A stretch of DNA of 64,000 nt from assembly GCA_001599715.1 (NCBI GenBank), contig BCHU01000014.1:248001-312000 (forward strand). Direction: 5' to 3'. Shown in pieces: positions 1 through 64,000 of the stretch. The stretch is from Phaeotremella fagi. Lineage: Eukaryota; Basidiomycota; Tremellomycetes; Tremellales; Phaeotremellaceae. A program made the position numbers and the translations under genes. Numbering within the stretch: the stretch's first letter is position 1; every line of letters begins with the position of its first letter. Under the pieces are notes generated by a model. The model was given only the letters and a program-made list of their open reading frames with translations. It ran no database searches and was not told the DNA's origin.

Positions 1-2012
1 TTATCGACAACGGAGAATTCAATTCATCATCGCCAACCACCTAGACCACCCATCTTCTCACATTTAACCGATCACGTCGTCGCACAAGCTCAAAGTGTAA
101 CGGATTCATATATAGATGGTGAAGTCACCGATTCAGGCTTTTATGGGTCAGAGGGAACCATCGGGACTCTTACTCAATCACGTATCGAACTTATTTTACC
201 TGATCCAAACGGTTCCTTCACAGGTTCAACACCTGACGCTTCTTATTATGGTAAAAACTCGTTCTCTGAACAGAATTCTCAGTCTTTTCGGGGCGACGGA
301 CCACAAGGACATGGACGAGGACAAGGGGCAGACGCTCTTACCGAAAGTGGAAGAGGAATCGTTGGATCCGCATCCACAGGTAGTAAACGAGGTGTTGACG
401 CTGCTTGGTTAAGAGATATCAGTCTTCGTTCTGGTGTCGATGATCTATCTCAAATAGATGGAGTTCAATCTGAGAAAATCGTGGTTGAAAAGAAAGACCA
501 AGAAGTTCAGACTGTCAATGCTATCGAAGAATTTGAGTCTTTCGGTCGGGTTGAAAGATTGAGAAAATTAAGAGATGCTGGGAATGGGAATAAGCTGGAG
601 AAGATTAAGGAGATTGGTGGAAGTTGGTACGTGACCTATACATATTTCATGTCACTTTCGCTAACCGAATCCTTCGTAGGCCTATCAAAGTCGCTCTCGC
701 GACTCTGATCTCACTTGCGTTAATCGGTACCATGGGTCCAAGCTTTTCCATCAAGTCACTCAAAGCCAATCAAAAAGTTGAATCTACCAAACAACCTCCT
801 GCATCCCATCAAACTATCAAACCTGCATCGATATGGGACAAATTCTCGATATCACCAGTGGTAGTCACTACCTCCATCACCGAAAAGACATCACCCACCT
901 TTGCCGATCTTCAAGTTATCAGACAAGCGATTTCGATTCTTTCGACCGATCATTCCCCACCCAACATACCTGAACCTTCGGTAACTCAATCTGTCTCCTT
1001 CAAACAGAAATCATCTCCACCTGATTCCGTCACCCACGGTCGAAAGAAGGGGAGAAGCGCTACTGAAGAACCACCTTGCGTTTCCGTCGTTTTGAGACAG
1101 AAAGGTACCGGTGTCTCTTTGGCTATCAAAGAGAATACCTTCGATAGGATCATTCGACATATCCCTAATGTCTCTTTACCGATTCGAGGTGGTAGCAACA
1201 AGAGTATGAAGGAGAGTAATGAGACTGTCACCGAGTCATGTGTTTGTGGTTTCAATCGACAAATCAAACAAGTCATTGAATATCATTTAGCTGGAGTCAA
1301 CGATGGTTTAAGATTGGTTCATGGGGTCATCAACTCGATCTCAACTTTCAATTATTCATCCATTTGGATCCCAGCTCTTCAAGCCATCCAACATGAATAC
1401 CATGATGTCATGAATCTATCGAAAGAGATTTACAGTTCTTCGTTGATGTTCACCAGAACTTCTTTGGATTCAGCTACGAAGGGATACATCGTCGCTCGCG
1501 ATCGGTTATCTCAAACTTGGGAAAATTGGTCCAAAACGAAACCCGGATCAACGTTTACTTCAAGTTCTAAACAAGTAGAGAAGTTGACTAATTATCTTGA
1601 TGATCAGATTGATAATCTAGGCGATAAAAGTTATCAATCCATTCATCAAGCTAAAAAAGGTTTAGATCGGTTGATCAATGATGTCAAAGGGGTTGTTAAC
1701 GATGACGATCATGTCGATGAAAAGATATTCAAAACCGAACCTAAAAGATCGTTATCTTTTTTACGATCTGCAACGAAAAACAAGCAATCTGAAAACGAAC
1801 CACTTGGTGCTAAACGGTGGAGGAAACATGAAAATAAAGGTAGATGGTCTAGAAAGAATCGTGGATGTTCGAGTTCATCTGATTTATTAGAGAAGAATCG
1901 GGATGCTAAGAAAGACGAGATCAGAGAGAAGAAATTGAAACTGAAATCGAAATCGAAAACCAAATGGTTGAGTGAGATTGTTCATCATGTAAGTTCGTGT
2001 TATGATTTGTGA
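1..2012 (+). CDS. Orphan membrane-anchored protein, 5' truncated
   Basis: The reading frame is open from the first base, so the 5' end lies outside the window. Exon 1 runs to 626, an intron with donor GTACGT and acceptor TAG occupies 627-679, and exon 2 runs from 680 to the stop. A hydrophobic stretch just after the junction (VALATLISLALIGTMG) looks like one membrane helix. The N-terminal side is polar and Gly/Ser-rich. The C-terminal side has a predicted amphipathic/coiled region and ends in a strongly basic Lys/Ser-rich tail. I recognise no family. A strong GTAAGT at 1989 could start a last intron (to about 2037) that replaces the final seven residues and moves the stop to 2061. Confidence 0.6.
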
Positions 2013-2544
2013 AATACGTTGTTGACGACTTTTGAAGGGAGCTGTTCAACTGGTGATTTGATTTGATTTCAACTCTTCTTCTGAACCTTTATTGTACAAA
2101 AACGAGAACACTTATTAATTTTCTTGTAATTCTTTTTTCCTTTTATATCACATTTCAGTTGTACCATTACGATTTCTTCCTCTCCTTTCATGCCTTGTTG
2201 TCACCATGAATTCAACTTTGTAGCGACATTCAATCAATAGATCTATCTTTTGGTTTTGTCTGTATTCATTCGTCAATCTCGATTTCAGCTTTTTCCTCTT
2301 ATCGTCATCATTGATTCATTCTCCTTCTTATCATCAACTTTTCTCATTTTCTGATTCAAACTTTCCTTTCGTTGTATACAAAAATTATGTGATACCGTAT
2401 CTTCATACATCTTGTTAGGCTGAATTGATATGTTTGGCACAAATATCATTTCTTGTCAAGTTACAAGTAACCCCAAATACGAAATACAATTACAGAGTCG
2501 TATGTCGATCACCGAAGACTACTACCCAAACCGACCTTCTTCCT
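2013..2544. other. Intergenic, convergent 3' ends
   Basis: T-rich sequence between two genes that face each other, consistent with two 3' untranslated regions. No further gene or repeat was seen. Confidence 0.6.
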
Positions 2545-3873
2545 TCAAAGCTTTAAACTCGTTGTCGAACCCTGAGAAATAGTTTCAAGTTTTTCAATGA
2601 GGTCCTTGAAAACCTGTCGGGTAACTGCATGACCAGTTCTACTAGGTAAGAAAGTATTCTCTGAACTCCAAGGTCGACATTCTGTCCAATACTACCAAAA
2701 GAGCGAATCAGCACCCTCAATACCGCGAAACCTCAATCCAAACCTACCTCATAGGATTCATCGTCATCCTTGATAACAGCAGTAGTAAGACTTTTGGCAC
2801 CTGCGAAACTACTTCTTGAAGAGATGAGATAGAACAAGACGAAACCTATCATGGAGAATGACGGTTTCAATTCGAATTCTCTACCTAGATTCGATCTGCA
2901 GAGTCCAGGGTTAACGTTGACGATGGTGAATTGAGGTAAAGCGTCGATTAAAGATTTGGTTATCATTTGAAGTAAGAGCTATAGTAAGTTGTTTTCTCAG
3001 CATTCACACTGGTAGGAAGTGATTTAACCTACCTTCGATTCAAAATATCTCGTTTGGTTAACGAATCTCTGTTTATCGTTGACTCTATCGAACACGTTCT
3101 CCCCAGATTGGAAGGCTTCGATGAAAGGTTTCGGATCAGCTACGACGTGGACATCTGAACCTGTATAGATCAATCTTGGTTTCGGTGCGGTTGGATCGGT
3201 GATTTTCGTTTTTTCGAGTAGAGGCAGTAGTTTCATTGTTAAGAGTATTGGTGAAGCGACGTTGGTTTGGATTCTTTCATTTGATTGAAAACGTGAGTTG
3301 AGGCCCGATTTGGAAGAGGAATGAGGACATACGTTCGTTCCCAACCATCCTTTGAAGCTTTATATTCACCTTCCATAAATCCAGGATTAATCCTGGAACA
3401 TCATCAGTCCACAATCCGGTGAATGAAAACATAATATGAAAACCAAGAAGAAACAAAACTCACCCAGCGTTGTTAATCAAAACATCCAACCTATCTAACT
3501 CATTTCCAGCTTTGACCGAAAACTCGAGAATACTGTTAAAACTCAACATGTCAAGTTCCCAAACTTGAATATCAACTTTCGGGTTCAACGCGGTTAACTT
3601 CAAAGCAACGTCTTGACCAGCTTTAACGTTTCTGACAGCTAGGATCAATTTTTTGGGTGAGTAATGGACGAGTTGTTTGGAGGCTTCGAATCCTATTCCT
3701 AGAATAATATTTATTTTCAATACCTGACCCGCATGTGAACGAAAGGGTTACTAACCGCTGTTCGCTCCTGTTATTATCACTGTTTGACCGGTTAGTTTAT
3801 CTCCTGTAGGGAGGTTTGGGAGGGAGAAGAATTGATGGCGAGTCATCTCCCATGGGAAGGATGGTAGTGACAT
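2545..3873 (-). CDS. Short-chain dehydrogenase/reductase
   Basis: Six exons (3756-3873, 3464-3698, 3333-3392, 3033-3273, 2748-2978, 2545-2691) join into a 343-residue protein. The N-terminal Rossmann motif TGANSGIG is split across intron 1, and the join restores it. It is followed by the NNAG motif and by YFESK, the catalytic Tyr-x3-Lys, which lies exactly at the exon 4/5 border. Together these identify a classical SDR acting as an NAD(P)-dependent oxidoreductase; the DGWERT...N-V region resembles retinol-dehydrogenase/WW-oxidoreductase-like members. The substrate cannot be read from the sequence. The start at MSLPSFPW was chosen because it gives a normal SDR N-terminus; an in-frame upstream ATG at 3984 would add a Ser-rich leader that overlaps the TATA-like element. 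Confidence 0.85.
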
Positions 3874-4297
3874 TGTGATTGTTCTGATTTGGTTTAGTTT
3901 AGAAGGAATTGAAGAAGAGGAGGAGGAAATTGAAGGATTTGTTTTATACAGTACCGTGGTGAGGACCTCCTCCTCCACTTCCAAGAAGCCCGAAGCCGAC
4001 TCTGTGGCTGTCAGGTCAAACGCCCGTCATTTCAGTTCCTTCCCTGTCATTCACTCAAATCTTTTTCAAGTATCGGGAGATGTGATTGGTTGAGGTGATT
4101 ACAGATACCCTCTCGTTTTCATGTATCTACGATGGAAGAGGTGTAGGGCTCAAAGCAATCGTCAATGATAGATGCCCATGGGCGACAGTGGCAGTGGAAG
4201 TAGAAAACGTTGGTTGTACAAGATCGAAGACAGTTCTTGATCCTACTAAAGCATCGCTCAGTACAAATAAAAATCCATATGAAGACATCCACAACAA
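3874..4297. other. Intergenic between dehydrogenase start and receptor end
   Basis: Holds the dehydrogenase 5' leader, including a (GGAGGA)-type purine tract near 3916-3930, and the 3' region of the receptor gene. I see no gene of its own here. Confidence 0.5.
3942..3948 (-). promoter_or_regulatory. TATA-like box for the dehydrogenase gene
   Basis: On the minus strand this reads TATAAAA, about 70 bases before the chosen ATG. It is a consensus match only. Confidence 0.35.
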
Positions 4298-6323
4298 CTA
4301 TAACAAAGTTTCAAATTCCTCTAAATCCTTAACAATATCACCGGAAGTTTTTCTACGTGAACGTGGACCGACTCCATTCAAATCACCAGTTGTAGTCTGT
4401 ATCTCAAGATTCTCAATCCCGTTCTCGTCCAAACGAGGTAAAGCGTTAGCATTCCATCTGACTTCAGGTCGATTCATTGCTAAAGCTTGTTCTACGTCCA
4501 TTGAAGCGTCTGAATCCTCTCTGGGTCTTTCATGTACTTGACCTAGGATTTGAACTTGCAATTGATCCCGGGTGGGTGATGGTGGTCCTGAAGCGAACAT
4601 GTCTTTGAAATCCATTCTTGTTTCCGTTTGATCGACATTCATTTGACCTGGCGTCTGGAGTTGAGCCATGTGATCGTCCTGTGTATGAATCAATGTCTGT
4701 TTCTCTTGTTCCTTGTTTTTTTTAACTCACCGATGAAGACGATGATCCGGGATTTCTGTAATGTCTCCAAGCTATTTTCATTCCCTGCTAATGTTAATGG
4801 TCTGCTCCCTTGATAGACATTCGACTCACTCTACGTAAACTTGGATCGACAAAGATAGCTATCTGCATCTGACGTGAGAAAGGTATTCTTTCACGAGTCC
4901 AAACTTTAACTTACGATCGCGAAACATGTGCCCCTGAAATTCCATAGAACGAAATACAATTGGAAAAGAACTAATTCTCCGACATTGTTAACACCGTTGG
5001 CGGAGGTATACAGATCTCCCACTAGAGTACGTCAGTATTTCACCTTGTGAGAATGACACTGACTGGTCAGACATACCTGAGATGATAACGTTGATAACCA
5101 ATAAGACGACTGGATAAGCCGAAATTCGTAAAGCAATACCAACGAATCTATGTCTCAATTGATTGAGTGACTGCACATCATCATCTCTACAACATCCCTT
5201 TCCACGTTTCAAATGACAAACGAATCGACCAACAACACCTTTCCTTGGACAATCAATTTTTTCATTGAAATCTTGACTAGAGATTCCGAATAATCTCTTG
5301 GTAGTTCGACCTCGAGTGTACAGTGAGAACACTGTCATTAAGAACGTGACGAGGGAAATGAAGGCGGCTAGAAGTTGCCATAGATACTTTTCTGTCAGGG
5401 GTGGGATTGAAAGGTTGGACTTACGAAATCAAGAACGAAATATTTCATTCTGACATCGGGATCGGCTACAAAAATTTTAAATGGCTTGTTTCTGGCTACA
5501 CAGTAGAAATAATGATAACATACAAGGAGTAAACCAACTGAGATATTGAGTTAGTTACGATTGATTCATCCACAGTTCTATTTACCAAGCACCGATTACA
5601 GGATCAGGTCCAAAATGTCCCAGTGCAGCAGGGACGATTCCAAGTGTCATGCCGATGAATAGCGAGATACCGATGTACCATTTCTCTAAACCTGGAACAG
5701 ATCAGGTTGTGATGGAAAGAATGAGACTTACCTAGAGCGACGGGATCGAGATCGAAACAAATCGTCAACATCAAATTAACAGCGATAAAAGCGCAGAGGT
5801 AATTAACCCTAGAGCATCATACAATGAACAAAGCTTCATATGCCGGATTCAATTTTTACACTCACACAGCTAAACTTGAAACGACGAAGAAAAGGTCTGC
5901 TATACATGTACCCTCATATCCAGGGAACCAATTGTTGAAAGCGTTATCTCCCTTGAATCACAAACCCCAGTATCAGCTTCTTAAAAGCCTTTGTTTCATC
6001 CCAAACAAAACCTACCATCAATGTCCCGATACCAAACGGTATTTCAAAAGTCATCGCCCATAGAAGTAATCTGAATGATATTCTGTTCAAACTTGATCTA
6101 GCTGGTTTACATCTGTAAACCCAGGCTGATGCACAGAGGAAAAGGATCGCTAGAAGTATACTCAGAGCGCAAACGGTGTTTGAAAGTATATAAGCGATCT
6201 TGAGACGTTAGTTCTTCCTTTTCATCGTAAACATACCTGAAGATTATCCGGGGTCAATGTTGTCAACGGTGAAGCATCTGTCAATGCCCCATCGTCCATT
6301 CCAGTGTTGGTGTCGTCACTCAT
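4298..6323 (-). CDS. Seven-transmembrane receptor, GPCR-like
   Basis: A multi-exon gene; the first four exons are 6237-6323, 6016-6198, 5866-5951 and 5732-5808. The spliced product starts MSDDTNTGMDDGALTD, a short acidic extracellular-type tail, followed by seven hydrophobic helices. Examples are a first helix around ALSILLAILFLCASAW, a third around CIADLFFVVSSLAVVNYLC and a sixth around ISAYPVVLLVINVIISV. A cysteine precedes helix 3, as in many GPCRs. Between helices 5 and 6 lies a basic loop with several cysteines, and the C-terminal tail of about 130 residues (last exon 4298-4690) is hydrophilic. The arrangement resembles the cAMP-receptor/Git3-like fungal GPCRs. The ligand and subfamily are unknown. 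The exon 5 donor that keeps the frame is non-consensus (GTGCTT), so that junction is uncertain. Confidence 0.7.
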
Positions 6324-6734
6324 TGTTGGGTGCTATTCCTGATCTAATCTACCAGGAAACGATATACAAGTACTGTGATAGTATTGCGGCAAAAGACGGG
6401 TCTTTGTTGACTATAAAAAGAAAATGATTCTATGTGTTCTCGACATCAATTTCATGTTTATTCAATCAGATCTAATTCAAATAACGTACGGATCAGGAAG
6501 TGACTTGGGATTGAATTGAACAATTGATAATTGAGACATAAATTGAATTGATCTTCGAGATCTTAATGAATTGGTGCCACAAATCGAAACAACTCTAATT
6601 CAATCACCTCAGTTGCGAGATTGGTATGCATATAGCATATGACTCTGACTTGAAATAACGAAACATGGCCTTGTAGCTGCATTGATTATCCGTAATTCTA
6701 GATCTAAGACTTCTATCTACTGAATCTCCGGATC
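6324..6734. other. Intergenic between receptor start and amidase end
   Basis: AT-rich sequence holding the receptor 5' region and the amidase 3' region. No gene, RNA or clear repeat was recognised. Confidence 0.5.
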
Positions 6735-8659
6735 CTAATCCAACAAAGAAAATTCCTTCCAATCATTCGACTGTTCCCAAGCATACGCCACTCTATAAAT
6801 CAGATCTTCTCTGTAGTATTTACTAATGACCTGCATCCCAACGGGAAGTTTGATGTTCTCATCATAAGGTGAAGACAAGAATCCTACAGGAACAGAAAGA
6901 GCTGGATGACCTGTCATGTTGAAAGCTGAAGTGTTAAGTGAACTACCTGCACTGTTTGCCATGAGTTCCTTAGGGGTGAACGTAGGTGATGGAAGTGGTT
7001 TCGCCAAATGAACTTTGGTAGGAGTGATCAAAACGTCGTAATCATCCAGGACCAAATCATAAGTGTCTTTGAGTTTTCTAGCCAAATTTGTCGCTTTCCC
7101 AATTAAAGATGTTGGCATATTTTCCCATCCCCATTCACCGTTAACGAAAGTGTTGATAGCCGAAACGAAAAGTTTACTTTTATCCATGTTATCCATTTTT
7201 TCGTTTAAATCATTCATGATTAAACCTCTACGTCCACTGCCTTTACCTAACATATTACGTGCTGCACTTAATCTACCGGCTACAGCCCAGATATCTTGTG
7301 ATTTCTTGTGCATTGGGATAGAAACCTCTTCAACGATAGCACCTAATGAGGTAAGAGTTTTTGCGGCTTTGACTACACCAGCACTGTATCTCGCGTCGTG
7401 GAGTGGTTGATGGAGTGATTCTTTGATTATACCAATTCGAAGACCTTTAATACCGAGTTGAGCAAGTTTGGGGTAATCAGGAACCTGACCTGGTAATGGA
7501 CAACCAGCTTGTTGTCTATCATCGATACCATCAGCACCAGCCATTACTTGTAGAAGTAAAGCGTTATCAAGAACAGTCTTTCAATCAGCTACTGACCAAC
7601 TTGATTTGACTCACCTTTGTCATAGGTCCGCAATAATCAATAGTTGGTTCAAGGCTTGCGATACCGGTATAAGGAACCAAACCAGTCGTAGCTTTCAAAC
7701 CGACAATACCGTTTTGTGAAGAAGGACCACGAATTGAACCACCTTGATCACCTCCTACACCGAAATCTACGATTCCTCTGGCGACAAGTGCAGCCGTACC
7801 GGAACTTGATCCTCCACCAGAATAACCTTTACCATAGAGATTATGAATCATACCTAACACGTCAGTCATCATACTAACGTGACCTTACCTGTGGCAGCTG
7901 AACTTGAAACACCCCATAATGACAAGTTCTCACATACTGCTTTACCAGTTATGATACCTCCTTGCTCCAGAATACGAGTAACAACAGTTGCATCGGTATT
8001 TGGGACCCAATCGGTGAAGATGTCGGTACCAAGAAGACATGGAACACCTTTAACAGCAATGTTGTCCTAGAAGCGTCAGTTTACATCTGATGAAATCCTG
8101 ACTCACCTTCAAACAGACAGTTTTACCAGCCAACAAACCAGTCGGATTCCCCTTGATCAAACATTTCCAAGCCCAAGCGTTAGCGACATTCTCATCACCT
8201 TCTGGACGATGAATCTCAGTCCTAGGAAATTTAACTTCATCAACAACAGGAACGTAATCTTCCATTTGATTCACTTCGTTCCATATCTCCCAAACTCCTG
8301 TTAAGAGTGAGGTGTAATCTGCTAGATGTTCTTCTGGGACTGGAATCCCGAGTTTATCGAGGGTACGAGTGACGTCTGCTGTGGTTACTGGATTGTTGGC
8401 GGAGAGGGTGGAAGGAGCTAAAGTGGATGACCTGGTTCGTTAGGTGGGTTTCATCGTTGTTGACTTACATCTTACTGACTTGTTTGTGAATTGACAATGA
8501 GGAACAGAAGAAGATACCCAGTCGCAATATATCTCGTCTTCCGGTCGAGAATCGGGTTAGAACTCTTATCAACAAACGGTCCAAGCCGCAAGCCGAGAAT
8601 GAGGTGATAACGAAATCTGTGCCGATGGATGGATGACTTAGCATCTCAATCTCTGACAA
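6735..8659 (-). CDS. Amidase-signature family hydrolase
   Basis: The spliced product carries the amidase-signature core in order: KDNIAVKG (catalytic Lys), then [18 protein letters not shown] with the Gly/Ser-rich signature, and [11 protein letters not shown] holding the Ser of the Ser-cisSer-Lys triad. It ends with a region typical of bacterial and fungal amidases ([14 protein letters not shown]). Length is about 550 residues, usual for the family. It would hydrolyse a C-N amide bond of a small amide; the substrate is unknown. The first exon (8659 to about 8466) is joined in frame through an AT|G codon to the segment beginning [17 protein letters not shown]. The true start could be MSEIEM at 8659, the Met five codons later, or, on another transcript, the split AUG itself. 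Confidence 0.85.
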
Positions 8660-8847
8660 GTATCATTGCATAGTCTGATCGAAAACGTACGATATCAGAG
8701 AAGATATTGTATATCATCATATCTTACATGTATCTGGAGCTGTAAAATCAAGACAGGGTTGGATTTCATGGAGCGTGTACATATTGCATGCCAAAAACCG
8801 AAAGTACAAGAGTGCAGAAAACATACAAAACGCGATAGAGGCTGTAA

Positions 8848-9567
8848 TCAAGCACTTGGTAAGTCGAAAGAGCCAATATAAAAGGTAGAATCTACAGACG
8901 GACCCTCTGTGAGATTGAGGATACCGATGTAGTTCGCATCGTCTAATCTCTATCAGTCACGGAAAAAACAAAGTGAACTTACATTGTCCGACGATAGTTG
9001 GATTTGGGACTAACCAATAGTCAGCCGATGTTTTGTCAGAAATTTGAATACTGGATCGTAAGTTATTAATTGATTTGTGAAGTAAAGAGGTATGTAAATG
9101 CACTTACCAATCGAACGAAACGGTTGGATCCCACATACATTTCGGATGAGTAGATGGTAACTCAGATTGATCAAGATCCCTACAAAACACATTTAATCCA
9201 CAGCCCCACCTTCCCAGGACAATGTAACATACCCAAAAGCAAACCACTTCTGCTCGAAACCTTTGGCGACAGAAGGCGGAGGTAGACTTTTGGCGGGTTT
9301 GGTATAATTGGTACGAGGCGCCTCACCGTCAGCGCAAACTGGTAAAGACCCCCAAGCCTTCCATAAGGGTGGCAAGTTACCAGTTGAGGGATTGGACGAT
9401 GAGTAACCAAGAGCGAGGAGGATGCAGCCCCCGTTTGGTGGTTTTGCGTATGGCATTGTAGGTGGGTCGACTGTGTAGGCTGCTTGACCTTGCCAGGAGG
9501 TGAGTTGTCCGAGGACACTGAGACGGAAGAGAAGGGTTGTAAAGGTGATAAGGTTGGTTGTAAACAT
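8848..9567 (-). CDS. Small secreted orphan protein with four cysteines
   Basis: Four exons (9233-9567, 9108-9179, 8983-9050, 8848-8942) join to exactly 190 codons, giving 189 residues. The N-terminus (MFTTNLITFTTLLFRLSVLG) has the hydrophobic profile of a signal peptide. The mature part contains four cysteines (GGCILL, LPVCADG, HPKCMWD, SFDCIQI), enough for two disulfides, and NLT and NYT glycosylation sequons. It ends FYIGSFDLPSA. I recognise no family. All three introns have standard donors and acceptors, and the frame holds through every junction, which supports a real gene. It lies between the amidase and the mutase-like gene. Roles in the cell wall or as an extracellular ligand are only guesses. 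Confidence 0.7.
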
Positions 9568-10263
9568 CTAGTCTATAGTTCTTAGTGGCTTAGAGGATAC
9601 TCGAGATAGCGCAATGAATGGTGCGGACTATATCATGGTGGGAACTACAGGATGGAAGTAGACCAAGTTGATACTTCTTGTTTTCCTTTCACCATACTTT
9701 CATGATCAACCCCTTAAATACCCCTTTAAGATCGACATCGGGGTAAAAAGAATCTGAAATTGATTGGGAAGCAAGGACCTATCTTTTCTACCTAAAGAAA
9801 TAATGCGAGTCGCTACAGACTCATAAGAAACGTTATGCAAACCCCAGCATGTACAGCCCTCTTAAGCGGTGGCAATATATATTCTTGCCATTCACGCCCA
9901 ACCGCCTTTCATTGAAGGCTGGGCTCTTTAGATGTAGTTCAGATGATCAGAATAGCTACTACGTAGTCAACAAAAATTTCATGGATGATCTGGAGGTTTG
10001 CTAACATGTGCATCGCACTTGCTCTTTCAAAGAAGCACTTGTACAGTTTGTATTCTGACTTTGCTCATTGATTTTTCCTGATGCCACTGTCAGTCGGAAT
10101 AGTTTCGGATTTCTCCTTTGTACTTGTACAGTTTCATCTCCGTTGTTCTTCAAAAACATCAATATCAAGGTATGATCATTCATTTCATTCATACCACAAC
10201 TTCATCCAACACTACATCAATTCACTACAAATTCACTTGAGGTGATCGACCATAAGCGAAAAA
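9568..10263. other. Divergent intergenic region
   Basis: About 700 bases between two divergently transcribed genes. It contains a 6-bp perfect inverted repeat, TGGCAA and TTGCCA with a 9-base spacer (9870-9890), and a 13-base direct repeat ACTTGTACAGTTT at 10037-10049 and 10122-10134. No coding sequence was supported. Confidence 0.5.
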
Positions 10264-11370
10264 ATGAAATATCAATATACAGTTATCGAAGATTTCTTCC
10301 GTCTAACGACGTGGGATCAAGATGTGAGTCTTGTTGCAGCTGGACCAATCTTACTTTTATAGATCAATGAATCGTTCGGATTAAAATCATCAGGAGATTG
10401 GGCGATATTCGAGAACAGTATCAAAGGTAATTAATCCATTCAACCAAACCCCACCCCAACTGAACTAACAAACCTTTATATCCAGATCTTCAAGGTCGTT
10501 GTCAACCATCGGAAAAAATCACAGTGATCTACGCAGCGAGACATGGTCAAGGTAAGATCACTTCCCCACAAAACAGAATTCCAAACTGAAAAAAACCAAA
10601 CCCCAGCTGAACATAATCTATTATACGAGCAATACCCCACCGAACCCGAATCAACCATCCAAATCACCCACCCAATCCTAGATCCCCACCTCACATCCCT
10701 AGGTCAAACCCAAGCCCGTAACCTAAGTCTCAACCTCAAAAAAGAGATATCGAGGGGTATGCCTGCACCGCGAAAATTCTTTGTTAGTCCTCTAAGAAGA
10801 GTTGGTGAGACTGCTGGTATCGAGTGGGGATTTTTGTTTGAAAACGATGGCGACAACGAAAACGATGGGTTGGGTGAGGATGGGTATGGGAATGGTGGGA
10901 ACGTCCCAGCTTTGGTCGTTGAGGTTCGTCCCTCTATTTAATTGAGATGTGAACTGATAACAAAACAGGATATCAGGGAACATCTCCACGTCCATTACTG
11001 CGATAAACGTCTCCCCGTCCGTAATCTCAGAATCCAATTCCCTTCTTTCGATTATTCACACATCCAGAACGAAGAGGATAAACTCTGGCAAGGGATCGAT
11101 AATCGAGGTCGAGAGACTGAGGATGAGTTGGTTGAAAGATGTGGGAGAGGGATTGCTGAATGTTTAGAATTGAGTGGTGATGAGACTTGTAAGTTGATTC
11201 CATTATTCGATGGTGCGGTGTTGTTGGATTGATTGTTGGATTTAGATATTAGTGTTACGGCTCATTCTGGTAGTTTACGTGGGATTTATGCTTCGTTAGG
11301 CGTTAAACCTAGATCTTTGCAGGTTGGAGAGATGAATGTTTTGGTGGTAAAAGTCACGAAAGAGGAGTAA
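10264..11370 (+). CDS. Phosphoglycerate-mutase-like (histidine phosphatase) protein
   Basis: The product begins MKYQYTVIEDFFRLTTWDQD and contains ARHGQAEHN, the RHG motif with the catalytic histidine of the histidine-phosphatase clan; an intron falls inside it after GQ. A later SVTAHSGSLRG supplies the second conserved histidine and follows the last intron, where T|AT joins to Tyr. The middle has the usual PHLTSLGQTQARNL and SPLRRVGET elements. The layout matches fungal PMU1-like proteins, which are phosphomonoesterases rather than glycolytic mutases. The substrate is not evident. An Asp/Gly/Asn-rich insert (about EDGYGNGGN) precedes the fourth intron. Confidence 0.85.
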
Positions 11371-11589
11371 CCGTGTTCGTGTCAATTTGAGAACAGGTAT
11401 TGAGTATATATGTATCAACCAACCATGTACTTGTACTGTGTCAAACAGAATGTATCCTACAACCATCACTTAGATCAACATGGAAAACATGAGATACATG
11501 ATATAAACTTGAACTAAGGTATGTAAACTAAATGGAATCGTCTCTGCAGGATATAAAACTATCTATCTACTTGTACACTCATACAACAT

Positions 11590-14500
11590 CTAACTACCAA
11601 TCATTTTTGATTTTGAAATTTTTTCAAAAACAAACATGACTCTCCCACCTTGATGTTTATCAGCGATATCTCTCAAATCATGCCGTTTCTCATCAACAAC
11701 ATGAAGTCTGTTACTTCCTCTACTAGTCTTCTTGTTCTGATTTGATTTACTAATATTACCTGAAGTAGGTTTGGTGTTGGTATTGGTCGATCTTCTACCA
11801 AGTGAAATTATCGGTTGAGAATCCTCTTCTTCATCGGTTTCTTCTATTGTCGACTCATCTGACGTATCAGAGTTCAAGTTGGATTCATCTAAAACCTCCA
11901 AAATCCCCTTCCTCCTCTTAGCACCGTTACTTTTGTCCGCATCATTCTTAGGCAAACTATCCAAATTATGATCCCAACTAGGTCCATCGTCACTTGATGC
12001 ACCTGTAACCCAATCGTGGTATAACATGTTTGAGAGGAGGTTATCGCCGACTTTTTTGAATGAATTGTCATTGAAACCATCGACATGTTTCCATTTCTTG
12101 AGAACTCGTAATTTATCTTGTTGTTCTTGTGCGGCTTTTTTGATCATCTTGGACGACTGAATTTAATCTATCAGCCGTTATCCTGTAACAAGATCCAAAT
12201 CATGACTCACAGGTTCAGGATCATATTGGGAAGCAGACACGAATCCCTTCATCTCTTCTTCAGAATCACTATCTGCCGATTGGATCCCAGGAAATTCTTC
12301 CCTCAAAGCTTTAGCTTCTTGTTCCTCCCTCTTCTGTCTCTTGACCGGATCACAACAATCACATCCAAGTAAATCATCTAACAGAACATCAGGTTGGTAC
12401 ACATTGCTAATGCTATACTCACGAGTTTGACAACCATCAGTTCCATGGTCAAGAGTGAAAATAGCTTTCAGCTCTTCGTAGGAGAAAGCTAACAGATCTC
12501 AGTGATATTTCCAAGTCCACATACTCACAATCCTTTGAATCACCCCGAGTCGAGCCTTGATCCAACATTTGATCAGATAAACCAGTTTTTGTAAGTTGTC
12601 GCTGGATCCAAGTCAACAACTGGTATTGACAACTCGAACACCTACCTGATAAACCTTCTCGTCGATTGTGTTAGTCGTCAAAAAACGATAGAGGAAGACT
12701 GGTCGTTTTTGTCCATCACTGAGTGGCAAGAAGTTAGTCAAGACCATTGATTGCAATAAACGACATACCGATGGATACGAGCCATCGCTTGAAGATCAGT
12801 TGACGGGTTCCTGTCATGATTGTGAGTAACAGGACTGGAATGCCATTGTCACGTAGACTCACCAATCACTATCAAAAAGGACTAATCGGGAAGCACTGAC
12901 ATCGACATAAGCTAGCGTCCTCACTATCAAACTCCAAACCCACCCAATAAGGTTCAAACCCGTTCCACCAGCCTTTGCACTGAGGAGAAAAACGAAATTC
13001 GTATCCCTCGAAGTTCGGTTGAATTCGTCAACCAGTTGCTGTCTAGATTTAGAGGGTGTACTTCCGTCCAATCTTAAATAAGAGTACCTCTTTGCTTGAC
13101 AGAGTTTAGCTAAAATGTCAAGAGTGGCAGTCCAATTTGAGACTAGGACGATCTTTTCTTGCGTTTGCGTGTAAATCGCAGTAAGTAGTCGATCGAGGGC
13201 GATCAGTTTACCTGTTTGACCATGTCAGTGTTAATCTGTGGTGGATGTGAAGATGACTGACCGGATGTGGTGACATCTCGTGAGTGGACATCTTTGGGTA
13301 TGACTTTCAGCGCCTCTTCGATAGTCTGTTGAACTTCCGTGGCGTCTTCAAGATCTTCGTTTTCTTTCTTTCGAAGGAGCTGAAACGGTGTCAGACATCA
13401 TCTCGATGTATGCTTATAGGACTGACCAATGGGGAGTTGGAGACTTTTCTCAAAAGATCGACTGAGACATGTCAGTGAAGGACAGACTCCATAGGTGAAA
13501 AACGTACTTAGAGCCAAAGAAGTTGTTCCTGACCCGGAGCCTCTTAAAAATCCTGCTACGTTTTTCCCTCCCAACACGCTTTCATAAACATGCAATTGAA
13601 GTTTGGTAGGGGCGATGAACAAAACGTATTCGTCTAGACGGTTTGGTCAACTCCGATGCAAAGTCTCAACCCGACTTACATTTTGGTGGGAGATAATTAT
13701 CTAGCACAGTAGCTAATCGACGTAAAACAAACTCATTGGAAAGTTTACCAAGCTAATTTCTAATTAGCACTGAACCCAATGCATTTTGAGGTAACTCACC
13801 TCCTCAGCAGCTTCTCTACCAGCTTCCAAATCTGCTTGTTTACATTTGGGCATTCTACTTTGGAGGATCGGTTTTTCGTATCGTCTCGAAAATGCTTTGT
13901 ATGTGCCTAGCAACCCAGGGCAAGTGAAATCGACCTAAACAGAGTCATCAGCCAGTAGACCGTCATTAGGTCGGAACAACACCTACCATGGCCCAATATT
14001 CCCCTAAATCATTCTGAACAGGCGTGCCGGACAATACTGTAGGATATGTTAGCCCCACTCAGAGTGACATAAATCGAAACTTACTAATTCGTCTAGGGGT
14101 GCTGAGTGCTTCAAACATCTTGGTAGTCTTGTTATCCTTAGACTTCAAACGATGACCTTCGTCGCAGACAATAAGCCCAATTTGTGGGACACAAGCGGCC
14201 AATTCTCTACTATAAAAGTGTTAGGGAATCATCCAAGGAACATCAAATTTTGAACTGACATGACTTTACGGAGCTGTTGATATTGAGAATCAGCTTTAGA
14301 CAATCATGAACACTCTAGTCAACCGACCTTTTCATAACCGATGATCAAAACCTGTTGACTTGAGTTGTTGACCTGGGATATTTCAGTGAGAAATATGTTT
14401 CTGATTGAGGATAGACTTACAAAATGACTAATAGCTTGCCCAGGTCTGCCATCGAAAGCAGTAACATGTATTCGTCCACCGGTCCTGTAGATTATTGTTA

Positions 14501-16333
14501 GTCAGGGTCATCACCCGCAATGAATTTGCTTTACCATTTGGTGAATTCCTTTTTCCAGTTGTTAACCAAAGTTACGGGACAAACGATCAAAGCTTTCTTA
14601 ATTCTGCGGCAGTACTATCAGTATCGTCCTGGGATCAATACAGGTCAACTAACATTGACGTTTCATTTTGATATGGTGTTTGCTCTAATTTCATTAGTCG
14701 ATATTTTAACTTCGTCACAAGATAACTCACTCAATAGCGTATGGATTAAAGCGATTGTTTGATACGTTTTACCCAAACCCATTTCATCAGCAAGAATACA
14801 TCCATTGGAGTTAGCTTCGGTCAGACCCATGATGCATTTATACATGAACTGTAAGTCGACTGGTTACTATTGGTAACTGAATAGTGTTGCGAAAGTCAGT
14901 ACCCACCTTGACCCCTTCCTTCTGGTGATCTCGCATTTGAGCACTCAGCATAGGATCGACAACAACAGGAATGGCCTCGGTAGAGTTCCTAAAGTATATG
15001 AGTCATTGAATAAAACCAAAGAAAATTAGACAAGCTTACTTTGCTCTCAGCATTTGTAAAGTTGGAGGTTGCATGACCACAGCTTTCTCAGCGAATGGAT
15101 CATGAAGAGCACCGCCCCTCATCTCACGCTCCTTACTACTTTTCTCTCCAAGGACAATCTTCCTTGCAGCCGTAGAGGAATTATTATAGAAAGCCTGAGA
15201 ATCGATAGCCTTGCCGGATACAGTTGGAGTTTGAAACGCAAACCGTGAAAGAGAAGCGCTCGATCCGCTGGTTTTGTCGCCGTAGAACGAAGTCGAGCTG
15301 ACACTTTTGGTAGGTGGTTCTGTTAGAGCTGCTGCATTTTTGAAGAGGGAAGAACCGGCTACGGGTTGAACAGAGGGAGAATCAATGGTTTCGATGGGTC
15401 CGGGTGTTGGTCGAGGTGCTTTGACTTGTATTGGACGTCGAAATGGGGTGACAAACGATGGGGCATGAACTTGACTTTTGGAGGAAAGGATTGAAGCGGG
15501 TCCAACCTGATTCAAAATAGCAGTTCCTCTTTTAAATCTATGCTTAGTTAGCGGAGACCGTAATCCTGATCATGAGACTGACTCTTCTGGTGTTAACAAT
15601 GAATCCACTTCAACTTCTTTGGCTCCGATTCTCACTTCTTGACCAGGGACTAGCATACCACCTTTCAAGGTAGCGATGTGTAGGCTGATAAGGTGTTAGC
15701 TGGTGATTTGAAAAGACGCATTGCACTCACACCTTGCCCTCATCATCTATCATACTGATAACACTTCCAACGACCTTCAGGTATGCGTCGCCGTCCCAAG
15801 TTTCTAAGACGAAGGTTAGTTGAGAGGTTGGGAGGTGAGGGATATACTTACTATGCTGGGTTGAGAGGGTTGAAGGATCAGTACAGACCAAGACACATGA
15901 ATCAGCTTACCTTCTTCTGTTGTGGTTTTCTCCTGGGGTAAAAAGTCAGCTTTGATCATCTATCTCAAGAACCATCAGCTCACCATTGACAAGAGAAGTA
16001 AGTCGCTGATTTATCCGGTTTGTCGTATGAAGAAGGAGTGTTAACAGCAGTCTTTCCCAGACCACTAGCGCCCGGGATTTGTCTTGTGGGTAGCAGCAAT
16101 CCATTCTTTCTGAAACCAGAAGAAGGAATTGAAGTGGTCGGTTGATGTGAGTGGTGTGAGTGGCCAATATTGACGTTGATTCGATTTTCAACATTTTTCA
16201 ACATTGGTTTAGGAGTTTCTAGATCTGAGTCATCTTCATCTTCATCAGCTGAATCAGGTATGACTACTTGATCGTATTCTTCTTCGTCTTCACTGCATGA
16301 GTTGGCTATGCTGTCTAATATACCTCGAGCCAT
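11590..16333 (-). CDS. RDH54: Rdh54/Rad54B-type SWI2/SNF2 recombination ATPase
   Basis: A long multi-exon gene starting MARGILDSIANSCSEDEEEY. The N-terminal part has the segment KKHKTWEGDAYLKVVGS followed by GQEVRIGAKEVEVDSLLTPE; these match the conserved N-terminal domain of Rad54B/Rdh54 rather than Rad54. The motor follows: CILADEMGLGKT (Walker A, motif I), CDEGHRLKS (DEGH, motif II), and motif V as AGGTGLNLIG. The C-terminal exon (11590-12147) is Ser/acidic-rich and ends with a VMFVFEKIS-type segment. The protein is a DNA translocase that works with Rad51/Dmc1 to remodel and remove recombinase on double-stranded DNA, in the nucleus. It diverges from the lipid-synthase gene over a 409-base shared promoter. 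Confidence 0.88.
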
Positions 16334-16742
16334 TTTGGTGATGTTAAGTTGACAAAATGCAATATTAGATCTTCGTGACTGATTTTCAACGCGCGCGTGA
16401 TATTTAGGCGTGCACATCAGCCATGAAAGGCATGCATGGATATTTTACGCCTAAACCCCCGTAATGTTCGGGAAGGGACGTGCCTCGATCTGCAGTTGTG
16501 ATGTCACGATCGATCGAACGTTTGCGCCCGCCCCGAGGCATAGTGAGTTTGCTAACCGAGCCATATAAATAGAAGAGGAAGGGGAACACTTTGCTTGGTT
16601 ATGGTTATTCACCCAGCTACAGCATAGATACACCTCCTCTCGTCACCTAGCTACAGCACAGGACATTGACCCACTCGCACTACCTTGTATCCAAGAGACT
16701 AATCGTTCTTACTCAGATATAACATCTGCCTCACCCCTCAAA
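16334..16742. promoter_or_regulatory. Bidirectional promoter region RDH54 / cyclopropane synthase
   Basis: A 409-base interval between two divergent start codons. It contains the 10-base palindrome ACGCGCGCGT (16389-16398) near the RDH54 side and a TATA-like box near the plus-strand gene. Confidence 0.45.
16564..16571 (+). promoter_or_regulatory. TATA-like box for the cyclopropane synthase gene
   Basis: TATAAATA, about 170 bases before the ATG of the plus-strand gene. It is a consensus match only. Confidence 0.35.
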
Positions 16743-18791
16743 ATGGAATCATCAACCAACGACTCTCAACCAGAAACCATGCCCCCAACCACCTCCAAAC
16801 CAACATACAAAAACACCTACACCACCTCTCTCCTCTCTATAACCGACAAACTAACTGAAAATGTAACCAACTCATTATTCAGTCTTCACAATTTCGGACC
16901 TCTAATCAACATAGCCCGTATGGGTATCGTATCGATGATGCAACAATCCATCGCTTACGGTCGATTGAGAGTTTTGACCACTGATCATGGAGTATACACC
17001 TTCCCCGCCAGTGCTATCAACAACAGTGAGGAGGTTTTAGGTGCTACAGCCGAGATTAGAGTTATAAGGGATAGTTTTTGGTTGAGATTGGTTACACTTG
17101 GTGATTTAGGTTTCGCAGAGGCTTATATGGCAGGTGATTGTGAGGTATCAGATTTAGTTGAAGTTTTCAAGGTAAGTACCACGAGAAAAAAAAAACACCG
17201 TTGACCACCTTGAAATTAGATTTTTATCAGATCAAGACCAGCTCTGTCCGATAACAACATTACCGGAGTCCAAACCCTCCCCTCAAAACTATTCTCCCTC
17301 ATCACCTCCCTAACGAATTCAAGATTCGCCAACACCCTCTCAAACTCCATCTCAAACATTCACGCACACTACGATCTCTCTAATGGCATGTTCTCACAAT
17401 TCTTATCCAAGGACATGACTTATTCAAGTGCTATCTTCCCTGAATTGGATAAAGATTTGAAAGACGGGTCGTCGGGTGATTTGGAGGAGACTAATGGTGG
17501 GATTGGGTTGAAGAGGATAGGTCAGGGGTTGGGGTTGGTTCAGGATAAGAAAGATTTTTCGAAGGCTAACGGGGAAGAGAAGGATGAATTGGAGGAAGCT
17601 CAATTAGCTAAACTTAGGTGAGTGGATGGTGGATTGTAAGATTTGAGTTAACCTCGACATAGACACATCATTCGTAAAGCAGACATTCAACCTGGTCACA
17701 GAGTATTAGAGATCGGTTCAGGATGGGGAAGTTTTGCTATTGAGGTGGGTACATCAAATCGACTTCGATTAACTCAAACCAGGCCGTTCGAATGACGAAC
17801 TGTACCGTCGATACGATAACTCTCTCATCCCAACAGAAAGTTCTAGCCGAAGAAAGAATCAAAGCTGCAGGTTTAGCAGGTAGAATCAGAGTCTGGCTAG
17901 TGGACTATAGGAAGTGAGTGTAAATCAGGTGTGGTCATGATTACGAAGCTGACTTTCCTAGTCTACCGGAAAGTTGGAAAGGCGCTTTCGATCGTGTAGT
18001 ATCAATCGAGATGCTAGAAGCCGTTGGGTGAGCAGAATTCATCTAATACAATTCAATGCGAAAATTAACCCAGCCATCCGATATAGAAAAGAATTCATCA
18101 AAGGCTATTTCTCAGTGCTAGATTCAGTACTCAACGATAAAGGAGTAGCTTGTATTCAAGTCATCACAATCCCCGAATCAAGATTCGAGAAATGTAAGCA
18201 AACCCCCACCACTTACCGTCCAAATTCCAATCCTAACCTCCACAGATCAACAAGAAGTCGATTTCATCAGAAAATGGATTTTCCCAGGTGGTTTCCTTCC
18301 AACAGTCTCTTTCGTCATGGAATCAATCCAAAAAGGTTCAAACAACAGATTGATAGTTGATAGTATAAGTAATATCGGTGTAAGTCACAATTTACACAAA
18401 GAAAACGAGTTTTTCCACTGAAAACAAAACCGTTTTTAGCCACATTACGCTAGAACTCTACGTGAATGGAGAAGACGATTCATCGCTAATTTCAATAAAG
18501 GCATTTCGGCTGCTTTGTTGAATGAAAATCCAGAGATGACTTTGGATGATATCGAGGTTTTCAAACGGAAATGGATTTGTACGTTGATCGGATATTGCAT
18601 CATAAAACGATCCAACTAACATGGTGGATAGATTACTTCTGTTATTGTGAAGTTGGATTTTCAGAACGTGTCCTTGGTGATCATATCATCACCATGGTAA
18701 GTCTCTTCATTGGGTGTTCTATGATGGTTGCTGACTTGAGTTATAGTGTAGAGAGGGTAATGCGGATTATGGATGTAAGACATTCGATTAA
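16743..18791 (+). CDS. Cyclopropane-fatty-acyl-phospholipid synthase
   Basis: The product carries the layout of bacterial-type cyclopropane synthases. An N-terminal domain contains GDLGFAEAYMAGDCEV, followed by IHAHYDLSNGMFSQFLSKDM. The SAM-binding loop VLEIGSGWGSFAIE comes next, then SIEMLEAVG and a C-terminal GFSERVLGDHIITM. It would transfer a methylene from S-adenosylmethionine to an unsaturated acyl chain of a membrane phospholipid. Between MTYSSAIFPEL and EEAQLAKLR lies an extra hydrophilic stretch of about 50 residues, not part of the compact bacterial enzyme as I know it. The last exon starts at the TAG acceptor before TGTAGAGAG and ends at 18791. A sphingolipid C9-methyltransferase is related but normally has N-terminal membrane helices, which are absent here. 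Confidence 0.88.
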
Positions 18792-19057
18792 TAGGTGATA
18801 CTCGAACATGACGGAAAAATGAAAAGAATCAATTTGGGTTTGTTATCTCGCTTATAGATGTTGATATCGGATGAATATAATCAATCATGTACGAGGTTGT
18901 CTACATTCATAAATCCCAGAAAAAGAAAATTTATTCAAGTAAAAGAAAATAATAAAATACAGTTTTCAAGCAATCAACAAAAAACTCCGAAACCCAAGAG
19001 AGAAAAATCATTATTTACGTATATTATAAATACAAAACGTACACCAAAAAAAACCCC

Positions 19058-22000
19058 TTATTCCTCTCCTTCATGGAATGGCCAAGCAACTGTAAGTCTT
19101 GGAGGTGCACCGTCCATTTTACCAACCCCACCGTCAGACCACCATTCGTCATACTAAAACAAACAAGATATCAGTAAACCAAAACTAACCCTCAAAACGA
19201 AACCAAAAAAACATACCTCTTTCTGTGCATCCTCCAACTCAGCCAACATCCTAATAGCATACGCATGAAGTTTGACTTCATATCCAATTTCAATTTCCTT
19301 GACCAAAGAATTCCTACCACCCCGCGAATCATTTTTAACAGAATTGGCACTGGTACTATTCTCCGCCATGAGACCTTCCAAAGCACTTGCCGTAGGTGGC
19401 GGTAAGAGACTTGAACGTTTCGAGAAAGATCTTGACATGTGCGGTGAAGCTGGTTGTCTAGGTGAGGCAGGTAATGAATTTCTTTTCTCTTTCTGTGCGA
19501 CCTGTGTTTCGGTTGTGGTGTTTGATACCGGTTGAGGTGTAGGGTCGAACGTATCGGATCTAGGTGACATGGTTGGAAGTTCGAATTCGAATGATATTGA
19601 AGTGGGTGAAGTCGGAGTTGGGGTTGGTGCAGATCTCGGTGTAGGGGTTAAAGTTCTAACTTGATTTTGAGCTTTAGGTGTGATATCAGAGTTTGAGCTC
19701 TTCAACTCGTTCCCATTCCTGTCTAACGGTAAACCTTCATTCCCGAATTTGAGTTTTGGAGTCCCACCACCGAAAGTCGATTGATTACTTAAACCAGGAC
19801 TGAAACCAGATTTACCAGGTATAGGTGAAACCGATAAATTAGGTGAGGGTGAAGCGGTATCACTCAAAGAAGGTGAATTAGAATTTGAGTTAGGTGAATC
19901 ACCATCCTTCCTCTTTTTCTTCCCGTTACCAAAAGATTTCTTGAACCAATTGCTGGTTTTACCTTTCTTAGATTCATCTTCATTAACAACAGAATTGCCA
20001 TTTTTGTTGTTGGTGTCACTCATGCCGAAACCTAAACCGAGTAATCGTTCAGCTTTATTCGGAGTTCCAGAGATAGTCGATAGGATCGGTGAATCAATCA
20101 TTGTGATTGTCGATCTTGATCTGGGTAAATCGTTGTTTGAGACGTTTTCGACGATCTGATCTAAATCTTCATCACCTGATTCAGATGGTTGTCGGGGTTC
20201 AAGTTCGTCGTGTCTTTTCTTGATTTGTGCCAATCTAGTCTGAAGTAGTTTAACACTTTCAATCTCAACTTTGTAAGCTTCCCCATCCTCTTTCGTCGTA
20301 TGCAAATGACCTAATCGGAAGACCTAGATGATATGTTAGATGAGCCAATGAAAAGTATCAAATAGACCACTCACGACCAATCTCAAAACATAAGATCTAA
20401 CAGATTGTGACCAAAACAATAAAAGTCGTTCAAACAATTTCTTGTTCAACAACAAATCCAAACACAGCTCCTTCCTATCTTCAGGTCTAGCACACAAAAC
20501 TTCCCAATGGGTGAAAACGAAAGCGATAACTTTAACAAGAGTCAACGCGTGTTCACCTTCGGTCAAAATCATCCTGATGACATGGATCAAATGGGGGACG
20601 TCGAGTAAGGATTGATGTTGAAGTTGATGTTGATCGAACGGATTGTTGTCGATAGATTGAACACGTTCCAATGGTGGATCAACCACGCAATCTAATAAAT
20701 CGAACAAAGAGAAAACACCTTTAGGAGCGTAAAGACTGGTTTTGGATATCAAAGATTTAACCCAGAAATCAATCATGTCAGACCATAAAAGTGTTCCATC
20801 ACATTCAACAACCTTAGTCCCATCTTCACCGTTACCATTAGCACTGTAAAAAGGTACGAAGACCCGTGCGTTGGCAAAAGTAGAGATCGTCTCGACAAGT
20901 CGACGATTGGCAGTTTCCAAAACAGCTGGTTTTTGACTACCGCGTAAACCTGCACTTTCAGTGGCGTCGAATGACTGAGTTGACGAAGATGTCGTGACAG
21001 CGTTAACCGACCCTAGGATATAGGAATGACATTTCTTAGCGAAGATAGTTGCAAGATGTGCGTAACCCGGTGCACGAAGTAAGGCGGAAGCTGGGACTGG
21101 CGAAGATCGTTTTTCGTAATATTGAATCAGAGGTGATAGATAAATAGCGAGTTGTCTATGATACGCTCGATAGAAAGCTGGGAACAATTCCGAATCGTCA
21201 GATTGCCATCGACGTAACCAGTTTCCAGGTTGGAAAAGGAACGCGTCCCTTTCGGCGTCCGTTGAGAATTCAGCTGAAATGTTGGCAAGTCGATTAGTGT
21301 ATGATCTTGAATCGTCAAAACAAAGCGGTAAAAGATGTTGAGGATATTGAGGCTGAGCTTCGAGTCTGGGCAGTGTTAGCAAACGTCAAGCCAAACTATC
21401 TTCAAGACATACGGTATTTCAGATCCAATAAGTGCACTTCTAGTGAATCTCATCAAAGCACCTCGAGGTGGTGTAAGAACCGTAACAAGCTGTTCACCAA
21501 CATGTGGAACTCTAAAAAAAGCAAAAGCCTGAAAAAAAATCTCAGCACAGAACCTTCGCCACAACCTACCAAGAACCTTCCACTGAACAAAAGGGTGTTA
21601 TGGAAAACACCTTTAGCACCTAATTTACCCATCACGAAATTCATCGTAGCGATCATGAGATTGGTGAATTTCTTTTGGTGTTCTGGAGATTTCTCCAAAG
21701 CTTTTTCGGATAAGCAGCAACTATTTGTTGTGTCAGTTATGGTCTTTCCTGTCGAGGCAGTTATAACGACAACTGACCTTTCCATGATAGCAGCCAAACC
21801 CTCCAAACAAGCACCCCGTTCATTAGCAGGTTGTTCAACTCTCAATTCAATCAACAAAACCTCTGCCCATTCAAAACAAACTTCTCTCAAAGTCAAATTC
21901 GTATTTTCATCTCTCAAATCCCAACCTTTCTTTTCGACGTCGACCAAGCAACCCAACAATTCAGCTCTGATCATTCCGGCTCGTTCGGTCGATGAAATGT

Positions 22001-25000
22001 TTTGGAATGGGTATCTAAACCTAACCATCTTTATTAGCATCAATCACTAAAAAGGACGCGGACAACTTACGCATAGAGAAGTCGTTGAATCTCTCTGGTG
22101 ATGACCTTCAAAGTAACTGAATTGTCAGTTTTAACCACCCTCGAACGACTCTGTAGGACTCTAACATTCTCTCTAGGTTTGTTTGAAACCTTCTTCTCTT
22201 CGATTTCAATGACAGCAGCGGGTTCCAATAAAGACGGCAGCTTAATCTCTGGTGTAGCAGGTAAAGGAATGTTTGGGGGTTGATACAGCGTGAAAGGGTT
22301 TCTCGAAATTAAACCGTTTTCATCTGCTTTACCTCCAGTGGGAGTGATCAAGTTATTACCGTTATCAGAGTTATTCGATGTTGAGATGTTCATGGGTACA
22401 CCGCCTAATTCACCGAATCCAAGATCCGTCAACGATCTTTCATCTCTCGGTGTTCTTGGTGGTGAAGGTGAAGCTGTTTCATTTGAACTCGCATTAGATG
22501 GTGTTCTTGCATGATCGAATGAAGACGGTGCTGAAGGTTGGGAAGAGAATGAATTCGAATGGGTATGACTACTGATTGGGATCGATTGATTTCCTGGTGA
22601 TCTGTCGATCACGTTTGATGATGGGCTTGGTTCAATCGGTTGAGACAGTAAAGGAGCAGATGATGAAGTACTGGCAAACAACCCGAATGTCGTTCCACTG
22701 GAAGGCCAAAGTTCAACTGTAGGAGCTGTACCAACTCCATCAAAACTTTGTGATCGTCTACGTTCAGATAAAGTCCTGTTCAAAGGTAAAGTAGGTGATG
22801 CACTTGATCTTCTAGACACAGATAACGATCTGGATGGTGACTGAAGTGGTGATCCAACAGATACAGATCTGCTTCTAGGTGAAATGGGTGTTTTCCTTGG
22901 TGACCTTCGATGTGGCGTCGAAGGTGAAAACCCAATGTCATCAAACGCTACATCGAAAGATAGATCGAGGTCAGGAAGTTGAAGTAGATGCAGCGATTTT
23001 GATGGTTTGATAGAAGCAAAAATGTCTTGTGTGGGAGATATCGGTCTTGCAGTTGACGAAGAAGAAACTGGAGACGGAGTTGATTGTTGGACGTTCAAAG
23101 TTGTGTTAACTTGTATTGGAGTCACAGATCTTTGTTTAGGTGGTGAATTACGTTGCGGTAACGCTACCTGTTCATCCAGATAAGGAAGAGTAGCCATTGG
23201 AGGGGTCTCAGTCAAGTTCGAAGGACTAGGTGAACCCTTTGGAAGGTTGGGTGAGCCGTTCATTTGGGACACTGGAGCAGGTGAGATCGAGCTAGTACTT
23301 GGCATTTGATAAACTGGGGTAGTATCAAGAACAGCTTTTGTACCATAAGAAGAGGCTCGTTGCAGATTCGGTGGAGAGGGATAAAGATTCCTTTGAGCAG
23401 AGAATGAACTTCTGCCTTGAACGTTTTCGTTCGGACTAGATCCATTCTGAATTGTCGATGGATTAGGTGATGAACTCGGACTACCAGGTGTTCTAGGTCT
23501 GGAGAACGAAGGTCGAGGTTGATAGTTCTCATAAGACGAAGACGGTCTTTGAACGGTTGAAGAGAGGATTGGTCGTTTGTTGGTAGATTCACTAACCCTT
23601 CTCTCCATAGGGGGCATAGGTGGCACCTCCTCCTTCTCTTTACCTTTACTTGCACCACGCTTGAAAAGATTTTTCAAAGCACCTGAACTTTTCTTCATGG
23701 ATAACCCAGGAGATTTCTTATCATCAACGACATCAGCAGCAACACCTAACGACCTTTGCTGTTCCTTCTGTAAAGCTTTCAAATCCTTTTTGGATAGGGC
23801 TTGACGTGTTGAATCAGTTGATGGTCGAAGTAAATCCTCTGATCTTCGAGTTGTCAACGGAGGTGGTGTTGGAGCCGATGAACCTGATTTCCATAAATTC
23901 AATCTACCACCGTTTTGACCGTTTCCATTTACGTTTGCGCTGTTCTGTTGTTGCATGACCAGAGCAGGAGGTGTACTTAACGAGATATGTCTTCCGCGAG
24001 CAGGAGTAGGACTGGAACTACGAAGTTGATCGAGTGAACCTCTGACTGGCACTCTATCATCCGCAGTGGTGGGCGAAAGCGGTGGGGCAGTCATTGTACG
24101 GTCGAATTGAGGTCTTTTCGGAGAATTGGTAGCTTGTTTCATGGGAACCATGGTCGCAGGTGGTAATCTTCGTAAATCGACCTTGGGTGGTGAAACGTCA
24201 ATGACTGTAGGTATTTGTACCCAATCTTGGCTTAAACGATTTTGCTGTTTGATATCGATAGTAGGTGGTGAACCTTGTTTACGACGTGATTTGAGATTAG
24301 ATTTACTTGCTGGGTCTTCGGTTATAGGAGTCCCAGGAGTTGGTGGAAGAGGCCCATGAATGATTGAGGGTGGTGCAGGTGCGCTTCGCATTGGACGCAA
24401 TTGATCGATGGATTTACGACCTGAAGATCCGTCTGAACCCCTTCTTGATCCTAATTTCTGTTGGGGGAATGTCGAAACTCCTTCTGGTCCCTTGTATGAA
24501 TTCGTCGCTGGCATCGTCGAAGGTGAGGGACTTCCGTTACTTGCATAATTCTGTAGAGCCAGAGATCCAGATGATGGTGGATTAGAAGCTGGAGTTGGAT
24601 ACTCGTAACCACTCTTGTTATGAGGAGTTTTCAGAGTTCTAGAAGATGTTGAAGCGGCAGTCGAGATTGAACCGTTGGATCCTCGTTGATCGAGCGAAGG
24701 TACGGTAGACGAAGGAGATGATGTGGAAATCATCGATCGATCTGAACCGTTAGGTGCTTGGGGTAGTCGTTGAGGTCTGTAGGGTGTATGAACGAGAGAG
24801 GAAGGAGGTAGGACAGGTTTCGTGTTTGAAGTTGTGTCTCGAGGAGATCGCTCTGGTTCAACAGGTGAGGGGAAAGTTGGTGAGATGGGAGATGCTCTGG
24901 GTTGATTTTGAACAGGAACAGAAGATAGATGTTTAGGTGGTTGGGGATACTAAAATGGGGAACGTCAGTAGAAGTAAAGGAGGAAAAGACGACCAAAAAT

Positions 25001-25229
25001 CTTCCTTTGATGACACGACGATACTCACGTTTCCATTCAGGTTACCGTTTACAAATCCATTTCCATTCCCGTTTCCTAATACACCAACACCACCTCCAAG
25101 CAGTGGACTTGCACTACCACCTTTCCTTCTTGATGATGAACGTGAACTTTGTCTACTGGAATTAGAGGGTCCAGCCATGACGGGTACAGCTAGACCGTGA
25201 CCTAAACTTTTAACTCCAGAGGAGGACAT
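19058..25229 (-). CDS. Large DUF1765 (UPF0592) protein with disordered N-terminus
   Basis: The start is MSSSGVKSLGHGL. Exon 1 joins a very long Ser/Pro-rich exon (22067 to about 24950) with many SPxR/SPSR-like potential phosphorylation sites. Folded sequence follows in exons near 22043-21450 and 21382-20336. The segment LFERLLLFWSQSVRSYVLRL is the part that resembles the DUF1765 domain of S. pombe C7D4.03c-like proteins. Another disordered Ser/Thr-rich exon follows (20305-19154), with an alpha-helical end YEVKLHAYAIRMLAELEDAQ. A last small exon encodes YDEWWSDGGVGKMDGAPPRL and ends in EGEE. Total is well over 1,800 residues. The molecular function is unknown; a role in polarity or at the membrane has been guessed for the family but is not shown here. 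Confidence 0.8.
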
Positions 25230-26682
25230 GTTGGGAGTTGATCTTTGATTCTAAGTGAAGTACTGTTGGATGAGTGAGTTCTACGGATGATATGATTAGA
25301 AGGAGAATGTCAGTAAACCGTCATAGTGGAATAAAGTCTATGGTCGGACTCACGTTGAAGGTGTCAGACCCCTTTAGATGTTCAGACCCAAAAAAAGATT
25401 GGTTCAAAGGTAGAAACCAAACGTAGGTTATTAATATGGATACTATTATCCACTAGTTGTTTTGTTGGGAGTGCACTGATCGTTAAAATGGTGAAGTATC
25501 TTGAATCGATAACTGGTAGTAGCCTTCCTTTCCAATGATTCCTCAGTTCCTAAGGATACTTCGCGAGTAGAAGAGTGAGAGTGAGAGTGAGAGTGACAGA
25601 CACTACAGAGGTGCAGTGGTGCAGTGAGTAGCAGCTGTATAATCTACACACTGATGTCACTGTCTTTAATGTTGAATAATACTGTGTATATACTGTTGAT
25701 AGAATGAACAATGACCAAATCCTCTCTTAATTCACACTGATGAAACACTTAATCCCCGGAATCACACCAAAGCAAAAAAAGACAAAGCGCGTCTGAAAGA
25801 AAATTCCCACGTGGACGCCACATCAACGCACGCGCTCTTTGTGCCACACCAAAGATGAAATTACTTGAAATGGTAAAATCATTAGTTAAGCATAAGCTTC
25901 GATTCCCTGGTGACGCGTTTTCTTTTGGTGCAAACTCCTCCCAGATCCTAGAACTAATACTCCGAAGACATTACTTTTACAGGGAGTCTCTAGGGAGCAG
26001 GGAGTGCGAGAAAGGAAGGGTTCAGACAGACAATATTAGTATCATTAATTAACGAATGTGTTCTACTAATATTTTCTTGAGGTTTCTGGGACAATTCTGT
26101 CCTGGATGTGAAATCAATGTCATGAAGAGTGAGAGGATGTATGGTATAGTCAGAAAGAGGAATATTCTAAAACGCCAGACTGTATGTAGATTCAGATCCT
26201 TTCAATTATATCTTCGTTGTGATTTCATTCGTACAGCATGCTCGTCCGTTCATCATGCCACAAACAATGACAGTCACCGAAGTAACCAAAAAAGAATCAA
26301 GATCCACGAATCTAACGAAAAACAACTAGTCAACAGTGCTCGTACGCACTCTAATCGTACGTGTCATCCCAAACCAACCTATCGAAAGTATGTATGACAT
26401 GAAAAAATTGATCGAGCACTAGTTCAATTCCAGTGATCGTCCCACTGTCCAAACAATCCCAAAGTGGCATTTTATGAGGCCGGATGTTTAGAGTGAGGCA
26501 AAATCTGGTCATTGAAATATGTTACTGAATCCTTGGTACGGCATGACAAGCTCGTCAGATGAATTCCATGTAGAAACGAAATCGGAAAACAACATAAAGC
26601 AGATACTGTCGCTAATGTAAGATCTTTCTAAAGCTCTCATTGTCTCTGCACAAATACAGTAAACAATCCAAACCTCCTCACG
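25230..26682. other. Long divergent intergenic region
   Basis: About 1.45 kb, the largest gap in the window, between divergent genes. It has a short GAGAGT-type repeat, a tandem GTGCAGTG, an E-box CACGTG at 25808-25813 and several short open frames without splice or family support. I saw no tRNA-like cloverleaf by eye. Confidence 0.5.
25573..25597. repeat. Short GAGAGT/GAGTGA microsatellite
   Basis: Four imperfect units of GAGTGA lie in the upstream region of the DUF1765 gene. It may be part of the 5' leader or promoter. Confidence 0.6.
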
Positions 26683-28767
26683 ATGGATACAGTACCAGTC
26701 CCACTACCAAATTGGAATCCAACCAACATCTCCTCCTACCCCGGAGACCCAATAAACTCAACGGAATCTTTCAACCATTCCACACATCTAGAGGATCAGG
26801 CGTATCAAGCCAACAGATGGTTATTCGTTGGTATAATGATCATCATCATTTGGTGTTCTCTAGCGCAATTACCGCATACAATCATAAGAATGAGATTTAC
26901 CTCGTTCTCTCATTGTTTCAAATTGAAATTTCAGGATGACAACGAAGCGAAGGTCAATATAAAGACGGACCAGAATATCAATAACGAAACCGAAAGCGGA
27001 AACAACAGAACGGTGTCTAAACCAAGACGACTAAAACATCTCCATCTATCTCTCCCAATCTACACCGTCCCAATAATAAACCTCCCCCTCCCGCAATTCA
27101 TCCTTACCCTCCTAACCTGGATAATCTGTCTAGGCGTAGCAGGATGGTGTCAAACCTCCTTCCTAACTGACGCAAGCCGTTCGACATTAGTAGTAATGGC
27201 ATTATTAAGTTTAACCTTTGGACTTGGAATGAAATCATTCGGCTTAGGGACGTTATTACAAGTCGGTTACACCTCTATCAATTTCTTACATCGTTGGGTG
27301 GGCAGGATTGTTGTTCTGTTAGCTACTTTACATGTCGTGGCTTATCTTGTTGTGTTTTATAAAGCTGGTAGTGAGTTGGAATTTTTTTTTTCTGTTTTGA
27401 GAGAAGAGGGAGGACTGACGAAAGAATTTTTCTTAGTTGCTAAACAGGAAATGGCTAAACCTGCTAATTACTTGGGAGCTCTGGCTTATGGAGGTTTGTT
27501 ACTTGTAGGTATAGTCTCCATTAGACCAATAAGACAAAGATGGTGGTGGGTATTCAAATTCGGTCATCACGTAAGTCACTCTAACGTATGTCGTATCGCT
27601 ACTAACCATCGAAAAAATGATAAGTTTGGAATAATATTATTATTAGCAGGGGTAAGTTGCGTGAACCACAATAAACAATTTCTAAAACTGACGAACACCT
27701 TCGAACTCCCCCAATAGCTCAACTACCATTCCGGAGACATAATCCCTTATCTGATAGCAATCTGGATCCTATTCGTAATAAACACGCTCTTCCGCACCCT
27801 AACAACGAAATACACCATTGCAAAACTCCAAACCCTCCCCGGAGCCAAATCAACAAAAATAACATTCCCAAAAACGAAAAATTTCATACCAGGTCAACAC
27901 GTCCGTCTTCGAGTCAACCCCTTCAAATTCGGATTAACCAACAAGAATCTATCATGGATTAATCGAATAGAATCTCATCCGTTTACGATTTCCACTTCCG
28001 AGAATGAAAACCTGAGTTTGATAGTGAAAGTGGCTGGGGATTGGAGTGGTGAGGTATATGAAATGACTACAAGGGGTGGTGGTGAGATTGAAATGATGTG
28101 TTCGGTTGAGGGACCTTATGGTGGACCGTTGAATTTTATGTTTACGGCGTTTGAATCGGTATTGGTCGTTGTCGGTGGATCAGGTAGTGAGTTTATAATC
28201 TTTTTAGTAGTTGCGTTTGAGTTGACCAACGGATTATCTACTGTAGTTTCTTTCGGTTTGGGCGTGGTTTCAGGTATACTTGACGATATTCAATCAAACA
28301 AATCTGCTTGTCGTAGAATATCTTTAGTTTGGGTAGTTCGCGAGAGGGGTGAGTGAAAACAATAAGAATCAACTGGCTGATACAACATTTCAGAGAATAT
28401 AGAAGCACTTTCAAAAGAATTGAAAAACTTGACGGAAATAACCAAAAAAATCCAAAACGCAAAACCCAATTTCGAATGTAAATTACACTTACACCACACC
28501 CAACCAACCACAACCCCCAACCAAGAAGAGACCAAAACCTCAGCCCAATTGGAAGAACTCGTCCTGGACACACAAAACAACCGACCGAATCTCGCTCTAA
28601 TCTTACAAGAGATCATGGGTGAGACTATGAAAGGTGGATTAGGAGTTGGAGTCTGTGGACCTGCAGGTTTGGTTCAGGATGTCGAAAGGTTGGTCAAGGG
28701 TTTAGATGGGGTTGAGAAGAGTCGGGTTGGGGGTGTTGAATGTCATTCTGAAGCTTTTTCGCTTTGA
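26683..28767 (+). CDS. Ferric/cupric reductase, NADPH oxidase-like (FRE family)
   Basis: An integral membrane flavocytochrome. The N-terminus has NWN and NIS/NST glycosylation-type sequons and a first helix at WLFVGIMIIIIWCS. The ferric-reductase core shows two H-x13-H haem-ligand pairs: FLHRWVGRIVVLLATLHV, and FGHHFGIILLLAGLNYH, which appears only when two introns (after FGHH and after LLAG) are removed. FAD binding is marked by HPFTIST, NADPH binding by GPYGG and GGSGVSFGLG (again across an intron), and the end by a CGPAG motif and CHSEAFSL. It moves electrons from cytosolic NADPH to external ferric or cupric ions for uptake at the plasma membrane. No metal-transport partner is adjacent. 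Confidence 0.93.
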
Positions 28768-29183
28768 TGGTTTGGAATTGTAATGATTCTTTATTGATAC
28801 GACGTGTTTATGTTTTTGATAGAGGATTTGACGGTTGGTTGGGTTTTTTTATTCGTTGAAGAACATTTACACTGTGTTTGCTGTTGGATCAGTTGGTCAT
28901 ACATTTGTATCATATTTACAATACTACTACGTTTCTCGATTTCTCACCTTTAAGATTGTGGAGTCTGTCTTTTGATGGGAATTATGATGATAACATCTAA
29001 GCCTGTCTGATAATCATCACTTCGATCAGAAGAACGACGTGTTTCTGTGCAGCGACATCTCTCGCAACTTCTGATTGATCCCAATCAAACGCGTTCAAAG
29101 GGCTTAAGAGAATGTGAACATGACTATGATTGCATATATAGATACAGAAATTGACTAAACTACCTATTAAATACAATGTCACA
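28768..29183. other. Convergent intergenic region
   Basis: T-rich 3' regions of two facing genes. No further feature was seen. Confidence 0.5.
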
Positions 29184-30792
29184 CTAGAACCCCATTCCCT
29201 CTGCTCTAGGTGCCAGTGTAACGCTCAAACCACCATGTAAAGGTCTCTCGGTATCGAATCCAGCGGACATCATCAGTGTCCTCTCATCAACAGAATTAGG
29301 CGGTAGAACATCCAATAACCTGATCCCATCCTAATTCATCGCGTCAGCACACACACAACCCATTGACCTACAGTCTCGAAAACACTCCATCGTCCAGGTG
29401 GCTACCATACGATATATCAATAAAACAGTCAACGTGAAGACAAAGACCCACCGAGATTCTACTCTTCAAAACCTCGATTAAACCTCTTAATCCAGGTCCA
29501 TTCCTGACCCTCTCCCTCTCTTCCATATCGGTTAAACCAAAAACTTTGCCAGTCTCTTGAATCAACAGGCTGATATCTGAGACGAAAGTGAATGAACTGC
29601 CTAAAGACGGTTTGATGGTTGTCGTCGAGAATTTGGATAATTGATTGACGGGGACGGAAGAGGCTGTTGAATTCGTTAACTGAATCCGAGCGTTAGTTTC
29701 CGTGAAAGTGGTCAGGTAAGTTCATTTACGTACGATCGTAAGTAGATTATGTTTATAAGTCAATTGAGAGATTTCTTCCATGACTGCTATCATATTCGCG
29801 TGTCCTTGGTATCAGCTATTTTGAAATTGAGGAAACTAACCCTGTGAAGTTGTGCTTAACAGCATATCCTTGAACAGATTTACAACAGGGTCAATAACAA
29901 TGACCCGAGTTCGTCGTGCGTTTTCTTTATATCCAGCCTGAAAACCAAGTCAGATCGTTGACACGGAATATCAAAACCTACAAACTCCTGTTGTATAACG
30001 GAAAGTAAATCCAACAAATCAGGATCCAACTTGAAACAAGTGGTAACGATGATACGATCCAATACAGAATTCATTTCCTAGTTCTTGATCAGATCTGGCT
30101 CTTGTAGAAGACGAGACGACCTACAGTAGCATCAACATCCCATGATTCGAGTATAGATCGAGCCCTGGTAGGATTAAATGAACCCTCCGTATCTATCCAA
30201 TGACAAATTGATTCCTTGTCTTGTAGTAACTGACGTAAAGTCAAGTGAAGAGCGAGTAACTGTTATCAAAACCACTTATTAGTTTGATATAAAGGCAGAA
30301 AGATGCCGACTGACAGATTTACCAACTCTCCTCTGACCTGATAATTCAATCACCAGACCCATAAACCCATTTCTATCATTATTAAATCCAAATAAATCGT
30401 CTAAACCATTAATACCGAACCCAATCCATCCCTCTCCACTCGAAAGATTTTGCATCTCTTTCTGATAGATCTCATATCCCAGATGCTCTTCTTGATTATC
30501 TGGAAGAGTGGTTTTCAATAGATGACTGATCAATTCATCGACTGCGAATAAGTCGGTTGGACTGGTGTTTGGGAATTTAGATTTGATGATTGATTTGATT
30601 GTTTTGATGGAGGTCAACAAAATTTCATCGCTTGTTTTGAATTCACATTCGTCTGTGGATAAGTTGGCTTATTAGTCGCAAACTACTTCCACTGAGTAGA
30701 TATCTTTCCAATTGAGAATTCCACTTACCTAGTTGTGATACCAATTTTGAGAGATGGTTGGGAAGCTTATCTGAAATTCTTTTCAATAACAT
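29184..30792 (-). CDS. Rad51-family (RecA-like) recombination ATPase
   Basis: The start MLLKRISDKLPNHLSKL is in a small first exon. The second exon carries LGYEIYQKEMQNLSSGEGW and then GLVIELSGQRRVGKS, a Walker A (GxxxxGKS). After an intron directly behind the Ser comes LLALHLTLRQLL and IDTEGSFNPTR, the RecA-family segment after Walker A. Walker B is TRVIVIDPVVNLF. The end is LSVTLAPRAEGMGF. It is therefore a Rad51 paralogue acting in homologous recombination or recombinase loading. I cannot assign it to Rad55, Rad57, Xrcc3 or Rad51D; the Arg-Arg pair inside the P-loop is unusual. It diverges from MED22 over about 300 bases. Confidence 0.8.
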
Positions 30793-31089
30793 GGTGATCT
30801 GTTGAATCTGTTTTGATTTCGATGGTCGTGTTCGACTTTGTACCTCCCTCGATAGTATGGACGACGAGTTTTCTTTTCAGAGTTAGAGTCTCGTACCCTC
30901 TCCCACCTTCATATCTGTCGTAGCGGCTGTGAAGTTGAAATATGATAAGGTATTTTGTGATGATTGATGAAAGTGAAATCGAAAAACAACGAACGACATT
31001 TCCGGCAAACCATAACTTCGTTCCGTTGGATTAATGAATTTCACTTTCAACATCCACCAAACAACTAACAATACCAACCAATCCCCAAA

Positions 31090-31762
31090 ATGACAACAAA
31101 ATTCACGACAGATTCAATAACCCCATCATCTCTACCGACCGCTAACCTAGGTAAAAGGCGGCTTCAAACATCAACATCAAATCCCAACCCGAACGAATCT
31201 ACGACATCTGAAAATACCTTAGATAAATGGAAAGAAGAATTCAATCTTCGAATAGATAAAGAGATGAAGGGGTTGGTAGGGGGATTAAAAGAGCTGATAG
31301 AGTTAACTGACGTATGTCTAAACCCTCCTATTCTCATAATACGATAAGCACTGATAAGAATTCAAATGCTAGATAAAACCAAACCAAACCCAAAACAACG
31401 TCCTTCTCCCGCTAAATCTCAAAATCAAAACATCCCAATTAATCAGATCAACCCAGAATCTGCGTAACCTAACCCACGAATTGAAATTGTTGTTATTGAT
31501 TTCGGACGATGTTCAGAAAGTTAATCAGAGGGATTATGAATTTGGACAAGTCGCTCGGGAGAGGTTGGAGAGGTTTGAGGAGATTTCTAAATTGGTTGAT
31601 GGGTTTACTGGGGTGGGTGGGGTTGGTGCTGGTGCTGGTGCTGGTGGGAAGGGGGATACGGGGGTGAAAGTGGATGAAGGGACGATAGGAACTGCTATGG
31701 ATGTTGATTTACCTGAGGATGAAGATGAGGATGAGGATGATTTCGTAGAGGTTGAATCGTAG
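31090..31762 (+). CDS. MED22: Mediator complex subunit 22-like
   Basis: Two exons are joined phase 0 across donor GTATGT and acceptor CTAG: ELIELTD joins IKPNQTQNNV. The protein has an N-terminal helix LDKWKEEFNLRIDKEMKGLV and then LNLKIKTSQLIRSTQNLRNL and THELKLLLLISDD, matching the helical Med22/Srb6 pattern of the Mediator head. The C-terminus has a Gly/Ala repeat (GVGAGAGAGG) and an acidic tail (DEDEDEDDF). Mediator links activators to RNA polymerase II. The call rests on the pattern of conserved helices and small size, so some doubt remains. Confidence 0.68.
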
Positions 31763-31934
31763 TACCTTTCGACTATTATACCCAAAACCAAGTATACCAT
31801 GTAAAGTACGAGTAGATGTATAATTAAACACTAATTGAATGATATATAATACATGAGATGACACACGAACACGAAAGAATATACAACTCTGTCCCTCATC
31901 TCAAACATCCAAGCCAACCGAACTCCAATCCACC

Positions 31935-32723
31935 TCATCGCTTAAACAACCCCTTCCGTCTCCTAGAATGATTATCAACCAAACCCCTCCCCTCCAAATC
32001 TAAAATAGCCAAACGTAAATGATAAGGCTGTAAAGGTCCACTAGGGTCTTTAGAAGATCGTTGAATATCTTGAGCTAATCCAAATGTCAGATTCAGAAAC
32101 CCAGTGTCCATCTCAATGGTTACAAGTTCAAACGTACCAACTTCAATGACATCAGCAACAAACACTTTTCCCATACCTGCAACCACCGCCGTTAGATTTG
32201 GAGTAATATTCTGATCGAACAGATCACGATTCAACTAAGCGTCTTTTCAGCATCCTCCTTCTTATTTAAAAGAGAAGATTAACCAACCTTCTTAATAACG
32301 TTCTTCGGTATGGAAGCAGTTAGAAACGCATCAAATCGTTTCCCCTGTTCAGAATCCATAGAAGATCGTAACAATCTAATCCTAATCAATACCAACACCT
32401 AAAAGAAAGAGGAGGGAGGGGGGGACATACAACTGATCACCCCGTAATTTCTTATTCCTCCGACTAATCTCTCTTCCTTCTCCACTTATCGTCCCCATCC
32501 CCAATCCCAATCCATCCTCCTCCTCCCCCTCTTCATCTTCACCAATCACAGCATCCTGCCCGATCAACTCATCTTCATCTACGTCGTCTGCTTCGTCTAA
32601 CGCCCCGCTCAGATCACGTTTCGAGTGTAGGGTAACGTTTTGCTGGACTCTTTTGCGTTTTTTGGGAACGCCGAATGTGGGGAGTGCTATTTTGGAGCTT
32701 GATCCTTTGCGCGTGTCTAGCAT
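31935..32723 (-). CDS. TAF11: TFIID subunit TAF11, histone-fold protein
   Basis: Three exons. The first encodes a basic/acidic leader (PKKRKRVQQ, then GEDEEGEEEDG). The second encodes SSMDSEQGKRFDAFLTASIP, the first helix region. The third contains the rest of the hTAFII28-like histone fold: NITPNLTAVVAGMGKVFVAD and PLQPYHLRLAILDLEGRGLV. These match the TAF11 pattern of MxxEQ...RYE.yRRs.fPk, N..m.G.sKvFVgE and PL.P.H.reA.r. TAF11 pairs with TAF13 within TFIID at core promoters. It faces MED22, with 172 bases between the stops. Confidence 0.88.
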
Positions 32724-32899
32724 TTTTATGGGGGTGATATGATATGATGGTTAGAGGGAGGAAATTGAATAAGTGAGAAGTGGACGAACGAGGATGATAG
32801 ATGGAATTCAAGACTTTGGTGTGGATTTGGTTTCAGGCACGACTATAAACAGTGGTTGGCATACAACGATTTTGGTACTGTACAACCACAAAATCACAC

Positions 32900-35800
32900 C
32901 TAAACCTCAACCCCATTGACCAGCCCCACCCCGCTCCCAGCCCCAACCCCAAGCCCCTCCTCATCATCCTCATCATTCAAAACATACAATTTTTCAATCT
33001 CACTCAACACCCTCAAAAAGTCCCCTAATGGACCCCATCAATCAGCAAGTCGTCTCGTCGTCCCATCTCAGCTTCGGCACTTACAAAGATAATTCTGAGC
33101 TCTGATGATCCTTTGTGACGATCTCGCAGCTTCTGCGTTCAAAGGTTGAATCGCGGGTGTTGATAGAGCGTCTAATAATGTTGACGCTACGTATCTAACT
33201 TTTGCAACTAATGGGATTCCGTTCACGGCTAGATTCGATGATCAGCATCATAATCTTTGAAAGACATCAATCACCCACCTATGACTTGAATTGGAATCTT
33301 CTGTAAGATCAACAATAAATCACTGGCAACTTGATCCTTCTCTTCCTCTGAGAACAAAGCTTTCTCAGGATTAACCCGTCTAGAATTCGATTGTCGTTTC
33401 AAATTCCTCGTGCCGCTATCCCAAGAACTTCTTGATTGAGCGTTGATTTCAAGTTGTTGCCATGCGACTAATTCATCTCTATATTGAAGTACGATATATC
33501 GAACCATTTGCTATAAGATTTCAGCCAGTGATTTTGACAGGACACCGTCAAGAAGGGTAAATTACCTGTGTGACGTAGATATTCGCTTGTTGAATTAAAA
33601 AACAATCTTTCACCGTCGTCCGATTAGCTTTTGGGTTCAAAAAGAGTTGTCGAATATCATCAGAAGCATGAGCGTCCCAATCTGCCGACAAACTTCGGGT
33701 CGTTAGACAGACATCGATTCAATGCTATGTCGTACATACCTCTTCCTACTTTCAGGTTCTAAATCAAGTCTCAAAGATTCAGGACATTCATCCATCAACC
33801 CCATGATCTGATCAAACAATTCATCAACTTCGTTAAGTCGCATTTGCAGCATTAATCCTGAAGGTGGTTTCAGACGATCGCTTCGACGTTTAACCATAAT
33901 TTGTCCGGTTACTGTTGGTGTCAGTTAAGACTGATCGCTCTTGATCCACTTACATCGGAAAAGTTTACTGATATAGCAGAAACCACTCATGACAGAAGTT
34001 CTAGATTCAGGTTGCTCAAGGTAAGCTTCCTCAGTTATATATTCGTCATCTCTAATGATAATCATTAGCCAAAGCATTGATGGCATATCACTTTGCAACT
34101 CACAATTCAGCAGGTAAAGCCACATCGGGACAATCGTCTTCGTGCCAAAACACCGGATTTCCATCAATAGCAGCCCTAGTCTTATCACCTCCATATTGTA
34201 ACCAAAAAATTCTTCTTCGGAGTTGACATTCCACAGGTGATAGATCTTTATAACTCTTGATGGGGAAAATCAGCTGTCTGGACAGAGAATCTACACTCAC
34301 TTCCTCATCATGTAAGCGTAATCTCATCGACAAACCATGTGCCGCGGCGTAGAAACCTTCTGCAACAAAACGTATTCCGAGGGCATGTCCGCAAACCCTG
34401 ATGGTCGTCAGTAAGCTTCACTGATGTTATAGATTACACTCACGAGGTCCTAAAATAGTCATAGTTAAAATTAAGAAATTTCAAAACGACTGGACGCAAA
34501 CAAACAGACACTCACAAGTAAAGCATAATACCTATTCAGAACCAAAGTTAGCATCAAAATCTCAACCCGTTTTCAATAATCACTGAAAACCTACATCGAT
34601 AGACCGTCAAAACCGTAAAATCCTTTGCCAGATAAGCTCTAGTAAAACCTAAACACTTTTCCGCCAAAATCTTGACATCTTTTCTTGGAAGAGGAACGAA
34701 AGCCCTAGGACTCTGAACCAACGAATAAGCGATCACTACGAAAACCAAAGCGACGAATTCATCCTTGTTCTCATCTGATCGCTCTTCGCGTCGTGCGTTC
34801 AAATCACGCATGAAAGTCGGTTTATGTAGACATGGGATCAAGCAATAGGCGTAATCGAAATAGAGATCTATCACATGATAGAGGAGACTTCTTGGTAGGA
34901 CTTTATCGAATGGGTTCGTTGGTGAAGGGTTAGCAGTGAATGGTAGGAAATTGGGTGGCGATGTTAGTGGTTTGTCTGGTGGTGAGATCACTGAGATGGA
35001 TGGTTGTCTTGCTGATGTTGTATAAATTGGGTTCGGCAAGGTGTCTGAATTAAGGACAACAGAGATAGGGTTCCACATGTCATTGTTTATTTGACTGGTT
35101 TCAAGTAATTGAGCGGCTTGGATTGCCATCGTTTCAGGACCAGGACCAGGACCAGAACCAGAAGCATGACTATGACCACCAGATCCAGGAGTATTCAAAA
35201 CATCACCATTGATGGAAGTCCTATCACGTTCTCGAGAAAAGGCACTACGATAATATTCGGTAGTTTGGAATTCGTAAGGTTCTGGTTGAGGTAGTTGGAC
35301 GGTCTGACTTGAAGCTAATCCTGTTGCGTTGTATACAAAGTCAGGCGGTGTAGTTCCAGAGACGTTTGGATACAATGGCGCAGCTTGATTAGGTAGAGTC
35401 AAGTCTGTTGAAGAACCTTCTTGCAGTTTTCGTAAATACCTGTAAGCAATCTCAGCTGTGGTAATAACAATTTAGAAAAAGGCTGTACAAATTTGGAGGT
35501 CCTCTTTTTTTAGGTTTATATTCGAATGTACCTAAATGCATGTAAGCTTTAATCTCGAAACGAAAAGAAGTCTGCGAGCTTACAAGGTAGATTTAGTTGA
35601 CTGCAATGAGAACAAACGTCTCTAGAATTCATTGAAAGAATCTTGCTATTCGGGGGTGGGCGATCGCATTTCACCCTGAACATAAGTAAGCGTCATTAAC
35701 GGAACGAAATAAACATCCGGAAAAAACCCACTTTCTAGCTCTACAAGCTGTGTTTAGGTTAGTATTGAAAGTAAGATAGAAAATGGAGGACAGAACGTAC

Positions 35801-36051
35801 CATCACATGATTCTAACAAAAATATTTACAGTTAGCGGGATACCAACCTTAACCAAAACGGAGAACTCACGACTCTGTCTAGTTTTCTTAACCTTCTTGA
35901 TCGGCGATTCAGATCTTTCATAAACACCCTGATCAAAATCATCTTCTAAAGGACGTTTCAATTGATCGACCAATACCGTTGAAGATAAAGCTAAAGATGA
36001 AGACTCTGCTGGTGGATAAACGCCTCTTATGGCGTTGTTGATGTTGTCCAT
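32900..36051 (-). CDS. Zn(II)2Cys6 fungal transcription factor
   Basis: Exon 1 (35871-36051) ends with a basic KKVKKTRQS. Two tiny exons (35801-35812 and 35732-35747) and the next exon together spell CDACRARKVKC and then CSHCSQLNLPC, the six cysteines of a binuclear zinc cluster. KPKKRGPPN follows directly, a usual linker after such clusters. The middle contains the fungal-specific transcription factor domain: FDKVLPRSLLYHVIDLYFDY, and RRRIFWLQYGGDKTRAAIDG. The last exon ends EGLGVGAGSGVGLVNGVEV. It is a nuclear DNA-binding regulator; its targets are unknown. Unusual: 17 residues lie between Cys3 and Cys4, longer than in most family members. Confidence 0.87.
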
Positions 36052-36347
36052 TCTTGTTGTTTATTTGAATCGACACTGCAACCTTCGGTCTTCGCTCCGG
36101 CTCTGGCTTTCGCGTCCTTTTCCTTCTTTCTTCTGGCTTCAACTCTCGCTTTTAAAGATGAACCAACCGTGGCTTTGCCTTTGGAATCACTTGATAGAGG
36201 TTTAAGTTTCCTTCCTTCGAAGATAAAGAAATTAGAAGGAAGAATAGAGTGAGATAAAGGATAAACATCGGGAGAAGCTTGTTACAGAGTTGATACAAGG
36301 TTATCTAAATATCCGATACATCCGAGTGTGGCACTTCTACCCTCTAC
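36052..36347. other. Spacer with an open coding-like frame
   Basis: Between the end of RRP6 and the start of the Zn2Cys6 gene, both on the minus strand. The minus strand is open without a start codon from 36281 to a stop at 36027-36029 and reads like protein (see findings). Otherwise it is the probable 5' leader of the transcription factor. Confidence 0.4.
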
Positions 36348-39300
36348 TTAAAACGTCCCACTCTTATTACCCATCTTAGGTTGTGAAGGATCCATAGGTG
36401 GTTTTCTGAACAGAGATGTATCGATAACAGCTATAGTAAGGAGTGATCAGTTAATCGTTTATCCCTAAAGAGTGAATAACAACATACGAGCTTTGACAAC
36501 CTTCATCTTCTTCTCCTTCTTTCCCTTCCCCTGCCCTTTCTCAACACTCTTAACAGATTTCGGATCATCCAGTAAATTCTTTTCAGCCGAGTAATCAAAT
36601 TCAGGTATCGAGGCGATATCGATTTTATTCTTTTTGGACGATTTCTTTGATGGCGTTGGTTTGGGTGACCCATCAATTGAAGGAGTTGCCGACGTCGACG
36701 TCGAAGCGATCGAATCACCATTCAACAACTTCATCTTCTTCTCCGTACTTGTATTCTCCAGTGCGGAAACATCAACGTTCTCTTTCCTCTTTTGTTTCTT
36801 CTTCTTTTTGACGTCAACTATAGTATCCTTTTTCGTTATCTCGTTTTCCTTAACAACAGGTTGAGGTTCGGAAACAGGAGGTTTGGTTCGAGACGATTGA
36901 GGGATGAAGGGTACCTGTTCAGGAACATCTATTGAATGAACTTGAACAGTTTCTTTAACCTTTCGAGGGATTTCTTCGACTGGTTGATTGGATACCGAAA
37001 TACCGGTCTCAGCTAACAGATCGCTATGGATAGTATTCTGGATTTCCTCGAATCCAGGTGAAAGTCTCGAAGTACCTTGAACCGTTGATTTACTTTTCAA
37101 AGCTTTGCCAAAAAGTGAAGATGTAGCTTTGACCGTCTTTGCTTCATTCTTACTTTTGATAGTATTTCCAAACATACTCGACTGAGTCTTTCTAGTCGCA
37201 GCTTTTGGAGTTATCGAATTCCAAATATCAGTGTCGATTTTTATATCGGTTTTAGCTTTGGGCGTAGTTTCCACATCTAACTTCGAAGTGCCAGTCCCAA
37301 CGGTCTTGTTGCCAGTTTCCTTTGTATAAGTGATGTAATCAGCTTTACCAGCTTGAATGGCTTTCAAAAGTTCTCCAGCTTTCTTGGAAGCGATCGAAGC
37401 TCTCCCTCCGATACTTCTCAATAAAACTGGTATCGTCTGAGGACGAGCGAGTGACAAAGAAATGACAAGTTGATTAGGTAGGACATAACTATTCGACAGG
37501 AATCAGACTAACAACCCTATCCGAAGAAAAGATAAACTCACTGAGTACTCTCGTCCTCATCCCTAGCAACCCTATCTCTCCAACTATGTATCCTCTTAAA
37601 AACCCAACCAACTTCCTCCAATATAATATCCTTCGACCCCAATTTCCGAGCCAAATTAGACCAACCCCCGGTCCCCTTCCCAGTAAGTTCATCATAACTA
37701 TCTCTTTCAAACAATTTCAACGCTGTTTCAGAAGATCGATCGAGTACCTCCCGCATACCTTGTTGTGGATTGACACGTTCAGGTGAACTGTGTTTCGAAG
37801 ATTCGCCAGTCGAGTTGGGGAATGGTGAAGGTGTTGGAGCGCGTGATGATCTTTCCAATAAGGCGTCTCGTAGATTATCGTAAATGAACAACAAGAAATG
37901 GGTATCTGATCTGGCGTAGTACAACATTTCTGTGGGAAGTGGTCGAATTCGCCAATCTGCCATTTGATATCGTTTGTCTGCTTGAAAGTCGCAGTAAAGA
38001 GATAACAAGCTGGCCAACGAGAATGAGGGGAAATCTGTAAACTGTCAGCTAGGTGTTTCCATAAAGACATCATAGCTCACCTAGAACTTTTGTAGCGTGA
38101 TAAGTGTCAAATAGATTGACAACGAAAATTTCGAAATCCCTTTGCATCCACAAAATGTCTGAATCGGCACCATGGAACACCTAAAGAAATCAATAACTAA
38201 TCCTGCAGCAAACTCACCTTGACGATCGAAGGATCAACCATCACTCCACCCAGTTTACCTTCTCTCAATTCCCCTCTCAATGCCAAAGTATCAACCACCC
38301 AATCACCATCCCTAGTACTGATCTGCATCAAACACGTGAAACCATCATAACTTCGCATAGAATGATGTTCGAGATCAACAGCGATTTCCTTAGCTTTCTT
38401 CAAACTCTCCACCATCAATTCCAATTTCTCGGGTGTGTCCACAAATTCAAATGGCGTTTCGTCAAACGATCTTGGTGAGATCGGTGGAATGATTTGAAAC
38501 ATTGATGTAGGGTAGGGTAGGTGTTTCGTTTCGTAATAATATGGATGTTGTCGGGCTTTGATATTTCGATCACGTCTGGTCATCGCTTGATAATCCTCTT
38601 CACCATCTGATTTCAGTATTGGTTCCAAGTCTGTTGGTTCAGATGGGACGACGAAATCTAATGGAACCATTGAATGGGGTTTAGCTTTGAGGTTCGGTAT
38701 CCATGGACCCCTGTCTATGGAATTGTTGACTGGATCGGGGAATTTCTTTTGAGGTTTGGTAATTGAAGATGCATGGTATAGAGCTGGATTTAGTCTTGTA
38801 TCTTCTGTGAAAGGTCCAGGGAGCTGCGAAACGATCAGAAACTATTGTTACCAAAGGGCTCAACCTACTTTCTTTCCAGCTGCAGCTGCAAGACCTGGTT
38901 TCACCTCAATCGCAACAGCCTTTTTCTGACCATTCAATTCGTCTAGACACGAGTCCTAAGAACAGATCAGTATATCATACAAAAAGACTAGAAGCAAACG
39001 ACCCACAGCATCCTCCAACAACGTATCAATGACATCAACAACCGCTCCCCGATAACCATCAATAACGTCATCTTCATCCTCTAACTTTCTCCTAACTTTC
39101 TTAGCAGTCCCAACGACTTTCTGTTTACCTTTCAGATCAGTCGAACCAGATTTCGAATTTTGACCATCATAAACCAATTTCAACAATTGATCGGCAAGTG
39201 TCAGTATCCTTTGCGAAGATTTATCGAGTTCTTTACCGAATTTACGATCCAAGGTTCGATGGAAGGATAGATCTGATTTATCGGGTAGATTCGCTGAATG

Positions 39301-39399
39301 GTTGGTTGCTTCTTCTAGGATTCTGGTTATTGTGGGGAAATATTCGTTGAATTTTGGTGTTGGTGTGGAAGTTGAGGTGGAGGGCTCTGATGATGCCAT
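36348..39399 (-). CDS. RRP6: Nuclear exosome 3'-5' exoribonuclease Rrp6
   Basis: The N-terminal PMC2NT domain is seen in [16 protein letters not shown] and [15 protein letters not shown]. The DEDDy nuclease core follows: [20 protein letters not shown] (first D and E), [15 protein letters not shown], and [19 protein letters not shown] (Tyr and last Asp). A predicted HRDC region ([19 protein letters not shown], then a helix-rich part) precedes a Lys/Ser/Thr-rich tail. The final exon ends KMGNKSGTF, like the basic SxTF ending of other Rrp6 proteins. It trims and degrades nuclear RNAs with the exosome. I chose the start at MASSEPSTS because the conserved domain begins soon after; an in-frame ATG at 39504 would add 35 residues. 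Confidence 0.92.
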
Positions 39400-39885
39400 T
39401 GTGGGTTGAGAGGTAGCCTTCTGTTGTGGTGGTGGTCTGGATAGTTCCTTAACAAGATCCTTAGTTTCCAGTTCGAATTTCGTAGAGCTATCAAAATATC
39501 CCAATGTGAATTGGGTCTTGTGAGAGGTGGTGTAACCAGGTGTGGTAGAGAAGGACCGAGCTGAAAGGTGTGTAGTTCTCGGCGTTTTACGGGATATAAA
39601 TGGGTTTCGACAGATGTAGAGAGTATCTATAGCTCCAAAGAGCTTAACAGATGGAACAATGATGTAGAAGATGTAAGATAAAAGGTGATTTTGAATGAAA
39701 ATATGCTGTATTTCAAGACGAACCTTTGATTTTGTTATTGAAAAATGGAAATTTTATATGGGTGGCTCATTTAATTTCTCTTTACTCTTTTACGAAAATT
39801 CAATGATTGCATGAATTCTGAACTTTTTTTTGGACATTTTACAACAACAGGATACCATCGAAAAAGGATTTATCTGGTTCAGAAC
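39400..39885. other. Divergent intergenic region RRP6 / mL46
   Basis: 486 bases between divergent genes, including a possible 35-codon N-terminal extension of RRP6. No other feature was recognised. Confidence 0.5.
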
Positions 39886-40840
39886 ATGTCATTGACACCT
39901 CGTACAATCAGAGCATGTTGCTCAAAATCAGTTAATACTGGTGAGTCATGAAAAAGCTCCCGTATCACAACCCAATCTGATCTTTTCTAGGTATTCGAGG
40001 ACAATCATCACGTCAAGCATCGACTTCTACATCTGCACCCACACCCAAACCCACAACTCCATCAATAACAGCCTCCCTTCTCCTCTCAAGAAACCCATTA
40101 ATAACCAAGACCCCGCACCCCCTCGAAAAAGCCTATCATCTCCACTCAACAAAATTAGAACATTCCCTCTCAAACCCCGTAGCCACGAATTTCTATTTCA
40201 AACCCGGTTCCCTCCCTCTCCGTCGATTCCAAATCCTAAACCACGAACTCGAAAAATCATATTACGGACCGAAGATCGCTGGGAAAACACCTGATTTAGG
40301 TGAGATCAACATGGAAGTTTCTTTGGAGGGGGTCAAGGATCGATCGTTTTGGGTTGAGCAGGATAAAGAGAGGGGAGTGAAGAGTCTGGAGAGGTTTCCG
40401 GAGGAAGAGGTTTTTTTGGTCGTTCAGGAGAAAAATGGGAAAGGGAAATGGGGGTTTCCGAGGACTGATTTGGAGAAGGGGGAGGGATTGGATGAAGCTG
40501 TTAAAAGAGGTTTGATTGGGGTTGATGGTGTTTTGGGCGGGGAGGGGATGGATACTTGGTTGGTTACGAGGAAACCTGTTGGTGTGTTGAGTGAGGGGGA
40601 GAGTAGAGTGAGTTGTTTTGAAAACATCGCGGTTCATATCTGATACCTTTTTTCCAATAGTCTTTCGTCCTTCGATCTCACATCCTCGCTGGTGAACCAA
40701 AACTATCTTCGACATCATCCTACAAATCATGGGCGTGGTTAACACCGAAAGAAATCCAGGAGAAACTATCATCTCAAGGTGACGAATCAGTATGGAACGA
40801 AGTCAAGGGTATGTTTGGGATATCAGATGTAGAGATATAA
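39886..40840 (+). CDS. Mitochondrial large-subunit ribosomal protein mL46
   Basis: Three exons. The start MSLTPRTIRACCSKSVNTG is rich in Ser, Arg and Thr without acidic residues, as in a mitochondrial targeting sequence. The body has KIAGKTPDLGEINMEVSLEG, then a Nudix-like fold with FLVVQEKNGKGKWGFPRTD and EGESRSFVLRSHILAGEPK, and ends with WAWLTPKEIQEKL. This order is that of MRPL46/MRPL17 proteins of the mitoribosome, which keep the Nudix fold but not its hydrolase motif. The stop is only 38 bases from the stop of the facing P450. Confidence 0.82.
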
Positions 40841-40878
40841 GCAGGAACATAGTACAACAAAATACATAATGCATGATA

Positions 40879-43070
40879 CTACTCCATCGCGATCCACAGA
40901 CCTCCCTACACATCGTCAGAAACTCTGAAATCGAAGCTAAGATTCAACTCACCTTTACACTCAAAACTACATCAGCGCTAACCCAGACTTTCTCTCTACC
41001 ACCCCTAGCTCTCCCATCCCCATCAGACCCCTTCCAACTCTCCGGTAGCTGACTACCAGAAGGTCCACTTTCAGGACACAACCTCAATGTCTTACCAGTT
41101 ACCTCCAACTGTCGAAAAAGCAGTATCAAGAAAGTATGCAGAACGTTCAGAGCGAAAGGTTGTCCCAGACACTAATTCCAATCAGTCCATGATTGTTATT
41201 CAAGAACCTACCATTCTCGGGCCAATATTCCAACTCATGAAACCCTCTCTTTGTGCTTTTGTCATCCTATCGTCTAGCCATCGATCGAGATTGAATTCTT
41301 CTGCGTCTGGTCCCCATACTTCTGGTGATCTCTGCATAAGGATTGTTGCCATTACGATGGAAGTGTTTGATGGCATGTAGAGTGGTTCGTTGCCATCTGA
41401 AGGAAATAGAGAAGAACGAACTGATCTTCGAATACTTTATTGTCTTATCAGTACCGGTAAGAGGTTGTGATCCTTTGTACTCACTTTAGTGGTACTGGTG
41501 GAAAAAGACGTAGAACTTCGTTGATGAACGCCCGTGCTTCAAGTCGTCAGTTGTGATCGATTTTAGTTAGAATGAATACACACAGATTTTACAATCTCTA
41601 ATGACCTCTTTTGTGATCTCGCCATCTGATCCAGCGACTGATAAGATCTCCTCTCGTATTCTTTCACCAATCTCCGGGTGAATTGTTAAAATATAGGTGG
41701 AGAAGGTCAGCAAGCTCGTAGTCTACATTGGTCAGTCTATAATCATTCGTACTATTAGTTTGACATACAGTGTCTCGAGAAGCTAACAGAATGTTGATCA
41801 ATTGATCAAGAATGAGTTTACGGTCTACAAGCTAAGTCAGACATAGAGCATAACCAACGACCAGCCCACTGACCATCAGTGACTTCAACCATTTTATCCA
41901 ACAAATGCAATTTATCCTCTTGTTCAGTATCGAATTCAGATTTCGATCGAGAATCCCTCCTTCGCACAGCATTCTCAATCAAAGGTTCGAAAAATCCTTT
42001 GACGACTTTCATAGGTTCTTTCAGAGGATTCTTTCGTAGTTCAAAAAGAGGCTATTGAACCAGTCAGCGCAGAATGGACCCAAAAGTAAAGACGACCCTA
42101 CCCAAACAGTTCCAATTTTCATCCGACGACCTAAAACTTTCTGACAAGCCCCCATAGCGATCTCAAGCTTTTTCAAAGATTCTCTCCATTCCCCATCATC
42201 ATTCTCGTTACTTATACCACATAACCAATCGATCGACATCTCTAACGATAATCCACCAAACATATCTTGAACATCGAAAGCGATTTCGTTTTTGTGTAAA
42301 TTCGCCAGAAACTTTTCAATGTGTGGGACGAAGAGTTTTGGATTGACTTGACTTGGATGAAAGAATGGTCGGGTTAATGATCGATGCTGGTTGTTTGTTA
42401 GAGGTTTCTAGAGGTTGACGTACGAATTTCCACCTTTATGCGGTGTTAGTTTGGAATTGAACGGTGACTTACCTATCACCATCAGAATTGAATATCCCAT
42501 CGCCTAGGAAATCCTTTGCTCTTTCGTTAAATTTAGGGCCTGATGTAGTTTTGGCTATTAGCACTTCCCAACCGTCGTGTTCAAGGCGACGCACCTTTAA
42601 CGAAATTATCGAAATTCATCATTAGAACATGTTTAAACACTTCAGGATCTGTCGTAAGAATCTACTGAATATGTCAGCTTAGCAGTTCAAGTCGCAACCC
42701 AACCCACCTGATCCTCACCCAGAACTCTTGTATTATAAGTCCCACCATAATCTCTCCCCAACAATACCATCATTCTACCAACTTCCTCCTCCTCACCACT
42801 CCTACTCCAATCAAATAAAATGTCAATATTCAATAACCATCTCCCTTTAACTCGGGGGACATCTCTAGCACCATTCCGTCTGGCTTCGTTCTTGATTTTG
42901 ATTAAAGAATATTCAGTTCTGATTATATACGATAGTGGTAGACATATTATGTATAAGATCAGTTGAAAGATTGTCGGTAAATTCGTTTGTTTTGATAGAA
43001 TGTAGATGATGGTTGGTGGAAGAATTAGGGTTTTGATTAAAGCTGGAACTAGGTGCTTGAGACCTTTCAT
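40879..43070 (-). CDS. Cytochrome P450, CYP63/CYP52-like
   Basis: The N-terminus has two hydrophobic stretches (ALIKTLILPPTIIYIL and LILYIICLPLSYII) for ER anchoring. The I-helix motif is LASRDTT, joined across an intron inside the motif. The K-helix ExxR is FINEVLRLFPP. The haem loop reads WNIGPRMCLGQPFALN with the axial Cys, and an intron sits immediately before that Cys. The last exon gives KGGLWIAME. The pattern AxRDTT with a C-terminal VKGGLW is typical of CYP63/CYP52 alkane/fatty-acid hydroxylases. The exact substrate is not given by the sequence. Confidence 0.9.
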
Positions 43071-43328
43071 CCTGTTCGTAGTAGTGATGATTACTAGATC
43101 ATTTATATGATGTTTATTATATCTGTTGTACCATTCTTGGAGATGTAATGAAGAAAATCCATATAGTCTAGAGCCAAAACTCGGAAATCTTATCAGCGAA
43201 GGAAAGGAGCGAAACGCAATCTCAAAAATGTTGATCTTTCCATTATCCTATTTTCTTCGTCTTTATTCTCGTATTGAGCATTACTCACTCTTATAACTCA
43301 CTCACATAGAGATCTGGACTTCTCTCAG

Positions 43329-44752
43329 ATGCTAGGACGGGCAGTAGGTTTGAGAAATAGCTGTTCTCGAGCAACAGGATCTCTCAGAATCATCTCAAAT
43401 CCAAACATCTACCATCATTCAAAAACTAATTTCAGTACATCTTCATCGTCGTCAACTCAAAACTCTGAACCGATAGCCTCGACCTCTACCCAAACATCAA
43501 TAGATGTCCCACTAGATTCACCCTCAACGTTATCAACTTTCCTAAGCTACCTTCCAGATCAATTAGCACATCCCATCGACACCCTTTCTGAAATTTTATT
43601 ATCAATTCCCGAATCCTTCCCATCACTATCTTATGGTGGGACTATTATATTACTAGCTCTACTGGTTAGAGGTGGTATCACCTTACCTGCTACGATATGG
43701 CAGAGAAAACGTATGAGACGTATGAAAGAGGTTGTCCGACCTTTGATGGAATTGTATAATTCACAGATTGCTGGTCAAGTCGCTAGAGAATCTAGAGCTA
43801 AGGGATTGAGTTACGATGATTATAAGAAGGAATTGAAGAAGAAGGTAAGGATATTTGCGAGCTATCAGTATGACTGACTATTGAACAGCTAGCAATCCGT
43901 CAATCAGCCCTACACAAAATCCATAAAACCCATCCAACAATAACGACATATCTACCTCTAGCAGTTCACATACCGATCCTCATCCTGGCTTCAATAACAA
44001 TAAGAAATTGTTTAGAGATTGATGGTTCTCAAATGGCTGCATCATCTTTCATGTGGTTATCAAATTTGGGTGAATCTGACGTAAATATGGTATTACCTTT
44101 CTTGGGCGGTGCGATTAGTTTCGGAAGTGCTGAATTGAATGCTAGAAGGCAGAAAAGGAATATCCCAATGGTCGGCGATCCACCAAACGAGAGTGCAGAA
44201 TTACAACCTGCTGAACCACCAACATCGCAAAATCAGTCTAGGGCTCAATCCAAACCTTCAATCAACACTTCAAATCCCAATAGATCGTTATCAACATCTT
44301 GCGTATCACTGAAATCTACCTCAATTAAATTACCTATATTACCTGGACCCAAGATCCAACCACCAAAGCCAAAACATAAACCAATTCCAGTTTCCAAATC
44401 CAATAAGAGTATGCTCAAGTCAACCCCTACTCCCACTTCTCATTTAACTTCGGAATCCACCAAAGATAGAGCTAGCAAAAACGCTGAAAAAGCTGAGCTG
44501 ACCTCGATGGTCGCAACGAACGCTATGAGGTTTGGATCAATATTGTTTATTCCAATCGCAGCTACTGTTCCTGCTGTGAGTTGATCGTCTGTCTATGCTT
44601 TGAAAGTGCTATCGATTACTGATACTTCTTAGGGACTGGCACTTTATTGGGTGACATCGATCTCTTTCACATTCTGTCAGCATCTTGTTTTTGGATTAAT
44701 TGACGCCAGGGAGGGGTCAAAGGAAACTTTGAATGAGTCAAATCAGCATTAA
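43329..44752 (+). CDS. Oxa1/YidC-family mitochondrial insertase, Cox18-like
   Basis: Three exons. The N-terminus MLGRAVGLRNSCSRATG fits a mitochondrial targeting sequence. The family core follows: TIILLALLVRGGITLPATIW (first helix with RxxxxLP), then RRMKEVVRPLMELYNSQ, and after the intron HKTHPTITTYLPLAVHIPIL with the next helix. A last helix is split by intron 2, ending GLALYWVTSISFTFCQHLVF, the typical PxGLxLYWxTSxxF element. A long hydrophilic insert rich in Ser, Lys and Pro separates the middle and last helices. It inserts proteins into the inner membrane. Cox18 is favoured over Oxa1 by the short loop features, with moderate certainty. Confidence 0.8.
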
Positions 44753-44819
44753 ATTTTCGGTCATGCATTGCATTTTACGCTATTCAATTCCTATCACGAC
44801 ATTGATTTTCCTAAAACCC

Positions 44820-45737
44820 TCAATCAACCTCAGCACACTGTTCACTCTCATCCTTATGTCCAACCCATTTAGGTAACCCGTCAGGAACATCCACGACCCG
44901 TCGCGCATAGAAAATATGACATTGAGCCTGTAATTCTTTCGGTAAACCAGCCTTTTGACCTTTGGATTGAACTTTTGATTCTTTTCCGTTTTCATCTTTC
45001 GATTTCGATTTTCCTTCATCGGTTTTATTATCATTTTCATGATGTGATTCGTCGATGTCTCCGCGTTTCCATTCAAAGGTTGGTGGGAATGCCATTATCA
45101 TGTTTCTACCTTCATCGAAGAGGGGTGATCCACAGGCTCTGCATGATATCTTTCTTGGGAGGGGTGTTGGGGTATGGGAAAGTGGATGAACTTCTCCGTG
45201 TGCACTGTATAGGTTTTAGATAGACTTTGAGAATGTATGTTGAAGGTTACCTTAGAAACCCAATGAATTCATCTGAACTATCCAATCTGACTGAATCTTT
45301 CTTGAATATCGCTGCATGTTGGAATGGTGCACCTGACGATCGGAGTTCAGAACAATAACAAGACAGGTCTACTCACCATGTAGTCGTTGACAATCTTCAC
45401 AATGGCAGAACTTCGATTGCAGAGGATCACCTTGGTATATGAAAGCAGCTAAAACGGTAAATCAACACCTGCCGATCGCCTGGATGGATCGAAACCAACT
45501 TTTTCCACACCAACAGCTCTGTCTCCACTTCATCTTCCAATCTTTCGGTGCATCAACATCTTTAGAATAAGGTGGTTTATTCAACCAATCTTCATCCTCA
45601 TGATCATCATCCTTAACCTCATCTTTTTCATCCTCCGTTTTGGCTTGTTTATGCGCTTCAGCTTTTTTCACTGATCCTTTCGAGTGATCTTGATCTTCTC
45701 TTACTCGCTTTGTTGGTGGTCTGGATGAATTTGGCAT
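44820..45737 (-). CDS. GFA/CENP-V-fold zinc protein
   Basis: The N-terminus is long, charged and low-complexity (DEKDEVKDDDHEDEDWL). The folded part has the family pattern: QSCWCGKTAFIYQGDP, then CHCEDCQRLHGAPF and a later CRACGSPLFDEG, giving the cysteine ligands of the two zinc sites. Removing an intron with donor GTTGGT and acceptor TTTTAG (49 nt) is needed to get CGKTAFIY. A tail after the domain ends LPKWVGHKDESEQCAEVD. The name-giving activity (glutathione-dependent formaldehyde activation) is not certain for fungal members, so the role is unassigned. It faces the Cox18-like gene with 67 bases between stops. Confidence 0.8.
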
Positions 45738-46166
45738 TGTGAGTAGTTTTGAGAAGTCGACAATTACATCTTGAATCGATATTTAAGTTTGATTTTCTTT
45801 TCTTCATCTGCGATCTAGATCGTGAATAACATCGTCCCCTGACGATTTGAATGATGTCAGAAATTTAGTCTTTCTTCACGTGCCTCTCATGATATTTCCG
45901 AATCATGCATAAACGCAGGGGGAACATTCTTCAGCGAGAATAACGCATGGCAATTCGAGTCCTTACTCTTATTCATTTGTGAAGGATCCGATCTGTGACC
46001 AGCGGTAGCTTGTGAGGCAATCTGAGCCATTCCAGTCCCTCCCCGTGGCTAGAGAGTATTCGGCTCGCAGAAGTGAAGAGGATATTTAATTCGCCACTAC
46101 GACATCGGACAACAAAGTTCTACAAAAATAACTAAACCCTCATCTTTCGCCCTCCCCTATAAACCC
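45738..46166. other. Intergenic region
   Basis: 429 bases between the GFA-fold gene start and the end of paralogue A. No gene or repeat was recognised. Confidence 0.45.
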
Positions 46167-46942
46167 CTATACTGATATCATCCCTTCTAGATGCCTTCTC
46201 TCAGACGACTCACTGGTAGAAGACCCTCTGGATTTTAGCCTGTGTTTATGTTGCGTAAGTACCTATACCACGAAGCCTTAGACGAAGGAGACTTACTCTT
46301 GGAAGGTGAGGTTCGCAGCTGAGAGTAGATGACCATGGATGTTTTCTAGAGTCGGACGATCAAATTGGGTGAGTCTAAAAGACTCCAAAGTACCCAGAGC
46401 TTCGCTGAGGGTTTCATAACCTTGGTTTTGAGACGCTGAGGTTGAAATTGAGTCTCTCGAGACTTGGGTTTGTGTCGCCTTGCTTTCGATAGCTGCTAGT
46501 CTAAAGAGTAGAGTGGGAGATGTCAACCATCCATGCCTTCATAATACCTGCTGTAGGAAACTACTTACCTGGACTCAAGTTGAGCCCACTTATACTCGTC
46601 TTCGATCTTTTCGAGCTTGTGAACGAGACCATAGATCGAAGCGTTTGTAGCTGGGGTTCGCTTATCGTAAAGCAAATGTAGATTGGCGTGTATCATGAGC
46701 TTGTCGCAAAGATCGGAAATTGGACGAGTGGAGCTGCTAGGGTCGTATTCGGATAGAATAGTGTTGACATGACCAATCATCCCAACAATTTTATAAGAAG
46801 CTTGAGAATCGACTTTTCGAGTGGCGATATCGAAAACATCTTGGAGTGATGTTGAACCTTTTTTTTCTCCAACGTAGTGGCCACCATCATCCAAAACTTT
46901 GGAATCTGCTTTTTCTTCGAAGTTCTTTATGTCGGAACTCAT
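46167..46942 (-). CDS. Orphan protein, paralogue A of a tandem pair
   Basis: Three exons. The first starts MSSDIKNFEEKADSKVLDDG and contains ISDLCDKLMIHANLHLLYDK and ASIYGLVHKLEKIEDEYKWA. The second starts LAAIESKATQTQ and ends ANLTFQE. A GTAAGT donor that overlaps an apparent TAA leads over a 57-nt intron (46240-46296) to a last exon ending HLEGMISV. All helical and hydrophilic, with no recognised domain. It is similar in length, motif order and intron phase to the next gene (47497-48191), so the two are paralogues. No signal peptide or membrane helix was seen. Function unknown. Confidence 0.65.
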
Positions 46943-47496
46943 TATTAGATTGTGTGAGGGTTTTATGAAAAAGTTGTAATGTGTGAGGATTTATTTGTGG
47001 GAAAAGATATTGAGGAAATAGATAACTATCGACCTCCCACGCCTTCTTATATATGTACTGCAAAGCAAAACCCTTTTCCGTTGTATTGCGTCACACTGTC
47101 ATACAAAAAGCTAACCAAGGAGTGAACATAAAAGAGTGTCATGTCGTCAGTTGGCAAGTAAAAAGGTGTGTCATTACAAAATGCCGATATTTGAACGTGA
47201 AAAGATGAATTATCCTATATCGTGAAAGGACTGCTTTGTCTTCCTTAGAACCGCTTTGCGTTACAATAGGTCCTCGACAATGAGGTTCATGTATGATGAT
47301 ACACACCTCAAACACATCCGTGAAACCTTTTGGCTTACAATGGAGATCGTGCAGCAGATGAGTTTCAACAACCAAATGACATTCAAACTACAAAAATTCG
47401 TCGAGCCAACGTGCGTAAACCTCCTCTTCATTCCCCTCTCGTACAAAAACCGAAACCATAACTTCATACGCTTTCTTCTTTACCCAAGCTAGAAGA
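46943..47496. other. Intergenic between the two paralogues
   Basis: 554 bases with the paralogue A promoter and the end of paralogue B. Several short open frames exist on both strands but none shows coding support. Confidence 0.45.
47046..47053 (-). promoter_or_regulatory. TATA-like box for paralogue A
   Basis: TATATAAG on the minus strand, about 104 bases before its ATG. Consensus match only. Confidence 0.35.
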
Positions 47497-48191
47497 TTAC
47501 TCAGCTTCTGAGTCGAACCTTTGATTGATCAGCAATTTACACTATCTTTCACAATGGTTGAGCCAAATGACAACTTACTGAGTTTGAAGCAGGGCTGAAG
47601 CAGCAGAAAGAAGGCTTTGAGCTGTCTCAACACTTGGATTTTTCTCTTTTTGAAGATCGAGGGTGCTCATGGCAACCGAAATATCCCCCATAACTAAGCG
47701 GTATAACTCTTGAGGTTGCGATAGAGCCCAACGCCTGTTTTGCCTTTGCTATGAGAAAGAAGATGTTTTTTTTTTTTTTATCAGTTTCGCTTTCTTTCAC
47801 CACCACAGCTGAGGTAGGAATACTGTACTTACGTGGTTGTAGCTTGGATCGATCGAACATCCGCTTCGACTTCTTGTAGCTTGGTGATAAGCGCATAGAT
47901 TGAAGCGTATCCTACTATCTGGTGATTCTTGTAGACACTCTTGGTAGCTTCTCTTCTCAAACCATCACATATAGCATGGAGGGGTCGAGGAACGGAATCA
48001 TCGTAGCGTTGGAGTACTTGACGGACGGTATCATACACGTCTTCCCCGACTCTGAAATTAGCAGTTCCAAGAGGTGTGGTGGCGGCGACGAAAAGATCTC
48101 GAAGAGTTTTCTTACTAGTTGGGGTTTTTGGACCGACGTAGAATAAATTTGAATCGAAAGCGATTTCATCAAGTGGAAGATCGTAGTCCAT
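47497..48191 (-). CDS. Orphan protein, paralogue B of a tandem pair
   Basis: The start MDYDLPLDEIAFDSNLFYVG was chosen because it aligns with the start of paralogue A; the in-frame ATG at 48401 would add about 70 unlike residues. It contains LHAICDGLRREATKSVYKNH and YASIYALITKLQEVEADV, which align with the corresponding parts of A. An intron with a run of T on the plus strand (polyA in the transcript) near 47766-47779 separates exon 1 from QNRRWALSQPQELYRLVMGD. The second exon ends LLQTQ, then a GTAAGT donor overlapping TAA leads to a short last exon FDSEAE (intron 47519-47578). Function unknown. Confidence 0.62.
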
Positions 48192-48537
48192 ATTGGATAA
48201 TACTTGTAGAAATTGAAGTATTGTATTGGTACAAAGTGTTGTGAAATTCAAATTAGGGGATATAGATACTGTGGTCTTCCCATGTTTTTTTCGTAGAAGT
48301 CGATAAAGACATGCTCCGTTGTCTCCTTGGCCTGTTGTCACGTAGATTCCAACTAAGGAGGGAAAAAATGAAAGGATAGCAGTCAGCGGATACTTCATCA
48401 CGACATCGAGTGACTTTTATTTGTGGCGAAAATCGACTTCCATCATTCCTACTGTAGCAGCGGGTTGCACCACGTAGCATCAGAAAACAACCTCTGTCTA
48501 CTCCGTGAACTCTACATGGAATAAACTATGCATGGAT
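48192..48537. other. Leader of paralogue B and 3' end of the peptidase gene
   Basis: 346 bases. The minus-strand frame stays open upstream of the chosen start of paralogue B, but the residues do not align with paralogue A. Confidence 0.4.
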
Positions 48538-50762
48538 CTATTCCAACAACCCTTGACATGCAGCTTCAACATCAACGATCTCTTTAGGTGCATTAACGGA
48601 TAAAACCAAAGGTCCATCTTTCTGGAATGCCACTTCGTCCTAACTCGCTTTTTAGCCACAACCATCTGTACAATATCCTTCCAACAAACTTACCTCTATC
48701 CGTATACCCAAACCATGGAATCCTTTAGGGAACGACGTATCGAATGGGACGTAGATCCCTGGTTCTATAGTGATGACGTTTCCTGGTATTAATCTTTATA
48801 GCTTTAGAACGTTTTCTCTGGACGTTATGCGAAGACTTACATCGCGTTCCTATCTGCTGTTGGACAGTCGTGGAGATCCGATCCGAGGTGGTGGGATAAG
48901 AAATGTGGATACTGTGGGGTATGAGCTATCAATGCATTGATGATGCTGATGACAGCTCACCAATCGTCTCTCAACATCGCCTGTACTAAGTTTGAATCCT
49001 ATCTGTCTCAACTCCTCCGCCAACAAAGTACAACCTATCGAGGGATCAGCTAGCTTTCGAAGACAGATAAGGTTAGCTAAAAACTTACTGGTCCTATGCA
49101 GTTCATTCAACGAAACCCTATCGTCAACTCTACACCTCTTGACACATTCTTTTTGAACATTCAACACAGCCTGATAAAGATCTTTCTGGGGTTCCGAGAA
49201 TCTACCGGAAACAGGGAAAGTTCGTGTGATGTCAGAAGCGTACATTGAATGTTCACATCCAGCATCTATCAACACCATCTGATCGACAGTGTAAGCTGCC
49301 GACAATATATATCATAATGAATCCACTCACGTCAGTGGGATCGAGTAGACAATCGTTATTCGTGTAATGTATTATCAAGGAATTGGCACCTGACGCTACG
49401 ACCGGTACGTAAGCAGGTCGTTCCGATCCACCTAGTGCACAATAATATTCGAAATGTGCAGCCAAAGCAGCCTCTGATTTACCAGGTTCAGCGAAACGCA
49501 TCACCTTAAAGTAGAATTTCAGCTACGACTCAAGCGTAAACGAGGATCCACCTACTTTGGCATGAGCGTCTGCACTCAAATCAGCAGCTTGTTTCATCAA
49601 CCGCAGTTCCCGTTCACTCTTGATCATCCGTAACCTCTGAACCTCCCTTTCAAGTGGTCGAGCGTGTTCACTGGCTAACGCAGTGGCGATCAGTAGATGT
49701 GGTGGATCGTTTTTGGAACTAGTGCTTGAAGAGGGATCACTGAATAGTTTCAGTAGAGATGATCTTCGACGTGGTGTTGATGGTGTAGGCTGGGATGAGA
49801 GGGATGTGGATGGAGAGGGTGGGAGTGAGGCATATATAGGTTTAGACGTTGAGAGTAGGCTTGGTAATTGTGTTGAAAGAGAGGTGTTTGAGAATGCCTG
49901 TTAGATGTTAGTATTATTCAAGGAAGTGTTATATGTATCATACCTCGTCGGCGCCAAAAGTTTCTATTGCTCCTTCAACACCTGATTGTTCTCCTGCCCA
50001 TTGAGCTTCATGCGCGTCTTTAGGCGGTACGAATAAAGTATATTTATATCCTCGGGGTGACGATGGTTTCGATTCTGAAGCATCTCTCAATTCAGTGAAG
50101 GAGCTCTTCTGCTGCCTCGATTGGAGTCTTACCGAGTACCAATGTAGCGTCAGGTTCATTAAACCCTGTCAAATAGTAAAAGTCCGTAGCTGAAACATGA
50201 CGGAGTCAGTCAGAATGTGGTAAGAGGACGGTGGAAAAGAGATATACCTTGTCTGAATTTATAACTTAATTTGACGAATAGTCAGTAAATCCAAGGTTGC
50301 TATATGTCGATGAAAACCTACAAAATCTCTATAGACCCAAGAAGCTGAATCAGCATTGACAACCCTCCTGACCCCCAATCAACTCACGTTGAGTAATCAA
50401 CCTCACAGTCCCGCCCATACAAACGACCACACTCCCCTCCTCCAACCCGTCCATCAACTTCCGTCTCCGTTCCTCATATTCCGAAAGCGGTATCCCCGGA
50501 GTCAGATATTTCGAATGAATCAAATGGGGATGAGTGGAATGTAAAGGTTGGCCTTGTCTTGGTGGTTTGTTCGTTGATGGGTTCAATTGGTTTATCGTTG
50601 TTGAATATCCTCTCGAAGCTAGATATTTTTTGGTATTTCAGTGAATTTGGATGGATTTTGGGTCTTGGACTTACGGATTGAGTTGGAACTTTTTGGTATT
50701 GATCGGGAACATCTTTGAGAGGAGGTTCGTCTTAAGATCAGACGAATTGAGGGACCTTTCAT
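48538..50762 (-). CDS. ICP55: Mitochondrial Xaa-Pro aminopeptidase, Icp55/XPNPEP3-like
   Basis: The start MKGPSIRLILRRTSSQRCSR is a clear mitochondrial presequence. Its exon ends in phase 1 and joins the exon containing SRGYSTTINQL without a frame break; the nearer ATG (MFPINTKK) would break the frame, so I rejected it. The N-terminal domain shows LTPGIPLSEYEERRRKLMDG and DFYYLTGFNEPDATLVLG. The M24B pita-bread metal ligands are seen: VLIDAGCEHSMYASDITRTF (two Asp), HHLG and LHD in the second-last part (His), VITIEPGIYVPF (Glu), and RIEDEV (Glu). The protein trims a residue from proteins already cut by the matrix peptidase. An internal Ser/Pro-rich insert (SPSTSLSSQPTPSTPRRRSS) is unusual for the family. 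Confidence 0.88.
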
Positions 50763-50915
50763 TATTTATTTTGTGGATGGTAAAAGTTGAGATTTGAGTT
50801 TTTGAGTGTTTCGAACATTACGTCGGATAAACGCGCTCCGATATGTCTTCTTTTGCCTGTAGGAAAGTACATATGCATTTAGGTTTACGATACATGTAGA
50901 GCATAAACATCCCTC

Positions 50916-53724
<2,809 letters not shown>

Positions 53725-54150
53725 TGGGGAAAAGGAGGGAACAGATTTGTAAGAAACTGGTCTTTTTTTTAAAGGAATAGGAAAAAGGTTTTACAGTGAT
53801 AGAGACAAGAGAGGGAGGTTCTCCTACCGCTGTTATGTCGATTGACTAATGTAAGATATCTCAGTGTTGATGGGATAGATGTATGATGGAGAAAGTTGAT
53901 TATAGAGGCAACAGTTGAAAAGAAGCTACAAGTACATGCTTAAATGGGGTGACCAAATAAGACACGGCCTATAATGTCACCGTACGAGTTACAGCTCGAA
54001 CCACTTTGAATATCCACCAAAAACATCTATCAGATATCTACCATTTCTTACCTCCTCTTGTATATAAATTAGTCAGATAGATTACTTGGATACCACCTCA
54101 GTCTCACTTCATATCCTAACCTCGCTCTTCTTCCCCAACACACCCTCGAA
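53725..54150. other. Divergent promoter region PRP4 / ERG9
   Basis: 426 bases between the two start codons, with a TATA box toward ERG9 and a run of T (53762-53769). No other feature was seen. Confidence 0.5.
54061..54068 (+). promoter_or_regulatory. TATA box for squalene synthase
   Basis: TATATAAA about 83 bases before the ATG, in the expected position for a core promoter. Consensus match only. Confidence 0.45.
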
Positions 54151-56027
54151 ATGGGCGCATTACAATATCTGTTGTTGGGTGAGTTCGGACAAGAAACATG
54201 TCGTATCTCTACTAACCATCAATTCACCAGCCGTAACCCATCCTGTATGTCACTCGTTTCTTCCTCTATCCTGATCATACTGACATCTACCAGGGTGAAC
54301 TCAGAGCTATCATCAACTATGGAGTCTGGAGAGACGCTTCAAGGGATATCACCAACCCCAAAGAATTCGGAACTTCATTCTACGACAGACCGACTATGAG
54401 AAAATGTTGGGATTATCTTGATTTAACAAGTAGAAGCTTCAGTATGGTCATTAAAGAACTTGAGGGTGATTTGGCTAGAACTGTGAGATGATTTCATTCG
54501 ATGAAGGGTAATGATTATCGTACTGATATACCGCAGATCGCCATCTTCTATGTCGTTCTTCGAGCTCTGGACACTGTCGAGGACGATATGACTATCCCCA
54601 ATGACATCAAACTTCCACTTCTCAGATCTTTCCACTTAAAACTTCACGAACCAGGATGGAACTTTAATGGTTCAGGCCCTAACGAGAAAGATCGCGAAGT
54701 TTTAGTTGGATTCGAGAATATCCAAGCAGAATTCGCTACTCTCAAACCTGCGTACGTTGATTTTCGTCCCAAACTAGAGGAAATGTGTCTGATAAAATCC
54801 ACAATCTTTTTGTAGCTACCAGAATGTCATCGAAGATATTACACGTAAGATGGGTGCAGGTATGGCGGACTTTGCTGCACTGGCTACACCTGAATATCCT
54901 GTCGCTGAAGTTGGCTCTGTCGCCGATTACGATTTATACTGTCATTACGTAGCTGGATTAGTCGGTGAAGGTTTATCAGGAATTTTTGCATCTTCAGGAA
55001 AAGAAAGATCATTCTTAGCTGATCAATTAACACTCTCCAACTCTATGGGTTTGTTATTACAAAAAACCAATATTCTTCGTGATATCAAAGAAGACGTTGA
55101 TGAAGGTCGTGGATTCTGGCCAAGAGCTATTTGGTCTAAACACGGTTTCAATTCTATGAAGGAGCTTGTTGATCCGGCTAGAGAGAAGGAAGCTATGTTC
55201 GTAGCATCAGAAATGACTTTGGACGCTTTACGACACGCTACCGATGCTTTGGATTATTTGACCCTTTTGAAATGTCAATCGGTATTCAACTTTGTCGCTA
55301 TCCCCGCTGTAATGGCTATTGCAACTTTGGACAGATGTTTCATGAACCCAAAAATCTTGAAACAGAATGTCAAAATACGTAAAGGAGAATCTGTTCAGGT
55401 GAGTTGGTGATTTGGAGACCAACTAACAATCGTTAGCTTATCATGGCTGCTGTTAATCCTCGTGATGTCGCTTATGTCTTCCGTGATCATATCCGATCTA
55501 TCCATTCTAAGGTTCATCGTGATGATCCAAATTTGTTAAAACTTTCAATCGCATGTGGTCAAGTAAGTTATGGCGATAGAAATTTGAATCCATCTGACTT
55601 TGGTTTAGGTTGAACAATGGGCTGAACATCATTACCCATCCTTCCTATCCATCAAAGCCAATCCAAACGGTGGAGCCTCCTCAGCAATAGATCCTTCATC
55701 AACAGACGCAAGAGCAACTTTGTTCACCAACTTATCCAAGCGAGAAGCTGAAAAAGTTTCAGCCGCAAGACGTGAGAAATGGTTAGCCGAAATGAGGGAG
55801 AAAGGTTTAATCAAACCTGCTCTCACTGAAGAGGAGAAAGCTAGATTACAGACATATGACGATAACAGCGATGGTCCAAATTGGATAATTATCGTTAGTG
55901 TCATCTTTGGTGTTTTGGCCCTTATGGGTGGTATGGGAATGGGTATTACTTACCTTATCGTCAAATACGCTGATGTGAGTACTGGGTTGGAGTATAGAGA
56001 TTTTGGACTGATCTTGCTTGTTAGTAA
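54151..56027 (+). CDS. ERG9: Squalene synthase
   Basis: It condenses two farnesyl diphosphates to squalene, the first committed step to ergosterol, at the ER membrane. Exon 1 (54151-54178) and a 14-nt exon (54231-54244) join to exon 3 at 54294 to give MGALQYLLLAVTHPGELRAI, the family N-terminus. The two aspartate-rich motifs are LDTVEDDM and ILRDIKEDVDEGRGFWPR. YDLYCHYVAGLVGEGLS also matches the family. The C-terminal membrane helix is WIIIVSVIFGVLALMGGMGM. The end is ambiguous: a GTGAGT donor after KYAD leads to an acceptor whose next codon is TAA (used here). Read through, the protein would end in a further hydrophobic tail at 56145. Confidence 0.93.
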
Positions 56028-56410
56028 ATGCTGGTTGGTCTTGTTTTATATAAGCATTGAAATTCAAAAACGGTTCTGTGGGGTTCTTTTCTTTAGATAC
56101 GGTATTCTTATGCAGACTTGGTTTCTTCATTTCGTTCTCACGTAGTGTGTGAATGTTTTTATAAGCATGAGAGAATGAAAAGATGAGCACCAAGATACCG
56201 GCTGCGATCGCGACTGATTTTTGCCACTGAACTTCATTAAACGCATGGAGATGCATTCATACATTTCAACTTCACACCATCACTTTCTCATCATTTCTTG
56301 TATATATTCATCGTCCTATCCTCCAGTATCATACCTCCACTCCAAACCTCGTCTCATTAACAAATACCATATCAAATCCCACATTCCCTCCCCAGTACCG
56401 TGTAACAAGA
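56028..56410. other. Intergenic region
   Basis: About 380 bases with the 3' region of ERG9 (and its possible unspliced extension) and the leader of the next gene. Confidence 0.45.
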
Positions 56411-59336
56411 ATGTCCATCCCTAAATCCAAATCCTCCCAAAACCTTCCGACTCCACCACCAAGTCCCCCACCTTCACCACCACGCCCAGAACTATCTCTC
56501 CCAGAACACATCAAGAAAAGTATCCCCAGAATCCCCTCCCGACTCCGATATTTCTTCACGTCTGATATCAACAGTTCCAAAGAATTGGAGGATAGTATCT
56601 TTTTGTCTAAATGGTCTGATGGGAGTTGGAGTTCTAGTGAGGACGATCATGAGTTTTCTGTTGGGATGGAGCTGGATCTTGGAAGAGATACTTCGTATGT
56701 CTGTTTGTGCTTTCTTGTTTAGACCTGACGATTTGAATTTAGGGTTGATATCCCTTTTCAATCTACTTTAAGTTCTGATCAGGATTTTGAAGATGAGACT
56801 GGAGGATACGAGGGTTGTCTTGAAGATGAAGACGATGATTCCGAGTAAGCATTCTTTCTTCGATTTCGTTTTCGTGTATTGATTCCACTTTTCAGTACAC
56901 CTATCCAAAGTTACGTCAAAACCCTTGACAACGATTCAGCTACTGAAGCCGATACTCTGACAGATCTTGTCATCCAACTAGAAGAGAAACGTCCAACGTA
57001 AGTCTTTCGTAGTCGCTTTCATTGTATTACTAATCCACTTTCAGTACACCTCCAGAACAGCAGGCAGCTCTTCCTGAAAGATCTGAATGTCCTCCAAGCC
57101 CATCTCCCAGAAGTGTCCAAAAGTTCTCCAAAGTCTTACCGAGAAAACCTGCGCCCGTTTGGACCAGCAATGATCCGATTTCGACCTCTCCTTCAAAGAC
57201 ATCTTGTAGAGGACCTTCGGTGATTGATTCTGGGTTAGAGACTTCGACTTCAGTCCCTCAATTCGGTGATTTGTTGGGATTGGGTTTCTCGACTTTCGAA
57301 CAGAGTAGTGAATTGGTTTCTGGAAGGGGTCTCTCTCTAACTGAGAGCACTACGAATCTCCAAGAAAACGATCTACTTTATTCTCAAACGTCTACTCGCC
57401 AACGATCCCAGTCCGGCCCCAGAATCGAACAAGACGGTGATGTCATCTCCTCCTCTGAAACATCTTCAGATGACGGGCCAACACTGGCAGATATCCCCAG
57501 ACGACCAGTCACTATGCCGTTTGTCCCTCCGTCATCCTCCCTCCTTCAACAAGTACAAATCAGTCCACCAAGACCGAGAACTGGGGGTGTTCGAAATTAC
57601 GCTCGAACAATAGCAGAAAGTCGTATTGGCATCGGACTACCTTCTCATCGATACGAATATCCAGTACCTCTAACTGCTTACTATCGAGCCAAAATAGCAG
57701 AAACAATAGAATTGAACGCCCTGAAAATTTCCACATTCTATCCCAAGGAGGCGATCAATAATGTTGTTTATGGTATTTATGGTAAAGCTTTCGTATACGA
57801 TTATTTCAGATTACGGAGGTTTGGTGAGGAGTATGATATCGAGGAACAAGCGAGAATGGCTAGAATGATGAAACCAGAACCTGTGGGTAAATGTAGATTG
57901 GTGAGATCTTCTCGGACCCCGACTTGGAAGCAGCAGGAGAGGTTGAGGTTGGCTTTACAGAGGAGTTCCAAGGTGAAACCATCATAGTGAGTTTCTGCTT
58001 TTTGTAGCGTGGGATTGGTTCGTTTGTTGACGTCCAGTAGTGAAGAAGAATCTTCTGTGAAACCTAGACGCACTTTCAAATTACGAACTGGTTTTACTCT
58101 TCAATTGAGGGATCCTCCTCCCCCTCCAGTCTCTGTTCAGCAACCCAGCCAACGGTTTCAGATGGTTGATGACGATGATGAAGATGTCCAACAAGGTATA
58201 CGAATCAATGTCGAGTATGTTGGGGACGATATCCGAGAGACGGGGAAATTACGAACACCCCTGATTGATTCCAATGGCTCCACAAGGATTCTAGCTACAC
58301 ATTTGACCTCGCCTTCACCTCCTTCACCATTGATCGAAACCCCAAAGGACAATTCTCATAACCTGGTTGGGGGACAAGCTATGGAGCGTAAAAACACTTT
58401 GGATTCGCCTGATTCTCGTGGAAGACGTTTGGACCTTGTTCAAGAGAAGAATTCCTTCACAGAAGACGATGATGATATGATGAAGACTGTTTTGGAGGTA
58501 TCGAGGATAACGGCGACTTTGGAGGAAGAGGCAAGAATCGATAGTCTGTCTTCGCAGAGAATAACGAGTAAACGGCTGGAGATGATGAATCGTCTTAACC
58601 AGGTGAGTAGTAGTGAAATGAAATTCAGATTAATACTGATTAGTACAATCAGCTGCAAGCGAGAATCCATAAACCTCTTCCTAAGATTCCAAATGTTCAA
58701 CTTAAAAGTCCTGAATCGATCAACGAGCGGTTTTGGGAGATTCAATCCCTTCCTATAACTGGTTTCGCTAGTGTTACTCTACCTGTTCCACCATTCGGTT
58801 TGGACTTAACAAACAATGATTCAAAAACCCCAGTTCAAGATCCCGTTGAAGATGAAGAAGTTGATATGGATATCGACCATGACGATCTTCCTTTGAATCA
58901 ATATGATTTCAATTCCAGTAATCTCGAGGTTGCTTTTGAAGCTTCTGTAGATGAAGCTATCAGATTGGCTGGTTCATTACTAGCTGGAAAAGTTCCCTCT
59001 CCTAAAACCCTTGAAGTGGATCATATAAAAAACCAAACACGAAAACGAACTTACACGTCGATCGATGATGAACTTTCAACTATTTGTCGAATGGTCAAAC
59101 CAGTCATCATCGTCAGTGAGATCTGCGATACGACTCCACCAGTGTCATTAGATCGCACTCGAGCTTTTAATATGCAGGATGGTACCCTGTTGTCGCCTCC
59201 CTTGTTGACTGGTATCAAACGAGAGCAATCAGAGGATGCGGAGAGGGAATGGGCACGGAAGAAGCAGAAGGGAGAATACGAGATTAGGTACACTACTGAG
59301 GAAAAGGAGAAATGGAAAATGGGTTCCAGATTGTAA
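56411..59336 (+). CDS. Large disordered orphan protein
   Basis: Six exons. The N-terminal exon is Pro/Ser-rich (PTPPPSPPPSPPRPELSLPE), followed by two short exons with acidic sequence. A large exon contains the only parts that look folded: RTIAESRIGIGLPSHRYEYP and YRAKIAETIELNALKISTFY, then GKAFVYDYFRLRRFGEEYDI. A further exon has RRTFKLRTGFTLQLRDPPPP and an acidic stretch, and the last exon has HKPLPKIPNVQLKSPESINE and basic clusters (EREWARKKQKGEYE). The join near 57985-58036 restores KPSYSEEESS. No domain was recognised. It could be a nuclear protein from its acid/base patches, but that is only inference. Confidence 0.65.
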
Positions 59337-59542
59337 ATGCTTTCAATATCGGAGGGCCGTTTCTTGTTATGCCTAGATATAGATAGAGAATGTGTGGTAT
59401 CATGGATAACTGATTGTCTTTTGTTGAAGAGAACCGATGAATGCCGATTGAGATGTTTCAGTTACTTCCGTTCGGATGCCGTAAGACAAATGAGTACTGT
59501 TTAAGTAAACAGCATTGAGATGGTCTGGTTCAGTCTACAACG

Positions 59543-61429
59543 ATGTTCTCTAAATTCGCTACTCGAAGCACTTTCAAAGTCTCACCTCGAATCCGAAATG
59601 TCGCTTTTAACTCTACGGTTGCTGGTACGGGAAAACAAACGGCACGACAACAACTGCTGACGTTAAGGGAGATAGATAGGTTGTTAACGTCAGTAGCCAG
59701 TGAGTAAGAGAAAACCAATGCTCAAAGTAATCCTATTGACGATGGTATCAAGAACACTCTGATAGCACAGTCCTTCATCCATCACCTTTATCCATGAGAG
59801 CACAAAGTACACCATGGTTATCATCCCATACACCAGATTTAGTTTCACCCTCAACAGCCAAAGATATACAATCTCAACACTCTGCTGCACCTCTGACGGA
59901 ATTGGAGAAAACTGAAATGCTACGACCTAAACATATGAGTGAGAGTTATACGAGTTTCGATTTACCTCTCGCGAGTGATCCTGTCCTATACGATAAATAT
60001 GTAAATACATCTGGTGGATTCAGTGAGTACCACATCAGGTTATTTCTCATTATGGATTGTGACTGATACTACGTGATCTAGGGATGGGGAAACTCATGGA
60101 ACATCTGGATTCTTTGGCTGGGGCAGTCGCTTATAGACATTGTTTACCTACACCCAAAAGTTCTTCGAAAGATAGTACACAGAGTTTTCTGGAGGCTTCC
60201 TCAAAAGCTGGATTATATTTGGCTACAGCTAGTGCGGATAGATTAGATATGTTTGGTAGATTGAACAGGGAGAACGTTCGGTATGTGTTCAGCTCCTTGT
60301 TTCGTGCTCGTAATTATGTATACTGAACTTTAGCATTCAGTGATCTGACATTCTCTGGATTCGTCACGTACACCGGTAATTCATCCATGGAGATCTTCGT
60401 GAAAATGGAAGGAACCAGACCTACCTCCACCTCCTCAACTGAATCACCAGAAACCTTGATGTTAGGTAGATTCTCGATGGTATGTCGAGATTCCAAAACC
60501 CACAAAGCTAGAAAGGTACCACCGCTACTCGTTGAGACAGAGGAGGAGCGGGTGTTATGGTCAATAGGCGAAGATAACAAACGACAGAAAAAGGAATCGT
60601 CGTTGTTAGCCTTGGATAAGGTTCCGCCTAGTTCGGAAGAGGCGAAGGAGTTGCATGAGTTGATGTTGAGAGTTGATGAAGATCATGTTGGAGAGATTGA
60701 TGGTGGTAAAGTTGTCAAGATGAAGGATACTGAGGTAAGTTTGGTGCACATTCACTTTTATTTTTATTCTTATTTTTGTTTTCATGTTTGACTGATTGTC
60801 ACAGATGGAATCGGTTCAATTGATGTTTCCTCAAGATCGAAATTTGCATGGAAAGGTTTTTGGTGGTATCTTGATGAGATTGGTGAGTGGCACCGCTGTC
60901 TTGTATGTGGACACATTACTGATCGTAATTAGGCATTGTGGGTAACTTTGTTAAATGTGAATATTTACTTGCTCACCCCCTGAATAGCGAACTATGCTTC
61001 ACAAACGCTGCAATTCTGGCTTCGAAACCAATGAAATTCCTGTCTCTCGATCAAATCACTTTCAGACTCCCCGTACCCATAGGTGCAGTACTCAGACTAT
61101 CGTCTAAAGTCGTGAAAACAACTCAGCCACATGAAGGTATCGACGGAGAAGCCAAGGCTCATATCATCGTTAAAGCTGAGGTTGAAGAAGTGGAGACTGG
61201 TGTACGTTCAACTATCCATTCTTTGCATATCTTTACAGCAAACTAACGTGTGTAGTCCCGTTTGGAAACTAATACCTTCTCATTTACTATGGCTATGGAA
61301 GATAGGACTCCTATAGGGAAAACCGTAGTTCCTTCAACTTACAGTGAGGCTATGGATTATTTGGAAGGTAAAAGGAGATTGGCAGTTGGTGATGAAATGA
61401 GGAGATTGTATCAGGCTGGTGTACCATGA
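59543..61429 (+). CDS. ACOT9-like mitochondrial acyl-CoA thioesterase
   Basis: The start MFSKFATRSTFKVSPRIRNV is a mitochondrial-type presequence. Two hotdog domains follow: MGKLMEHLDSLAGAVAYRHC with TFSGFVTYTGNSSMEIFVKM, and MESVQLMFPQDRNLHGKVFG with GGILMRLAFELCFTNAA and MKFLSLDQITFRLPVPIGAV. The second-domain join needs a 5-nt exon (60933-60937) between two 50-nt introns. Other junctions were resolved by frame: TCAAG acceptor near 59750, CATTCAG acceptor near 60338, and a GTACGT donor after VEETG. It hydrolyses acyl-CoA to free acid and CoA. The substrate chain length is unknown. Confidence 0.85.
60933..60937 (+). other. Five-nucleotide exon of the thioesterase gene
   Basis: The bases GCATT lie between a TTAG acceptor and a GTGGGT donor. 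They complete MRL-A-F-ELCF in the conserved hotdog helix (GG-LMR-AYEL in ACOT9). Without them the frame is lost. Confidence 0.6.
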
Positions 61430-61478
61430 TGTCATGTATCATATATCGGTTTTTTTTTCTTATCAGAGTAAATTACTT

Positions 61479-61683
61479 TGTGGACTTCTTTTCATTTAAC
61501 AATATTTTGTGGAGCTGTGTTGCACTCGAGTTTTATCCTCCTTTTTGCGTTGTCTTCGCCGATTGTTATTTGAAGACGGAATTGGGGACTTCTTTTCCTC
61601 TAACATTTTTTCGTGGAGCTGCGTTGCATTCGAGTTTTATTCTCCTTTATGTCTAGTCTTGGTCGATCTTTTGGAAGGCGGGA
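61479..61683. repeat. Imperfect tandem duplication, period about 104 bp
   Basis: Two adjacent copies (about 61479-61579 and 61583-61683) share GGACTTCTTTTC, GTGGAGCTG, GTTGCA, TCGAGTTTTAT and CTCCTTT in the same order with point differences. They lie directly upstream of the first gene of the tandem family. Confidence 0.75.
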
Positions 61684-61696
61684 TAGTCATTTAAGG

Positions 61697-61704
61697 TATA
61701 AAAA
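61697..61704 (+). promoter_or_regulatory. TATA box for family gene 1
   Basis: TATAAAAA about 110 bases before the ATG at 61808. Consensus match only. Confidence 0.45.
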
Positions 61705-61807
61705 GCGGGGAAATCATCGATTTGTTTCTGTCTTTAACATCCATCTTCGAATCAGACCAACACAGTATTAATCCCAATCAAACGATTATTATTCCAAGAA
61801 CTATAAA

Positions 61808-62335
61808 ATGTCCGCATCCTCCGAATCAAATGAGTTCACCATCGATTCGTTAAAAAAATACGTTGAATCCAAAATGGACCATTACAAGGTTGATGGTTAT
61901 CTCACCACAAATACTTTCTTGGGACAAGCAATCGGAATGAATTGTATAACTAAAACAATTAAAAGTACAGACGGAGCGAGTCACGACAACATCGATGTTT
62001 GGAAAATCGATCGGTCATTTCCCCAATATGCAACCAAAGATCAGAAAGAATTCGGTCTCGATATCATGCTGGCTGTGAGTAGCCTTTTCGAAATTGATGT
62101 TGAGGAAAATTACAGACCCAGTGGGTGTCCTGCAATCAGTCGTGCTTTCTGCCAATTGTTCAGACCGGAAGGTGAACGACAGAAGGCGGTTATCGAAGAG
62201 AGTAAAAAGCTCGCATCGGGGTATAAAACTGATCCTGGGCAATTTGGTGAGGAGGTTAGAAGTCGCTTGGAGGTCTTTGATCCCGACTCAAAGATGTCTT
62301 TGGAGTGGGAAGGCTTTGAGTCTGTACAGGGTTAG
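61808..62335 (+). CDS. Tandem orphan family, gene 1 (intronless)
   Basis: A single exon of 175 residues, start MSASSESNEFTIDSL. Features shared with the next two genes: NEFTIDSLKKYVESK (residues 8-22), a Trp-Lys after a variable stretch (WK at 65-66), DIMLAVSSLF (85-94), ESKKL (131-135) and a closing LEWEGF (165-170). It is soluble, without signal peptide or membrane helix, and I recognise no domain. The absence of introns contrasts with nearly every other gene here. It is preceded by a TATA box and the 104-bp tandem repeat. Function unknown. Confidence 0.7.
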   Translation: MSASSESNEFTIDSLKKYVESKMDHYKVDGYLTTNTFLGQAIGMNCITKTIKSTDGASHDNIDVWKIDRSFPQYATKDQKEFGLDIMLAVSSLFEIDVEENYRPSGCPAISRAFCQLFRPEGERQKAVIEESKKLASGYKTDPGQFGEEVRSRLEVFDPDSKMSLEWEGFESVQG

Positions 62336-62733
62336 AGAAAGTAGAGGAAGGTCTAAATAGGCAAGAAGAGATGTATGATAGTTGGTAGCTGAATGGATAA
62401 CATTTGTACATAGAAACCAAAGATCAATAGTGTAGGGAGAGAAAAGTAAGAGTAAATGAATGCATGTGAAAGTTGTTAAACCCCTCCAACCTTCTGAATT
62501 GGTCTTTACATCAGTCGTCCTTTCTATTTTCCGAAAGAAAAGGAAAAAATCCTGTAGAAATGGATGTTACTGTATCATTTTCTCCTCCTTTGAATCACGC
62601 CTTCTGGCATTTCGTTCCCAGGAGGCAGGTGGCAAGAAAACAATATCCCCTTTTACACTAAGATTGTTATCAATTCAAACAATCACAAATCAGTCTCTAT
62701 TCTCTTATCCTGAAGAGCATACATAAAGATAAT
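62336..62733. other. Intergenic between family genes 1 and 2
   Basis: Holds the 3' region of gene 1, including a 27-base element shared with the 3' region of gene 2, and a region before gene 2. No other gene was seen. Confidence 0.5.
62452..62478. repeat. 27-base element shared downstream of genes 1 and 2
   Basis: It shares 23 of 27 bases with 63373-63399; the common core is AATGCATGTGA followed by AGTTGTT. It lies about 117 bases after the gene 1 stop and about 127 bases after that of gene 2. Confidence 0.65.
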
Positions 62734-63246
62734 ATGTCCACCCCCACCCCCAACCCCAACCCCACCCAGTCTCCTGCAGAGGACAATGAGTTCACCATCG
62801 ATTCGTTACGAGATTACGTTCATGGCAAGATCCAACAGCCCAAAGAAAATTACGAGAAGAGCTTCTTCGACTATCACCTCAAGGCATCCTTCCGTAAACG
62901 TAGTAGTGTGAGGAGTGTTGATGGAAACTGGTACTCCGACATCGAATCATGGAAATTCAAACCAAAATTGACTGGTTGCGAAAAACAATTTAGTACCGAA
63001 ATCATGCTTGCTGTCACAGCAATTGTCAAAGACAACGTCGACCGAAATAAGAACAATGAAATCGGTAGAGGATTAGTCGCCCATTCGTTCGTTCGATTGA
63101 TCAGTCGGGATCAGACTGATGAGGAAAAAAAGTTGTTGGAATGGAGTAAGAAGCTTGTGTCTGATTATACATACAAACAGCTCAGAAGTCAGCTAGAACT
63201 ACTTCACGATGATAAATGGACGTTCATGACGTGGGAGGGGTATTAA
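62734..63246 (+). CDS. Tandem orphan family, gene 2 (intronless)
   Basis: A single exon of 170 residues. A Pro/Asn-rich lead (TPTPNPNPTQSPAED) precedes NEFTIDSLRDYVHGK, identical to gene 1 in NEFTIDSL at both protein and DNA level. WKFK, then STEIMLAVTAIV, EWSKKLVSDY and a final TWEGY correspond to the shared elements of gene 1. No recognised domain, signal or membrane helix. Function unknown. Confidence 0.7.
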   Translation: MSTPTPNPNPTQSPAEDNEFTIDSLRDYVHGKIQQPKENYEKSFFDYHLKASFRKRSSVRSVDGNWYSDIESWKFKPKLTGCEKQFSTEIMLAVTAIVKDNVDRNKNNEIGRGLVAHSFVRLISRDQTDEEKKLLEWSKKLVSDYTYKQLRSQLELLHDDKWTFMTWEGY

Positions 63247-63689
63247 CCGTACTGGTGAGCGGTTAGTAGATGGCTGGAATTTACGGAGATCGTATGTGGT
63301 GTGTGAATGGCGGAAAATTTCATGTACATGAGGATCGATAGTATACTGTAGTGAGAGTGACAGAAAGAGGAAGTAAACAAATGCATGTGACAGTTGTTTA
63401 GCATTCCAATCCCATTACCCATTGTTCTGCTTTCAGAGTCGTCTTGACAATTTCACTACAAGACTTTGTACCCATACTATATAACCTCTCAAGTAAGTAA
63501 GAGGCCTCTGATCGATTTCACCGTCATAGCGCTACTTGCTTCTTCAAAGCCATTGCGCTGAAGACGTATCCTCCTTTGATCAATGGACTTCTGAGACTCA
63601 TTTCATCGAAGGCGTGGCGGTGGCGTGGAAAATAATCAGGATTGTAAATGATTTGACCATTTGAATATATACAATAAACTATTTTGAAC
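63247..63689. other. Intergenic between family genes 2 and 3
   Basis: Holds the second copy of the 27-base element and a TATATAA at 63478-63484, about 205 bases before gene 3. A minus-strand open frame here overlaps the gene 3 start and shows no support. Confidence 0.5.
63373..63399. repeat. 27-base element, copy after gene 2
   Basis: Partner of 62452-62478, with four base differences. Confidence 0.65.
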
Positions 63690-64000
63690 ATGTCCCAATC
63701 TACATCAGACACTGTTCCAAAAAATGAACCATCAGATCTCACAATAGAAGAATATCGCCAGTACGTCGACAAGCACGTTAATAAAGGGGTATTTCACTCT
63801 CGCCTCGATTTCATCCAAAGCACTCTCAAATTAGAATGGACCGAGAAAACGGGCGAATGGCATGATAATGAACTGTGGTCAGTAAGTACAGGTGTTGTTG
63901 ATCGTGCGTGTTGGGAATGGGAAGATTACCGACGTCCAGGTGATAAGATCGTTGGATATCTAGGTCCTGAAATCATGCTCGCCACAGAGGCTATCCTTCG
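63690..64000 (+). CDS. Tandem orphan family, gene 3, 3' truncated by the window
   Basis: The start MSQSTSDTVPKNEPSDLTIE is followed by LTIEEYRQYVDKHV, which aligns with the FTIDSL-x2-YV element of genes 1 and 2. GYLGPEIMLATEAIL aligns with EIMLAVTAIV. The frame is open without an intron to the last base. It is the most divergent of the three visible members. The array may continue outside the window. Confidence 0.65.
   Translation, partial: MSQSTSDTVPKNEPSDLTIEEYRQYVDKHVNKGVFHSRLDFIQSTLKLEWTEKTGEWHDNELWSVSTGVVDRACWEWEDYRRPGDKIVGYLGPEIMLATEAIL

Follow-up and report, generated by a model that had tools for sequence, protein, structure and literature searches.

The window analyzed here is a 64,000-nucleotide stretch of DNA (C14:248001-312000), at whose right-hand edge lie three consecutive genes, all on the plus strand: copy 1 at 61808-62335 (175 aa), copy 2 at 62734-63246 (170 aa) and copy 3 from 63690 to the edge at 64000, where it is still open. 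Each is an uninterrupted single open frame, as the preliminary description of this DNA had it. The whole of copy 3 (203 aa) spans L009:3690-4301; L009 is the segment C14:308001-318000, in which position p corresponds to window position 60000+p. The upstream neighbour gene, judged by eye, has frames interrupted by GT...AG stretches.

The three genes have an ordered set of short elements in common. The first, (F/L)TI(D/E) followed by YV, reads FTIDSLKKYV in copy 1, FTIDSLRDYV in copy 2 and LTIEEYRQYV in copy 3; the second, built around (E/D)IMLA, reads DIMLAVSSL, EIMLAVTAI and EIMLATEAI, respectively. SKKL occurs in copies 1 and 2, which go on to WEGF and WEGY, respectively. All the elements described earlier are in place, but the WEG(F/Y) that was called final is not so in copy 1, which runs on for five further residues. 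Complete copy 3, beyond the window, lacks SKKL and has WSGYQP as its C-terminal end.

The array and its flanks

Extension of the locus to the right, which had been proposed as a way of counting copies, gives an array of about five rather than three, arranged head to tail, all on the plus strand, at C14:309808-314587. Copy 4 (L009:4776-5402, plus strand) is a single frame of 208 aa and a weak relative of the others. Copy 5 (L009:5902-6587, plus strand; 65902-66587 in window numbering) is in two pieces that lie in different frames, the first being 5902-6216; this two-frame state may reflect a pseudogene, a tiny intron or a sequence error. Short frames of 71-88 aa are also found between or across the five copies. 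Downstream of the array is a gene that starts at about L009:7068 and is, by eye, seemingly split by introns; it contains an SH3 stretch at L009:9422-9529 (36 aa, cut at a GT chosen by eye) that covers positions 1-32 of the 48 in the domain.

Two kinds of repeated DNA element flank the genes. Just upstream of copy 1 is a direct repeat of 86 nt (61478-61667, plus strand; 83% identical, spacing 104), and a search with this region returned no other genome match at E <= 0.001. Downstream of copy 1 is a 27-nt element (62451-62477, plus strand) that is 89% identical to its counterpart downstream of copy 2 (63372-63398, plus strand), and this core sits in a 56-nt match between the two flanks (77%, E 1.5e-6). 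When a single mismatch is allowed, the 18-nt heart of the element has three genomic sites, two of them those beside copies 1 and 2. The third, at C5:1060241-1060258, lies a short way past the stop codon of a Ser/Arg-rich open frame that is unrelated; it may be a chance occurrence, because the reversed pattern also finds one place.

A second cluster and the strength of homology

The family is not limited to the array, for a second cluster of two copies (C1-A and C1-B) lies on another contig, C1, as two single open frames at 718.1-719.7 kb on the minus strand. The genome searched comprises 22.6 Mb in 24 contigs, and seven queries were used: copies 1-4, the first piece of copy 5, and both C1 copies. 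Copy 3 found both C1 copies (E 2.4e-4 and 0.039) as its best matches elsewhere, and the C1 copies as queries found copy 3 (E 5.6e-4 and 0.048) and, reciprocally, each other (E 9.0e-17 and 7.6e-17). Copies 1 and 2, which are 34% identical, found each other only (E 5.2e-14 and 3.7e-14), and the first piece of copy 5 found only itself. Copy 4 found itself and no other member; its one further match, on C2 at E 0.42 (frame read), looks like chance, as does a match to C1-A at C1:1677313 (E 0.87), which has four internal stops. No member beyond the seven was raised by these queries; the genome searches score the best candidates only and seven is therefore a lower bound on family size. Frames are intact in six of the seven copies, copy 5 being the exception.

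A degenerate DNA pattern for G-x-E/D-I-M-L-A has 15 places in the genome (three for the backwards pattern). Four of these belong to known copies, and by eye none of the remaining 11 is a family frame; the pattern does not fit copies 2, 4 and 5 and hence is blind to members like them. Three frames in the neighbourhood of the C1 pair were tested by profile and are not members: L020:4165-4779 (minus strand, 204 aa) and L020:5161-5622 (plus strand, 153 aa), which adjoin the pair, and L021:7562-7984 (minus strand), which is near it. The two L020 frames have no Pfam match above the curated cut-off.

How good is the case for common descent? The five core members (copies 1-3, C1-A and C1-B) were each scored with a profile built from the remaining four, giving 35.4 bits for copy 1, 45.8 for copy 2, 44.7 for copy 3, 64.8 for C1-A and 69.2 for C1-B; the maximum among 5 x 1000 shuffled sequences was 9.6 bits, so that none of the 1000 shuffles per core member scored as high. 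These leave-one-out scores rule out chance or shuffled similarity, and the likeness is well clear of shuffled sequence, the yardstick set in the preliminary description (35-69 bits against at most 9.6). A profile of copies 1 and 2 alone, run against 848 open frames (some counted twice, since the window and L009 overlap), recovers copy 3 at E 0.015 and, more strongly, the C1 pair (E 0.0005 and 0.0012); the next-best match, at E 0.11, is a chance one. The paralogy and tandem duplication proposed earlier hold up well, with likeness far above shuffles in head-to-tail frames on the same strand.

The first piece of copy 5, which was outside the training set, is found among the 848 frames at E 0.0029 with a profile lacking copy 4 and at 1.7e-4 with one that includes it, the best backwards-read frame in the same profile search being at E 0.38. 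The second piece by itself does not reach significance (E 2.3 and 0.25 among the 848 frames); 22 of 1000 shuffles score as high with the five-member profile and none with the three-member profile. For copy 4 the five-member profile gives 8.2 bits, where the best shuffle reaches 7.7, and the three-member profile gives 7.2 bits, a score reached by one shuffle in 1000; with the profile of copies 1 and 2 this copy has no score, and its E among the 848 frames is 0.13. Its membership is likely, not certain, in view of its position in the array and the word FRSWV that it shares with copy 5. By these scores homology is judged strong for five members and weaker for copies 4 and 5. In the tree, copies 1 and 2 are the sole supported sister pair (96/99), and terminal branches have lengths of about 0.8-2.7 changes per site.

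Database searches and orphan status

A database of about 5.8 billion proteins yielded nothing at E <= 0.1 either for copy 3 (32 candidates) or for an alignment of six members (1262 candidates). This database holds many Kwoniella proteins, because the control, a Rds1/ferritin-like neighbour gene to the right, in L010, finds them: 11 of its first 13 matches are named Kwoniella records at 71-76% identity. The search is, however, seeded on shared five-residue words, and 20 of the 21 pairs of members (with copy 5 represented by its first piece) have at most one such word in common. Copies 1 and 2 share five, and the C1 pair, which match at about 1e-16, share none. Relatives as divergent as these paralogs would therefore be missed by a word-seeded search.

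Profile collections gave similarly little. With the six members searched singly, no Pfam family exceeded its cut-off (best E 0.019; 0.04 for the first piece of copy 5), and there were only weak matches in NCBIfam (best E 0.046, to citrate lyase subunit gamma, from one of the six members) and in PHROGs (best E 0.063). Against PDB sequences the best match of the six-member profile, to a designed binder, was at E 0.098 and that of a three-member profile at E 1.1. The earlier remark that no known domain is recognizable is thus in accord with the lack of a significant match in Pfam, NCBIfam, PHROGs or PDB sequences. Copy 4 matched PF06857, an acyl-carrier-type Pfam family, at E 0.082, which does not reach the cut-off; this and the citrate lyase match in NCBIfam may both come from a single weak signal.

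Copy 3 was searched against prokaryote genomes, and both it and copy 2 against viral contigs. These searches, which are sensitive to close relatives only, returned pattern matches of which none was confirmed, and so lend no support to a bacterial or viral source. Among the literature matches listed, and judging by title, there was no paper on such a family. If confirmed, the finding would give what is probably a Kwoniella-like relative of Cryptococcus an uncharacterized protein family, represented about seven times in its genome. The family is likewise a clear case of paralogs invisible to one another in a word-seeded search, and bears on how far 'orphan' labels stem from the limits of searches.

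Age, selection and proposed function

The codon-usage score is highest, of all six frames, in the reading frame of each of the six full members and of both copy 5 pieces. Six of the 15 pairs of full members were used for codon-position and Nei-Gojobori figures. In each of these six pairs conservation is greatest at codon position 2 and lowest at position 3; identity at positions 2, 1 and 3 is 0.64, 0.50 and 0.43 for copies 1 and 2, against 0.28, 0.27 and 0.25 in shuffles, and position 2 identity over the six pairs is 0.50-0.64 against 0.26-0.28 in codon shuffles. Copies 1 and 2 are the closest pair by pS and pN (0.71 and 0.42), the other five pairs having pS 0.75-0.82 and pN 0.49-0.60. For this closest pair the Jukes-Cantor correction puts dS at about 2.2 and dN at about 0.6, values that are rough near saturation, as any dN/dS figure must be when pS is close to its ceiling.

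With synonymous sites at or near saturation and position 2 best kept, the array is an old one, held under purifying constraint on average. The combination of low dS and dN/dS above 1 that marks a recent adaptive expansion was not seen in the six pairs of the 15. The terms 'expanding' and 'possibly adaptive' used of the family in the preliminary description are accordingly not upheld: pS (0.71-0.82) exceeds pN (0.42-0.60), position 2 is the best conserved, and one copy is in two frames. That the downstream flank of copies 1 and 2 has outlasted near-saturated synonymous sites suggests that the element there is a common 3' control signal.

Two AlphaFold models, which rest on the same three window sequences and so are not independent, have pLDDT of 45 and 48; both show helix, helix, two strands, a long EIMLA helix, and further helices. 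Foldseek found nothing at E <= 0.001 with either model (best E 0.28 and 0.19). The only invariant residues in the six full members are M, I, L and W, none of them polar, which speaks against an enzyme; the role proposed below is deduced from such missing features. Most N-termini are by eye polar and not hydrophobic leaders, C1-A (MMEGIIYT...) being less clear.

The family of uncharacterized proteins is thus genuine and old, and its copies are both in tandem and dispersed. The reading that we prefer, and give about an even chance, is that of an old, fast-diverging array family of Kwoniella-like fungi whose proteins, of about 170-210 residues, would serve within the cell as a protein-interaction module without enzymatic activity. 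Unequal exchange that duplicated gene plus flank would have built the array; one copy would have been transferred to or from contig C1 and then duplicated there; and purifying selection would retain the copies even as some are gradually lost. Copies 1 and 2 may keep their common 3' control signal through the downstream element.

Several other explanations deserve consideration. The genes could be members of a known and widespread fungal family, too far diverged for detection by sequence, their orphan status being a failure of search. The scarcity of the five-residue words that the protein search needs (0 or 1 in 20 of 21 pairs) and end branches of about 0.8-2.7 changes per site fit this, but profile searches, with best E values of 0.019 in Pfam (six members) and 0.098 and 1.1 against the PDB, tell against it, and on the whole we doubt it. 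A family engaged in genetic conflict (allorecognition, antiviral or spore-killer-like), in which copies differ so as to recognize different partners, would be in keeping with the tandem array and second cluster, the strong divergence between copies and the copy in two frames. That position 2 is best conserved, that pN is below pS in all six pairs, and that no Pfam family comes above its cut-off all count the other way, making such a role distinctly unlikely. Also improbable, and considerably more so, is a new-fold family restricted to Kwoniella-like fungi that uses its multiple copies for recognition or for telling self from non-self, copies 1 and 2 being linked by a shared, conserved downstream control element. 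That the frames are chance ones, or non-coding repeats taken for genes, is scarcely credible: the lack of known relatives, and nothing else, speaks for it, whereas homology far above shuffles, in-frame codon usage and the codon-position pattern contradict it, and for copies 1-3 and the C1 pair it is refuted.

A divergent histone-fold family, supplying chromatin or transcription-factor subunits, was weighed on the basis that the long EIMLA helix, the loop and, in the C1 copies, the 'NDIAWAL' helix might correspond to histone helices 2 and 3. The histone motif is xLxxNDIAxALxK, and by eye VLINKNDIAWALSK looks like the end of a histone fold; the helix-loop-helix end of the C1 copies likewise resembles, by eye, this motif of the histone-fold families (PF00808, PF00125). 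Moreover, hhalign scores of 16.0 and 18.4 lie above the maxima of 13.6 and 15.1 reached in 100 column-shuffled controls. The hhalign probability is, however, only 0.6-1.5%, over 33 and 22 columns, and histone-fold families are absent from the Pfam matches of the six members at E <= 10, a list that HMMER's filtering strips of most matches above 0.1. The stretch between the start of the EIMLA helix and the key position of the next helix counts 26-31 residues in the core five and 44 in copy 4; histone helix 2 is of near-constant length and longer. With no significant profile match, a different helix spacing and no confident fold, the histone fold is not supported, and we regard it as very improbable.

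The closest parallel to the old, slowly eroding array that we favor may be the taxonomically restricted tandem families of fungi, which likewise consist of short single-frame neighbours with no known domain and strong divergence, one copy being in two frames. What sets the present case apart from these is the age of the array, with its synonymous sites near saturation, and the second cluster on another contig.
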